Made by a program: the position numbers and the translations under genes
Assembly: GCA_025526935.1 (NCBI GenBank)
Contig: JAHLKD010000032.1
Span: 248,001 to 312,000, forward strand
Direction of reading: 5' to 3'
Origin: Cladochytrium replicatum
Taxonomy: Eukaryota > Chytridiomycota > Chytridiomycetes > Cladochytriales > Cladochytriaceae
DNA: 64,000 nt
In this document: positions 1 through 64,000 of the stretch, piece by piece
How the letters are laid out: each line of letters opens with the position of its first letter
Position numbering within the stretch: position 1 is the stretch's first letter
The notes under the pieces: generated by a model
What the model was told of the DNA's origin: nothing
Database searches by the model: none
The model's input: the letters and a program-made list of their open reading frames with translations, nothing else

Positions 1-54
1 CTTCGTCTTTTTGCCTCTGGCAGGAATGACTTACGTATTGGTGTTCCACTTTAG

Positions 55-1126
55 GCGCTTGTAAAGCAAATGAGAATCTCTGCATCGCTAGCATATAGTG
101 AATTCGATATTGTGGCGAACTTCAACATGGATTCGCCGTTCTACTATTCCGTAAGTTTGGTTCACTTGAATCGCATTTTGCTCTGCCAACTCGAATATTT
201 GTCCATTCTTTCAGGCGGGATCAACTCCTATCAACAGTTCGCTCGTAGATTTTGAATGGGTTGCCCTTCACGAGCTCACACACGGTCTCGGCTTGGATAG
301 CATGATCGCAAGATACGACAGCTACCCCTTCCTCCTTCCCACCTTGACGCTTTCCACCATAAACAACGTATCTTCAGTCACAGGGTATATCCCTCTTTCC
401 ATCTTTGACCGTGACATCGAGATTGCCAACCCCACCAGTTTTACAACCCGTTACTGGCGCGAGCTCGGGGCAACGGTAGCAACCTACCTCCCCGCAGGCG
501 TCGGCGGAACAGCAGGGACAAGTCCATCTCTCACTTCTTTCCTTGCAACTTTCAACGCGTCAGCAGGAGCGGCACGGACTGCCGCCGGTGACCTTATGCG
601 AGGCGCAACGTTTTCGTCACGAGCGTTGCTATACAACCCCCCGATCGACAATGATGCGAACCTGCAGCCCGGGTCGCTGTTCCTCCAGACCTACGCTGGG
701 GAGTACAGAGACGGGTCGTCCATCGCGCACGTCGACCAGAGTTACCAGGACTCGGTCAACTTCATCATGACACCAACGATCGGGCCCGGACGCGGAGCGT
801 TGCTGAGCAACTACATTGCACAGCGGAACGCGTCGGCATCGTATCCGTCCAACTGCATATTTGGCGGTTACGGGACGGGCATTCTTGGGATGCTGCAGAA
901 TATGGGGTATGCGACGCCATTCCAGCCTCTACAGCGAGGATTGCAGATCAAAGGGGCAACCGCGCCAACGCCATTGCCGCGCAAGGCGTCTCAAACTCCA
1001 ACGCCAAAGTCCACATCGGCGGCAACAGGCTCATCAAGTGGGAGCACACACACTCTCGTGGGAGACCAAATTATCCATGCTCTGATCGCAACCTTCCTTG
1101 CATCGATCGCTTTGCTTCTTGTTTAG
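55..1126 (+). CDS. GPI-type secreted zinc metalloprotease-like protein (5' partial)
   Basis: Two exons are visible, 55-150 and 215-1126, joined by a 64-nt GT-AG intron. An acceptor-like ctttag at 49-54 suggests that more exons lie before the window, so the true start is not seen. The second exon carries HELTHGLGLD, an HExxHxxGxxD zinc-protease signature with Asp as third ligand; the Glu would be the catalytic base. The C-terminus is Ser/Thr-rich and ends in a hydrophobic tail without charged residues, the usual look of a GPI-anchor signal, so the protein is probably cell-surface or wall-bound. The family is inferred from the motif only; no substrate can be given. Confidence 0.7.
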
Positions 1127-2414
1127 TTTCAGCACAGAAGCATGATTTGCAATTGAACGTTATCCCTTTCGCCTTTGCCTTTGCGTATCGCAAGATCGCT
1201 CGCGCTCCTATAATGTCTTCTCTCCCTCATGGAGGATTTTTGCATGGTGCAATTTCCACTCTTCTTTGAGTAGTTCTTTTTGGGTGGTCAGCAAGCTTCT
1301 TTTCAGCTCCACTTCGAATATATTGTCCCGATATATCTTTTCTGCTTAAACTAGGATCACTGCGGTATATCTTTTTTAACCGATACAGTATGGAGCAAAG
1401 TGCTAGTTTCAAATTAACTTTCGCTGCTGGGATTGCACACACATAATCAGAACCCGCAAAACCATGTCTGATTACGAGGCAGGGGGGTGCAGATCTGTAT
1501 CTCGACGGCCATGTCGATTTCTTTCGCTGAGGGTAGATTGAGTCGGGGCCACAGGGATTCGGGCACCAGTTTGGTAAGCGCTCATTTGTTCCTAAAGCGA
1601 ACTACATTGTGGATGCCTTTCAGAGTTTGACGCATCTGGATCACATCATCTTGTTTCATCCTGCGAACGATAAAGGGGATGTAATGGGGGTCCTCAGCAG
1701 TTCCGCGCATTCGGGTGAACAGCGTGGCCGCATTGTTCCATTCTGGTTCCTCCCTGGACCATTGTTCTGCCAGCTTGGAATCTCTTGCAAATACTTGGCC
1801 CAATCGAGAGTCCCAGAGAACTGGGGGATCTCCTATTCGAAGGCGCCACTCGGAGATGCCGGGTGAGGTGGTGGCAATACAGATGTCCAGACGGTTTTCT
1901 AGGATCGAATTAATGGTGCATGGTTGGTGGGTTGGTGGAGGCTGGTTTTCGCATTGAACTTCCGAGGCAGCTTAGACAATGCGGACGTGATTCTGTTGTA
2001 GTAACTTGCAAGAATACTGTCTTCGACTGCGAGCTTGTCTCCTTGCACCCACCTCGCTAGCTAACTCAAGATCCTTTTGGCCAGTGGTTGATCGTGAATC
2101 CAAGAATGATCTCGGTGAGGGTTTTCGACCACCCGCAGGTTTGCTGTGCACAGAGAGGCAACATCCTGGACGTTTAAAAGATGTGCATATCAGTGTTTCA
2201 CCAGGCAACTTTAGGTTTTGGCTTACGTGCTTGCGGATATGTGTATGCATATTGGACAAACAGCTCTAGTCTTTTCCAAGGTCCCCACCTAACTGTTGAA
2301 ACGTTAAGATATACTCTTTTTTCTTTCGTGTGTGACGCGATCGCTTGACGGCATTCACTTTTTTTGGGACTTCTTTTTACAGTAGACTTTCCAGACTCCC
2401 TACACCAGGCAGCA
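1127..2414. other. Intergenic stretch with minus-strand coding-like debris
   Basis: No intact gene is seen. On the minus strand about 1582-2150 reads like protein in pieces. One piece ends at a stop at 1582 and is open back to a stop at 1972-1974; it includes LRIGDPPVLWDS and IPFIVRRMKQDD. A second piece in another frame (including DSILASYYNRITSALSKLPR) runs through about 1950-2090 and is interrupted by a TAG. This looks like a broken gene or transposon remnant, but I do not recognise the family. The rest holds nothing I can name. Confidence 0.3.
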
Positions 2415-2867
2415 ATGGACATGAGCCTTCTCCGCGCACCGCACCACCCTCCTGCCACAAAGCTACCCCGACCCCCAACAGCAGCCCTCCCTGCCTTGCA
2501 AATACCCCACCGTCGGCGTCTGCTCGTCATCGTCCTTCCCATCCTGGTCCTCCTTCTTTCCATCAGCTGGGCCATCACTATCACCATGGACCTGTCTTCA
2601 ATCCAATCAGCGTCGTTCGGGTTCCCGACGTCACTCTTTTCTCCGCCCGTGGCGACACCTGGAGCCTCGCATGTGGAAGCGATGAAACCGCCGGCATTCA
2701 TTGAGCAGACCGAGGCTTACTTTGGAAAGAAGATCGTGATGCCGGAGATGGGCGAGAGGGAGACGATTCGGATGTGGTTCGGGAGCTTGGTCATGGTTTG
2801 GGGGGTCGTTTGCATCAGTGCTATCGCTGGGATGGTTCGAATTTTGTGTACGGGGGAAGAAGAATAA
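2415..2867 (+). CDS. Small two-helix membrane protein, unknown function
   Basis: Single exon of 150 aa. The ATG at 2415 is chosen because it is the first ATG in the frame and follows a pyrimidine-rich leader. After a Pro-rich, basic N-terminus there is a strong membrane segment at about residues 33-52 (LLVIVLPILVLLL), preceded by RRR, then a loop of about 60 residues and a second segment at about 116-138. The tail is short and acidic (TGEEE). The basic residues before helix 1 suggest a cytosolic N-terminus. I do not recognise the family. Long frames on the opposite strand here are antisense shadows. Confidence 0.55.
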   Translation: MDMSLLRAPHHPPATKLPRPPTAALPALQIPHRRRLLVIVLPILVLLLSISWAITITMDLSSIQSASFGFPTSLFSPPVATPGASHVEAMKPPAFIEQTEAYFGKKIVMPEMGERETIRMWFGSLVMVWGVVCISAIAGMVRILCTGEEE

Positions 2868-3738
2868 TGGGGAGGCTGATATTAGCTCGACTTGTATCGA
2901 TTTGGAAATTGAACAATATTGGACTTTCTCTTGTGCCTTTGAACACTCTTATTTTTGTATTTCAATTGGACTTTTCCACATTCTTTTTCTGTGACGTTAC
3001 AATTATACCTTCTTCCTTAGAATAGTTTGTTTTCTGAATTGTAATTGTAGTGTCACCATTTTTGTCGTACTTCTCGCTCCCTTTCGAGTGATTCATCCTT
3101 GTTGTTTCCAAGGATCCGCTGACGTTTGGCTTTCGATTTTCGTTTCGTGGTGGATTGTTGTTTGTTAGTCTTTGCAGATACCTTCCATATTCTCCTGTCG
3201 TTTGACTCCAGATACCGATTAACGAAAGTGACAATCGGTCAGGATATGGTTACTCGTTAGTTTCTTTCGCACACATACAGCTTTTGCATTTGTGGAACAT
3301 GGAAGAGAGCCGTTTACCTGAAGTTGACTGCCATATTTATCAGCCCCCAAACAGTTAGCTCTTTCCCTTTTCTTTTCTCTCAGTTTATTTCGTATGTTCG
3401 GACAATTGAGCGGATATTTCACTTCTTTTATTTCATTCTTGAATGGTCTCTCATTCACGAACTAACTGACACTCATACAAAAGCATGCTCTCTTTTGACT
3501 CCTAAAATGATAGGCCGCGGAAACCTGTCCGTCTTCCCACGTGTCGTTCCGGCCAATGAAAAGCGCAACTTTTCCCATACGATGATCCCCCTTGCCGATC
3601 GCATTACAATTGAACTTCAACTTCGCTTCTCCGAGTTAACTGTATATTCTCCAGCCTTTCTTAAACTGCCTCGAAAAGCTGCCTGGACGCCCGATCAATA
3701 TTTTGCTCCTTTCCACTCGTCAGGTTGCAACCACTCCC
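2868..3738. other. Intergenic, AT-rich
   Basis: Gap between the small membrane protein and the alpha/beta hydrolase. It is T-rich and would hold the 3' flank of the first gene and the promo­ter of the second. I see no convincing gene, RNA or repeat in it. Confidence 0.4.
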
Positions 3739-5690
3739 ATGGGCAGCCTCCAACAAATCGCAAAAGCCCGTCTCGGAAACCCAACTTCGTTCCGAACCGG
3801 TCTCGCCAAGCTCGAACAGATATCCGTACAGAATCGGGCGAATGCGACATTATATCGGCGAAACTTGGCTTCGCAAGTTGCCCGGCAAAAAGTTCGAGTT
3901 GGTTCTTCGAGGGGAGAGCCGATCGATTTATACCACGAACTGCATGGCTCCGGAAAGCACAAGCTCCTTTTCATCACGGTAAATGACTAATGATAATTTC
4001 TGGCATGGACGCTTACTTTGGCCATTTTGCAGGGCTGGGCTGGTAGTTGCGACAATTGGAAGTACCAGACGGAGTATTTCGGATCGCTCACGGATTTTCA
4101 GGTGTGCATTTATGAGAATCGGGGATCCGGGCACACGACTGCACCAACATGGAAATATCGGTGAGTATTCTCTTTCGAATCAACGCGCCTTATAGTTAAT
4201 AGACTAAACGGTTATCACGTAGAATGTCCGATATGGCACAAGATGCACACGATCTGCTGCAGCACTTGGGCTGGGACAAATGCCACGTCGTTGGTGTATC
4301 GATGGGTGGGATGATTGCGCAGGAGCTCGCGGAACGGTTTCCGAAGCGAGTAGAGAGCTTGGTGCTTGCATCGACACATTCTGGATTTGGCGGACCACCA
4401 GTGAGTCGTCACAGAATATGTTGGCAGTGTAATTTCTCATCTTCAAACACTAGCTGAATGAAGCGGGATGGCTTCTGAAGACGTTCGGACGAATTGCTCT
4501 AGGAATAGACGATTTGGGCCACAAGGTTCCATTGATGTTGTACAGCAAGGTTAGAGCATTTTGTTCCGAAATTCTTGAAGTGTCGATCTGACGCAACTTC
4601 ACTTTCCAAGAACTGGCTTAACGCTCCATCGGCGAAAGAAGGCAATGCTGTGACAAATTATCAGGAGATTCTGATGGTAATCTGTGAAGCAAAAATCATT
4701 CTTCGTAGCTCATACATTTCTCATTTATGCCAGTTTCACGAAGGAAGGAAAATAGATCGCCCACCACAAAGCATTCGTGCCGCAGCTGCACAATTTTGGG
4801 GTATCATTCGACATTACGTATCCACTAGTCGTCTTCGTAACCTCGGACAATTCTTGTCATCAAGCTCCATTCCAGCGCTGGTGATTCACGGAACGGAGGA
4901 CGTGGTATGTATACAATTTCGCCGAATTATTACTTTGTGTATCAATCGTTTATTGGTTCCTCAGCTCGTGCATCTTCGCAATGCCTTTGATCTCGCACAG
5001 AACCTCTCAGCCCGCCTCGTGATTTTTGAAGGACGCGGACACTCCATGAACCACGAGGACGTGAACACGTTCAACGAGCTCCTTCTGAAGCACTTCCAGT
5101 CTGCGATCCAGCGTGCCCAGAACAGAGCGTCTGAAGCTCATGCGGCGATGCGAAGTCGATTGGGGATGCTCGACGTATCAGCAACGGAAACCGTGAAAGA
5201 TAATCATGTCAGAAGAGACATTGGACGATCAGTTTCGTTGATCGAGTCCCCGCGCGTACGCTCCGTTTCAGTGATCCAGGCACGGCCGATCGACAACGTC
5301 ACCCCGGAAAACTGGATCCACCAAGTGCCTCTCTACGCCTTTGAGCAGGTTGCACGTGCCATCATCGACTCCCAACACGAATCCCGTTCAAACAAACCGT
5401 CTAACTCAACTGCGCTGGTGCCGATGTCGCACATCAACCCGGCGACATTGTTCTCGCCATCGTCCTTCGCGATGCTGCTCCATGCTGCTGAAAGGATGTC
5501 GGAGGACGAAAGGGACGCGTTTTGGAGACGATTGAAAGCGGCGAGGGAGGAGGCGGAAAAGATGAAGCAGGCGACAAGGAGGGCGATGGCGGCGGGGATG
5601 TTGGGGATGATGGTGACGACGCTAATGGCTGGGATCGGTGGGGATGCGTCCATGGATGTTGGGTGCGATGAGGAAGGCATGTTCAGATGA
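3739..5690 (+). CDS. Alpha/beta hydrolase
   Basis: Seven exons: 3739-3978, 4033-4160, 4223-4400, 4454-4549, 4611-4676, 4734-4904, 4965-5690. All introns are 53-62 nt with GT-AG ends, and phases are consistent throughout, giving 534 aa. The nucleophile elbow GVSMGG supplies the catalytic Ser, HGTEDV the likely acid Asp, and GRGHSMNHED the His, all in canonical order. An HGSG-like turn and GWAG before the elbow fit the oxyanion region. About 190 residues follow the catalytic His. This tail is rich in Ala, Glu and Arg and ends in a Met/Ala/Gly-rich hydrophobic stretch near 495-515, which may contact membranes. The substrate is unknown; this superfamily includes esterases, lipases and epoxide hydrolases. 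Confidence 0.88.
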
Positions 5691-6081
5691 CGGGATTACC
5701 TTTTGGTTAACATAGTTTCCTCTTAATTATTTAATAACGACGACAGTGCTTAGTGCTTATGAAAATAACAATGTGAGCTCACCAATCGCAGTGCGCATTC
5801 TTAGAAGGTTGAAATGGTCAGGATTGAAGTAGCTATGGAGCAAATCTGATATGGAGAGGGCCGGATAATGTAATTTACGGAGGCTTTGTCTGGTACCTTA
5901 TCATGCTCACTGAAAGTGTGGTGGAGAATATTGTTACACAGACTGTCATTCACTGCTTTCATATTACTACCATCAGAATATTGGAATGAGGTTCAACAGT
6001 TGCTTTGCAAAAAGCAGTTTGTGGTCTTGCTAGTGGCAATACTGTGGGAGAAGTTTTGCAAGTGTGAAAAGTTTTCTACTT
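5691..6081. other. Convergent 3' intergenic
   Basis: Gap between the hydrolase (plus) and the reductase (minus), which end toward each other. I see no gene, terminator structure or repeat in it. Confidence 0.4.
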
Positions 6082-6997
6082 CTACCACAAGAAAGGAAAC
6101 ACAGCTCTTCGATGGGCAGGGTAGCGGTCCCCGAAGCTTTTGATGTACCATTCGTGCGCCTGGATGCCTCTAGGCACTAAATTGCCAAACGTAAAGATGG
6201 CAAACGCGACTGAAGCTGGTGTTCTAGCAGCAAGCGCGTACCCCGTCCACTCGACCACCTCCCCAAAGTAGTGCGGTGCTTCAAGTTGCAGGTCAGAATC
6301 GTTTCTTCACTTTCAATTTCATAGTCTAGCTACCTGCAACGTAGTCCCAAAGGAAGCCACGAGGGAGAAAGTACGTCCGATCTCCCACCATTGTCGTTTC
6401 AAATGCGTCATCGCTCTTCTTCCCCTTCGCCGCATTGTACTTTCTTCGCATGGCAAACATGGTATGATCGCTGATGACGTTGATCGCCATCCCAATCACA
6501 AACACGGCAACGCCAGCCCAGAAAGTCCAATCCCTGACCTCATCTCCCGAAAATTCCCCAACAAATGAGGCGGTGCGTCCATTGATGTAACCATTCATGA
6601 TATTGAAGCACCCGGCGAGCCCAACGATCGTGATGTTGGTCGGTGCGAGGGATGGCGCACTGAGAGGATATATGTACGCGCGATGGATGTAATGCGCGAG
6701 ATAGAGTGCTGCGAGGGTATAGCGAGTGGGGAGAGACTCTGGAGAAGTGACTGCTGAAGATGAAGGGAGGAGGTACGACAGAAGGAAGACGAAAAAGGGC
6801 ACGTTCTCGAATGTCATCCAGCCAAATCGACCGGATATTTTGAAACCCCAGCCAGCACGCTCGAACTTGCCCATTGGAGGGACAATGCCCAAGTAGATTG
6901 CAAAGTAGACTGCGATCGCGAGAATTATCTCGACGTACGAGATGAAAGGGACGAGCTGGTACTCGTCGTTCCATGAGGTCGGGAGCAGATGTGACAT
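6082..6997 (-). CDS. Steroid 5-alpha-reductase family membrane enzyme
   Basis: Two exons on the minus strand, 6997-6334 and 6278-6082, with a 55-nt intron; the product is 286 aa. The start at 6997 is the first ATG, and the family-like N-terminus begins there. Family features are HYIHRAYIYP in the middle, NDxx-like polar loops between helices, and HYFGEVVEWTGYA across the splice junction, followed by a C-terminal RYPAHRRAVFPFLW. These are hallmarks of the 3-oxo-5-alpha-steroid 4-dehydrogenase C-terminal domain, which binds NADPH and reduces steroid or enoyl double bonds in the ER. Hydrophobicity suggests 6-7 membrane helices. The length matches SRD5A1/2-type enzymes (about 250-300 aa). The exact substrate (sterol, polyprenol or fatty enoyl) cannot be read. 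Confidence 0.88.
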
Positions 6998-7144
6998 TGG
7001 AAACTCTTGAGGAAAAATCGTCCGATCTTGATTTCCCCGGCCACGTGCCCACGCGTTGGAAAATTGGACATGAAAATTTGATAACTGGAGAACGAGCCAA
7101 CAAAACACAAAAACTGAAAGACCGTTATGGTTTCGAAGCGTTGC

Positions 7145-7237
7145 CCTGTTGCCATTGCGGTGCCTTTAACATCAACAATCTATTAAGCTGTCCTGTTGCC
7201 ATTGCCGGGCCTCAACATCAACAATCTATTAAGCTGT
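7145..7237. repeat. 46/47-bp imperfect tandem duplication at the TSR1 3' end
   Basis: Copies at 7145-7191 and 7192-7237 share cctgttgccattgc at their start and an AT-rich half ending in aagctgt. They differ by a few bases and one indel. The copy nearer TSR1 includes the last two sense codons and stop codon of TSR1 (stop at 7229-7231), so the duplication copied the extreme 3' end of that gene into its own downstream region. Confidence 0.85.
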
Positions 7238-10200
7238 GAAAATTACATCGGAGTTCTTCTCCTTTGTGGGGTGCACCCGTTGCAACTCTTCAAGTGATAA
7301 GATTTGGGAGTTCCACTTAGGAAAAACTCTCTTGTACAAATACATACAGACTAAAGCGAACCATCAGCGATGCAAACCAATTTCCTTTCATGAAAACAAA
7401 CCTGTATCCTCCTGCCGAATCTGTCCATCAAAAATGCACTTCATGTATCCATGCGTTCCAACCGATTCCCGAATATGTCCAATCCGTCCGAGCTTCGTGA
7501 CCAACTGAACCGGCTTGAAATAAAGCACATCTTTCGGATTGAAAAACATGAATCGGATCACCGCCGAGCGTTTGTTGATCTTGAATGGGTGACCGGTCAG
7601 AATCAGCCTCTTGGCGATGATTCGCTTCACATCCATGTTGAGAACGGATCCAGTCGCCACAAGCTTTGTTTCTTTGTCCGGATTTGTTGAAAACAAAATG
7701 ACAGGGCCTTGCCCGAACTGGATTGGAGCATAGACTGTTGCAACCGTTGGCTTCCCGATGTGGAAGAAACGCTCGAATTTGTAAATCCCGTTCGGCGGAG
7801 GAGGTGTATGCGAAGAATAAATTGGTTTCACGATGTATCGACGGAAACCGCATTGAAGGATTAAGGGATCTTTGGACCGGATAGGCTGATTTTCGATGTA
7901 ACTATCGTCAGATATCTCTTCGTTAGACGAGGAAGGAGCGACTGGAGTTGGCCGGGTGACAAGGAGATTTAGCAACGAAAATTTGTGCTCATGATAGAGA
8001 AGGCCAAAGATTGGGAATGGCCTCAAGCTGTCATAGGTGCCTAAATCGTGAAAGATCAGCCGCCACGAAAATGCAAGGTTGAAAAATCCCATACCGCAAA
8101 TTGACGCCGGAACATTGGCAATGTTGACTGTTACCCGTGTTCCAGGTGCAACACCTTCTTCTTGACATCGTAGCAAAACACTCTTGTAAGTCTGTTTCAC
8201 ATTAGCGAATTGAAAAATCTTCGCATAATCCTTCGGCAAGTTCTCGTAAGCATCCCAAGGCGATGAACGGAAAGACTTCAGCCCACGGTAGCTGTCGTTG
8301 CGAAATTAGATCTTTGCATATCACAATTTGAGACACGGTTAAATCCATACCGCTGAAATCGCACTTGTGCTGGGATATCCCGTGGGGTGTCGATCTCATC
8401 AGGAAACTCAAGATCGTCTTGAAGCTCGCGTTGCTTCTTCAATTCCTCGTAACTAAGATAGCCTTGAGATACTAAGAAACGCAAACAAAAGCATTCCAAG
8501 TACCTAGTCAATTCCTCATTCGCATCCACAGTATTATCGAAATCGCCGTCTTTTTCCTCAAGAGCCAGCTCCTCATACTCTTCATCGTCGCTTGTAGCGT
8601 CTGATAACGCCCCATTATGTTGCGTCATGCCGCCTTGAGGCTCGTCAACCGACATGCTGTTGTTGTCCTCCTCCTCGTCATCTTCCTCATCGGATTCTAT
8701 GATCCAAGCTGCTTGGTAGCTGGATGTTCCTTTCGGAACCCGGTGTATCTTTCGTTCCATTTTTGCACGTTGAGCTGGACATGTGCGTTAAATAAAAACA
8801 CGATTATCGGAAACAATAGTGAAATACAAACCATCGCCCTCATTTAACTCCTCCTCAGTCGGCCAAGTTTGCTCAGCATCCATTTCGTCGACAGGATTCT
8901 CACTTTGAAGTGTTTCCTGCGTACGTCGTTTCGCATATTAAATTTGACTTGATTCTACATAAGGACACTAACCTGAAGATCTGGAACGGGCAACTCCAAC
9001 TCCTCTGGTAATACATCCATAGCGCGATGATTATCTGCCGTCGGGGCAGACCAGATCTGATTTACAAAGTTTAGAGAAAGGACGTGTGATACCGATCAAA
9101 GTTACCGAGCTGATTTGGAAATCTCCATAGAATGGAATATGTACCAACTGATTTGCTGAAAGGGATCCGCCACGAACATATCCAGTCACTTTGAGCGTAA
9201 CTGTACTCTGTAGCGAACGGATTAGAAAACGATTATAATTGTGCGGCAAAATATCCATACCAGATCTGCTGCTTCATGTTCTACATGGTCTGCAAGAATG
9301 TAAGAATATTCATCTCGCCATATTACGGGTTTCGGCCTCTGTGCCGTAATTTGTCGCAAAAGATTGACACATTCCTGTTTGTCTTGTATTCAGGCTACCT
9401 TGGCCTCAAACAAAATCATCCAAGCGTACCTGATTTAATCCAGCCGAATACAGCTTCTGATCACCAGGGAAATGAAGCGATACAAAGCTAAGCAGCGATT
9501 TCCTGATACCGTATTGCCTCTTGGCATCATGTCTTTCTAAATGCTGCGAGGAACGTATTGGCAAAGGCAGAATGTATGAACTTCTGTAGGGAGAATACCT
9601 GGACCATGTGATATACAGACGGAAGCCCTTGCGCTTTGATAGAGGTGAGAACAAGGTCCCCAAACTTATCAACCTCGACTTCGGCAGACATCAAGAAAAC
9701 GACATAGTCGGCAACCTTTACAGCATCAAGAACCGACAGAAGCGATCGCTCGGGTGCAACAAACTGAATGGATTGCTTAAACTCGTTCTTCAGGCTAGTA
9801 CGAGAAGATAAGAAAAAAATAACAAAGCATGACAGGTAAAGAATGCATACTTTAAGACAGGGGCACCAGCGAACGATTGTCCAACGCATCCAAAAAGTGC
9901 AGAAATCGCAGAGGCTACATCAATGTCTGGGCACAGAGGGATCATAGCCTATTTCTGGTGTTATGTTCTAAGTCACAACGGGTCCAGCAGAACATACGAC
10001 AATCTTCGGTGCATTATGGAACAGCCGATTTGCTTCCACAAGCTCTTGCTTCCGCTTCTGCTGCACCATTTTCGCACGATTCTTCCTGCTCGCTTTTGTA
10101 ACCTTTGCAGCATTCTTAATGCTCAGATTTTGCGACTCAACTTTCCCTGCACAAGTAATCCGCCACATTAGAAAGATTAAAGAAGTTCATTAATTGAGCT

Positions 10201-10299
10201 TGTACCTTTGAATTTATCTCGAATGCTTCCTTTAGTCGCATGACGTGACTTGAATGGTTTGTTTTGCTGCTTCAACGTTGAGCGGTGCTGGTGCTCCAT
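7229..10299 (-). CDS. TSR1: Ribosome maturation factor TSR1
   Basis: Twelve minus-strand exons: 10299-10206, 10146-9998, 9948-9851, 9794-9599, 9543-9430, 9374-9261, 9207-9106, 9056-8973, 8916-8832, 8774-8351, 8291-7402, 7350-7229; 823 aa. Tsr1 is a GTPase-like factor that occupies pre-40S particles in nucleus and cytoplasm and blocks premature translation initiation. The order of blocks fits the family: basic N-terminus, domain 1 with PLCPDID, the KVTGYVRG barrel block, an acidic linker, then FPDEIDTP, GHPFKINKRSAV, FFNPKDVL and the C-terminal LYKRVFPKW. No P-loop is seen, as expected for this GTPase-like but GTPase-dead family. Within exon 10, 8453-8503 is 51 nt in frame with GT-AG ends; removing it would give 806 aa. 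Long and many-exon compared with its neighbours. Confidence 0.95.
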
Positions 10300-10679
10300 G
10301 TTGAAAGAGAAACTGACAGGAAGCGCAATTTGCCCTTTTGTGGCTAATTGGCATTTCCTATGGCGCATGATCCCAACGATATTCCCCAACACAAAGATAC
10401 ACCAATGTGCTCTATTTAATCCTATACGCTAATGGCTAATGTTTTCATTGGATCTATTTTTACAATGCCGAAATAACAAGCTCAAATGAATAAAAAAATA
10501 CCAGCGTCACCTCTTATTATGACCAAGTAATCTACAGAAAGATGGCGCTATTCTCAAGAAAAAAATACTTAACGAGCCGGTAGCAGGGATATTTTATGCA
10601 GAAAGAAAACCAAACAGAACTAAACAAATTGGGCAAACGAGCAACCCCAAAGCAACCAATTCAGCCGGGAAGAGCGAGC
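10300..10679. other. TSR1 upstream region
   Basis: This gap lies 5' of TSR1 and 3' of the zinc-finger gene, both on the minus strand. It should hold the TSR1 promoter. No clear TATA box, gene or repeat was recognised. Confidence 0.35.
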
Positions 10680-12113
10680 TCAAGTCGTCATTTTGCGGCA
10701 CTTTTTCCTCTGATGTGCCCGCATCGCATCGATTCGAGAGAAACCTACACCACAAGCAAGGCATACGTGGGGTTTGCAGTCTTTCGGCAAATGCGTACTG
10801 GCGTGACGATCCAGATCCTGCTTCCTCAAGAACGATTTGTTGCACTTATCGCAAACAAGTGTTCGCCCCTTCTCATGGTGAAGTCGAACGTGAGCACGAA
10901 GGTTAGGGAGCGTCTTGAAAGTGCGGCGCCCGGAGTGACTCTCGGGGCATATCGGACATGTGAACGCGCCGTCCTCATTGCGGACTGCGTTTGTACAAAT
11001 CGAGGTTGTGTAGAGGAACTGACGAGGTGAGTGCATAGGCCCACCGGACGAAGGTGGGGATGTGGAGCTCGAGGCCGGGGATTTGGGTGACGGAGGTGCA
11101 GAGTCAGCAACCTCAGATTCTGTCTCTTCGGGGGTGAAGGCTTCAGACTTGACAGATACGGCCGTGTTCTCAATATGTGGTGCCGAGACCATTGGGACTG
11201 AGGGTGAAGAGGTAAAAACTGAAGGATCGAGCGTGTCCGCTGCGGGAGTTCTGGTGTTGATCAGATTGTGGATGATGTCGGCGATTGTGTCGTAGGTCGG
11301 ATCGAGGGAGGCGGGATATGCATCAGGAGTTTCCGGCCGGGAGTGGTTCTGTGTCGTGCACGTCTCTGCCGGAGATGGCATAAATGAGAACGAAGGAGTG
11401 GGAAAAGTGAAATCAAGTGCAGGCGTTGGAATAGACATGATGAAAGGCGAAGGCGGAGGAACCGCAAAAGGGACGGCCGGAGTGGTTCCATATAGCGCAT
11501 ATCCAAATGCAGCGGGTGTTATGCTGACTGATGGGATCAGCAGAGTGGTGCCGGGGCTTCCAAGCGGAGTTGCAATCGGGAAGGGGGTGTGTACTGTTGA
11601 GTTCGCCTCGGAAGCGTCTCCCGAACCAAGGTTGAATGTGAACATTGTGTGAGTGAGCGGAGATAGATGCGGCAGTGCATGTGGGGCGGGATTTATAGAC
11701 CCGTTCAAAGGGGTCTGAGCGGGAGTTGGCGTGCTGACCTGCAGCTGCGGCGAGAATGCAGGTGATAAAATCAGTGGACTGTAACACCCATTTGGATCTC
11801 GAAGAGTTTCAAAAGAAGACGGCATAAGGGAGCTTGGTTGGTGTGAGATGGCTGGCTGCACATTTGGCGGTTGTGGGGTAGGAGGATGCGAGCCAACTCC
11901 GGCAGAATTTAACAGCGCCGATTGCTGGAAGTAGTCAGTCGGAATCCAAGTGTCAAGAACGGGCTCGCTTGTGGGTGCAGGCGTTGTGATAAGCGTGGGC
12001 ACCATCGCCGAGAACACTTCAGTTTCAGCGCCAGGCGTGAATAGATAGAGAGAGTTGGAGAGTGCAGTTAACAGATCAGACGACTGGGCGTCTTCAGGAA
12101 TCGCGGAAGCCAT
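10680..12113 (-). CDS. C2H2 zinc-finger transcription factor
   Basis: Single exon of 477 aa, ATG at 12113. The first about 370 residues are low complexity, rich in Pro, Ser and Thr, with no charged clusters, as in fungal activation domains. The DNA-binding part lies in the last about 105 residues. Finger 1 begins CPIC and has a long loop before HVRLHH; finger 2 is CDKC with HASTH; finger 3 is CLAC with a closing H/C pair (HQRKKC), so it is C2HC-like. This is a nuclear sequence-specific regulator by family; the target is unknown. The 0.9-kb gap upstream would hold its promoter. Confidence 0.88.
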   Translation of the reverse strand: MASAIPEDAQSSDLLTALSNSLYLFTPGAETEVFSAMVPTLITTPAPTSEPVLDTWIPTDYFQQSALLNSAGVGSHPPTPQPPNVQPAISHQPSSLMPSSFETLRDPNGCYSPLILSPAFSPQLQVSTPTPAQTPLNGSINPAPHALPHLSPLTHTMFTFNLGSGDASEANSTVHTPFPIATPLGSPGTTLLIPSVSITPAAFGYALYGTTPAVPFAVPPPSPFIMSIPTPALDFTFPTPSFSFMPSPAETCTTQNHSRPETPDAYPASLDPTYDTIADIIHNLINTRTPAADTLDPSVFTSSPSVPMVSAPHIENTAVSVKSEAFTPEETESEVADSAPPSPKSPASSSTSPPSSGGPMHSPRQFLYTTSICTNAVRNEDGAFTCPICPESHSGRRTFKTLPNLRAHVRLHHEKGRTLVCDKCNKSFLRKQDLDRHASTHLPKDCKPHVCLACGVGFSRIDAMRAHQRKKCRKMTT

Positions 12114-12996
12114 CAGGGATGAGCCTTGGATGAAATCTCTTGAAGATGGGGGGTGCCGAAGATTTCAAATTGTGACGGTCAGGCAGGTGGTAAAAGTGAA
12201 AGGACCAACAGGGAAGGGATAGCCTCTTAAAATGGCAGGGCTGCTGGGCGTGATTTGTTAAGATCTACAGCAAATGGCAGTGCAGAACTGCCTCATGTGG
12301 CGGTGAGGATTTGAAATTTGATGCAGGACACCAGGGGATCACAGTGACACAGATCAGTGCCTTACTGGTAATATGAATCTCAAGACAGTATGCTCTGCTT
12401 ATTAGTAGCACATATTGCCCTTTTAAAGCTCGTTGGCTGATAACAGTCCGATCTCGTCACAACATACTTGCAGAATTCGCCCACTGTGGCAAGTGCGGCC
12501 ACTGTGGCAAATGGCGCGGTAGCAATCATAAAGGCTTGTGCTCGTGCGGTGAATGGCAGTGCAAATGCTACGCAGAATACCTTTGGGCACGTGATACGCA
12601 AATTTGAGTATTCCACTGCTTCCACAGAGCGCCACATTCACAATCGCACCAACCAAAACCCTACAGCACAATGCCGAAACATGCGTGAAGAAAAAACGAA
12701 AATTCAAATGATGACATATTTTTTCGGGCGTTACAAAAGCACCGATCCGATCTTCAAAGAATCAGCCGTCAGAAAACTCCCGATCCGTTTTCAGAAGTAG
12801 TGCTTCGGCGATCAACAAAAATTAGATTCGTGATTGGATTTCTTGATATTGTTTTGCTGATTGCAAGAGTGCATTTCAAGCAATTTACTAGCAGTGGGCC
12901 GCTCAATGCCCTATGTTTTCACAGTATCACGCTGTAAATATCAGCCTTTAAAGCTATTTTCTAGCCCTTTCTTGTATCTTCAATTTTCCCAAAAGC
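12114..12996. other. Divergent promoter region
   Basis: Head-to-head gap between the zinc-finger gene (minus) and the Cys-rich membrane protein (plus). At 12481-12512 a short imperfect repeat (actgtggcaa-type units) is visible. No gene was recognised. Confidence 0.35.
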
Positions 12997-14579
12997 ATGC
13001 AGCTGTGTGCACAGACCAACACACGCTATTTCCTTTTTGGGGGGGCACTTGCTGTCCGCCGCACAACAACGCGCCAGCCCAGCTTGCAACCCCATATGAA
13101 CGTTGCTTCGGCGAATCCCTGCTACTCCAAAGCAGATTGCCGGGAAGGCAGATATTGCGCGCCAAATGGTGCATTCCCAGATACAGGGGATGGTTCAGCA
13201 ACGTCCTCACATACAGCCCCCACGACAACGACACCCTCAGCTCGCGTTCAGAAAAAAAGATTTGAAGCCCGGCGAAGAGGCTACAACACCCCATTGACAC
13301 CGGCAAACTCAGAAACTTATGCGACGCCGGCATATAATGCTCCACCAGTGCGATACACTGGCGCATGTCGCGCCAAAAAAGCAGTCGGTACTACGTGCAG
13401 ATTCGACGATGAATGTGAAAAGAACAGTAAGTATCTCAGTCTGTTGCTTGGTTAATTAGTAACTCACAATCTGTTGTGTGCAGATCCTTGCAGCAAGGGA
13501 GTATGTCGGGCTCCATACACATCCACAACGCCACCGTATTCAGACGCAAAAGAAACTTCTGTACCGAGTGTCGGTGCCCTCTTAGGTGAACAGTGCACAC
13601 CTTCCGCTGCTGTACCTTGCTCGATAGGTTTCTGCGTTGAACTGGACAAAAGCGGGAACTATTTTTGCAGCGATGTGTCGACGCTCTCAGGCGGGTCCCA
13701 GAACGTGGACAGATCTGCTGCATCAACGAGCGCCGCAGAGCATCTCCAAGAATCCCTGGCCATTACAATATCCGCGTCGATCGCTGTGACTCTGGTGCTG
13801 ATCGTGGCTACAATCAGTGAGTGATCTATCTTCTAGTGCTACTTGTTATACTCAGAATGCCCTATGGTGAAGTTCTTGGTGTTGCGATCCGACGGAGACG
13901 AAGTGAACATAACGATCGAGAAGTAGGAGATAACTCGACCAGACCAGATCAACGTCCTGTCGAACCTGTTCTGCAAGTTCAGATACCCGAAGGAAATATG
14001 CTGCGCGACCCTGATCTCCGCTCAATGATGATTGCCGAAGTTGAGATGCAGCGGCAATCTCCAGAACCAAAGGACGGAGCTCGATCACATGTCGACATGG
14101 AGGTACAGCGGTCGCGAAGTCAGGATCACAGAAACCAACCAGAAAAATACCCTAATCGACCACTGGAGGACATTGAAGCACTCCCCCGAGAAAATACTTA
14201 CACTGGCGCAATAATGACTGGTCGCATTGAACGAGAGCAGATCAGACGGCAACCAGAGTTAATAGATCCCATTGTGTTGAACAGTCGACCCACAATCCAT
14301 TCAACTGCGTTCTCCATACATTCTACGGACTCTTCAACGTCAACTTCTTCGATTGTGTGGATGGACCCAAGGGTGTCCGACGCATCGATCTCAAATATCG
14401 AAATGGAAATTGTCGATGTTTATGCAAACCGTGGTTTCTCCACTGGGTCCTCTATGTATGGCGGGGAAACGTCTGTATACGGCGGTGTGCAACACATGCG
14501 GAAGAGTAGCGATGAGGTGTGGGTGGATGCTGTTAGCACGGCGGATCCTGAGACGGATTACAGTTCGAGGCAGCATTGA
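12997..14579 (+). CDS. Cys-rich single-pass membrane protein (receptor-like)
   Basis: Exons 12997-13426, 13484-13816 and 13873-14579 give 489 aa. The donor at 13817 and acceptor at 13872 keep the membrane helix in frame; closer acceptors would either stop the frame or make a 20-nt intron. The N-terminal half has paired Cys motifs (NPCYSKADC, CRAKKAVGTTC, NPCSKGVC, CSIGFC) separated by Thr/Ser/Pro-rich linkers, so it is likely extracellular. A helix at about residues 238-262 (ITISASIAVTLVLIVATI) is followed by RRRR and a 220-residue polar tail, giving an outside-to-cytosol topology. A clear cleavable signal peptide is not obvious at the chosen start. I do not recognise a named family; a wall sensor or adhesin is a guess from architecture. 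Confidence 0.68.
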
Positions 14580-14936
14580 AACAGGAGTTACTTCATGTTA
14601 CTGGATAAAATCATTGCGGGGAATTTCTTCACCGTTATTCAAATGTTGATCGCAAGCAGTATTTGCTTCTTGTTCTTCCTTCTCATTGCCAATTATTTCA
14701 ATCTTTTCGTTCTTGCATTTAATTCGTCGAGCATTAAGCTTCTTTTGTTCACTACTAGTAATACCACTGTTTCAAATATCTTGTCTCTTTTTCCAAAATC
14801 GTGTGGGATGGTGGCGCCCAGCCAACTTTGGCCAGTCAAAAATTGATTTTACCAATCCTTTCCGGTTCGGTGGTTAAATCTCCGACAGCTTTTTTACAGG
14901 TTGGAACGTCATCCGTTCCTGATTTACTCCTGCGCT
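14580..14936. other. Intergenic
   Basis: Gap between two plus-strand genes, T-rich in its first half. No feature was recognised. Confidence 0.35.
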
Positions 14937-16262
14937 ATGCTGCCATACGCGTTACAGTTCGATGCTTCCGGCATCGCTGTTGTCTCCCCTCCGTCGCCAT
15001 CTCCAGGTGAAGCAAGTGCATCTCCGCCCGCCTCGACAACCGTCGAATCCTTCGTGACGCTCTACGACAAAGGACCATTGGACATTGTGGTTGTCTTGGT
15101 ATTCCTCTTTGCTTTCCTTCGAATCCGACGCCTCGCCGAGCGCAATGTATTCCTCCCTCTCGCCGTGCGCTGGGGCGTCCTGGCACCTCCGCGTAAGCGC
15201 AAATCAGCCTCCACGATTCCACGACCGTTGCCCACCATCGCTCTGAAGTTCAGCGAGCAGTTCTGGCTGATGATCAACCACAGCCTTTCGCTCACCTTTG
15301 GTTTGGCGCTATTGGTGCATCAACCCTACTACGAGAACTTTTTCTCGCTCACGGCGTTCAGGACGCCACAGGACGGACTGAAGCATGTTTGGCTCGGGTA
15401 CAGCAAAGGGCATCGGTATCTCACGGCGGCGGCTAAAGGGTATTATCTGTTGGAGATTGCGTACTGGGGCCACCTTCTCGTTGACGAGCTGCGGAACTAC
15501 ATGGCTGTGAAGGCTTGGGAGCGGTATCTTGCGGCGGAGAGGCAGTACGAGAAGGCAAAGGCAAAGTTGGAGCGGGAGGAGGCGAAGGCGAATGGCGGAT
15601 TGGCGACTCCGCCTGGAACCCCAGTGAGAGTGCCTGCCAGCAAGGCGGCAACTCTCGTACCGCCAAAGAAAGTCGAACCACCTAATGGGAGGAGAAAAGT
15701 GAAGAAGGACGCGATGGAGCTCTTCCTTCACCACATTGTGACTGTTTCGCTGGTGGTGATCTCCTACTCCATGCACTACACTCGAATTGGCCACGTCATA
15801 TTGGTGCTTTTCGATGTCGCTGACGTAGCCCTCTCTTTTGCCAAGGTAATTTACATCGAATCACACAAAGCAATTTTTCTGATTTCGCGTTGATTCAATC
15901 AGGTCCTCAAATACATCCCGACGATGCCCTCGATGGTTACCGACACGATCTTTGGACTCTTTGTCGTCTCCTGGCTGTACACTCGCCACCTTCTCTTCTG
16001 CTTCCGTGTGATCCCGTCGCTGGCCTTCGACGCGCACGAGCTGATCGAGGACAAGGAGTTCAAAGGATTCAGCGAGGGGCACTGGTACAGCTTCTTTGTG
16101 CAGAGGCTGTGTCTTGCATTCCTGATTGTCTTGGAGGGGCTGATGATTTTCTGGTTCTGGTTGATCTTGAAGGTGGTTGGAAAGGTGTTGACAGGCGGTG
16201 GGGCGGACGATGTGCGAAGCGATGACGAGGAAGAGGTGGACCTTGGGGAGAAGGATGATTAA
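14937..16262 (+). CDS. Ceramide synthase (TLC/LAG1 domain)
   Basis: Exons 14937-15845 and 15903-16262; 422 aa. Ceramide synthases join a fatty acyl-CoA to a sphingoid base in the ER membrane. The Lag1 motif region is clear: DAMELFLHHIVTV, then SYSMHYTRIG and LFDVADVALSFAK, with the intron falling just after this Lys. The two adjacent His residues needed for catalysis are present; the third conserved His of the usual LHD element reads Phe (LFD). Several hydrophobic helices surround it. Between helices there is an unusual Lys/Glu/Ala-rich coiled loop of about 70 residues (about 195-265). The C-terminus is acidic (DDEEEVDLGEKDD), as in many Lag1 proteins. ATG 14937 is the first in frame; an upstream exon is not excluded. 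Confidence 0.85.
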
Positions 16263-16714
16263 TGTGGAGAGTATACTTGGCGTATGGTATTGGACTGTTA
16301 ATTGGCGGGTGCTTTTTATATTCTTCAACCGGTTACGGATTGTGATTTTTACACTGCCCTCTTTCCTTACCTTGGTCGTTTACTTTTGGAATATTTGTTT
16401 TAGAGTGAATTTGTGCGCTTTTCGACTGGTGTGCTGGCTAATCGCCCGAGTCTTTTGGCCTTCAGTTCTATTTTGCTTGAACCTCCTAGAGCTTTGCGGT
16501 TGTAATGTAGCGAAGATTGTTTTCATTTAATTGAACTTATTTTGCTTGAACCTCTTAGAGCTTTGCGGTTGTTGTGTAGCTACGGTTGTTTTCAGTTAAC
16601 TGACCTCAAACTTTTAGAGGGACTTGTACCTGTTATTTTACAGCACGCAGCGAGAGAAAAATACACCAGAAGGAAACTGACACCTTTATAATTCTTACAC
16701 TCGATAAAGAAAAC
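16263..16714. other. Convergent 3' intergenic with local duplication
   Basis: Gap between the 3' ends of the ceramide synthase and the unknown minus-strand gene. Apart from the tandem duplication listed separately I see nothing. Confidence 0.4.
16470..16604. repeat. About 65-bp imperfect tandem duplication in a 3' flank
   Basis: Units at about 16470-16534 and 16539-16604 both begin attttgcttgaacct and continue through tagagctttgcggttg and ttgttttca, with scattered substitutions. It lies downstream of the ceramide synthase stop codon. Confidence 0.8.
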
Positions 16715-17374
16715 CTACATGAAATGTTGTTTGATCAATCTCAATCGTGACAACGCTGTTTCGCCTCCTCCACTCTCAAATTCCGATATCAAACTTTCTA
16801 TTATCCTCGCCCCGCTGGTTCCCACTTCCGGCTGGTGATCGGAAAGGATTTCCTCGATCTGCCCGTAAACAGCATCCGTGTACCTCAACGAACGCAGGAA
16901 CCGAACGACTTCCTCACCATCAGAGTGTGAAATGAGACCATTAATATCTTGAACCCACGGTGTGTCTGATCTCGGATCGCCAAAGGTTGGGGGTGGCGGT
17001 CTCGGCACATAACCAAAGACAGAATCATCATCCACAAGCTCGGTCATTGATAATCCGCCGCGCAGAAAGGCTAGTACGTCCGCACCGTCATAGCTGGCTG
17101 GTAGAGATGGGCCTTGATGAGCAAAATATCTATCAATGCCTGATAGTGGCGGCGTGCCCTGAACTAATGGGTCGAACTGCTGTGATGTGATTGAGGTAGT
17201 CACAAAAGTTTCGAAAGATTGCGGGGGGTCGGTTGCTGGACGTGTTTGTCGCTGATTTCTGTCTGCGAATAGACCCCGATCTGGTGAATCCGACAGCGAC
17301 GCTCTGACAGCATCGAATGCCTCTGCGAAATCCGTTGAATGTGCTGCTGAGCTCGACCCCGTTTTCGCTGCCAT
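16715..17374 (-). CDS. Uncharacterised 219-aa protein
   Basis: Single exon; ATG at 17374 chosen because it is the first ATG in the frame. The sequence is soluble, with no signal or membrane helix. The N-terminal half is Ser/Thr/Pro/Gln-rich. The C-terminal part looks folded and helical (about residues 155-219), including EEVVRFLRSLRYTDAVY and ARIIESLISEFE. I do not recognise it. Its start codon lies only 74 bp from that of the divergent J-domain gene, so the two probably share a promoter. Confidence 0.6.
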   Translation of the reverse strand: MAAKTGSSSAAHSTDFAEAFDAVRASLSDSPDRGLFADRNQRQTRPATDPPQSFETFVTTSITSQQFDPLVQGTPPLSGIDRYFAHQGPSLPASYDGADVLAFLRGGLSMTELVDDDSVFGYVPRPPPPTFGDPRSDTPWVQDINGLISHSDGEEVVRFLRSLRYTDAVYGQIEEILSDHQPEVGTSGARIIESLISEFESGGGETALSRLRLIKQHFM

Positions 17375-17448
17375 AATTATGAGATACGCGCCACTACTGA
17401 CATCACTACCAGCCCTCCGTCCATCCGTCCGAAACTTCAACACCCGCA

Positions 17449-18286
17449 ATGGATTTCTCAGTAATACTGTTCATGCGTCTCTGTTCGAACTTTCTGACCA
17501 GAGCATGCTGCCATAGTCTGAATTTGTTGATTACTACGCCCTCCTCGAAATAATTCCCGAATCCACAGACGATCAGATCCGCCAAGCTTACATCAAACAA
17601 TCGGTATACCACAAGCACGCATCTTATTCAGCTCAAATACTCACATCTCTTTAATTCACCAGCTGAAATGGCATCCTGACCGTTCCACGTCCCCTGAAGC
17701 AACGGCAAAGTTCCAGCAGATCGCTGAAGCATATTACACCCTCAGGTGCATGTTCACAGACGCGCTCCTTCATCTATCCTCATTAAAACAATCGACGTAG
17801 TGACCAAGAACGTCGTGCGTCGTACGACCGCGCATGCCGCGCTAACGAAAAGTACGGTGGGCCAGACAAGATCGACGCGGTCAACGTGTTCTCGTCGGTC
17901 TTTGACGAGCTTTTGATCCCCGAAGTGCCCAACCCCGTGTGGTTCTGGCAACCCGTTGGTTCAGGTGACGATAATCGGTAGTTTGTACCGTTGAGTATAT
18001 CCAGTTAATGCATTGGGCATTGCTATCAGTTGCCGGATTCTGCCTTGGTTTTATCGTGTTCAACATTCCCGGCGCGATCTTTGGGGCATATACCGGCAGC
18101 AAGATGGGAAAGGTACGGGACATGAAGGGGGTCTCTGTTTACGAGGCTTTCTCGAAACTTGGGCAGGAGAAGAAGGTAATATTATGAACGCTACTTGATG
18201 AATTCCATTTTGTTCATTGTATATGATTTCAGGCACAGATCTTGAGTGCTCTGGCCAAAAAGTTCTATCCAAGCATGATACCGTGA
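17449..18286 (+). CDS. J-domain (DnaJ/Hsp40-type) membrane protein
   Basis: Six exons: 17449-17460, 17517-17603, 17663-17745, 17801-17964, 18030-18175, 18233-18286; 181 aa. The first exon encodes only four residues. The J domain fills the N-terminus: DYYALLEI in helix I, LKWHPDR with the HPD tripeptide that stimulates Hsp70 ATPase, and AEAYYTLSD in helix III. The domain is split by two introns. A Gly-rich hydrophobic segment (VAGFCLGFIVFNIPGAIFGA) at about residues 117-136 probably inserts in a membrane, and the tail ends AKKFYPSMIP. No G/F or zinc region is seen, so this is a type III J-protein. Organelle and partner Hsp70 are not shown. Confidence 0.85.
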
Positions 18287-18469
18287 AGCACCGGCAATTT
18301 CGCCAGCAATTTTGAGGTCGAGTAGTAGTTCTCTTATTCTCATCATTTCCCTCTATGTCCCTTGAGAATTCAGCCAAAAATATTCAGTCAAACCCATTTC
18401 CATATTTTTTAAAACTTTCCTCTCCACTGCCACTTATAATCGTGGTGTTGTGGTTTTCCCGTTGGTTTC

Positions 18470-20428
18470 ATGTCCTTTCCGGCCGACTGCGTTGCGCTGT
18501 CTGGTTCGGCGTTGGGCCTGCCTCCAAAACCTGCTGGGGTTGCGGATGCCCGGAACTGCTGTTCTTCCGCCGGAATACAGTGCTCGTCAGAAAAGCGAAT
18601 AACAGCAATGTGAGCGTCGGTCGAATTTGGGTATTAGTTTCTTGCTCATTTTTGATTTAAAAAATACAGAGATGTAAACAAGTTCAGTCTGAGCAATCAA
18701 CTATCCGTCGTGGCCGTTTTCGAGTCGGTCAAATCTTTAGACAGCATTAGATCCATTTCGTTCTCAAAGTTGATTTATGGAGTTATACCTTCTCGACATC
18801 CGGTGTTCTCCCGATTAAAGACTATGTAAGAGAGTCACTTTTTGGTATTGTGGAGATTTGTTTGACCAAAACTGCTGGCACATTGCAGAACCCTTCCGTG
18901 TCCATACACAGCGGTACGCGGGCCGCTACCTCAGTACATAGACCAATGTTTTTTCGCTACCCCGCTGGATGTAAATGCGGTTTCCGTGTGTCATATTTCT
19001 GGTGTGAAAGTTGACAGGTGTGTGGTGTCAAATGCGGGGACGGTTGTTCTGCTTCCAACGTGCTCCGCAAAGGATTTGGAAGAGTCGGCAGATGCGTATG
19101 GTGGGGGCTCTGGAGGAGGTGAAGGCGGAAACGGCGAGGGGGGAAATGGTGGAAGCGGAGAAGGTGGAGGAGTCGGTGGAGATGGTGAAATTGGAACGGG
19201 AGGAGGTGGTATGGGCGGAAACGGTAGTATTGACGGACCCGAAAACGGCACTTCCACATTACCTCCAACAATAATACCGACCGAATCGACCCTGCCAACC
19301 ACCACTAGCATTTCCTCTCAGCCAACCGACACTGCGGCTGCTCCGCCTAGTAGTTCGTCAACGGCACCGGCAGATTCCATGCCATTCACTTCGTCACTTG
19401 GATTCCAAGTTGGTGTAGGAGTAGGTGCGGGATTAATTCTTATCGCGCTCATTGCTGCTCTCATTTTTTGCGTGAGACGACGAAGCCGAAGGGAGCGCGA
19501 ACAGCGAATGCAGAGGATGTTTGGTGGGAATTATGTTCCGCCCGAGGATCGATCCCAGCCATCGATGACCCAAACACGGTCATTCGCAGCCAGCAATGTT
19601 GGATATACTCCGTCGTCTACAGTTCAACGACCAGACACTGCAATGACAGCTCAGTCTCGACCAACGAGTGCTGCGTACTCCTCAGCTGGTGCCGCTGCTA
19701 TTGCGGGAACGGCGGCAGCGCGATTGTCGCAGCAATCGCAGACGCCTTCACATAAAACAGCGGCATCAGATGAGCGGGTGTGGCTCGCAGCTAACAGATA
19801 CTACGAGCGACCATCCAGCTTTGCAGGGCCACAGCAGATCTCCACCCAACTTCCAATAGCGGCGCAGTACACTGGAAATACCGAGCCCTTGCGATTCTTG
19901 GCCACCGACCCGTTTAGTAACCCCATTTCCAGCCCCACTATTTCGACGTACGATCATAACCCGTTCCAGGGACAGATGACGGAGGAGCCGGCTGGTACCA
20001 ATCCATTTAGGCGTCAGTCGGACCTGGTTGAAGTCGAAACAAATCCGTTCCGACGGTCCATGTCATCCCTTTCGGGAGCCGTGGCGACGGCGTCGGCTTC
20101 TGCTTCACCATACATTAGTTCCGCTTCGCCGTACATGAGTTTAGCTACACCGAACATGAGTTCTGCTTCACCATACATGAGCCGAGAAACACCGTCGGCT
20201 TCATCGTCCTCGACTCCTCGCCCGCCTGTTCCAGGGGGAAGAAGCAGAACCGTCAGCGTCATCAGCTCGACTACAAATCCCTTTGATCGTCGGTCGGTTT
20301 CGTCTTTCGGTGGTGGATACGGAGACGAGCCGGCCGTGCCTGCTCCAAATCCATTCTTGCAAGGGAAAGGTAACACTCAACAAACGCAACAAGGACGACC
20401 TGCTGTGTGGAATCCGTTTTCGCGCTAG
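18470..20428 (+). CDS. LRR-like single-pass membrane protein with repetitive tail
   Basis: Exons 18470-18609, 18670-18825 and 18889-20428; 611 aa. The first about 130 residues resemble a leucine-rich-repeat cap and start: an NCCSSAGIQC Cys pair, then KRITAI, FSLSNQLS and further Cys pairs. A Gly/Glu-rich and Thr/Ser-rich stalk follows, then a helix at about 272-293 (GLILIALIAALIFCV) with RRRSRRERE after it, so the C-terminal 310 residues are cytosolic. The tail carries 'PY[M/I]S' repeats of about 9 residues (20097-20190) and several NPF tripeptides (TNPFRR, NPFSR), which are known endocytic EH-domain ligands. No signal peptide is visible at the chosen ATG, so a first exon may be missing. Role: probably surface sensor; family unknown. 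Confidence 0.7.
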
Positions 20429-20596
20429 TCATTTCAGTTTTTTTGGACTAGATATCTTTTGCTCTGCTGCCTTTTCGTCGCTTATATTTGCAGCTTCAGT
20501 GAATTTTGTTTTTTCCTTTCTACGAACGTACGTGTAGATTTTTGTTTAGAATGGTAAATACACACGTGACAGTTCGACTGGATCACAGATTCTAAA

Positions 20597-21761
20597 ATGA
20601 TGATCCCCGCGCAATCACTGGTACGGTACGACAATCCTGTGCTCGTATCTCGTACAGACGCGAATGGGGGTGCCAATGCCGGTGGTCCAGGTGGGAAAGC
20701 TGCCGTTGGAGTCCCAGGAAAAGATTCGTTGTTGAAGAAAGACACGGTGAAACCTGTCGCACAAGCTGCCGCCCCGGGAGCTCAGGCCCCTGCTGGTGTA
20801 CTACCTGCTGCTGGTGGACCGTTGCCGAAGAAATTGCCACCTGTGGAAGAAAAAGGACGGGCGAAGACGCCGACTTATACGGATGATATCCTAAACTCGA
20901 TCTTACCTCCGAGGTAAATATAACGCAGCGAGGAAGAGGAGAGATGTAAAAAAATGGTTGCTATCAGAGAGTGGGAAGAAGGTGGGCAGCTTTGGGTGCA
21001 GAAAGTTTCGAGTACACCGGCCACACGACTGGACGTGATCAATCTCCAGGTAAAACCACAGCAGGGGGTGTTTCAAATCGTACTGATTGAGTTCTGTTGG
21101 AAAAGGAACAATTGGATCACATGCTGCAGAAGCGCCAAGCTCGTGAGACCGGAATCGATCCAGTCCGCAGGGAGCTGTATAGTCAGTGTTTTGGTAATCA
21201 CGGACATTTTTCAAATTCTTAAAATTACCGGTCTGAATGGTCCTTTGCACATTGTACCGTAAGACGAGCTCATTCGCCATGTCACGATCTCCTGCCAAGA
21301 ACGCGGTCTCCTCCTGCTCCGTGTGCGGGACGAAATCCGAATGTCGATTGCGGCGTATCAGACCCTCTACGAAAGCTCTGTAGCGTTCGGGATGCGAAAG
21401 GCTCTTCAGGCAGAACAGGGCAAGACCGACATGGAGAACAAGGTTTGTGGGAATATTCCAATGTAAGGGTTCGACTCATTCCGAAAATCATATCGTTTCG
21501 TAGATCCAGGAACTTGAGGAGGAAAAGCGACAGTTTGAACAGACGGTGATTGAACTAAAAGCCAAATGCGAAGCCATTGAGAAGCGTGAAACCGAAAGGA
21601 GGGCTATGGAAGAGCGTAAGCATGCGGAGGAGATCGCTTTCTTGAAGAAGACAAACGTGCAGCTGAAGGTAAATTTAAACCCCTCTGCATTGGAATAAAG
21701 CATTCATATGTTTGGGCTTTAGACACAACTGGAAGGCATTCTCAGCCCACAGAAGAAATGA
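20597..21761 (+). CDS. DNALI1: Axonemal inner-arm dynein light intermediate chain (p28/DNALI1)
   Basis: Six exons: 20597-20913, 20968-21049, 21106-21193, 21264-21442, 21504-21668, 21723-21761; 289 aa. p28 binds inner dynein arm heavy chains in motile flagella. Strong family blocks are LVRYDNPVLVS near the start, ILPPREWEEGGQLWVQ, STPATRLDVINLQ, RRELYSQCFDELIRHVTI, ERGLLLLRVRDE, AYQTLYESSVAFGMRKALQAEQGK and a C-terminal coiled coil (IQELEEEKRQFEQ). An Ala/Pro/Gly-rich stretch of about 35 residues sits between the N-terminal motif and the ILPPR block. The gene implies a swimming zoospore stage. Confidence 0.96.
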
Positions 21762-22152
21762 AGAATCTGAAATGTAGATCGTGTCTCCATCGGGTCGTAA
21801 CAGCAGTGGAATTTGTACTTCCGTCTGGTGAAATATAGAGGATAGAAATAGTAGTGAAGGCTCTTCACATCAACAAACGTGTGTCTGCATACACGTTCCG
21901 GCCATATTGCCATCGCTCTGCCCATGTTGTACCGAAATAGCACTGGTCCCAAACGGTAGGGGTGGGAACTCCGAGGTTGTGGCGCGATTTCTGCGGCAAA
22001 TTGAATCAAATTTCACCTTGTGTGATATAATTTATCGTTGGTCGATTTGCTGAGCAAGAAAAGTCGCTGCGTTTCATCAGACCTCGCATTCTCTGCACTT
22101 TCAGCATCAACACTGCATATAATCTTCTCGAGCGGACGTGTTTCGTGTGCGA
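21762..22152. other. Intergenic
   Basis: Gap between DNALI1 and the next membrane protein. A signal-peptide exon for the latter was looked for here and not found with confidence. Confidence 0.35.
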
Positions 22153-23639
22153 ATGACACAATCAACCAACGACCTGTGCTGGTCGGCTCTCACTCCCGAT
22201 GAATGCACTACCTTCATGACATCGTGCAACTGGTGCTCTGAGACTATCGGGTGCTTCAGAGGAGACTGCCCTGGATCCAGTACGTTTCTTAGGAGTATTG
22301 GGCTTGAGTTTCGTGCGTTGGTGTGGATTGCTTTAGAGCTTGGAATCTGTCAAAACTGGGCTGAAACATTGCTAAATCTTATCTTGTTACAGCATGCTCA
22401 ACTGCTGATATAGATGCGGGAATCTGTTACCAATATTCAGGTCCATCCGCCAGTTTATGCCAACTCAGCAGGTGTAGAGGGTCAGAGGTAGCAGGCACAG
22501 TCAATTGCACAACAACGTCACCAACGGGGATCACGCAGATTGTTTGCGACGCTGATTGTCTCTCACAGCTGGAGTCTCAGGACTGCTCTTGTAAACAAAA
22601 AGTGAAATTTTGCCCCACAGAATACTGAGCCTTCTCTTTATTAGTCTCTGTGCTTCAAGCCGATTTAGTATCACAAGTAACATCAACTTTACGGTCAGTC
22701 ACCTCAACATCGTCAACTTCGCGACCCACTTCAACAGCCACCCGTTTTGGAGCCGGAACAATACCAGCAGAAATGCCCAGTGATGGATCCTACCCTGCAT
22801 CGAGCCCTGGAGCAAATCCGGACGATTTGTTTTCGGGCAACATTATGGCTCGGAATGTTTTCCTAATTGCAATCGGCGCGGTGGTAGTCGTTGGTGTATT
22901 TGCGCTGTTGATTTTCGGCTTAATGCGACGTCGTCGACTTGCTGCGGATCTCAAATATAATGAAAAGAGCTCTCGATCTCCACCACAAGAATTTCCCATC
23001 CAGACATTTACTTCGGCCCAGTCGAGCAACGGGCCGTCAACAATCAACGTTACAACATCCCCAGCAAATGCACCAGGACGAAAACCAGACCGTCCGTCGT
23101 CGTTCCAGTTCATCAACCACCGACCACCTTCCTCTTCCTCTTGGAACAGCTTCGTTCAAATGTTCGCGGCACCCGGAACACCTGCCCCAGGTCGTGCAGC
23201 CACACCGTTGCCTCTCGGAACCGTTCCTGCTGTCCCATCACCGCTCCGCCACGAGCACACACCCCTCATTGACGCCGCATCACCCGGCCCCGCAATCAAC
23301 GCCGATCGCGCCATCCGACCAGTCGCAATTGGCAGAGCCAACAGCCACCAGATACAAACGGAGCATCGCCGCGTTCGTCAAGCGATCCACAACCCATCAT
23401 CACCTCTTGCGCAATCCGCGGAACGTTCGACCGCGCCTGGTGTCACCAGAAAACTCACAAATCCAACGATCGAGGGCTTGCGCCGTGCAACGCCGACGGT
23501 TACATCGCAAACTTCCATTTCTGAGTCATCAGACACTGTCGAAAGTCCGTTGACTAGCCCAGTCGAGATCGACATTCGTGGGCACATTCCGAGCGTGGTA
23601 TCAAGCAGACGTGTTGATTCCACAAGCAGCATTGTTTAA
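22153..23639 (+). CDS. Cys- and Ser/Thr-rich single-pass membrane protein
   Basis: Exons 22153-22279, 22393-22590 and 22645-23639; 439 aa. The N-terminal about 108 residues contain about 15 Cys in short-spaced pairs (DLCW, DECTTF, CNWCSETIGC, CSTADIDAGIC), like the Cys-rich ectodomains of fungal surface proteins. A Ser/Thr-rich stalk follows, then a helix at about 179-202 (NVFLIAIGAVVVVGVFALLIF) with MRRRR after it and a 230-residue Pro/Ser/Thr-rich tail. The topology is Cys domain outside, tail in the cytosol. No signal peptide is seen at the chosen ATG. The layout matches the two receptor-like genes upstream, but the sequences are not obviously related. Confidence 0.7.
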
Positions 23640-24905
23640 GTTTCCATGCTTTGATGGATCACAGCACATTATTTGGAATGAGAAAGCAAACCATCTTGAA
23701 GTGCAGGATTATTTCTTTTCCCGCGATATCTGGCTATTCAACTTTTCTTCCATCAACCCTGCTTTTGCATATCTAAACTAGACCGGCCACCTTTCTGATT
23801 TTGTGAGCATATGGCTCGAACTTCGAACTTCGCCTTTGCTTAAGCACTGCTAAATCTTCAAAAGTTTCTGCATTTTTTAACCGCCGTTCTTGGATGATTT
23901 TTTGAACTAAATTAGTAAATGTCAGTTGAAAGTGATGCAAAGTTTGTTGAAGGATAAATACAGGCTCTCATGTAAGTGCGGTAAAGCAAAACATGCTTGC
24001 CACTCTGTTCTTTACTTATGAGCTACTATGCTTGTCATGTTCACGTCAGTCTTTCGGCAATCTTTTAAAATGCAGGTGCAGTCTACGTTTGATATCAGCA
24101 ACAACGATTCAGCACGTTAACATCTAGAGCATTCAATGTCAAACCTTTTGTCATGTATCCCGCCGTCGAGCTCTCTTTCCAACATAGCGCTATCATCACT
24201 GTTGAATCTTCAATCATGTCCCACGGTTTTTCGTTGGCATCGGCAAGTGGAATGTGACACAGTTCGCACAACTCACGAAACGCATCTTCGTTCTCGGTCG
24301 CAATCCCACCAAAACGAAAACCTTCTCGCAGCCGTGTGCGAACGCAACTGGGTTCAATGAGATTAACTTTACACCGCCGCTTGCGTTCGGTTCGGAGGGC
24401 TGCAAAAACATTCTTGGAGTGAGATGTGGGATGGGAATGAGCCCGAGCTTCATCTTCTCGTCTGCAACGCTGGATCAGGAGCAGTCCAGGAGCAGCCAAC
24501 TGAAGATGTTTGCGAGATCCTCTTAGTTTCAGGCATTGCCTTTTCTTGATCCCAAATCGGATAACATTATGGCAAAAGTTGGCAGCTGAAGAGCATCTCC
24601 ACTCCTGGTGCAATCACTGCAATGCAATGTGTGTATTGAAATTGCCAAAAAACAAGGCTTCAAAAAGAGCCTTTTGGAAGGTAAATCACAATAGCTGGGT
24701 AACAGAATATGCAATTGCGGACTTATAAATACATAAAGGTTCCAAAAAGTAATAGCGGCATGTACAAGCACGATACCAAAATGCAGGGACAATGTCAAGG
24801 GAAGAAAGCTTGGCTGAACCAAAACAAATGCAAGGCAACTCAAACGAAATAAAGAATACAAACGCGATCACTCTTCAATAAACGCACAAATCCGCATTAC
24901 CCTAT
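23640..24905. other. Intergenic, unresolved coding-like stretch
   Basis: This is the gap between two convergent genes. Between about 24100 and 24560 both strands are open in long frames and read like protein. The minus strand gives FRELCELCHIPLADANEKPW and, in another frame, PHLTPRMFLQPSEPNASGG. No coherent start, intron set or known family could be assigned. It may be a gene remnant. Confidence 0.25.
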
Positions 24906-27900
24906 TCACACATAATGGTCGTCAGGCAAAACCACAACCCCCTCGTGGTCAACCCTACATTCATCATCCTCCGACAAACCTTCCACAAGCGCCACATACA
25001 CAAAACCTTCAAAGCTCCTCGGCCCACACACATATACCGCCCTCCCGCCTTCCATATCCTCTCTTCTCCACCCCGCGAACTCCTTCACTACCCAGCCCAC
25101 AATCGTCCCGTCCAACCGTTTTCCAAACACAACGTGCGTGCCCGGCGCAATGGCGCTCTCACCGCTCCATTCCGCTCCGTTATTCTCAACGTAACCGGCA
25201 CACATACCCTGCAGCCTGCGCAACGGGTCTCCACCGATCTCCGAGACTGATTTCTTGCGGGCGAGGCGCCTGAGGATCCACAGGAGTTCGAGGCCGAGCT
25301 GGGTTTGTACGTGTGTGGTTGCGAGACGCAGTGTGCGATCTTGACGTGGTTGGGGTACGCAAGCGCAGCCCCACGTATCAGGTCGAGACCGAAGGCTTCG
25401 ACGGCGTAGCGGATCGAGTGCACGACGACGATGGTTGGGATCTTTACGGCGTCGGATTTAGATTTCACGGTGCGGGGGTAGGTCACAGGCAATGGGAAAA
25501 CCCCTTCAGCGCCGGTGGTCAGGTTTTTTCCGTGCGCCCAGCCGTCAAAGGAGTGCCATTTGGCGACGACGTGTTCGCCGGGTTTCAGCGCTAACTCGTC
25601 GTGGCTTGCAGGAAGGTATAGTGTGTGCACGAGAAGTGGAACGTCGACTGGGAGGAAAAGGTATTGGATAATGTGTAGGGGGGGGGTGAGACCAGATCCG
25701 GCGGTGAAGAAGAGGTACTTGTGGTACCACGTCGGTGGGGCTGTGAGAGAGGCGTTGACGGTGGGGCTAGAGCCAATCATCGAGGTCACGATGCGGACAT
25801 TAGGACAGCCTGAGGAACCGTACTCTGGTGGGCTGCTTGAACCAAGGCCGTTTGGCATGGGCGGGATACTAGGGGCTCCGCCCATGTTTGGCAAAAGGGG
25901 CATCGATGGTACTCCTGTAGGCTTCAAGTTAGCGCGTGAAATAATCGACGTCCCGAACGGTGCGCGGATACGAATCTGTCTTGAGCCAGTCTTGAGGTTG
26001 CAAAGGAACGGGCTCAACGCGCCGCTTGATTTGAATTTGATGTACACTTCGAAGCAAGCTGGTGATCCACTGAGCGGGGTGAAGTATCTCGACACCCACT
26101 GCATGCCACTCTTCCCCCTATCAGCATTCTTTACCGTCACACGGGCCTGGATCTCTACACACTCTCCGGGAAGGAACGGTTTTAGATCGTCGCTCCTTGC
26201 CGCAGCCCGGCTTGGGTCAGACGGATACAGCATCACAAACTTGAGCCTGTGAACGACACCTGCGACGGTCGACATCTTTGCAGTAACCGCACAGCCTTCG
26301 TTTAGCAACGTGTTTTCGACGAGCGCGTAGCGTCGGTACTCGGTCGGGTCCAGCCCGCCTTTTGCAGCAGTGCCGTCCAAGAGCGCAGATTTACTGGGTA
26401 TAAGCTGACCCACCAAGAATGTACTGAGTTTCTGGATGGCTGTTTTGGTATGTACGTGTGGCCGGCGTGCGCGGAGGAGGTGTTTAAGTTCACTCTGGGT
26501 GAGCTCGAAGACGTTCTGCTCTTCGTGCGGGGGATTACGGATAACTGGTGACATTGGCATCTGGAATTGTTGTTGTGGGTCCGGATAGAGTATATTCATT
26601 TGGGAATTGAGTTGTTGCTAGTGGGCCAGTGTGTTCGGGCTCATGAGAACTTGTGCAACGGGAACATTAGGGTTGCCCGTGGAAGGTAGTCGACGGCGCA
26701 TTCCAGAAGCTTCGTTGAAAGACTCGGGGCGAGGAGGCTTGATCATAAATTTGGTCGCATCGTATCCAGCTTCTTTGAAGAAGTCGTTGGTGACATCGGT
26801 GCCTGCCACGGAGTACAACACCAGTTGACCTCCGGGACTATGCAAAAACCAAGTTAGACGAACAAGCTCGCCTCGAAGAAAGCCGCACTACTTACTGTGA
26901 CTTAACCCACGTATCAACGCTGTACACAAACCTCCTGTTTGCAACCACTAGGACCTTCCTAAATAAATAAGTAAATCAGGGCCTCTATCCTGTCCAACGC
27001 TCTATACTCACCAATTCTTGGTCGCTTCAGCGATATCACTCCATGTATACGACCTCAGATTCTCTGGGCTCTTCACCGAAGAATGACTCATCAGCTCAGC
27101 AATCGCTTTGTCTCCAGCATCCAATTTCTCATATCCCTTATTCTTATTCTTTCCTCCCATCGATTTCGCAAGCGCATCGACACGACCGTAACCCTTCTTG
27201 TCCATGGATCCGTATCCAAAGCCATTGTAGTCGCCAACCTGTCTTCTCCTTCCAGACTTTGAACCGAATCGATTCGCAATCCACTGCTCGATTACGTTGA
27301 GCTCGTTGCGGTTGCGTTGATGGATGAACTCCGATACGCCGAAGCCCCCAATAAGAAGGGTCACGACGACAAGGGTAAAGTACCATACTTCGCGTCCTCG
27401 CGTTTCCTGCAGAGGGTAGAGCACCTCGACGCCAACTGCGACTTGCGCAAACATAGCCAGAACTGTGAGCCAGCCCTGATTATGACCAGACGTAAGTTGG
27501 AGGAATTGCGGACATGTTTGGCATACATACCAACAATTTGTGTGCGAAACGGATCGCCGTACGGTGTCTCTCAATAAGTTCCGATCGGATGGAGGAGATA
27601 TTGAGGACCCCAAGAAGAGCTTGGACTATCAGAAGACCGATCAAGACCAATCCGAGAATGGCATGCGGTTGTGCCGCGTCGATACCGATAAAAATATCTT
27701 GTTCGTAAGGCATCGACACAAAAATTATCACGGTAAAAACGACAACGAGGAGTAGAGCTAAAGAAACTGTAACAACGTGCACGACAATCCAGATTGACCA
27801 GTGCTTAAAAACAAACCAGATGAGAACGCTAGTACCAGAAATTTTTCCTTTGCCGACCTTCAGGTAGCGGGAGAAGTACGAAGCGGTAGTGAAGAGCATC

Positions 27901-28935
27901 AAAGTCACTGTGAAACCTACACCATGGATCTTTTTCTCCTGCAGCGAAATGACATCGAGACGGTTGAGTGGGGACGCTTCATCTGTGATGAGAGTGGTCA
28001 TGACAAAGCGGAAATATCGATCGTCGTGGAAACCCATCCATCCGTTCAGAGAAGTTTTGGGAGCCCGTGGGTTGTACGCAAACAGAACATTTTGAGCTCC
28101 ACCAAAGACAATCAAATTTGTGATCTTGAACTCTGCAATCATAGTGCCATTTTCAATCACCGAGACGCCTGGTATCATGGTGAAACTATCGGTGGATTTA
28201 ATCCTAACCTATAAAGTCAGAGTCAAGCATTGAATCGCCAAAGCCCATGCCCATCCAGGCGGCACTTGTTGATACGATCTTTTCAGCAGTTAGTTTCCCT
28301 TTGGCAGTTGGGTCAAGGACAAGACACAGGTGGAGGTTAACACGCAGTGGACTATCTCCAGATAAGCGAGAGCCCGATTGGCGACGGGTAAGCTTTCTTT
28401 TGCGTCAGTCGTCTATGTCATCACTACTATCATCATCTTCATCGGCAACTTCGAGCGCACGCTCGTCATCATCGTCATCATCATAATCTTCATCGTCTGT
28501 CGAAGGAGAGGGCCGAGTGGGGGAATCATCTAGACGAACGTTATTGTTGCCGCTCCCAGAAACGCCCGGGATGGTAGACACCTGAATTGGCCTTGCCGAT
28601 GTCGTTGTTCTCGACGTGGAAGTTGTAGTAATCACACCACGGGCGGATGTTCTGGATATTGCTGGTGCTGTTGTGGTAGTTCTACTCCCTGAACGAACTG
28701 TAGATGTTGACGCTTTCCGTTCATTTTCAGGTAGTTTGTCATCGAGTTGGACTACTCGGTCTACAGTCCAATACAGACGGAATGCCCCAATTTTGTCAAG
28801 AACATCGACGTTTTTGAAGTCGGCGAGCAGAATGGACCTAAGCGATGGAGGAGCTGTATTCTGGATAGCTAGGGAAGGCAGGAAAAGAGCCGCAAGGGCC
28901 AGAAAGTGGGGTATTGAGAGCATCCAGCGTTGCAT
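24906..28935 (-). pseudogene. Decayed copy of the DOMON-b561-b5-reductase gene
   Basis: Same domain order and exon layout as the intact copy at 29470-33764, from the signal peptide (ATG 28935) to the final DDHYV. Four lesions break it. A TGA at 28405-28407 sits where the intact copy has Arg, just before the RRQ of the DOMON core. A deletion of roughly 150 bp near 28205-28215 removes the end of exon 1, the intron and the start of exon 2 and shifts the frame. A TAG at 26618-26620 lies after the cytochrome b5 domain. Two extra bases at about 25265-25270 (ggcgcc against ggcc) shift the reductase C-terminus. The exon 2 donor also reads GTCGGC. Even so, protein similarity stays high elsewhere, so decay is recent or partial fragments may be expressed. 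One lesion could be a sequence error; four are unlikely to be. Confidence 0.85.
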
Positions 28936-29469
28936 TCAGTTGATGGAAGTCGCAAGTTTCGATATTCACGTCGCGTGAAAATTCTCCATGGAACAACAGC
29001 GCACCACTGCCACCACCGATGGAAAGTGTTACGGGCCACTATTTTTTGGCATCGAAGCTGTGGATTTGCTGTGCGACAATAACAGGAGCTCACTTCCGCA
29101 TCATGGAAAGTTATCTGAGAAAATTGGTCCAAAAAGAGCGACGATAAAAGCAATAACGGCGATGAGCTGACACATTTTGTAAACCCACTTCGCAGAGCAT
29201 TTTCTAGCTGGGTGATAAAACGGGCATAACAACTATGCTGACTCATGAAACTGAACAGTTCATTACTATATGCTGAATCGAGACACCAAAAAGCATGGAA
29301 AGATTGTCGAAATCCCTCAACGAATTAGTCAAACAAAAGCTGGGTAACAAATTGCGCATATGCTGGCGTATAATACAAGCGGGTACCAAGAAAGAAGAAG
29401 TGGGGGCGACACGCAACAAAAGCAAAGAATTGGCACGGCTCTTCGTTGCTCCAAAAAAATCTGAGTTCC
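28936..29469. other. Spacer between the paralogous oxidoreductase copies
   Basis: It holds the upstream region of the decayed copy, including the conserved element at 29001-29021, and the 3' flank of the intact copy. No other gene was seen. Confidence 0.45.
29001..29021 (-). promoter_or_regulatory. Conserved upstream element, decayed copy
   Basis: On the plus strand it reads gcaccactgccaccaccgat, 66 bp upstream of the ATG at 28935. The same element with two changes lies 65 bp upstream of the intact copy. Function is inferred from conservation in position and sequence; it could be 5' UTR. Confidence 0.4.
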
Positions 29470-32400
29470 TCACACATAATGGTCATCCGGCAACACCACA
29501 ACTTCCTCATGGTCAACCCTACACTCATCATCCTCCGCCAAACCCTCCACAAGCGCCTCATACACGAATCCTTCAAAGCTCCTCGGCCCACACACGTATA
29601 CCGCCCTCCCCACGTCCACGTCCTCTCTTCTCCACCCCGCAAACTCCTTCACCGTCCACCCGACAATCGACGCTTCCAAACGCCTTCCAAACACAACGTG
29701 CGTGCCAGGTGCAAGGTCGCTCTCACCCGTCCATTCCGCTCCGTTATTCTCCACATAGCCCGCACACATGCCCTGAAGCCTGCGCAGCGGGTCTCCGCCC
29801 ACATCCCCAACGGATTTCTTACGGACGAGGCCAGAGGATCCAGAGGAGTTCGAGGTCGAGCTGGGTTTGTACGTGTGCGGTTGCGAGACGCAGTGTGCGA
29901 TCTTGACGTGGTTGGGGTACGCAAGCGCAGCCCCACGGATCAGGTCGAGACCGAAGGCTTCGACGGCGTACCGGATCGAGTGCAAGACGACGACGGTGGG
30001 GATCTTTGCGGCGTCGGATTTGGATTTCACGGTACGGGGGTAGGTCACAGGCAACGGGAAGACGCCTTCAGCGCCGGTGGCAAGGTTCCTTCCGTGCGCC
30101 CAGCCGTCAAGAGAGTGCCATTTGGCAACGACGTGTTCACCTGGTTTCAGCGCAATCTCGTCCTGGCTGGTGGGGAAGTAAGCGGTGTGCACGAGGAGGG
30201 GAACGTCCAGAGGAAGGAATAGGTATTGGATGATGTGGAGCGCGGGGGTGAGACCAGATCCGGCGGTGAAGAAGAGGTACTTGCGGTACCACGTCGGAGG
30301 CGCTGTGAGAGAGGCGTTGGAGGAGACGGTGGAGTTGGAGCCAATCATCGATGTCACGATGCGGACATTAGGACGGCCAGAATAGCCGGACTCTGATGTG
30401 GTGGTGGATCCGAAGCCGGTGGGCATGGGCGGGATGCCGCCGGCGGTTCCGACCGTGCTCGGCATAGGCGGCATCGACGGCACGCCTGAAGGCTTGACGT
30501 TTGCCCTCGAAATGATCGACGTCCCGAACGGCGCTCGGATACGGATCTGTCGTGATCCAGGCTTGAGGTTGCACAGGAACGGGCTCAACGCACCGCTCGA
30601 CTTGAATTTGATGTACACCTCAAAGCAAGCCGGCGACCCGCTCAGGGGGGTGAAGTACCTTGAGACCCACTGCATGCTGCTCTTCCCAGTGTCAGGGTTT
30701 TTGGCGGACACCCTCGCCTGGATCTCCACACATTCGCCGGGAAGGAACGGTGTCAGATCGTCGTTCCTTGCCGCTGCGCGATTAGGGTCTGAGGGATACA
30801 ACAGCACAAACTTGAGCTTGTGCACCACCCCCGCGACGTTCGATATTTTTGCAGTAGCCGCAGAACCCTCATTCAGCAGCGTGTTCTCGACGAGCGCATA
30901 GCGACGGTACTCGGTGGGGTCCAGCCCGCCCTTCGCCACCATCCCGTCAATGGAACCCGTTTTGCTCTGCACGAGTTGGCCAACGAGGAACGTGCTGAAC
31001 TTCTGGATGGCTGATTTGGTGTGTACGTGCGGGCGACGTGCGCGGAGAAGGTGTTTGAGTTCACCCTCGGTCAATTCAAACACATTCTGCTCTTCGTGGG
31101 GAGAAGGACGTGTCACTGGCGATGTTGGCATATGGAATTGCTGTTGTGGATCTGGGTAGAGTACAGACATTTGCGAGTCGAATTGTTGGTGCATTGCACT
31201 TGGGCTCATGAGAACCTGGGCAACGGGAATGTTCGCGCTGGCAGTGGAAGGCAACCGGCGACGCATTCCAGAGACGTCGCTGAATGATTCAGGACGTGGA
31301 GCCTTGATCATGAAGTCCGTTGCATCGTATCCCGCTTCTTTGAAGAAGTCGTTGGTGACATCAGTGCCTGCCACGGAGTACAAGACCAGTTGACCTCCGG
31401 GACTATAGAGCGATTATGTGAGAAGATATCCGCCATTGAAAACGATACTACTTACTGTGATTTGACCCATGTGTCAACACTGTACACATACTTCCGGTTC
31501 GCAACCACCAGTATTTCCCTTTTGCAAAACAGAAGCATGTTGAGTTTACTTCTACCCCAACTTAAGTTCGCTCTGCACTCACCCATTCTTAGTCGCTTCC
31601 GCAATGTCGGCCCAAGTGTACGACCTCAGGTTCTCTGGGCTCTTCACCAACGCCTGACTCATCAGCTCCGCAATCGCTTTTTCGCCAGGCTGCACAGCTT
31701 CATATCCCCCATTCTTGCCTTTCCCACCCATCGATTTTGCAAGAGCATCGACATGACCGTAACCTTTCTTATCCACGAATCCAAAGTCCCTGTAATCCGC
31801 ACCCTGCTTCTTGTTCCTTGTCAGTGACCCAAAGTGCTTTGCGATCCACTGCTCAACAATGTTGAGGTCGTTGCGGTTGCGTTGGTGGAAGAACTCTGAC
31901 ACGCCGAAGCCGCCGATGAGCAAGGTCATGACCACGAGAGCAAAGTACCACGCTTCGCGGCCGCGGTTCTCCTGGAGAGGGTAAATAACTTCGACGCCGA
32001 CGATGGTCTGCGCGAACATCGTGATGATTGTGAGCCAGCCCTTTGAATTTGATCAGAAAAGACAGGAGAGATGAGGTCAAAGTTACCATGAGCTTGTGCG
32101 CAAGACGAATGACAGTGCGGTGGTTCTCGATAAACTCGAATCGGAGAGAAGAGAGGTTGAGCACGCCAAGGATGGATTGGAGCATCAGTAGGAGTATCAA
32201 AACCAGGCCGAGAATTGTGTGGGGTTGGCCTGCGTCGATGCCTAGGAAGGTGTCCGGCTCGGAAGGCATGTTCACAAAGATCACGATGGTGAAGACAACA
32301 ACGAGGAGCAGAGCGATGGACGCACAAATGACGTGCACGTAAATCCAGATTGACCAGTACTAAGAAGAAGTGTGACTAACGTGTGCAATATATCATGCAT

Positions 32401-33764
32401 TCATAATCCTACCTTTAAGTACCTCGAGAAATACGCTGCTACAGTAAAAAGGAGCAAAGTCACCGCGAAACCAGCACCGTGGACCTTCTTCGCTTGGAGC
32501 GACACAACGTCGATACGGTAAAGCGGGGAAGCTTCATCAGTGATAAGCGTGTTCATCATAAAACGATAATATCTGTCGTCATGGAAGCCCATCCATCCGT
32601 TCAGAGAAGTTTTTGGAGCGCGGGGATTGTAAGCAAAGAGAAGGGACTGAAGTCCATCCTGCACAGTTAGGTTTGTGATCTTGAATTCTGCAATCATGGT
32701 GCCGTTTTCGATCACCGACACGCCTGGTGTCATTGTGAAGCGATCATTGGTGTTCGACGTTTTGGCCTGATTTAATGGCATTAGATTCAATTACATCAAA
32801 AATGTATTCACGTTACCGGAGGCATGTAGTAGTGTGTCGCCACGTAGGATGAGAGTCCAGAGAGTGGTGCAATGACTGCCGAGGATGCCGGTGGATCTTG
32901 GAGGTGTGCAATGACGAATTCGGCGTCCAGCATGTGTTCTCCGAAGCCCATGCCCATCCATGCGGCAGTTGTTGAGACGATCTTTTCGGCAGTAAGTTTT
33001 CCCTTCGCAGTTGGGTCAAGGACGAGGCACAGGTGGAGGCTGACAAGCACGGGTTCGTCACGGGATGAGATTGAGACATTTTGGCGACGTGCTAGCTTAG
33101 ACCTGCGACGGTCGTCTTCGCTGTCATCATCTCTATCGTCGTCGACGTCATCATCGTCACCCCTCCTTCTCCCATCACGGCCACTTCGCTCATCGTCGTC
33201 ATCATCATCATCATTTCTGTCATCGTCGTCATCATCATCGTCATCAATCCTCGGTGGAAGTCTTATGGGAGAGGCCCTAGCAGGGGGCCCCGTTGTTGTT
33301 GTACGAGTAGTGGCGCGGGAAGTGGTAGCACGACGAGTAGTGGTCAGATCTTCAAGACGCACATCGTCGTCGTCATCGTCACCGGGAATACCAGGGATAC
33401 CCGAGACCTGTACAGGACGCGAAGAAGTAGAAGTAGTTGTCGTTCTTGAAGTAGTGGTTGTTGTTGTAACACGATTCGATGTGCGAAGAGACGAGGCACT
33501 TGTTCTGGTTGGAGAAGGCGAAGAAGAGCCAGACGCTGAGTCTTTGTTGTCCCTTGTTGATTCTTTTTCGTCTTCAAGCTCCACGACTCTGTCTACTGTC
33601 CAGTATAGACGGAATGCGCCAAACTTGTCAAGAACATCGACGTTCTTGAACTGTGCGAGCTCGATGGATCTGAAGGAGGGTGGAGCGGTGTTCTGGATAG
33701 CGAGGGAAGGCGTGAGAAGGGCGGAGAGAGCCAGCAGGAGCGATATTGTCAGCAGCATTGTCAT
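29470..33764 (-). CDS. Transmembrane NAD(P)H oxidoreductase: DOMON + cytochrome b561 + cytochrome b5-like + FAD/NAD reductase
   Basis: Six minus-strand exons: 33764-32817, 32766-32413, 32359-32087, 32040-31583, 31518-31456, 31402-29470; 1342 aa. Residues 1-22 are a signal peptide. A DOMON domain starts at FRLYWTVD (about 52). It is interrupted by about 165 residues of Thr/Ser then Asp runs (to about 235), and resumes with LVLDPTAKGK and AAWMGMGFG. Five membrane helices follow at about 411-576, with His near KVHGAG, YVHVIC, GQPHTIL and RLAHKLM, fitting the two haem sites of cytochrome b561. Next comes a cytosolic cytochrome b5-like domain (YTWADIAEA, HPGG at about 699). Last is a ferredoxin/b5-reductase module: RYFTPLS for FAD, APFG, FFTAGSGLTP for nucleotide and VYVCGP. 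Proposed flow: NAD(P)H, FAD, b5, b561, DOMON, outside acceptor. Acceptor and haem binding are inference. Confidence 0.87.
33130..33270 (-). repeat. Asp-codon (GAT/GAC) repeat tract
   Basis: Within the intact oxidoreductase gene, runs of atc/gtc on the plus strand encode Asp stretches of 7-9 residues broken by Arg and Asn. Such triplet tracts are prone to length change; the decayed copy has shorter runs in the same place (about 28440-28490). Confidence 0.8.
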
Positions 33765-35090
33765 GGACTGTGCCGGGCAAACCAGGTAGCGTAAAATTTG
33801 AGTTGCCCTGGGGATAATAAGGTACGCCGCACCACTGCCACCGACGATGCGCCACGAAACGGATGATTCACAACAGGCTGGAGTGACTTAACTGCCCAGG
33901 ATTCAGTTAGATTGATTGGCAACACAGAGAAACTCTATTACCATAAAAGTATTGAGGGATGGGAGGATCGGCATGTCAGTGTCATGTCCGTGTCATTCGT
34001 GTTTGATCACAAAAACCAAAATCACCACCAGATGATTCACGATCCAGGAAGTCTACTGTCTATTGAACGGAAATGAAATAACATAGCAAATTGAAAACAG
34101 TCGCAATTAGAAAACTGATGATTGCATTGGATCATCTCCGCCAGTGTCAAGCCCTCTACTATCTCGCACGACCTCTCCCAAAGGGTTAGTTCCGCTCCAG
34201 CCTACCGCCACCTGAGACTCCCCGATCATTTGTTCTGACTGGGCGATCCCTTAAAGGTGAATTCCAGCACGCAACCAGCCAAAACGGCTTTGATTAACTG
34301 GAGTACATTATGCACTCATTGCTATATTTGCTTTCACGTTGAAATCCCATCTCTGCATCTCCCAAAAACATCAATGTTTGAGCAATCTACATCTGTGTAT
34401 GTACTCAACAAAACTATCCAGCATTGAATCATCACATTACGCAATCGTCTCGTATTCTCTAGCCCGTGAAGACTGCAGGGGTATCCGAATCAATCACTAG
34501 CCTATTAGCAAGAGTATGCAACAGCGATAATGTTGAGTACGGTTCTACCCTGTTGGTCCCACAGATGGGTTGGAGCTGGACCGTTTCTGGATGATTGTTT
34601 CCGTCACCGAAGATTACAATTTTTTCTCACAGCATGAAGATCCAAAAGTGATTCTCATCAAGCCGCGTCTCCAGATTTTTGGACCCCGATGGAACTTTGG
34701 GTTTCCTGTCTCGAGTCCTTCGACTGTGAGCGGAGATAAAGTGGAACGATCTGTACAATGACAAATGCACATGGTTCTGAAAGCTCCCGGAATGTCTCGA
34801 GAGCTCGTGATCCCATTCAAGGGATTTGACCACAGTGTTCGAAGAGAAATTCGTTCTGAAGTGCATGAAAGATTGATAATTTTAAGGTCAATCGAGTGCA
34901 GCTTTTGATCCCTTGGAGATGCTTGTGGCGTCTCCTTCGTGACCTGTCAAATGCTGTTATCGAGTGTCATTTGGACGTGCACCTGTCAAGCACAATCAAT
35001 TAATGATACAAATTGTAGTTTAAGACTGAGAGATACCATCACTCCCTGCCCCTTTAGAGCTACCTTACTCAACTCATATTCCGTCAAAAT
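33765..35090. other. Long intergenic region
   Basis: It contains the upstream element at 33829-33849. At 34558-34760 a plus-strand frame after an acceptor-like cccacag reads PKVILIKPRLQIFGPRWNFG and stops. A second frame (about 34767-34900) reads VLKAPGMSRELVIPFKGF. This may be a broken gene; I do not recognise the family. No other feature was seen. Confidence 0.3.
33829..33849 (-). promoter_or_regulatory. Conserved upstream element, intact copy
   Basis: Plus-strand gcaccactgccaccgacgat, 65 bp upstream of the ATG at 33764; matches the element at 29001-29021 in both sequence and distance. Confidence 0.4.
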
Positions 35091-36270
35091 ATGCCTGCCA
35101 TCCGTCACTCGCTTTCCCACGCATCCAAAATGGACGGGATAGAGAAGTGCCGTGATCGTTCTCAGTACCGTCGTCAAGATTCCAAAATGAAGCCAATAGA
35201 ATGCAGCACGTCAGAGTTAGGCCCTCTCAGTACCAAACCTCGCCCTTCGCATCCTCGCAAAATGGCACCAATACCCCGCAGTAGATACTACGAGCCTTTG
35301 CCGTCCCCACCGATCTCTGATACCTCGTCTGAAGATCTGTGCCTGCCAGACGCTGTCGAGCCGCTCTCACCATCAAGAGAAGAGGATGAACCGCAAAAGA
35401 TGATGGAATTGCAATGCATCAATCAATACTCTCGGAAACGAAGGCGTTCGTCTATTATCAATTTCTTCGACGATTCGAGATTTAATAAGCGTGCTCGCGC
35501 TGATGGTCGTCATATAATGCGATTACACTCGAGCGACCGGCATCAAATCACACTACTTGAACTTCCGAACGAGATCCTGCAATCGATCCTCTCCCATGCT
35601 GCCGCGATGAATCCAAAGTAAGCTCCTGGGACCATGTCCGATCCAATCTCTTACAAATAAACGCATAGATTCGCAATGGAAGCGTCTCGCGCAAATCGAG
35701 CCATGCATACCCTCGTTACGTCCCTCAGCTATTGGCGTGACTCCTTCCTCACCTCCACACTCGACCCACCATCAGTCACACAGCCCACTTCCTGGCTCCA
35801 AGCCTTCGCCAAAGCATTCCCAACAAACTCCTGCCACCGTTGCAACTCCATCCACCCAACCCCATCCCTCCTCAAAGCACGCCCGCTCCCAACATCCCCG
35901 TCCGGATCCACAGCACCCCCGCCCGAACTACGCATGTGCGCGTCGTGCTTCCATTCCGAATGGAACAGGTTCAGATCACTTGCTGCACACCCGGACGATC
36001 ACGTCGATGCGTCGACAGGGAAGAAGAAGCGACGGATATGCGAGTTGTTTGCGCAGGGGTGGGTCAAGAAGAGTGCGCTGGAACTGCTGCAGACGAGCGA
36101 GGAGAAGTGCACGGACTGCCATTGCTCGGTGAAGTGGTTTGCGTATAGTGAGTTCTCGCTTATGGTGCGATTCGGTGAGTGTGCGACGTATAGAGTGAAT
36201 TAAAGTGTAATGTTGATCGCTGGTGCACTTTGATCCCTTTTCAGTTACGGGATCACGCCCTCAAGCGTAA
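35091..36270 (+). CDS. F-box protein with Cys-pair zinc-like region
   Basis: Exons 35091-35617, 35669-36174 and a tentative last exon 36245-36270; about 352 aa. The F-box is at about residues 155-200 (TLLELPNEILQSILSHAAAMN, then YWRDSF). F-boxes bind Skp1 in SCF ubiquitin ligases. It is preceded by a disordered Pro/Ser/Arg-rich N-terminus with a basic RKRRR patch, a possible nuclear signal. After the F-box there are Cys pairs (CHRC, CASC, CTDC-HC) that could bind zinc. The 3' end is uncertain: the donor at 36175 is good, but the acceptor gives only eight more residues. A further frame at 36250-36686 with its own intron could be an alternative 3' end. Confidence 0.68.
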
Positions 36271-37496
36271 ACATTGGCGAAATTTGTTTGCTTCTGATTT
36301 GGAGATGCGCCAAGAGAATTTTTTGATTCGCTTTATCTACAGTCCTTGTATTAATATCGATACCCTTTCCAATGCACTCAGAGCTCACTCAACAATGTGC
36401 AAGTTTGCTGGCCATGTACGATCAAAGTTATTGAGTGGGATACAGAAGTCACTGGTACAGCAGGACATCGGGTCATCCACAACTGAGCTCCTTCAGAAGG
36501 TATTCTTTCTTTCCCTTATCAAAACACTTGGACTTAATCATGTCTCGACGAAAACAGGAAATAATTAAATCACCACAAAAAAAATGTTTAGCATTTAATA
36601 GAGCCTTACTGGGCTGGATTGTTTGTTCAACCCCACGAGACAAGAAAGACACTCTGGTACAGTCTGCTAACAGTTCGGTGATCTAACCCTAACGCCATGA
36701 CAAATGAGCTGCGTCGGCGGATTTATCGACGGCCTTTTTTGCCGGCTGTTCAACCAAAATGAGTACACTTCGAACTCCTCACCCGAAACATTCCCACACC
36801 CCGAGATCTTGAGAACGAATACTCTGCACCAACCTTGGCAAACCTTCGCGCCAATCGTTTTTTTCAGGCACAAATGCACTCCAAACCACTGCCTCCATAC
36901 TCCCTCGCCCCTTCGTTCCCGAATCGTCCAATACCTTTCTGCACAGTCACGGTTGGGCTCCATCTCCGCGTGCTAATCGTGATGTGATCGCGTACTATTT
37001 CTCTTGGCATTGACCCGAGTTGCTGACGAATTTGAAACGTACCACGCAGCACATTTCAAGCGGGACCTTTAAATTCCTGTCCGGGGTTACGATGACCTTC
37101 GTTTAACCTGAACGCATTCATTCCGATACCCGGGATCCTTCTGGTGGAGACTGCAGGTCGGCTGCTGCTGTGCGTCTTGCCGGTACCGGTGCTGTTTGAA
37201 ACTCAGGCGTGGTTGCTTTTGTTGTTTGGGGCAATCAAGAGTTTTCCGAAACATGAGTTGGTGGCCGGTAAGGAGTGACCTTATGGTGCAATTGGAGCCC
37301 TTTCTGACCATGGATGGTCTATGAAGTTCTTCACTTCCTTGCTTATTTTGGCGAAGGGCTAATCCTCCTCAGTACATTAATAAGCATTTGGACGCTGAGC
37401 ACTTTTGTCCGCTACCACAAACGGACGAGATATCGTAACTATCGTCAGATAGTTGCACAAGTTCCATCAGAATGGTTCTTAGTTATGTTTTGTTCT
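36271..37496. other. Intergenic, possible extra exons
   Basis: From about 36250 to 36500 a plus-strand frame (HALKRKHWRNLFASDLEMRQ) can be spliced with GTATTC...AACAG (36500-36558) to a second piece ending at 36686 (ALLGWIVCSTPRD). It may belong to the F-box gene or be chance. From 36700 to 37496 I see nothing I can support. Confidence 0.25.
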
Positions 37497-38200
37497 TCAT
37501 GAAGACGTCTCAGACTGTCCCTCTGCATCGGCCGAAACAATGCCTTCCTTCTTCAACAGCGTCGTGAGTTCTCCACTCTTCGACATTCCCATCACAATAT
37601 CGCACCCGCCAACAAACTCGCCCTTCACGTAAACCTGTGGGAACGTTGGCCATTGCCTTGTGCATTCGGGTTCGATTTAGACACCTCTGCTGCTGATGAT
37701 CTCTGGCAACTTACGAGTATTCCTTCAACCCGCTCCGCATCTCCTCATTCTCCAGAATGTTAATGTACGCGTATGCACGAACTCCTTTATACACACAAAA
37801 CAAAGGAGATCAGTGTGTGATTTCACAGAGTCGTGATATAAATTTACCCTCAGCTTGGAGCATCTGCACCACTGCTCGACTAAACCCGCATTGAGGTGCA
37901 TCGGGTGTGCCCTTGATGTACACGATCATATTGTTTCCTTTCACATCCTGAAGAAAATAGATCGCCATTGAGATTTTGAAACTTACTGGGGCTACATCCA
38001 TGACCCTAACGCTACCAATTTCCCATTCAACAGCCAACCCTCATTTCTTGCAGGTTGCACTTCAAATATTCAACCAACTCAATTTTGCCGCGTTGACAAT
38101 CAACCAGCCCCAGTAAGATTGCATATTGTTTCGACGTATTTACCTGCTCGATGCGCGCTCGAAGGTCCTCGGAAAGCAGCCGCCGCTGGATTGTGATCAT
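37497..38200 (-). CDS. GRX5: Mitochondrial monothiol glutaredoxin GRX5
   Basis: Four minus-strand exons: 38200-38144, 37947-37848, 37784-37715, 37656-37497; 128 aa. Grx5 carries Fe-S clusters from the assembly scaffold to target proteins in the mitochondrial matrix. The CGFS active site is in [17 protein letters not shown]; the glutathione-binding WPTFPQVYV with cis-Pro and GGCDIV with the second binding site follow. The first exon encodes an Arg/Leu-rich presequence ([19 protein letters not shown]) of the kind used for mitochondrial import. The first intron, about 196 nt, is longer than the others in the window; a small exon hidden in it is not excluded. Confidence 0.92.
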
Positions 38201-38968
38201 TGGCAAAACCCTCGTCGCCCCGGGCCGTGGGATGGCGGCACGGACATGGGAGATGGTGCGTAGAGAGCGGGCAGCTTGTGGCTATATAATACATAGGAGA
38301 GCGTGAATGGTATGAATGGTGGGTCCCCGAGCGATCGAATCTATTGTTGACTTTACCAAAAAGGTCATCGCGGGGAGCCACACAGCGAGGAACCAAAAAT
38401 TGGCAACTCTCAGGGTGAGAAAAATGTTGATCGCCCGGAAGCTACTTTACGATTCAAAATTACTGAGGCACGAAATACAGTAAGATATATCAAGTATGTA
38501 CTGAACGTGAAAACGGAAAAGAGAGAAGTCGCGTCACACAAAGCAGCCCGAGCGAAGGAATGAAACCAAATGTATGGGAATATAAATCATAACAAAGAAT
38601 AATGTGACAGCTCGCAACAAAGATGAGACTCAAGCACGGTGGAGGCCAATTTATCCATGGGAAGAGCAGTGATGTTAACATTAACTATTTCAACAAATAT
38701 CCGACGAAACAAAAGCTCAAAAGCTTAGAATGATCACAATTGAAAGTGCTTATACCTCTCTCGTCCATGCACTTTCGGCTTATGGCAATTGATCCAGGAG
38801 GCTCTTTACTTCGTGGTGAAACTAAAATTCGCCGTGGCTTGTAACCTTGAAGGTACCCCAAACCCTCACTCCCACTCCATGGAGCGATATAAATCATCCC
38901 CCCAAATCAGATCCCCCAACCCTAACTATCACAAGTCCTGTCTCGTACAATCACCCAACTTGCCTGAT
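38201..38968. other. Divergent promoter region
   Basis: Head-to-head gap between GRX5 (minus) and the flavin monooxygenase (plus). A TATA-like gatataaatc at 38885-38894 lies about 75-85 bp before the chosen ATG of the monooxygenase. Nothing else was seen. Confidence 0.45.
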
Positions 38969-40764
38969 ATGCTAGATTACTCTGCACGCGAAGAAGCACT
39001 GTCATGCGAAGAATGCACAACCTACGACCTTATCGTCATCGGGGCGGGCCCTCACGCTCTAGCCCTGGTTACTCGCCTTCTTGAGCGCTACCCCAGCTCT
39101 CTCATTTCCGACGATGAGCACGTACGCCTGCACCAGCTCCACACCGGCAAACACCACCGCGATCGTGCAGTCTTGCGCAAAGGCATGCCTGTCTCCGGCC
39201 CCACCAAGACCACTCACCGATCTTACAAGCACGAGCCTGTATCCGCACTCAACCTTAGCGACGGAACCTCCTTGGACAAGCGCGTTCTGGTGATCGACAA
39301 GTTTGGACAGTGGATGGGCCGCTGGGACTCTTCGTTCTCCGCGTACAACATCGAGCACCTCCGCTCGCCCCTCTTTTTCCACATTGACCCCTCTCATGCC
39401 GACGGACTGCGTGCGTTCGCGCACCGCAACGGCCGCTGCGATGAGCTTCAAGATCTTACCCACCTGGTCGACAAGAACTGCAAGCGTTGCAAGAGCGCGA
39501 GGAGCGGGAAGTCCGGCCCGCGCACGAGCAATCTGAACCAGAGGGACCGGGAGCTTTTTTACACGCCCGGGACGGCTTTTGCGAGGAGCTGGTTCGACGG
39601 TACAAGTTGCATGATATGGTCGTGCAGGGGATCTGTACGAGCGTTGACACGGTCGAGACGGACGAGGGGACGGTGTTTAAGGTCGTCTATGAGTGTACGG
39701 ATGCTGAGTGCGCGACATCTGTGACGTTGTATTCGAAGGCGGTGGTCACGGCGATCGGCAACACAAACATTCCTAGGATTCCACCTTTTGTAACAAACAT
39801 CAAGAATCCTTATCCGTCCTCAAGCATTATTCATGCCTACGAGTTTATCGACGACAAGGCAGGAGGGGACGCTGATTCCGCCGATAGTTCCGACAAGGTG
39901 GAAAAGAGCAGGTTGCATAAAATCAAAGCTCCTCAGAATCCCTCTGCACGCACCATTCTCATTGTCGGCGGAGGTCTCACGAGCGCACAGATGGTGGACA
40001 TGGCCATCTCCCGCGGATTCAAGAACGTCGTTCTCGTGATGCGGTCAAAGATAAAGATCCGTCAGTTTGACTTTAGCCTCGACCTGATGGGCCGCAATGC
40101 GTCACGGTGGTATGCGCGCTTCTGGATGGAGGACGAGCCTCGCGCGCGGCTCAGGATGATCAGGACCGAGCGTCGCGGGGGTAGCATCACGCCCGAGTAC
40201 GTCAAGAGGCTCAAGCAGCTTGTCAGTGAAGGTTTTCTCACCATTCGAGAGAATGTAAGCGTTGAATCGTGTGAGTGGGTGAGCAGCTCGGACACCGATG
40301 GGCATCAAGCCGTTGGGGAATGGAGAGTTCAACTGTCGGATTCTCACGAGCCCATGTGCAACATTGCGCAGATTTGGCTAGCGACCGGAGGAGAGTTTAA
40401 CGTCTACAAAGAACCAGTGTACAAAACGATCGTCCGGAAACATCGCGTGGAGATTGTGGAAGGCCTTCCTGTCTTAACAAACGACATGCAGCTGCACAAA
40501 GATCTGCCCTTCTTCGTGATGAGCGGGTACTCTGCACTTGCTGTTGGACCTGTTGCGGCAAACTTGCAGGGCGGGCGAGTTGGTGCAGAGAGGATTGCTG
40601 TGAAGCTGTGGGAGTTGTGGCACACGGAGGGTGAGCTGCGAGGTGAGCCCGTGCAGTCTAGGGGAGACAATGTGCAGCTGGGATCTGAGACAAAGTGGAC
40701 CATGGAGCATGTAACAGCAAACATGTGCAATTACTTTAGTGCGCTGGTTGACGAGGTAGTCTGA
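38969..40764 (+). pseudogene. SidA/FMO-like flavin monooxygenase with a frameshift
   Basis: The frame from ATG 38969 covers the FAD site LIVIGAGPHALALVTRLLE, then MGRWDSSF and LRSPLFFHIDPSHADGLRAF. It goes off frame near 39577-39580. The protein resumes one frame over with CEELVRRYKLHDMV and continues to 40764 through the NADPH site ILIVGGGLTSAQM and the LATGGEFN motif. One extra T in the tttt run would restore a single chain of about 600 aa; no GT-AG intron fits. The family includes ornithine N-hydroxylases and OSGIN-type proteins; substrate unknown. A sequencing error in a homopolymer is as likely as true inactivation, since the rest is well kept. Confidence 0.75.
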
Positions 40765-41235
40765 CGGAGCAAGCAGCAATGCAGACCAGTAGTTCAGATA
40801 TGGTTGTGATTAGTTGAGCATTGGTTGAGAGCTCAACAGGGATTATTGGGCATGCTTTGAGCTGAATACACTTTCAAAGAGGTTCTTATTTTTTAACAGT
40901 ATTTGTCGTGTCACGTCCCGTAGCGGCTTGGACAGCCAGTTCACAGCACACACGGATTGATCACCGTAAGGGGAGGGGGAAACACCTGGGAGGGAGACTC
41001 ATCGATGGATGTGTGATCGATGCATGGATGATGATTATGAATGCTGTGGGCGGATGGATGGATGGATGGATGGATGGAGCGATGGAACACTGGGATGACC
41101 GAGAATTAGCTAAACTCACGGCTCTCCTTTCCTTGCAGTCGTCAAGCCCTTATTCTTTGACGGATCCAGTCCTAGTGCTACCACTCTCGCCTTCTGAAAG
41201 AATAACTTTCGCAACCTCGAAACCATCATCCAACA
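40765..41235. other. Intergenic with microsatellite
   Basis: Region upstream of the ribosomal protein gene. A (ggat)n microsatellite of about 27 bp lies at 41052-41078. Promoter elements were not recognised. Confidence 0.5.
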
Positions 41236-42161
41236 ATGTCCAAGGTTCCAGCTATTCTCGCTCCCACCGAGCAGGACATCCAGATGCTCCTTGCAGCTCA
41301 GGTAATGCTGCACTAGCTCTAATGCCTTGCCCATTCTAATTAATACTTTTTTCTTAGAGCCACATCGGCACCAAGAACGCTGAGGTTCGCATGGAGTCCT
41401 ACGTCTGGAAGCGCCGCAACGACGGTATCCACATCATCAACATTGGCAAGACCTGGGAGAAGCTCGTCCTCGCCGCCCGCATCATCGCCGGCATCGAGAA
41501 CCCCGCTGACGTCTGTGTCATCTCCGCTCGCCCCTATGGCCAGCGTGCTGCCCTGAAGTTCGCGCAGTACACCGGTGCCCAGGCGATCGCCGGTCGCTTC
41601 ACCCCCGGTACCTTCACCAACTACATCACCCGCTCTTTCCGTGAGCCCCGCGTGATCATCGTCACCGACCCCCGCACCGACCACCAGGCCGTCGTCGAGG
41701 CGTCGTACGTCAACATCCCCGTTATCGCGCTCTGCGACACCGACTCGCCCCTCCAGTACATTGACGTCGCCATCCCCACCAACAACAAGGGTAAGCACGC
41801 CATCGGTCTTGCGTACTGGTTGCTCGCCCGCGAGGTCTTGCGTCTCCGCGGCACTGTCGCCCGCTCTGCGCCCTGGAACGTCATGGTGGACATGTTCTTC
41901 TACCGCGACCCCGTTGAGGAGGCCGAGAAGGAGGCTGCCGAGACCACGGTTGAGAAGACCGGTGGTTACGGTGGTGAATACGGCGGTGAGTGGACCGTCG
42001 AGGCCGAACCTGCGGGTGGTGCTGAATGGGTTGCGACCGGCGCTGGCCCTGCTGGCGTCGCTGCCATCGCTACCTCTGCACCTGCTGCTGATGCCGAGTG
42101 GGGTGCTGCCGACGGTGGTGACTGGGGTAACGACACCGCTGGCGGCTGGGGCAACGCATAA
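41236..42161 (+). CDS. RPS0: 40S ribosomal protein S0/SA (uS2)
   Basis: Exons 41236-41301 and 41358-42161; 289 aa. uS2 is a core protein of the small ribosomal subunit, needed for 18S rRNA maturation and binding near uS5 and eS21. Family blocks include LLAAQSHIGTKN across the intron, [45 protein letters not shown] and [10 protein letters not shown]. The C-terminal extension is acidic with repeated EW/DW motifs (GEYGGEW, DAEWG, GDWG), as in eukaryotic RPSA. Codon use is strongly GC-ending, as expected for a highly expressed gene. An intron after codon 22 is in a usual position for a fungal ribosomal gene. Confidence 0.97.
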
Positions 42162-42444
42162 AGTGTTGGATCTTTGCACAGTCTGTACGACTGAACATTT
42201 AAAAAAGATTTGTCCACACGCTGCTTAAAGAATCGTAACTCCCTGTGATCAAATGACGGGCGCGTTGAAATAACAGTTTCTCATTCTTATTGGGTGACCA
42301 AAATCCATCTATCATATGTGCATATACAATTCCAAGAAAATAAACAAAACCTTTGAAGGAAATTTGAAATGTTCAAACGTAAATCAAACTCATGCTCGCA
42401 AACTGCAAGAACAATGTCGCAATCTAGCAATGCGTGCACACTTC

Positions 42445-43280
42445 TTACTTGTGCATGAACTCACGCCCCCTGTTCGTCCTGAACTGAACGACTATCCCCA
42501 CGACAGCCAAGAGCACTCCGCTCGCGAGCAAGACGTAGCCGGTCGTACCGACACTAAAGTCCAGCCTGTTCGTCTTCCCTTCAGCAAGCAGCACCGCCTG
42601 GGTCAGGTTTCCTGTGACGCCCGTAGCCGCGAACACGTCGATCCCTAGAACAACGCTCACAGCACCGATGATGGAAGACGCGACGATGATCGCGATGCGC
42701 TCAAAGAAGAACGCTAGGACCGCGCCGACGATGCACACCACGATGATGAAGATCGCGCGACCGACGCCAGAAGAAATGAGCGAGCCGGTTTGGAACGTGA
42801 GGATGTAGGATGCGAGCGTGAACCCAGCGAATGCGCCCAGACCCACGATGGCCTTGTATTAATTAAAAACAAATAATGTCAGCTCACCGAGGGTCACCTT
42901 TTTCCGTGTTCGACAAGGGAACTCACCAACTTGTAAAGGCACACAAAGAGGAACCCGCCTATCAAACCGGCAGCGATGGCCACGCCAAGGTACACCCACT
43001 CCCGGCTCGGGTACCCGCTCGCCGGCTCGAGGTTACGCAGCGCAATGTACGCGAGTGTGGAGAGGAGGTAAGCGCCGGCGATGAAGAGGAGGACACGGGA
43101 GAGCCGGAAGCCGAAGAAGACGAGGGCGATGCCAGCGGCGATGTAGATTGCGCCGGCGATGCCGGAGGCGATGTTGAGGCCGAGGGTTTCGGCTGGGGCT
43201 GCGAGTGCTGGGGATGGGAGGGAGGCGAGGATGAGGGCGAGCAGGAGAGCGAAGAACGGTTGTGGTTGGGACGAAGACAT
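42445..43280 (-). CDS. DUF4203/TMEM198-like membrane protein, copy 1
   Basis: Exons 43280-42927 and 42852-42445; 253 aa. It begins with a cleavable-looking signal (FFALLLALILASLPSPALA), then about seven hydrophobic segments with Gly-rich turns: IAGAIYIAAGIALVFFGFRL, AIAAGLIGGFLFVCLYKL, GLGAFAGFTLASYIL. The layout fits the DUF4203/TMEM198 family; in animals TMEM198 takes part in Wnt signalling, but fungal function is unknown. The intron lies after LYKL. It is the first of three tandem minus-strand copies, all with the intron in the same place. Confidence 0.82.
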
Positions 43281-43850
43281 TTTTGTGGTTGAAAATAGTT
43301 TTGGAGTTTTGGGAAGCTGAGCGTCAAACTTGGAGTCGGCAGTGACTAGCCTGCGCCGAAGGAGGAGTTCACGCTTGGTTGGGAAAAAAAGAGAAACTTA
43401 AAAAATTAATTGAAAGAAATATGAGGAGAAGGAAGTGAAGAGATTATTGGGAACAAAAGAGAGGGACGGACAAAAGGTTATAAACGGTTGATGCAGAAAG
43501 ACCGCGGGGTAGGTGGGTGACCCATTCTTGAGCACAGGAGCTACGTTACACCGCCCAGGGACCGACAGGGCAATTCGTCATCAGTCGACTCACCCACCAT
43601 TGGTGGAACAGAGCTACCCATGACCATGGTGATACAGCGTGGGACATTCCCAGGGACAACTTGACCTCGGTTGGAGTCACAACATAATATATGCACCGAG
43701 GATGTGGTGACTCGATGCGGTGACTCGCAGCAATGAGGGATATCCAACAGAAAGTAAACCTGTAATTACGAGATGGTGGTACAAATAATCGAGACTTGGA
43801 TTGTCCACCTTATTTTGAACGTCATCCAGTGCGCTTCGCATATATTTACA
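43281..43850. other. Spacer between DUF4203 copies 1 and 2
   Basis: No gene was seen. It should contain the copy 1 promoter and the copy 2 3' flank. Confidence 0.4.
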
Positions 43851-44697
43851 TCAAACACTACCACCAGCGGCCGCGGCCTCACTTTTCATAAACTCCCGTC
43901 CTCTATTCATCCTTATCTGCACCACAATCCCCGCGACCGCTAGTACCACCCCGCTCGCCAGCAAGACGTATCCTGTCATTCCGACTTTGAAATCCAGCCT
44001 CTTTGTCCTCCCATCGGCGAGCAGCACTGCCTGCGTCAGGTTTCCCGCTACCCCTGTTGCCGCAAACACGTCTACCCCAAGAGTCACGCTCGCCGCCCCT
44101 ATCACAGACGATGAAGCTATGACCGCAGTGCGTTCAAAGAAGTACGAAAGTACCGCACCGAGAATGCAGAGCACAACGATGAAGATCGCGCGACCCGCGC
44201 CTGAGGGGATCACGGATCCCGTTCGGAATGTGAGGATGTACGAAGCTAGCGTAAACCCTGCGAACGCACCGAGTCCCAAGATTGCCTAGAGAAACCAAGT
44301 CAGCGGTCAACCTCTATTTCAAAGACCATCTTTCGAATGCTTTTGTGAGTACCATCTTGTAAAGGCGGAAGAAGATGAAGCCGCCGATGAATCCGGCCGC
44401 GATGGATACCCCGAGGTACAAGAAATCTCGGCTTGGGTACCCATTTGCTGGCTCGAAATTCCGCAGTGCGATGTACGCGAGTGTGGAGAAGATGTGAGCC
44501 CCTGCGAGAAAGAGGAGGGTGCGGGAGAGCCGGAAGCCGAAGAAGACGAGGGCGATGCCGACAGCGATGAAAATTGCACCAGCGATGCTGGAGGAAATAC
44601 TCAGGCGGAGGGATTTGCTTGCGGCATACACTGGAGATGGGAGTGAAGCGAGGAGGAGGGCGAGGAGGAGTGTGAACAGAGGTGGTGGTCTTGACAT
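43851..44697 (-). CDS. DUF4203/TMEM198-like membrane protein, copy 2
   Basis: Exons 44697-44353 and 44285-43851; 259 aa. Same helices and intron position as copies 1 and 3, with more changes (FGFRLSRTLLFLAGAHIFS, RLYKM at the splice site). It has a longer C-terminus than its neighbours, ending in Ala/Gly (EAAAAGGSV) after the shared RGREFM. This is the most diverged of the three by eye. Confidence 0.82.
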
Positions 44698-45463
44698 TTG
44701 CTGTTATGAGTTTGGGACTCTTTCCTGATTTTAGCTGAGAGGCATTGGGGAATTTGTTGCCGGTATGATTGTATTTTTGTCTTCACAAATTGTTGGGGGG
44801 CAAACTTTAATGGAAGCGTTCCAAACTTGCGTGCGAATGTTCCCGAGTTGCGGGTCCTGGGCGGAGGAATTTCTTAAAACAACAAATACTGTCACACTTG
44901 GTCGAAATGTTCTTGAGAGCACCAATGGATGGATTCTAGCATGCAGAAGCACACATTCTTCTCTTGAACACAAACCGGCAATTCGCAAACCAATTAAAGC
45001 GGTTCAAAATTGTTGCATCATTGCAAACAAGTGAAATGTCAGCCTTGGGTGTCAAAAGGTTCATTGCTGCAGAGCCAAGGCTGGAGCCAGCCTGACCAGC
45101 TATTATATAGATCGTGCACGACAGCGATGAATGCCTGTACTTTTTTTCATTTTCTCATTTTTTTAGCTGAGGTTACAAATGGAGCATGAGGGATATTCCG
45201 GGCGAGTGAGTTCGTCCCACTTCGGACTGGATGGCTCCGGCTGAACGCCTTGATAACAATAAAAGCCAGGGACCCGGGTACAATCACTTCACAGATTGAT
45301 TTCATAGCCCATTTATGCCCGGTTGTTTCAGAGTTCTGGTTGTTTCTGATGACTTGCGTGTGACCATATGAGCTGGAGTGTGAACTAGACTATATAAACA
45401 GAACCGTCAACCCTCTCAGAAAACTCCCCTCTGTGAACCCGGCAAGCCGTTCCAGCCTTTGTC
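44698..45463. other. Spacer between DUF4203 copies 2 and 3
   Basis: About 0.77 kb, AT-rich in the middle. No gene or repeat was recognised. Confidence 0.4.
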
Positions 45464-46300
45464 TCACTTGTGCATAAACTCTCGTCCCCTGCTCGTCCTA
45501 ATCTGCACCACAGTCCCCGCGACCGCCAACACCACCCCGCTCGCAAGTAGCACGTAGCCCATCGTACCGACGCTAAAGTCCAGCTTCTTTGCCTTCCCTT
45601 CCGCAAGCAGCACCGCCTGCGTCAGGTTTCCCGCGACCCCCGTTGCTGCGAACACGTCGATGCCAAGAATCACGCTCACCGCCCCGATCATCGACGACGC
45701 CACGATGATCGCCATGCGCTCAAAGAAGAACGAAAGTACCGCGCCGAGAATGCAGAGTACGACGATGAAGATCGCGCGACCGACACCCGAGGAGATCACG
45801 GATCCCGTCTGGAAGGAGAGGATGTACGAAGCGAGCGTGAACCCGGCGAGCGCACCGAGTCCCACGATTGCCTAGAAACAATGAAAAAAGGCAGCACGGT
45901 CATCGACAATGTCGAATTTCAGATCTTTGGGTGTTCTTCCCACCAACTTGTACAGACACACAAATAGGAAGCCACCGATCAAACCTGCCGCGATGCATAC
46001 GCCGAGATACAAGAAATCACGGCTTTGGAATCCATTCGTGGGCTCGAGGTTCCGTAACGCGATGTATGCAAGTGCGGAGAAGAGATACGCGCCTGCGATG
46101 AAGAGAAGGACGCGGGAGAGTCGGAAGCCGAAGAAGACGAGGGCGATGCCTGCGACGATGTAGATCGCGCCCGCGATCCCGGAGGAGACGTTGGGTGCGA
46201 GGGAACTGCTTGCGGCGCACGCCGGAGATGGGAGGGAGGCGAGGAAGAGGACGATGAGAAAGGTGAAAAATTGCTGTGATCGCGAGGAAGTCATTGCCAT
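45464..46300 (-). CDS. DUF4203/TMEM198-like membrane protein, copy 3
   Basis: Exons 46300-45944 and 45871-45464; 254 aa. It is close to copy 1 (shared LLFIAGAY, GGFLFVCLYKL, RGREFMHK end). ATG 46300 is chosen; a second ATG two codons later (46294) is equally possible. It starts with a signal-like hydrophobic stretch ending SPACAAS. Confidence 0.82.
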
Positions 46301-47486
46301 TTCGAATCAGATGTGGGGGTTGGGAGTTTCTATAAACGCTTTGCGGCGAGGTGCTTTGGGGGAATTTTGTAGCCCATTGGCAAATTTTCATGATTTGGTA
46401 AATTTTGTTATTGAGGGGCAAGTGATGGAAGACATCAGGGAATGTTCCCGACGGCCTTCCTACTTACCCGGGTCAGCTGGGAAAGCAGCTTGAATGAGCC
46501 ATTTCATTGGTACAAATATACGCCCAGCCCAGTCGGACTTATCCCTGAACCTCTCATTTGCTTGAAATGGACCATCCGAGTCCCGTCAAACTGGTGAACA
46601 AGCATTCATCATTTCCCGTCCCATATTAAATGCAATCGCGAATTTAAAATGGTATCACTCCTTTTCCCGTTTTAACTCCAGTTTCCACTCTCCAACTTTT
46701 ACCCCATTAACTGGATAACAAACCCAAATCAAACCACCAAATATGGGCAAAATATACTCAAATATGTTCTTATAAACTTTCAAGAAGAATCACGAATACA
46801 ACCCACGCTTGACTAAATCACACTGCAGCACAACCCGATAAAGAACCTGAAAACTCTCCCAACATGCCCCGGAGACACTTGGCGACTGGTGGGGCAATCG
46901 AGACTGTCGTGAAATGGGAAATCATGAGATGTAACGATGTCACCGCTCATATATTCATAGAGATGATTTGTAGCTTAAATGGCTGGAAATGATCATAGGA
47001 AAATAGAAACTGATGGAAATAACAGAGAAGATCGGAATAAGAGGCAAAGATATCTTACCGTAAAAGGAAATGGCAGAAATAAAATCTGCATTTGAGCAGA
47101 TGAATGTGATCTGAAATCACAAATCACAACAACAGAGACAAAACCACTGGTGAGACTCCCTGTGTCCACGGATCGACCAGAGATCACAGTACCCGCGTTC
47201 TGACCTACTGGTCGGACAACGAATCTGGTGCGGCTAGTGTGCTTTGGAATCGCAGCTCAGCACAGACTAACATTCTCAAAGTTATTAATCTTTTGACACA
47301 ATAAATATGTCCACAGCAGGGGACCAGCGCATCGCTCGATCCAGAACGAAACCGCTAGAAAAGGATGCAACTTCGGATGATCACACTCAGTACTATTGAA
47401 TAAATACAGACACATTTCTATAAAGATACAAGTGTGTACAAATTTCGACTACTAGTCGACATCAGCAACATGAGCTCACCGCACAA
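46301..47486. other. Long intergenic region
   Basis: About 1.2 kb, AT-rich. Frames are short and biased. I see no gene, RNA or repeat in it. Confidence 0.4.
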
Positions 47487-48140
47487 TTAGTGCTTCTTGT
47501 AGTAGCCACCTGAAGTCTGAGCTTCGCAGATCGCCTTCCAGTTCTTGGCCTGCTTAAGGCATGAGTCGTATCCGTATCCGTAGCTGGCACCGCAGTTGGC
47601 AACGTATGTCTCGTAGGTGACCTCGCAATGATCCTTAGAGTAGTATGTGTCCTTGGGGGGTTCGTAAGCACCGTGAGCGCGAGCGGGAGCCTTGTAATGA
47701 ACGCGAGCGCGAGCACGACCACGAGCACGACCACGAGCACCATAATAAGTCGAGGGCTCCTCGTAGTAGGTGGAGGGCTCTTCGTAGTACTCTTCCGCGG
47801 GCTCCTCGTAGTACTCCGTCTCGGGCTCGTAGTACTCGGTCTCGGGCTCGTAGTATTCGGTCTCGGGCTCGTAATAGGAGCCGCCCGAGGTCTGGGCCCT
47901 GCAGATTGCAACCCAGCTCTCAGCCTGCTTCACGCAAGTGTCGTAGCCGTAGCCGTAGCCCTGAGCATTGCAGATGGCGAGGTGCTGCTTGTACGTGACC
48001 TCGCAGTGGTCGCTAATAAAAAATGAGATAAGAATAAATCAGAAATAAAGAACGAAGAGGACATACTAAGCACGACGAGCAAGGGGAGAAGCAGAAGCGC
48101 AAGCGAGTAAGAATGCGAAGACGACAGAAGTTGCAAGCAT
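47487..48140 (-). CDS. Secreted protein with two Cys domains and a Tyr/Glu repeat linker
   Basis: Exons 48140-48067 and 48012-47487; 199 aa. Signal peptide MLATSVVFAFLLACASA, then a possible dibasic processing site (LARRA). Two related domains of about 45 residues flank a linker. Domain 1 runs DHCEVTYKQHLAICNAQGYG to ICRAQTSGG; domain 2 runs DHCEVTYETYVANCGASYG to ICEAQTSGG. Each has four Cys at matching spacing. The linker has EPETEYY units in tandem, then EEPSTYY units, then an Arg/Ala stretch (RGRARGRARARVH). It may be a wall or matrix protein, cross-linkable through Tyr; this is inference. I do not recognise the family. Confidence 0.78.
47770..47880 (-). repeat. 21-bp coding tandem repeats (EPETEYY and EEPSTYY units)
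   Basis: Tandem units of about 21 bp with the plus-strand core gtctcgggctcgtagtac, followed by variants with ctcctcgtagta. They lie inside the secreted-protein gene and keep frame. Confidence 0.85.
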
Positions 48141-48457
48141 GGTCGTGTGTTTGTTGTGCTATATTGTGAAGGAAGGCAGGTGTGATTGTGGTCTTGGAGA
48201 GGAAATCGAGGGTTTAAGTAGGAGCGGATGTCTCTTGGTGTTTGGCGGAGGAAGCGGGCGGGACGACAGCGGGAGAAGGACGTGCATGGGAAGTTGGGAC
48301 GCGTGGGCATGTGATTTTTAATTTAGACAAATATAGTTCTCAATACCTGCATTTCGTGATCTGGTCGTTAATTAATAAAGAGGCCTCTAGCCTGTCACTC
48401 TCAACTTCGAGTCACTACTTTTCTTATCAACTACTTGTATATCTTAATTCATTGACT
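48141..48457. other. Intergenic
   Basis: Promoter side of the secreted-protein gene and 3' flank of the deaminase. Nothing was recognised. Confidence 0.35.
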
Positions 48458-49952
48458 TTAATTTAGAGGCGATTGCTGGTGCTGGAAGAGCCAGACCTCA
48501 TCGATCAATCGGTTGATTTTGTTGTAACTCAGTCCGCGATTAGGGACGGGACTGTGAGCTCTGGATATAGCAGACGCATTCAAGACGGGAGAAATTGCCA
48601 GCTCTGGGGATTGGAGGCACTGTTCCTGCAGATGTGCGAGAGCAGGTCCATCCAGCGTTGGACTTCTAGATACAGGTTGCGGGTTCGTGATCACTCGTCG
48701 AACTCCACAATCGTAAATTATTGGCGAGCATTCATCGCACGGCAGTTTCGTGGATACCATCGTAGCTGTGTCCAGCGAGAGCCCCGCAGGATTACGCCAG
48801 AGCAAGGCGTTCTGCTCTGTAAATGATAGGCATCAGGATAAGAAGTTGACGATCCGAAGTTAAGCTACCAGCATGCAAAATGTAGTCGTACTTTAGCTCC
48901 TCGTCTTCGACCGAATCGTCAGCTCCTGCTTGAGGATAGTCCAAGTGTTGCGACTAAGATCAAACCATTAAGTCGTCATTTCATCATAATTCAGTTGAGC
49001 AGAGTGATATATACCTTCTTTGGATATCCATTCCACCCAACCGACACATAACGATCATTCACGATGATGACAGCACCCACCCCTACTTTCGGATCATCCG
49101 TACGCTTTGCAGCGATATGCGCGAGGACCATAGCATGCCGTGCCAGAGAAACGGAAACTGGTTTGGGCTCGATTCCATTTGAAACACCCAACATTTGATT
49201 GTCCTCCTTCGCCACACATTCCGTCGTCTCACCCAATATTCTACATGCCAATGGAGTTTGATACCGCAGTATCAACGCAGATAGCGCCCTCGCTGTCTGC
49301 TCAAACTTGTGTCGAATGGTTGACCAACGCTGTGGCATTCCGGGTGCCGATCCAATCGACTCGTCAAGTTCCCATAAATCAAATCCGGTTACGTCTGCAG
49401 CTTCGTTGGTTTCACCCCAATGTGGGATAAAGAGGCTAAGGGCAGTCGAGTTGTTCATGATGAGTCGTTGAACGCTGCGCGAGTTCTTCTCCTGAAGCTC
49501 TTTCGCTTCTTGTGACGACAGCGCTTCAGAAATTTCATGTTTTTCCCAATACTTTGCCGGGAAGTAGTAGCACTTTCGGATCCCAGCCTGGATCATTAGT
49601 TTTGTGCATCTTCAGACCGGGATTAGCCTCTGGACGTACAAGAAATCGTTGCAACATACAAAGAACATGGATAGCGAGACACGTAGATGTCGCAACCTTT
49701 TGGATCCTCTGGCGATCTCATGATCGCGCGGACAATGGCGTGGGATTCGCCGGTGGTTTCAAGTGCAATGATGCGTTCCTGTTGGGACACGAGAATCGCG
49801 CCAGTGATTCTTACGGCTTGGTGTGACCTAGAAAAGCTGTGCTGATCTTGCAGCTGAATCCAAATCATGAGTGTTGGGAGTGCAACATCCTTCGCCAGAT
49901 TATTACCGATGGACACGGGATTGACCACGAGCTTGGAAAGTACTCCATCCAT
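48458..49952 (-). CDS. Two-domain cytidine/dCMP deaminase family protein (CDADC1-like)
   Basis: Exons 49952-49660, 49609-49015, 48953-48869 and 48816-48458; 443 aa. The first deaminase fold spans about residues 45-120: TTGESHAIVRAI, then SRYPCSLCTKLMIQAG with the CxxC pair. Its HAI lacks the catalytic Glu of HAE, so it is probably inactive. The second fold spans about 240-370: KVGVGAVIV and GWNGYP, then YILHAEQNA with His and Glu, and KLPCDECSP with the zinc Cys pair, so it has all catalytic residues. Between them is a helical linker. Family enzymes remove the amino group of cytosine nucleotides. Exon joins at the PCSLC and LHAE motifs support the model. Confidence 0.87.
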
Positions 49953-50055
49953 AGTGCAAAAATCTGAAGCATTTAGTGAATCGAATAAACTTTACGCATT
50001 CGACTGAGCCCACCATGAACGCATCCCGCGATCTTATTCTGTTTCCCGACATCAA

Positions 50056-51219
50056 TTGTTGGACACGATGCGCCACCACATGCCATCATCACACAAAAAC
50101 GTTCCCAGCGAGGTCGAGAGAACCCTATTCTTTCTGGGAACATGGCTCGATCACTCAAAGCTCGCTTTCCGAGTCACAACAGCTCTCCGTCTGCGTCATA
50201 TCCAGCGTGCTTTAATACACCTCCTCACCTTGATCGACAGAGCTAGTGAGTAAGGAGCGTTGGCCTCTTGAACTCTTGAAACAATCCGGAAGCGAACTTC
50301 AATGGAGCGACGATGTATCTGGCGGGCCTGACGATGACATGGATTTGGGGAGCCTGAACGGACGGACACATTCATGTCCTCGATTGGTGGAAATCCAGCG
50401 TGTTTGGAGTGACGAGGACATAGCACGGGAGTAAGTAGGCCGAGGAAGGGAGAAACTGTCGGTGCTTGGATGGTGGTCGAAGAGCGGTCTGGACTTCAAA
50501 AGAGGCATTAACGCCGACTGGGAAGCGAGCACGATTTTGGAGTTGAGCAAGCAAGTCAAGGTCGATATTCTCGAGCAGTGGCAGCGCCACGGCCCAGATA
50601 TCGAATGCTTGCTTGCGAGTATTCCGGATTAGGCGAGTGCGAATGGGCACGTGCAAGAGCGAGCTCATGCACTCCGAAGTGGCGATGGATTTTTCGAGTC
50701 AGAATGGACGCGTTGATGTTCTTGACTGGTGGGAGGTAAAAGCGGCCTTGAATCGAAGTACTCTCTGATTGCGATAATTTTGCAAGCATCAATTCTCACG
50801 TCGACGTCCTGGAGTGTTGGCGTCGGAGAGACCTCCCACTGAAGTTCATCAGGTATGCGATGAACCGAGCGAGTAGTGAAGGTTTCGTGGAGGTGCTCCA
50901 CTGGTGGAAGTCAAGTGGGCTTCAGCTGTATTTCAGTTACTCAGCTATAGACCATGCGAGCGACGGTGAGCAAGTGAATGTTTTGGAATGGTGCCTAAGG
51001 AGTAGTTTAAGTTTTCAATAACCGCACGTGGAATGGACGGGCGAGTGACCTGGGAGGATAGATGTGCTCGAATGGTTGAAGAAAGTGGGCTGGATCCTCT
51101 TTGAACGGAAGAAGATCCTCTTTGAACGGAAGAAGCTGTGTACAAATATTTGCGATCTGAATCGGTTGAAGGGGTTGGAGTGGTGGGAGGCAACTGGGTT
51201 GCTGGTGGAACGGAAATAG
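50056..51219 (+). pseudogene. Relic of an ankyrin-like 'LEWW' repeat protein gene
   Basis: Plus-strand frames carry pieces of one repeat type, broken by stops and shifts. An N-terminal-like part reads EVERTLFFLGTWLDHSKL. The repeats include HVLDWWKSS (about 50370-50400), VLGWWSKSGLDFK, GFVEVLHWWKSSGL with YSAIDHAS, VNVLEWCLRSSL, DVLEWLKKVGW and GLEWWEATGLL. The unit (about 30 residues, 'xVLxWWxxSGL') resembles the ankyrin-like repeats found in large chytrid families. Stop codons fall between units in at least four places. A 21-bp exact tandem duplication (51094-51135) adds to the damage. Confidence 0.7.
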
Positions 51220-51407
51220 AGCAGGTCGGGAATATGAGCTAAGTTTTGACAGTGGGAGCGAGTTTTAACACGGTGGAGATGAAGCGGCCTGTTGTATGAT
51301 GATAAATCGGTTTGCGATGGACTTGTGGAATGGGGATTGTTCAAGGCTAACCGTGTTTGGGTATGGGATCCGTGTCATTGACCGCTATCTTGTATTCATT
51401 ATGTTCG

Positions 51408-51866
51408 TAGAACGCGAACTCAAGGCCTCACTGGGGCACCCAAAAAAATACAAATACATGGGTAATGCTGCACACTCACGGTGAATACGACATTGCACTC
51501 GGGTACTATGAAGAAGACCTTGCAATTAAGTTGAGGCATATAAAACTTGCGAGCATTTAGATATCGCCTATACACGGGTTGCTGAGATGCGACACTTTTA
51601 GAAAATTCTCGTGTGCGGCCGGATGGGAACGTTTTGCGATGCTCTCAAGTTTTTTTTTCTGCTGTTGAATTCTCGCTCTCCGCCAAGTGATTGTTACTTA
51701 GAACGCGAACTCAAGGCCTCACTGGGGCACCCAAAAAAATACAAATACATGGGTAATGCTGCACACTCACGGTGAATACGACATTGCACTCGGGTACTAT
51801 GAAGAAGACCTTGCAATTAAGTTGAGGCATATAAAACTTGCGAGCATTTAGATATCGCCTATACAC
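51408..51866. repeat. Perfect 168-bp direct repeat
   Basis: 51408-51575 and 51699-51866 are identical as read base by base, from tagaacgcgaactcaaggcc to gatatcgcctatacac, with an offset of 291 bp. Each copy contains a broken TPR unit (GEYDIALGYYEEDLAIKL). Identity over the full length implies a very recent duplication, or an assembly artefact. Confidence 0.92.
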
Positions 51867-52485
51867 TGAACAATATGGGTGCTGTTGCGCGCTCGCAAGG
51901 TGAATATGATAATGCACTCAGGTTCTATGAAGATTCACTTGCTATCGCAGTAAATATATCTGGGACAAGAGAGCATATAGACGTAGCAAATGTTCCGAAT
52001 AACATTGGCAGTATTGAGCTTTCTAAAGCTAACTATGATAAAGCAGAGAAACTCTTCGGGAGTCTCTTGAGATCAAAGTCAAAATATATGGGCTGTTTGA
52101 GCATGCCGATGTGGCCAGAACCCTCAATAATTTGGGTAGTGTTGCACTTGCACAGAAAGATTTTGGCAAAGCAATGGAGGTCTTTGAGAAGTAACTAACA
52201 ATTTTAGTCAAAGTATTTGGTACACGCGACCATGTGGATATTGCAAAGATGCTTAATAATATGGGGAATGTTGCTTGTTGTCAGGGTGAATATGACAAAG
52301 CACTCACATTCCATGAAGAGGATCTTGCAATAACTGAGAAACTGTGTGGGACACGAGTGCATATTGGCGTCGCTGCAACACTTCACATCTTGAGATTAGT
52401 TGCAATTTCACACGTTGAACGAGAGATGGCCCTACAGTTCAACGAGGAGGCGGTTTTGAGAAAGTCAAAGTTTAAGAGCACATAA
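51470..52485 (+). pseudogene. Relic of a kinesin-light-chain-like TPR gene
   Basis: TPR units of 42 residues are readable: NNMGAVARSQGEYDNALRFY, VANVPNNIGSIELSKANYDK, RTLNNLGSVALAQKDFGKAM and KMLNNMGNVACCQGEYDKAL. The frame shifts near 52060, and a TAA at 52192-52194 lies inside a repeat. The first units are in the 168-bp duplicated segment and are also broken. TPRs bind partner proteins; the original function is unknown. Confidence 0.75.
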
Positions 52486-53018
52486 ATGTCTGACAACTTT
52501 CTGAATCTCAAACGATGGATGATAATGGATATTGTGTTGCTATCAGTTCATTTGCTATTCATATGTTGATCTGAAAAGCTAAAATGTAAGTATAAATGTA
52601 ACTACTTCGCCTGGTAAATATCAACTTTTAGAGAGTCTTAAAAAAGGCCGTCCTAATAAGTTTTCTTAAATACGAGGTGCACTATCAAATGCTGCCGATG
52701 GAGAATGTGGGATGTAGATAAAAATGTTTCGTTTGGAGGTGTAATCTTCAAAGTGTAACTAGAGCCTCACTGATTTCCAACGAAGACATCTTCCCTGTTT
52801 TAATTCTACAGAATGTATTCAGGAACCATTTTTACGCTGCCAGTTACGCAATATCTTGCACCGGATAGAAATCACCACTGCATCAAAACAATAAGAGAAT
52901 CAGAAACAACATCAGAATGGAATCCTCATCAAAAAAAGAACGAACAAGCGATCAATGTTTAATGGTGAATTCGGGGGGTATTTTTTGATAAGGAGTGTGA
53001 AGTAATGGACCATCATCG
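52486..53018. other. Intergenic
   Basis: Gap between the TPR relic and the carrier gene. AT-rich; nothing recognised. Confidence 0.35.
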
Positions 53019-54298
53019 CTACCGCCCAAACAAATTGTTGCGCGCGCACGTCTCATAAGTCAAGAAAATGACCGCAGACGTCGGCGCGCTCCTCGCCATC
53101 GTAATCCCAAAGCCACGGTACAACCCCCGTACACCTTCGGCCCTATACAACTCCCTCATCGCCTGTCCAAAAGTCCTCTTCGCACCTTCCCTCACCCCCT
53201 TTTCAAAAATCTCCTCGGTCTGCATCCGGCTCTTAACAACGTCAGCCGGGAACAGAACACCGTTGAAGGCCATCCCAGCGAGCGCACCGGAGAGCATGAG
53301 CTGCCACGTTGCGAGATCGGCCTTGGATTTCGCGTCGGCGGTCCGAGAGACCATGGCGCGGACGGCGAGTTCGTAGACGCCGAACCATGCGCCCCCGCCG
53401 CCGGATTCGCGGAGGAAAGTACCGAAATGGCCGCGGTACATTCCGAAGAAACCGTCTTTGCGCAGGGTATGGAGGATCACAGAGGCTGGTCCGGTGTAGA
53501 GTCGTGGAGGGTGTGACGAAGGGGCTGTGTAGGAGCGTGTGGATGCGCTGGCGGCGGCGATGGGAGTGGGTTGGATATGTGGGCGGGAGGCGGTGGGGGT
53601 GAATATTGGGGAGGCTTTGGGTGTAGGGTTAGATGCGGCAGGGCGTGTTTGGGAAGCTGAGGTAGCTGCTCCAGCTGATGCTGCTGTGGCATTTGATTGG
53701 GGCTCGGACGGGTGAAGGTGGATGACGTCCTGGACCTGGAGCTTGCACTTCACGAGCTCTACAGGAGTAAGAATGAACGAAACTCCGGCACCGGAAAGCG
53801 AGCCCGCAAGAACAACGTCGGTCATGGATGGGGGCGGTAAGTCTGCTGTTCTAGATGTAGTTCCGTGGCGGAGATAGCGCATGAGGTCCAGCGACGCCCC
53901 GTAGCACATGAATAGGAATGCATTCTCTACGACCGAACCAAAAAGTGGTGTGCTAAGACCCTTGTATAAACCCGAGAAACCTTCCCCTCGCACAGTCTTT
54001 CCGAAACAGTCGATCGCACCATTGAAGAGCAGTCCGCGTCCGTTAGGGCCGACTGGCTGCGTTTGGAGACGCAACTTCACAGTATCGAATGGGAACTAGT
54101 GCGATTGAAGGTGTCTAAGCTTGTATTGCTAAAACCGCCCTTCACAAACTCATACCTCAACAACCTTGCCTGTAACGCCGGCAATCTATTGGAACACAAA
54201 GTTTCAGAAGAGCAGATACAAATCATAACACGAGCAACGCATACCGAGCCGTACGCCAGGTCCTTCAAAGCACTCTCGGTGGTGGAATCGTGTCCCAT
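53019..54298 (-). CDS. Mitochondrial carrier (SLC25 family, ornithine-carrier-like)
   Basis: Exons 54298-54245, 54185-54156 (a 30-nt micro-exon) and 54095-53019; 386 aa. SLC25 carriers move metabolites across the inner mitochondrial membrane. Three carrier signatures are present: FPFDTVKLRLQ, TPVELVKCKLQ and FPADVVKSRMQ, each after a helix, with GFSGLYKGLSTPL, GFFGMYRGHFGT and GVRGLYRGFGITM closing the repeats. The second repeat has an unusual insert of about 80 residues, Ala/Pro/Ser/Thr-rich (about 140-215), after DVIHLHPSEPQ. The N-terminus (LKDLAYGSIAGVTGKVVE) fits the ornithine/basic amino acid group; the substrate is inference. Confidence 0.9.
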
Positions 54299-54878
54299 CG
54301 ACTTTCTATGTAAACCAAACAGAGAACGGCTACCACAGCAATGAAAGCTCTGAATAGAGAAGGTGGTGAACTGGAAGGTTTGATTCGGCGGTGAAGCAAA
54401 TTGTGAAACGGATTGCGAGCTCCACAAGGATGATGATGTAACCGGTCAGAATCTTGTGTTCAATGGTTCGTCGACGTTTCCGAGCCCCGACGCGAATATT
54501 TTAGCAGAGACGGAAGCGATGCGTCGAATGGGAATCTTTAAAAAAGCAGCGACTTCGAAGGGGAAAAGCAGCTGGAGAAAAAAAGCAAAAAGCAAAAACG
54601 AAATCGTCACCGAAACTCCACCACAGAACATTCACACGTGACAAGATAGATCTTGATCTGTCAGAAATTCAGAATCAAATTGGAAAATTGTACCAGGAAA
54701 GTGCGTGTGAATTTAGTATTCAAAAGACCATGCGATCTCGTGAATGCATGTACGAGCATTTTTGACCAAGGACGTGCTTCATTTCAAATGTCAACATTTT
54801 GTTGGGCTCGAACTGTTCCTGATTGGCAAGGTTCTGATCTAATCACATCCGCCTTTATCGAACGCATTCGAGCGCGGC
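54299..54878. other. Intergenic, possible coding stretch
   Basis: At 54383-54641 a plus-strand frame without an ATG reads like protein, with AETEAMRRMGIFKKAATSKG and a Lys-rich tail, ending at TGA 54639-54641. It could be the last exon of an unrecognised small gene. Nothing else is supported. Confidence 0.25.
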
Positions 54879-57800
54879 ATGTTCACTCCTCACCGTAGAT
54901 CACCCGAATATGAGCCGCCTTCCATGCGGCCATCGCGCTCAAATCCTGACATACCCAGTGCATCCATGTACTCAGGTTTCCTCCTGAAGAAGTCACGTAC
55001 ACACAGGTCTAGATGGCTCAAGCGCCACTTTCGTCTGGTCGGTAATGAGCTCTCGGTATTTCCACAACAGTTTAACTCAGAACCAATTTGCAATCTGATC
55101 AAGCTCATTCATCGTAGTACTATCATAATCCCAAGCCAGAATGTCCTCCTCGTGATACATGGAGGTTAAGTGAGATGGATCGTGTCGTTGTAGATTGTCA
55201 ACCACCTCCAGAGTTCGAAAACGTTTTCATCTTGCGGTTCAGAGACGGTTCTGACGTTTTTTGTGCTGCATCTTCGAGGCAGAGCATGGATGAATGGATA
55301 TACATATTGAACCGTGGGATAAATGCACTTTGGTCGCAGCTGTCAACCGTTCCCGCTGGATTAAGAGATAGGTTCGATGACCCACCAAAAACTCCATTTG
55401 GCAATAAGCATGTTGGCTTTGCACCGGACAACTTTCCAAAAGCACCCTTTCGCAATGTGCCAACTGGATTTATATCGGAGCATAACGGGCTGACAGCCGG
55501 TCCAATGAATTGCTATTACTATTCAGTTTCAATGGCAAACACGGATCCGGTGAGAAACAGCTGGTGCCCCGAATCTCGGGGTGGTGATCGTGGAATCCAC
55601 GATCTGGCGAGTTACCCAGTAGAGCTAGGTCCACTGCGGGTACAGACCAATAATGAAGGTGTTAAAATACCTGATTTATCAATGATCAGAATGTTTCCAC
55701 ATCAAGCCCACAACGCCCGCACACCGGTCGCGAATGCTGGTGACTTTGCGATCACCACAAGCTGTCTCGCTGATGCACTTTCACACTCCAATTTCACTGC
55801 AGCGTCAATACCCGGAGCCGTGGTCGAACGCAAAGGGGTTGCGGCCGAAGAGATTATGTTTAAACGCTTCTCGGCAATGCTGGATGCCCTTTCACCGCAG
55901 GTGCAGTCCGCATTGGGTATTACACCAGGTATGTGTGAGGCAATTCATCAAAACAGTGTGTCCATACAGGAATCTGTGACGTCGCCGGAGAGTGAATCGC
56001 TTGAATACGCTGGAGACATCCTCAACAATTTTGTGGACGATATAGATGAAATTGAGGTTCTCTTACCCGATAACATCAGCAGACGCCCGTCTTCAACGTC
56101 CACATTGTACAACAGCAAGTTTGCAAAACCACAAAGAGAAGATCCTCCCGAAGATGGTCCCTCACAGCAAATTGCTCCGGCGGAAAATTCACTGGAAACC
56201 GAAGATACTGACGACTCAGACACAAATTACTCTGAAAATGCCACGGATTTCACAAAGCGTCAGTCCAGGAAGCAAAGGATAACCCGAATCGTCACCAATG
56301 TTCGGCGTCCACAACTTCCCGCGCAGACTGTCGCGGTAGCCCCAGAGACGCAGACTGTAGTTACCGCTCCAGATTCAGCAGCTGCACAACCTCCATCCGC
56401 CATCCCAGGAGATCTCGATGAACAGCTGAGGACAGTGCCAGGACCTGCGTCAGCACAGCTCTCAGCGCTTGGATACAACCCCATGGGCCTTTTCACGCCA
56501 GGTCCGATTCTTCGAGCTTTCTTTGGTGTCCCACCTGCCCGTCCGTGCGACGCCCAAGCGGCTAGAAACGTTTCTCCACCTGCTCAACCTAAGCCAAATG
56601 AAGCTTCAGTCAATTCGCGACCGAGCGAAGTTGCACCTGAAAGTTCAAAGATTGAGAACGCTCCACCAACGAATGATGCAAAGCGGACAGCAACCGTCGC
56701 TCCAGCACTTTCCGATGTTACCAGTACAGCCCCACCAACATTGCCAACTTTACAGCCTCCCCAGCGTGGGAGGAGCGGTTCAACCTATTCGTTGGACTCA
56801 CCGAATCTTGTTTTGGATCCCTTGCCGTTCCTAGACCTCGATGCGCTGCTGTCGTTTTGTAAAGGGACAATGCAAATACCAAACACGCCCGAAAAAGCTG
56901 ACCCTAAAGAAAGTAATACGACTGAAGCACATCATATAGCGGAGGGGAATGCCACAAGAGAGGAGAAACACCTTCATGTTGAAGTCAACGGTACGAAGAA
57001 CGGTTGTGCGAAGTCGACACCGTTGGCTGGGACACCTAACATCCAACCGACGAGGTTGATGCTGATGCTGGACCTCATCTCCGCAAGGTCACCCCTGCAA
57101 CCGACTGAGCGCGCTGAAAGGTCCCCAAAGAAGAGCAATGAATCAGAAGACAGTGAAAACAAACCGATGAGTAAACAAAACATGCGTTCTCGACACGCAT
57201 TAAGTGTGCTAATGCGAGACATCGAACAAGAAGTTCTAAATTTCTTGGGGACGCCCACAACACCGCAGTTGGGTTTAAAGATTGAAGAAACAGCCAGATC
57301 ACCCAAAAAGAAACCTTCAGAAGATGTGAATGAAAGGCCACCTCAACCTCGTCCTTGGATCCCTCCACCACCAAAATCAGAACCTGATCTTCCCCAGTTG
57401 AATGAAACGGCTAGCTCTCCGCCTCCACTCACAAGTCGACCATCTCGCACAGCGTCCCCGCATTCAAATTCCCATCACTCACCCACCAACTCCACAGCCT
57501 ACTCAAAGTCCATTCCGTCCCCAGACTCCCTCACTCCTCTCTCCGCTACCTCCCCAACCTCATCCCACCTCGCCCATCTCGACCGCCACCTCAAGTCCCT
57601 CCTATCCTTCCTTGACTCCCCGTCCAGCATCTACCTACCAGAATTCGTCGGCCAGCTCGCTTTCCGCGCTTCCGACGTCGTGCACCGCGCAAGGGGTATC
57701 CACTTCCTCCTCGCCTCCCCGTACGTGCACTCACACGCCGACGGGTCGTATTCCGCTGCACGCGTGGTCGCGCTCGAGGAGCTGCATGAAGCGTTTGCGG

Positions 57801-58006
57801 AGGTGGACAGAGTTGTGAGGATGGCGCTGGAGAGGATGACGCAAAAGGATCTGGAGGTTTATGTGGGTGCGAAGGGTGGGAAGGGGTCGGCGACGGGTAG
57901 GAAGCCACCACCTTTGAGTGCGGTTGGGGAGCTTATTGGACGGTTGGTGGATGGGGTTGAGGTGTTGAGGTTGAAATGCTTACAGCTTTCCCTTCTGTTT
58001 GCTTGA
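54879..58006 (+). CDS. Large PH-domain protein
   Basis: Exons 54879-55164 and 55212-58006, with a 47-nt intron inside the PH domain; 1026 aa. The PH domain spans about residues 30-145: SGFLLKKSRTHRSRWLKRHF at the start and SMDEWIYILNRGI for the closing helix with its conserved Trp. The basic beta1-beta2 loop (KK..RTHRSR..KR) suggests phosphoinositide binding. Residues 150-840 are low complexity and largely disordered. The last about 185 residues look folded (HLKSLLSFLDSPSSIYLPEF to the end), all helical, and may bind a partner. Role: membrane-targeted scaffold by inference. Confidence 0.83.
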
Positions 58007-58435
58007 ATGATCTGCAGGCACATTGTTTAAATGATGTTCTTTGGCTTGATTACATAATCTTTGAGCTCCGCATCCAGTAACACAAAGATCACAATGTCGA
58101 AAGATGCCAAACAGCAGAAACACCATGAAGTCAAAAAATCTCTAAGAATCATCATCATCATCTCTGAGGACGTTCCGCTGCAGGGTCACCCGTCGTCTGC
58201 CCATAGTCCCTTCCACTGCCGCCGCCGGATTGTGACCAGTTTCATCGCCGGTGTTGCTGCAACCGCCGTCGTAGCAATTCCGGTCAGCACCGTCCAAGCC
58301 CCACCTCTGCCACCATCCCGAACGATTGCATCGACTGGTATTACCCGGGAAGCGTTCTATCACGGCCTTCGCGTCTGCAGCGCGTTCAAGATCGCTGGAC
58401 AAGGGGTATAGGCCAACACACTTTCTTTAAACTCC
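58007..58435. other. Intergenic with open minus-strand frame
   Basis: 58142-58402 on the minus strand is open and could encode SDLERAADAKAVIERFPG... ending DDDDDS, but no ATG or intron link to the gene upstream was found. The plus strand is also open. I do not call a gene. Confidence 0.25.
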
Positions 58436-58726
58436 TTAAACATTTTCCACCGTAGTGCAAACACTTCGACAAACAGCAAGAAAAGAAAAGAAGAAATAGA
58501 TCATAAAAAGGACGACGGTCAACAAAACAATACTCCAAACCAATCCCCGTTGCTGAGAAAGGATTAAAACGCCATGACCGCCTGTTTGCGTGCTGTTGAA
58601 CATGGGGAGGTTGAAAAGACATCGAACTTACAACATCTGAACGAATTCCAACTCTTCGGCGGTCAAGTGGCCCCGTTCAGGTTGCTTGTGCAGTTCCGAA
58701 TTTCCCCGGTATTGTGCTACCGAATT
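58436..58726 (-). CDS. Probable small membrane protein (partial model)
   Basis: Two joined exons, 58726-58632 and 58592-58436, with a GTAAGT donor and CAACAG acceptor in matching phase; about 83 residues. The first part is polar (HLTAEELEFVQML). The second has one strong membrane helix (LVWSIVLLTVVLFMIYFFFSF) near the C-terminus and ends CTTVENV. An upstream first exon with ATG (perhaps MRHRRSWLKR, about 58829-58800) is likely but not proven. No family recognised. Confidence 0.45.
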
Positions 58727-59229
58727 CTTTCGCCATGCTTACCCGGATACGTATCGATGCGGTGAAGTGAGTGGAGTGAGTCAAGAAGCACCTCGATGTG
58801 TTACTCGCTTCAGCCAGCTTCTCCTATGCCTCATTGATACGCTGTATGCTTCATAAAGCTGTTTCTTTTCTTATGCACAGGGCCTGCCAACTTATGCTAT
58901 GATGTACCTGAGCAAAAGACATGTCAGGGAATAAACAGTTAGGAACAATCATATTCGGAATCAAACTCTCCCATTAATATCCATGATTTTTGCCCGATGG
59001 TCAACATATTCAATATGCTTGATCGTTGACTGTATTTCTAAAAGCTCAACATGAAACAGGGCATAAAAATCAAACACGAACCAGCACAATTGAGAGAATA
59101 TCATGACTTTGAAAGGAAAATCCAATTGCATATTGAAGAAGAGACCCAAGGAGCAAAAGTATAATGCAAATGGAGTTGCCATTGTGTGATATAAAACAAA
59201 AACGGATCGCTATTCTCCTCAGTCGTGAA
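58727..59229. other. Intergenic
   Basis: Gap upstream of the small membrane protein model and downstream of the next minus-strand gene. Nothing recognised apart from the tentative first exon noted above. Confidence 0.35.
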
Positions 59230-60726
59230 CTACTTTAATCCACTATCACCTTCGGCCCATACATCCTTCACTTCTGTCACGGCCACATGTGGAATAACGG
59301 GAGAACGGGAACCTGCCAGAGACACTGAGGGAGGTGTTAACGGAGAGCCAGGGGTCTTTTCTGTTTCGGGCTGCAACAACGGAGGTGCAAGAGGATCCAC
59401 CCCGACTGGTGAACTGACGTCCTTCAGCTCAATCCCCTCTTGATCATTCTTTGACGGACCAGCACCGTTCGACGTCTCCCCAAGCTCCTCGGTGGTTATT
59501 CTAATGTTATCTCTCAAACTTCTTCGCTTCGGCTTCTCCTCCGACACCTCCCCAAACGCAGCAGCTCCCTCTCCGGTTAAACTGAGATTGCTCCTCAAAC
59601 TCCTTCGTTTCGGCTGCTCGCCCGAAATTGGCCCCACACTCGCAGGATAACCTTCTGCTCCAGGAGATCCAACTGGTGCAGGCGGTCCGGTAACGACGAC
59701 GCCGAACATAGCGTTTGCTGGTACAATGTAAGGGGCTTGCACATAGTAATCAAAATCTCCTCCGTTAAAAGTTTGACTAGGAGGACGCGAAGAAATAACT
59801 ACAGGCTGCGTGGTTGGTTGGAGAGCGATTGGCTGTGTTGCACCGGGCGTACCAGCCGGATAGACAGGGTAGAGGATCGGCAATTGTGCTCCAGACGCTG
59901 GGTCGATCAAACCCGATTCGGGACGCACTCCTGCCGGCATCACAGATATCGGACGGTGGACAAGCCCTTGCCCAATCGACAACTGCGAAGTTGAACGGTA
60001 CATTCGCCCGGGCGGAGTTGTGGTTAACGAATGGTCGGAACCGGATACCGTGGAGACTTTCGGGCTATTGTTGTAATAGACGGCGTTGGGGTGCAGTGTT
60101 CCTGACGAACGCGACATAAATTTTGATTTCCGGCGATTTGAACGATTGTTATTTCTCCGACGTTGTTGGATGAATATCCCAAGCGCAGAGCCAAGGATAA
60201 CAGCTATCAACGCAGCGACTGCTATTCCCACGATTGTTCCATTGTTGATTCCTGGTGAGCCGGGGTCTTCCGAAATCCCAGTTTGGTTCGGTGGAGTAAT
60301 GAAAATTACCGTGTAGCCACCACCTGGTAGTGTGATTGTCGTTGCGATTAATGTGGTCAACCGAGTGGTAGTGGTGGTTGTTGTCGTTGTCTGGAGAAGA
60401 AAGTAAGCCAGGTTCTTCATTAAAAAACACGGGTGTTACCGTGGTGGTAGTGGTGTTCGCAGTGGTTGTTGCCTGGGTGGAGGTAGTCGTTGTAGTCTCC
60501 GTTGTTGTGGTGGTGATTGTGGTACGAGGAATGGAAGGCGAGGGCGAAGGCGATGGAGGGGGCCCGGTGCCGGTCGATGCAGTTTGCACGGTCGCCATGA
60601 ACACTGCTGGTTGTGATGGTGAGAAGTATAGCACAACCGCAATACAAGTACTAACCAGCGTCGTGTTTGTAAAACTATTCAGTCTTGTGGCAATCTTTCT
60701 CCGGCTCACCACCCGAATGAATGCAT
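59230..60726 (-). CDS. Thr-rich single-pass membrane protein with phospho-site-like repeats
   Basis: Exons 60726-60710, 60650-60440 and 60390-59230; 462 aa. The short first exon followed by CIAVVLYFSPSQPAVFMA makes a signal-like N-terminus. The ectodomain is Pro/Ser then almost pure Thr tracts (about residues 40-85), a likely O-mannosylated stalk. A helix at about 126-148 (IVGIAVAALIAVILGSALGIFI) is followed by QQRRRNNNRSNRRKSK, giving a cytosolic tail of about 310 residues. The tail holds two copies of PKRRSLRxN, each with an RRxS basophilic-kinase motif. There is no folded ectodomain. Family unknown; a wall-stress sensor is possible by layout only. Confidence 0.7.
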
Positions 60727-61300
60727 GCAACGATTGTGCGATGTGCAAAACAGTTCGAGTGCAGCTGGAAAATTTGTGTTCAGCTCACGTGGATCGAACG
60801 GGTATCAGAAAATTTATGCGTTCTCTTACCACTTTCTGGGCGGGTGTTCTATACGCACGATTCAGCGCTTTGGGAGTAACTGGAGATATGAATATTATAA
60901 TAATATGAGTTGCTGGACGGATCACCGAATTGGGGACTTTCGCAGCAAACAGAAAACAAGAACATCAGACAAACACCACCTTCTTGAACATCCACGGCCG
61001 ATTCCCCCCGTGCTGGTTGGAGCACATGAATATCAGTCGGATATTCATGGCTCCACACAAGTCCCTGTTCCACCGAGTATGGCACCAAGGGCAGTCCAGA
61101 AGTTTCCATGGTCGTAGCAGTATGGATCCCCACAGACGTCGTCTGCGTGCCAGCGTCTTCGATCCTTGCAGTCCGGGAGTTCAATGGGCAGCCAGACTCG
61201 AAGCGAAGACATGGGTGGACAAGCTTGGGCAACTGGTGAAGCCTCCGCATTCAGCGCCCCCATCGCACATCGAAAGCACCCTGACGAGGTGTAAGCTTAG
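60727..61300. other. Intergenic
   Basis: Upstream of the Thr-rich membrane protein. Frames on both strands lack convincing starts or splice sites. Confidence 0.3.
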
Positions 61301-61835
61301 GCCGTTTCACGGATAAGCCGCACACGCAACGCCAGTCGTGCCTTGATGCGCTTCTGGGGCCCGAATTGCCGGATATGCGTTGGAATCTGTTGACTGGTGC
61401 ATTTCCCAATTAAATGACCAGATAGGTTTTGAAGTCCCGCCAGTCCCTCGTCCCAATGTGGCAATGAACGTGCATGCCTGCTCCCCTTCTTGCTGCTTCA
61501 ACTGGTAGACTCGCCAGCGCCATTCTGCGTGATCGTTAGGTGGTGTGGTGTGCACGCATTGCCTCAATGAGCTGCACAAACCAACGAATGCCTGTGTCAA
61601 CTTGCTGAGGGTCCGTGGTGACCAGCAAAGGATGTGAGCTCAGGGCTCGCCGCACCATCAGGTTCTCTGCCAGTCGCCATTCCTGCCACTTTCTCGCTGA
61701 GTTGATGTTTGCACGTTGATAATACTCGGAAAAGCTGTACCGGAAATTGACCTTTGGAGTGGTACAGATGTCCTGGACTGGAGAGCCGGTAAATCGGATG
61801 TCACCTTTTCCAGGATCAGCACCTAGCACAAAGTG

Positions 61836-61905
61836 GTTGGGGGTTGGAAGTGCGTCTGCAACAGAAAGAGGTTGGGGGTTGGAAGTGTGTCTGCAACAGA
61901 AAGAG
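61836..61905. repeat. 35-bp tandem repeat, two copies
   Basis: Units 61836-61870 and 61871-61905, starting gttgggggttggaagtg, with one difference (cgtctg against tgtctg). Confidence 0.9.
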
Positions 61906-62166
61906 TGTTCCAATATATTTGGCATATAGATCATTCCAATACCAACCTCCAGATAAGCAAAGTGCTGTTATAAACTAGCATATCAGACTGTTCGCTATAT
62001 GGGTTATCCTTTGGGTTGTCTTTTTTCTCTTTGATCTGAGAGTTTTTTTGTCAATCCCTCTTCGTTCTTATTTATGGACTTGTATTTCATGTAATTATTC
62101 CATGTTTGGCAGGTTCTGAGTAGCGATGGTGGCACTTAGTGGGAATGTGGTGTGGCTTGGTCCTTT

Positions 62167-62325
62167 GAGTTGATGTGACCAATGTCTTTGACCACAGGTA
62201 TGCCCACAGGCACTGTTCACTTGAATGTACGAGTTGATGTGACCAATGTCTTTGACCACAGGTATGCCCACAGGCACTGTTCACTTGAATGTACGAGTTG
62301 ATGTGACCAATGTCTTTGACCACAG
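62167..62325. repeat. 64-bp tandem repeat, 2.5 copies
   Basis: Units begin at 62167, 62231 and 62295 with gagttgatgtgaccaatg. The first two are full length and identical apart from the entry bases; the third stops after gaccacag at 62325. Confidence 0.9.
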
Positions 62326-64000
62326 CATTCCCTGGTTGCCTGACCAGCTTGGGTGTAGTGTACAGCCTGTCTGATTATTAGGCATATACACACCTGGGAG
62401 AACAGGTAATGGGGTAAGAGACGATTCCTTGAACTTGGCTTTCCTATGATGAATTGAAACTGAGACCCTGTCTGTGATTCTTCCAGTTGCAAATCGCGTG
62501 CATGGGCATCTGGAAGTGCAATCATGTGGAACGCACGGTTGACCCACGGCTTGTACAATTCAGCTGGGGCCATGTCTCTGATTGTTGGGAGGTCATAGTC
62601 CTTGGGATGCTGCTTCTTATACCTCATGCACAGCCCAATGAGTTACTTTCTGCCGCAAAGTTCTTCAGCGTAAACTTGAAATGGGACAGAGTTTTAGCTT
62701 TGGTGGGGGAACTTGGCGTCATCGTTGGGCTGGTGTAAGGGTGCGCATGTGTCGAGCGGAGGTGTTCTGGTTACAATGTCAATGATTGAATATATCAAGG
62801 GAACTGTTGATAAAAGTGGGATTCAGTAGTACAAATGTGTCAATTATTTAAACATACCATAGATTGTCCAGTTTGTTCAGATGACTTTGTCATTGAGTCT
62901 GCGGGGGTTGTGCGGGAGGTAAGGGAACATGGAATTAAGCTGCTGACCAAGTACTTCCACAAACATATCCACAGTCTCGAAGTCGTCATCATTCAAGTCG
63001 TCATCTACCCCAAAGTCAATCTCATTGATCGGCACTCCGCCAGTGGGTCCTCTCTTTCACTTGAATCACTGACATTCTTGAAATTGTGCTTGTTGCCATC
63101 CTTGTTGCCATCCTCATCCTAACATCGCTGTACTCATTGCAGTCCGCATCACAGAGTGCATTGCAAACTTCTTCTCTGTCACCATGATAGTCTCACTGTT
63201 AGTGTTTGCACTCAATTGCGCAATAGTCTCCAATGTTCCGTTTTCTGCTGTTCTCGACGTCGTCCCCGCACGTCCTGCTTTCCTCTAGTCGCCAACTTGA
63301 TATGTCCGTCGCAATTCTGATCTCTCCGATGACAACGACCACAGAAGCCCCTCGAAAAAATTGGCAATAGATTCCCTGTATTTTTCTCGATTTTCTCGAC
63401 CCTCTGCAACCCTCCAAACTATCTGATAAAATTTTGAATTTCTCAACTCCAGTTCTGCCAAATCAGCGGCAATCGCACGGTTCGCACCACAGTTCGACTC
63501 CAAATGACTCAAAGCACAACATCACAGATTGCATTATTGCACACACACTCTCCCGATGCAAAACAACAACTCCAGACATGAACACACTATCTCCAGACAC
63601 AAAACAACGACGCCAGACATGATACAATGTCGCTCAACCACTCAACTCCGATTAAAAAGGCCCCCAAGAATTGCATCCCAGGAAGGCGCACCACTGTTGC
63701 AACTGCTGCTGATTGTGATAACAATCTTCAAGCAGGCTGATGTCTATAGAACTCCTGGTGATTTGTTTGTGTGTATTTGTGCATGCTCGCCTTACTGGTC
63801 TCTCCTGTGTTGCACTGCCACCAGCAGCATCCCAAATACAACGTGACAAAAATAAACGAAGAAAAAAGGAACTTTGCTTCCATAGCTCAATAAAAAACAC
63901 CCCGTAAATAAAACAAACACACATCCACAAAGAAAACAAACTCAAAGAAAATCTCTACCACTTGTCTTGACTGCCCACAAAAATCACACCCATCACAATT

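Follow-up and report, generated by a model that had tools for sequence, protein, structure and literature searches.

A DOMON, cytochrome b561, b5-like and flavin reductase chain with an SH3 insert in Cladochytrium replicatum

What could a protein do that carries a DOMON domain, a cytochrome b561 membrane core, a cytochrome b5-like domain and a flavin/NAD reductase on one chain? A gene of this design lies in the window, the whole 64,000 nt stretch of Cladochytrium replicatum DNA analysed here (GCA_025526935.1, JAHLKD010000032.1, positions 248,001 to 312,000, forward strand).

Gene model and selection

The gene runs from 33764 to 29470 on the minus strand. It has six exons separated by GT-AG introns and encodes 1342 aa. 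The original prediction had given this frame, exon number and position, and our gene model, built from the sequence, reproduced them exactly. The exons are the following:

32817..33764, minus strand: exon 1, signal-like start (residues 1-25), first DOMON strand region (about 46-65), low-complexity insert (66-228) and DOMON with the Met ligand candidate M278
32413..32766, minus strand: exon 2, remaining DOMON with the His ligand candidate H378, DOMON/b561 junction and helix 1 with H412
32087..32359, minus strand: exon 3, b561 helices 2-3 with H443 and H481, and the beginning of helix 4 with H522
31583..32040, minus strand: exon 4, remainder of helix 4, helix 5, cytosolic linker and beginning of the b5-like domain
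31456..31518, minus strand: exon 5, middle of the b5-like domain up to the HPGG His (H699)
29470..31402, minus strand: exon 6, end of the b5-like domain, H-x-H motif, FAD barrel, Pro-rich linker, NAD lobe with SH3 insert and stop codon

That two or more genes, a CYBDOM gene and then a b5 reductase gene, were wrongly fused in this model is hardly credible and was rejected on the exon structure, since every domain junction lies within a single exon, introns 4 and 5 fall within the b5 domain, and the domain order is the same in relatives whose introns lie elsewhere. The codon of the HPGG His is itself split by an intron and complete only once exons 5 and 6 are spliced together. The intact paralogue L050 has its five introns at the same residues as the window gene.

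When the gene was compared to L050, Ka/Ks was 0.01-0.12 across the folded blocks (DOMON 0.096, b561 0.108, b5 0.042, FAD 0.048, SH3 0.057, first NAD part 0.013 and NAD C part 0.105). Judged from these ratios, purifying selection acts on the folded domains, and constraint is among the strongest in the FAD barrel and the first NAD part. Together with the intra-exonic junctions and the shared introns of L050, this bears out the earlier claim that the domains belong to one chain. A broken tandem copy, which the original prediction had overlooked, is located at about 24906-28935 on the minus strand and contains in-frame stops, a frame change and a missing stretch.

Membrane core and b5-like domain

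A hydropathy scan, as opposed to a trained predictor, found a signal-like N-terminus and five hydrophobic segments, in agreement with the signal peptide and five membrane helices that had been predicted. The DOMON domain is split by an acidic, Thr-rich low-complexity insert of ~160 residues, which had previously been overlooked. This insert is 29% identical to that of L050, compared to about 79-80% for the flanking parts. The DOMON ligand candidates M278 and H378 are invariant in 7/7 aligned family sequences, as are the four b561 histidines H412, H443, H481 and H522. These match the b561 pattern of four His, with H1/H3 outside and H2/H4 inside, as given in a passage of PMC10691727.

For the window protein alone, the Pfam scores of both domains stayed below the cut-offs: B561 reached 21.8 bits on a trimmed part and 17.1 on the whole protein (cut-off 23), DOMON 13.1 (cut-off 32.7) and CDH-cyt 16.5 on the trimmed part (cut-off 27). 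In relatives of the same genome and layout, however, DOMON scored 33.7 and B561 24.0 and 28.8. The profile searches that had been proposed for these two domains thus succeeded in relatives (DOMON in L051 and L001, B561 in L051 and L059) but not in the window protein by itself. Among the aligned family sequences, six of seven matched B561 and four of seven DOMON. A DOMON-b561 family profile searched against solved structures retrieved none of a b561, and CDH only with E 0.068. The Pfam list of the window protein (12 families, E up to 5, with filters that drop most weak matches) lacked the PF01794 membrane domain and contained B561 instead.

Cyt-b5 is the only Pfam family over cut-off in the window protein alone (36.4 bits vs 23.7), with a match that stops at profile position 53 of 74. 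The b5 family profile found the cytochrome b5 structure 2ibj (E 2.9e-7), and HPGG with the first axial His is present in all ten family rows. The second axial His, on the other hand, is absent at the usual distance from all ten aligned family sequences, a point that the original prediction had overlooked. In the window protein, Y724 lies near its expected place. Another His within 38 residues occurs in 7/10 rows at offsets that vary between subfamilies, and in none of the window protein, L050 and L051. An H-x-H motif between the b5 domain and the FAD barrel is invariant in 9/9 rows and found in 13 of 14 models, L063 ending earlier. Motif and Pfam match therefore confirm the predicted b5-like domain with HPGG, whereas an electron step through it is doubtful because the second His is missing. 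On sequence grounds, the b5-like domain may be without haem; more tentatively, the H-x-H segment in the adjacent linker might supply the second haem ligand of a modified b5.

Reductase end and SH3 insert

The cytosolic part that follows the b5-like domain is composed of these features:

31021..31029, minus strand: H-x-H motif (H824, H826)
30499..30963, minus strand: FAD-binding barrel (residues about 846-1000) with the R-x-[YF]-[ST] motif, identified by Pfam in relatives and by family profile
30301..30498, minus strand: Pro-rich linker (residues about 1001-1066), lacking family-wide conservation
30040..30204, minus strand: SH3 domain (residues about 1099-1153), inserted between the G-x-G-x-x-P turn and helix and the rest of the NAD lobe
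29473..30039, minus strand: remainder of the NAD lobe with the C-terminal CGP motif, placed by gene model and alignment

A profile of the reductase end matched the NADH-cytochrome b5 reductase structure 7rom (E 6.9e-6). The FAD motif is kept in 7/9 rows, the exceptions being L053 (Asn for Thr) and L056 (Lys for Arg), GSGxxP of the NAD lobe in 9/9 and CGP in 8/9, with CGG in L056. FAD_binding_6 scored 15.2 bits on the last exon of the window protein (cut-off 21.1), for which alone no NAD-binding Pfam family was listed. In relatives, FAD_binding_6 reached 35.7. NAD_binding_1 exceeded its cut-off (22.9 bits vs 22, over the first 18 of 109 positions only) in L051 alone among the relatives scanned. 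With regard to the FAD_binding_8/NAD_binding_6 reductase type of NOX and FRE proteins, these two families gave the best matches, and L053 showed a single weak match to NAD_binding_6 (E 0.24). NCBIfam gave no match for the last exon of the window protein or L051, and weak matches to oxygenase and flavohaem reductase components for L053. The FAD/NAD reductase of the original prediction is in line with the motifs, the profile matches and the FAD_binding_6 scores of relatives. An AlphaFold model of exon 6 from the window's two copies only was discarded (pLDDT 28.8).

All four predicted domains are present, but the list was incomplete, as the SH3 domain within the reductase had been overlooked. The family profile of the reductase end also matched the solved SH3 structure 2ct3 (E 4.3e-10). 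The window protein alone scored 23.0 bits with SH3_9 (cut-off 30; E 7e-5) and 19.6 with SH3_1 (cut-off 22.9), and relative L051 passed the latter cut-off with 25.5. DGW of the SH3 core is found in 13/14 models. A model of the SH3 piece alone was of low confidence (pLDDT 55), and a fold search with it is supporting only: the best E was 2.4e-3, with none <=0.001, and the top 24 listed were all SH3 domains or SH3-containing chains. An intramolecular SH3 ligand was considered and rejected as a mechanism common to the family: conservation is lacking in the Pro-rich linker, and matches to the PxxP consensus are scattered.

Relatives, proposed function and alternatives

The chain does not stand alone; its family comprises about 18 loci in the same genome, and the domain design is common to its relatives. 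At four family loci the membrane part was not found. At least two family loci carry an animal-type peroxidase in front, as DUOX does: in L051 it lies directly ahead of DOMON-b561 in one open frame, its sister L052 has peroxidase pieces at the matching place, and L001 has such pieces ahead of DOMON. A scan of four pieces of L051, all but two short exons, yielded no EF-hand match. Viral contigs scanned with the reductase alignment yielded 67 pattern matches and no confirmed relative.

We consider it probable that the protein, as a single chain in the plasma membrane, uses NAD(P)H to reduce an extracellular acceptor and is a CYBDOM-type protein with its own flavoprotein, possibly regulated by SH3. 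Its cytosolic flavin/NAD reductase would accept electrons from NAD(P)H and pass them to the inner b561 haem (H443/H522), directly or via a modified b5 haem. The electrons would then cross the membrane to the outer haem (H412/H481) and move over the DOMON haem (M278/H378) to an acceptor outside. The tethered flavoprotein would replace ascorbate, the usual soluble donor of CYBDOM-type proteins, and binding of a proline-rich partner to the SH3 of this lobe of the reductase is the probable means by which activity or assembly is controlled. Given the order of the domains, the conserved ligands and a topology of five helices behind a signal-like start, the conduit from NAD(P)H to the outside, as originally predicted, is the best reading, apart from the doubtful path through b5.

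NADH-cytochrome b5 reductase and the b5-reductase fusions Ncb5or and nitrate reductase likewise have an FAD barrel, an NAD lobe and an adjoining b5; the window gene adds the SH3 insert, the H-x-H motif and the membrane part, and lacks the second b5 His. According to excerpts of the CYBDOM literature, Arabidopsis HYP1/CRR, insect CG8399 and human SDR2 share with it an outside DOMON with Met/His candidates and a b561 core whose two His pairs are placed on alternating helices. In the part of PMC10784544 cited here, HYP1 reduces Fe(III) and Cu(II) with electrons of ascorbate. The haem ligands modelled for it, M90/H174, H211/H278 and H245/H314, are of the same kinds as the candidates of the window protein, and mutation showed that the outer pair H211/H278 is required. 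HYP1 uses soluble ascorbate, and in these excerpts no fused b5, flavin reductase or SH3 is described for CYBDOMs. The closest printed analogues, as far as the cited sections go, are the Naegleria NOX homologues, with an SH3 inside the NADPH-binding domain, and the DOMON-bearing FREs of Naegleria and oomycetes, with an outside DOMON and a membrane haem core to which a flavin reductase is fused (PMC3591440). Their membrane core, however, is the ferric-reductase domain (PF01794) and not b561, SH3 and DOMON occur in different proteins, and no b5-like domain is named in that section. The original prediction knew of no described four-domain chain, and in the open-licence PMC literature we likewise found no description of a DOMON-b561-b5-reductase or of a b561 enzyme with SH3.

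If the proposed reading is true, a b561/DOMON conduit has another power source, its own NAD(P)H flavoprotein in place of the ascorbate of HYP1, and the SH3 insert and peroxidase-fused relatives are convergent with NOX/DUOX. Control of cell-surface ROS formation or metal reduction could thereby be tested in a self-contained one-chain enzyme. Tentatively, the family may even form a second class of transmembrane oxidases driven by NAD(P)H, assembled independently of FRD-based NOX/DUOX and parallel to them, with a b561-DOMON core, SH3 gating in the NAD lobe and peroxidase-fused 'dual oxidase' forms; its modified b5 may borrow an H-x-H ligand.

A possible but less likely function is that of an NADPH-oxidase analogue, which would reduce O2 to superoxide/H2O2 outside and be switched by SH3, its peroxidase-fused relatives using the H2O2 as in dual oxidases. 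The peroxidases of L051, L052 and L001 favour this, but b561 and DOMON haems are normally six-coordinate, the window protein has no peroxidase, and the same genome also has ordinary ferric-reductase-domain candidates (14 PF01794 matches). DUOX differs in its membrane core, and in the relatives a DOMON lies between peroxidase and membrane. The SH3 position printed for Naegleria NOX (PMC3591440) also supports an oxidase, whereas HYP1 acts on metals in the cited part of PMC10784544.

It is rather unlikely that the protein feeds electrons to secreted polysaccharide oxidases (LPMOs). The DOMON weakly matches the cytochrome domain of CDH, likewise a DOMON-type haem domain, which feeds electrons to LPMO, and the genome has AA9 on 3 contigs (5 matches) and LPMO_10 on 4 contigs (4 matches). 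These matches are few, though, and none lies on the gene's own contig, C32. Moreover, the DOMON is membrane-tethered; CDH is a secreted protein that receives its electrons from a sugar-oxidising flavoprotein.

Least probable of these functions is that ascorbate or a similar soluble donor still drives the protein, the b5/flavin/SH3 end being regulatory or serving another partner. Ascorbate could still be the donor because R515 (H522-7), with spacing compared by eye, matches an ascorbate-contact Arg of HYP1 in the part of PMC10784544 cited, and the b5 domain lacks its second ligand His. The low Ka/Ks of the FAD barrel (0.048) and first NAD part (0.013) argues against this, as do the NAD motif G-S-G-x-x-P and the FAD motif, kept as described above.

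Further matches lie elsewhere in the genome. Animal-type peroxidase matches were seen on contigs C134, C104 and C19, b561-like matches on C118 and C151, and short matches to the SH3 part, putatively other SH3 proteins, on C28, C72 and C7. A stronger, stand-alone B561 match (54.2 bits) is located on C41.

Gene model and domain content

Gene A, which encodes DOMON, b561, b5-like and reductase domains in one chain, is a real gene and part of a real family. The coordinates and the length of 1342 amino acids originally predicted match exactly the six-exon model below, in which the five introns (50, 53, 46, 64 and 53 bases) are all GT-AG.

33764-32817, minus strand, exon 1 of gene A
32766-32413, minus strand, exon 2
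32359-32087, minus strand, exon 3
32040-31583, minus strand, exon 4
31518-31456, minus strand, exon 5
31402-29470, minus strand, exon 6
within 29470-29472, minus strand, stop codon

The DOMON to b561, b561 to b5 and b5 to reductase junctions lie inside exons 2, 4 and 6, respectively. The b5 domain itself is interrupted by introns 4 and 5, and the codon for its HPGG His is formed only upon splicing. The intact paralogue L050 on contig C37 (L numbers denote relatives in this genome, C numbers its contigs) has five introns at residues identical to those of gene A (316, 434, 525, 678 and 699), and remoter relatives share the domain order with different intron positions. Gene A and L050 are 77% identical across 1290 aligned residues. 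Their Ka/Ks was 0.131 overall, 0.096 in DOMON, 0.108 in b561, 0.042 in b5, 0.048 in the FAD barrel, 0.057 in SH3, 0.105 in the NAD C part and up to 0.24 in linkers, values that are approximate because Ks is about 0.9 or higher in all blocks. In the low-complexity insert, identity drops to 29% and substitutions are saturated.

In the gene A protein alone, Cyt-b5 was the sole Pfam family above its cut-off (36.4 bits; cut-off 23.7). B561 (21.8 bits on the trimmed part; cut-off 23), SH3_9 (E 7e-5), FAD_binding_6 and CDH-cyt/DOMON did not reach theirs, and the matches listed included no NAD-binding family. As relatives pass the cut-offs, these domains were taken as settled: L051 does so for DOMON (33.7 bits; cut-off 32.7), B561 (24.0; 23) and SH3_1 (25.5; 22.9), L053 for FAD_binding_6 (35.7; 21.1) and L059 for B561 (28.8; 23). 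L051 also matches NAD_binding_1 (22.9; 22), over the first 18 profile positions only, where the SH3 insert starts to interrupt it. Seven DOMON-b561 sequences were aligned, out of 14 membrane-type loci identified, a number that counts broken and fragmentary copies; at E up to 0.1, B561 was matched in six of them (best 3.6e-11) and DOMON in four (best 2.1e-8). Among solved structures, this alignment weakly matched cellobiose dehydrogenase (E 0.068) and no b561 structure. A nine-sequence profile of the reductase end matched solved SH3 domains, with E 4.3e-10 for vinexin (2ct3) and from 1.9e-7 for neutrophil cytosol factor 1, and at a separate place of their own along the profile it matched NADH-cytochrome b5 reductases (7rom, 6.9e-6; 2eix, 9.3e-6).

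The original prediction was largely right on the anatomy, but it read the b5 domain too confidently and overlooked an SH3 domain inside the NAD lobe. This SH3 domain covers residues ~1099-1153, with a G-x-G-x-x-P turn and a helix before it and the remaining NAD lobe after it. Its DGW is present in 13 of the 14 gene models examined, L063 stopping upstream. The second half of the motif is missing from the L059 and L060 models, probably through misplaced introns, and L057 has GYVP where others have G-x-FP. For a low-confidence model of the 64-residue SH3 piece, the best fold matches were SH3 domains (E 2.4e-3; none at 0.001). The domain suggests control through a proline-rich partner. L060 has a long proline-rich stretch 3′ of its reductase frame, which might serve this subfamily as an SH3 ligand.

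Haem ligands and proposed electron path

A hydropathy scan of the gene A protein revealed a signal-like N-terminus, five hydrophobic segments (411-431, 433-470, 472-508, 523-547 and 554-577) and an additional weak stretch in the NAD lobe (1085-1104). DOMON M278 and H378 and b561 H412, H443, H481 and H522 are invariant in all seven aligned sequences. If the N-terminus is outside, helices 1 and 3 carry H412 and H481 at their outer ends, and helices 2 and 4 have H443 and H522 at their inner ends, as in the family pattern of H1/H3 outside and H2/H4 inside (PMC10691727). The candidates are also the kind of set modelled for HYP1, an Arabidopsis DOMON-b561 (CYBDOM) protein for which ascorbate is the electron donor and Fe(III) and Cu(II) are acceptors; by mutation its outer His pair is required, and DOMON pair mutants show disturbed localisation (PMC10784544).

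The b5 step had been predicted with too much confidence. The HPGG His is present in all ten b5-like rows, but the second ligand His at the usual distance is absent from all ten. Another His lies within 38 residues in seven rows, at offsets varying by subfamily; gene A, L050 and L051 have none in that range. Judged from sequence, the domain would be either haem-free or carry an unusual haem. Between b5 and the FAD barrel, 13 of 14 models have R-R-x-H-x-H (L063 stops before it), with both His invariant in nine of nine aligned rows and a comparable H-A-H-S stretch in the distant member L001. Speculatively, this motif may donate a haem ligand.

We propose that NAD(P)H would reduce FAD in the reductase end, and that electrons would then pass to the inner b561 haem, the outer b561 haem, the DOMON haem and an acceptor outside the cell. 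Compared with HYP1, the new element would be the tethered flavoprotein standing in for soluble ascorbate; ascorbate may nevertheless be a donor, since R515 is spaced like an Arg of HYP1 that contacts it. Candidate acceptors are Fe/Cu, O2 and LPMOs. Genome matches to AA9 fall on three contigs and those to LPMO_10 on four, none of them on C32, the contig of gene A. Since the genome also has ferric-reductase/NOX-type matches (PF01794, 14; PF08030, 15), the family is not a simple NOX replacement.

DOMON-bearing FREs are described from oomycetes and Naegleria, the latter also having NOX homologues with an SH3 within the NADPH-binding domain (PMC3591440). These proteins have a ferric-reductase membrane domain, which is absent from the Pfam matches listed for gene A; the membrane cores therefore differ, and similar accessories (DOMON, SH3) appear joined to another core in gene A. 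No description of this architecture was found among the open-licence PMC papers searched.

The family in the genome

Pieces of gene A were searched against its own genome (50.5 Mb, 198 contigs). Beyond gene A and copy B, a broken tandem duplicate of it, there are two loci each on C37, C135, C80 and C41, single loci on C67, C22, C93, C74, C76 and C145, plus a fragment on C21, giving 18 with a remoter locus on C84. In L051, an animal-type haem peroxidase precedes DOMON-b561-b5-reductase: a single open frame spans the peroxidase end (An_peroxidase, 70.4 bits), DOMON and the b561 start, and the frame upstream gives 81.2 bits. The layout recurs in its sister L052, where peroxidase pieces occupy the corresponding place. 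The C84 locus has, in order, peroxidase, DOMON (70.1 bits), b561-like helices (B561 16.3 bits, under cut-off) and b5 (45.4 bits).

L056, L058, L061 and L062 have the b5-reductase-SH3 end, and no DOMON-b561 was found at these loci. Pro/Gln-rich frames and another frame lie 5′ of them and may either be part of these genes or lie outside them; the extra frame had no Pfam match at the two of four loci tested. A conserved stretch with IDAD...R and another resembling DSRVVLVYIS occur there, with a slight resemblance, by eye only, to a TIR-type fold. In a tree of 14 b5-reductase parts, rooted for drawing purposes only, the four group together (100/99) and, jointly with the two peroxidase forms, make up one side of a supported split (100/98); deeper joins are unsafe because of long branches.

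Paired loci and neighbouring genes

Copy B (24906-28935, minus strand) is broken by in-frame stops and a frame change, and part of the gene is missing from it. The C37 pair is ordered likewise in the reversed state, the first copy (L049) having at least three frame breaks and the second (L050) being intact. By protein identity and order, L049 pairs with A and L050 with B. A simple history is disfavoured, as Ks between A and B (0.70) is below that between A and L049 (0.85). Twelve of the 18 loci are paired on contigs C32/C37, C135/C80, C22/C67 and C76/C145 (L049-L062), whose main blocks have ~80-85% nucleotide identity; Ks is 0.85-0.95 for both gene-A-type pairs. The paired loci look as if they stem from an old duplication or a hybrid genome.

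Other genes and open frames noted in the window include:

10683-12164, minus strand, C2H2 zinc-finger protein (zf-C2H2, E 3.1e-8)
39445-40761, plus strand, match to L-lysine/L-ornithine monooxygenases (PF13434, 20.7 bits, just under the cut-off of 21.3)
53022-54095, minus strand, mitochondrial carrier protein (Mito_carr, E 6.7e-55)

The PF13434-like open frame lies ~6 kb from gene A; monooxygenases of this type are employed in siderophore making.
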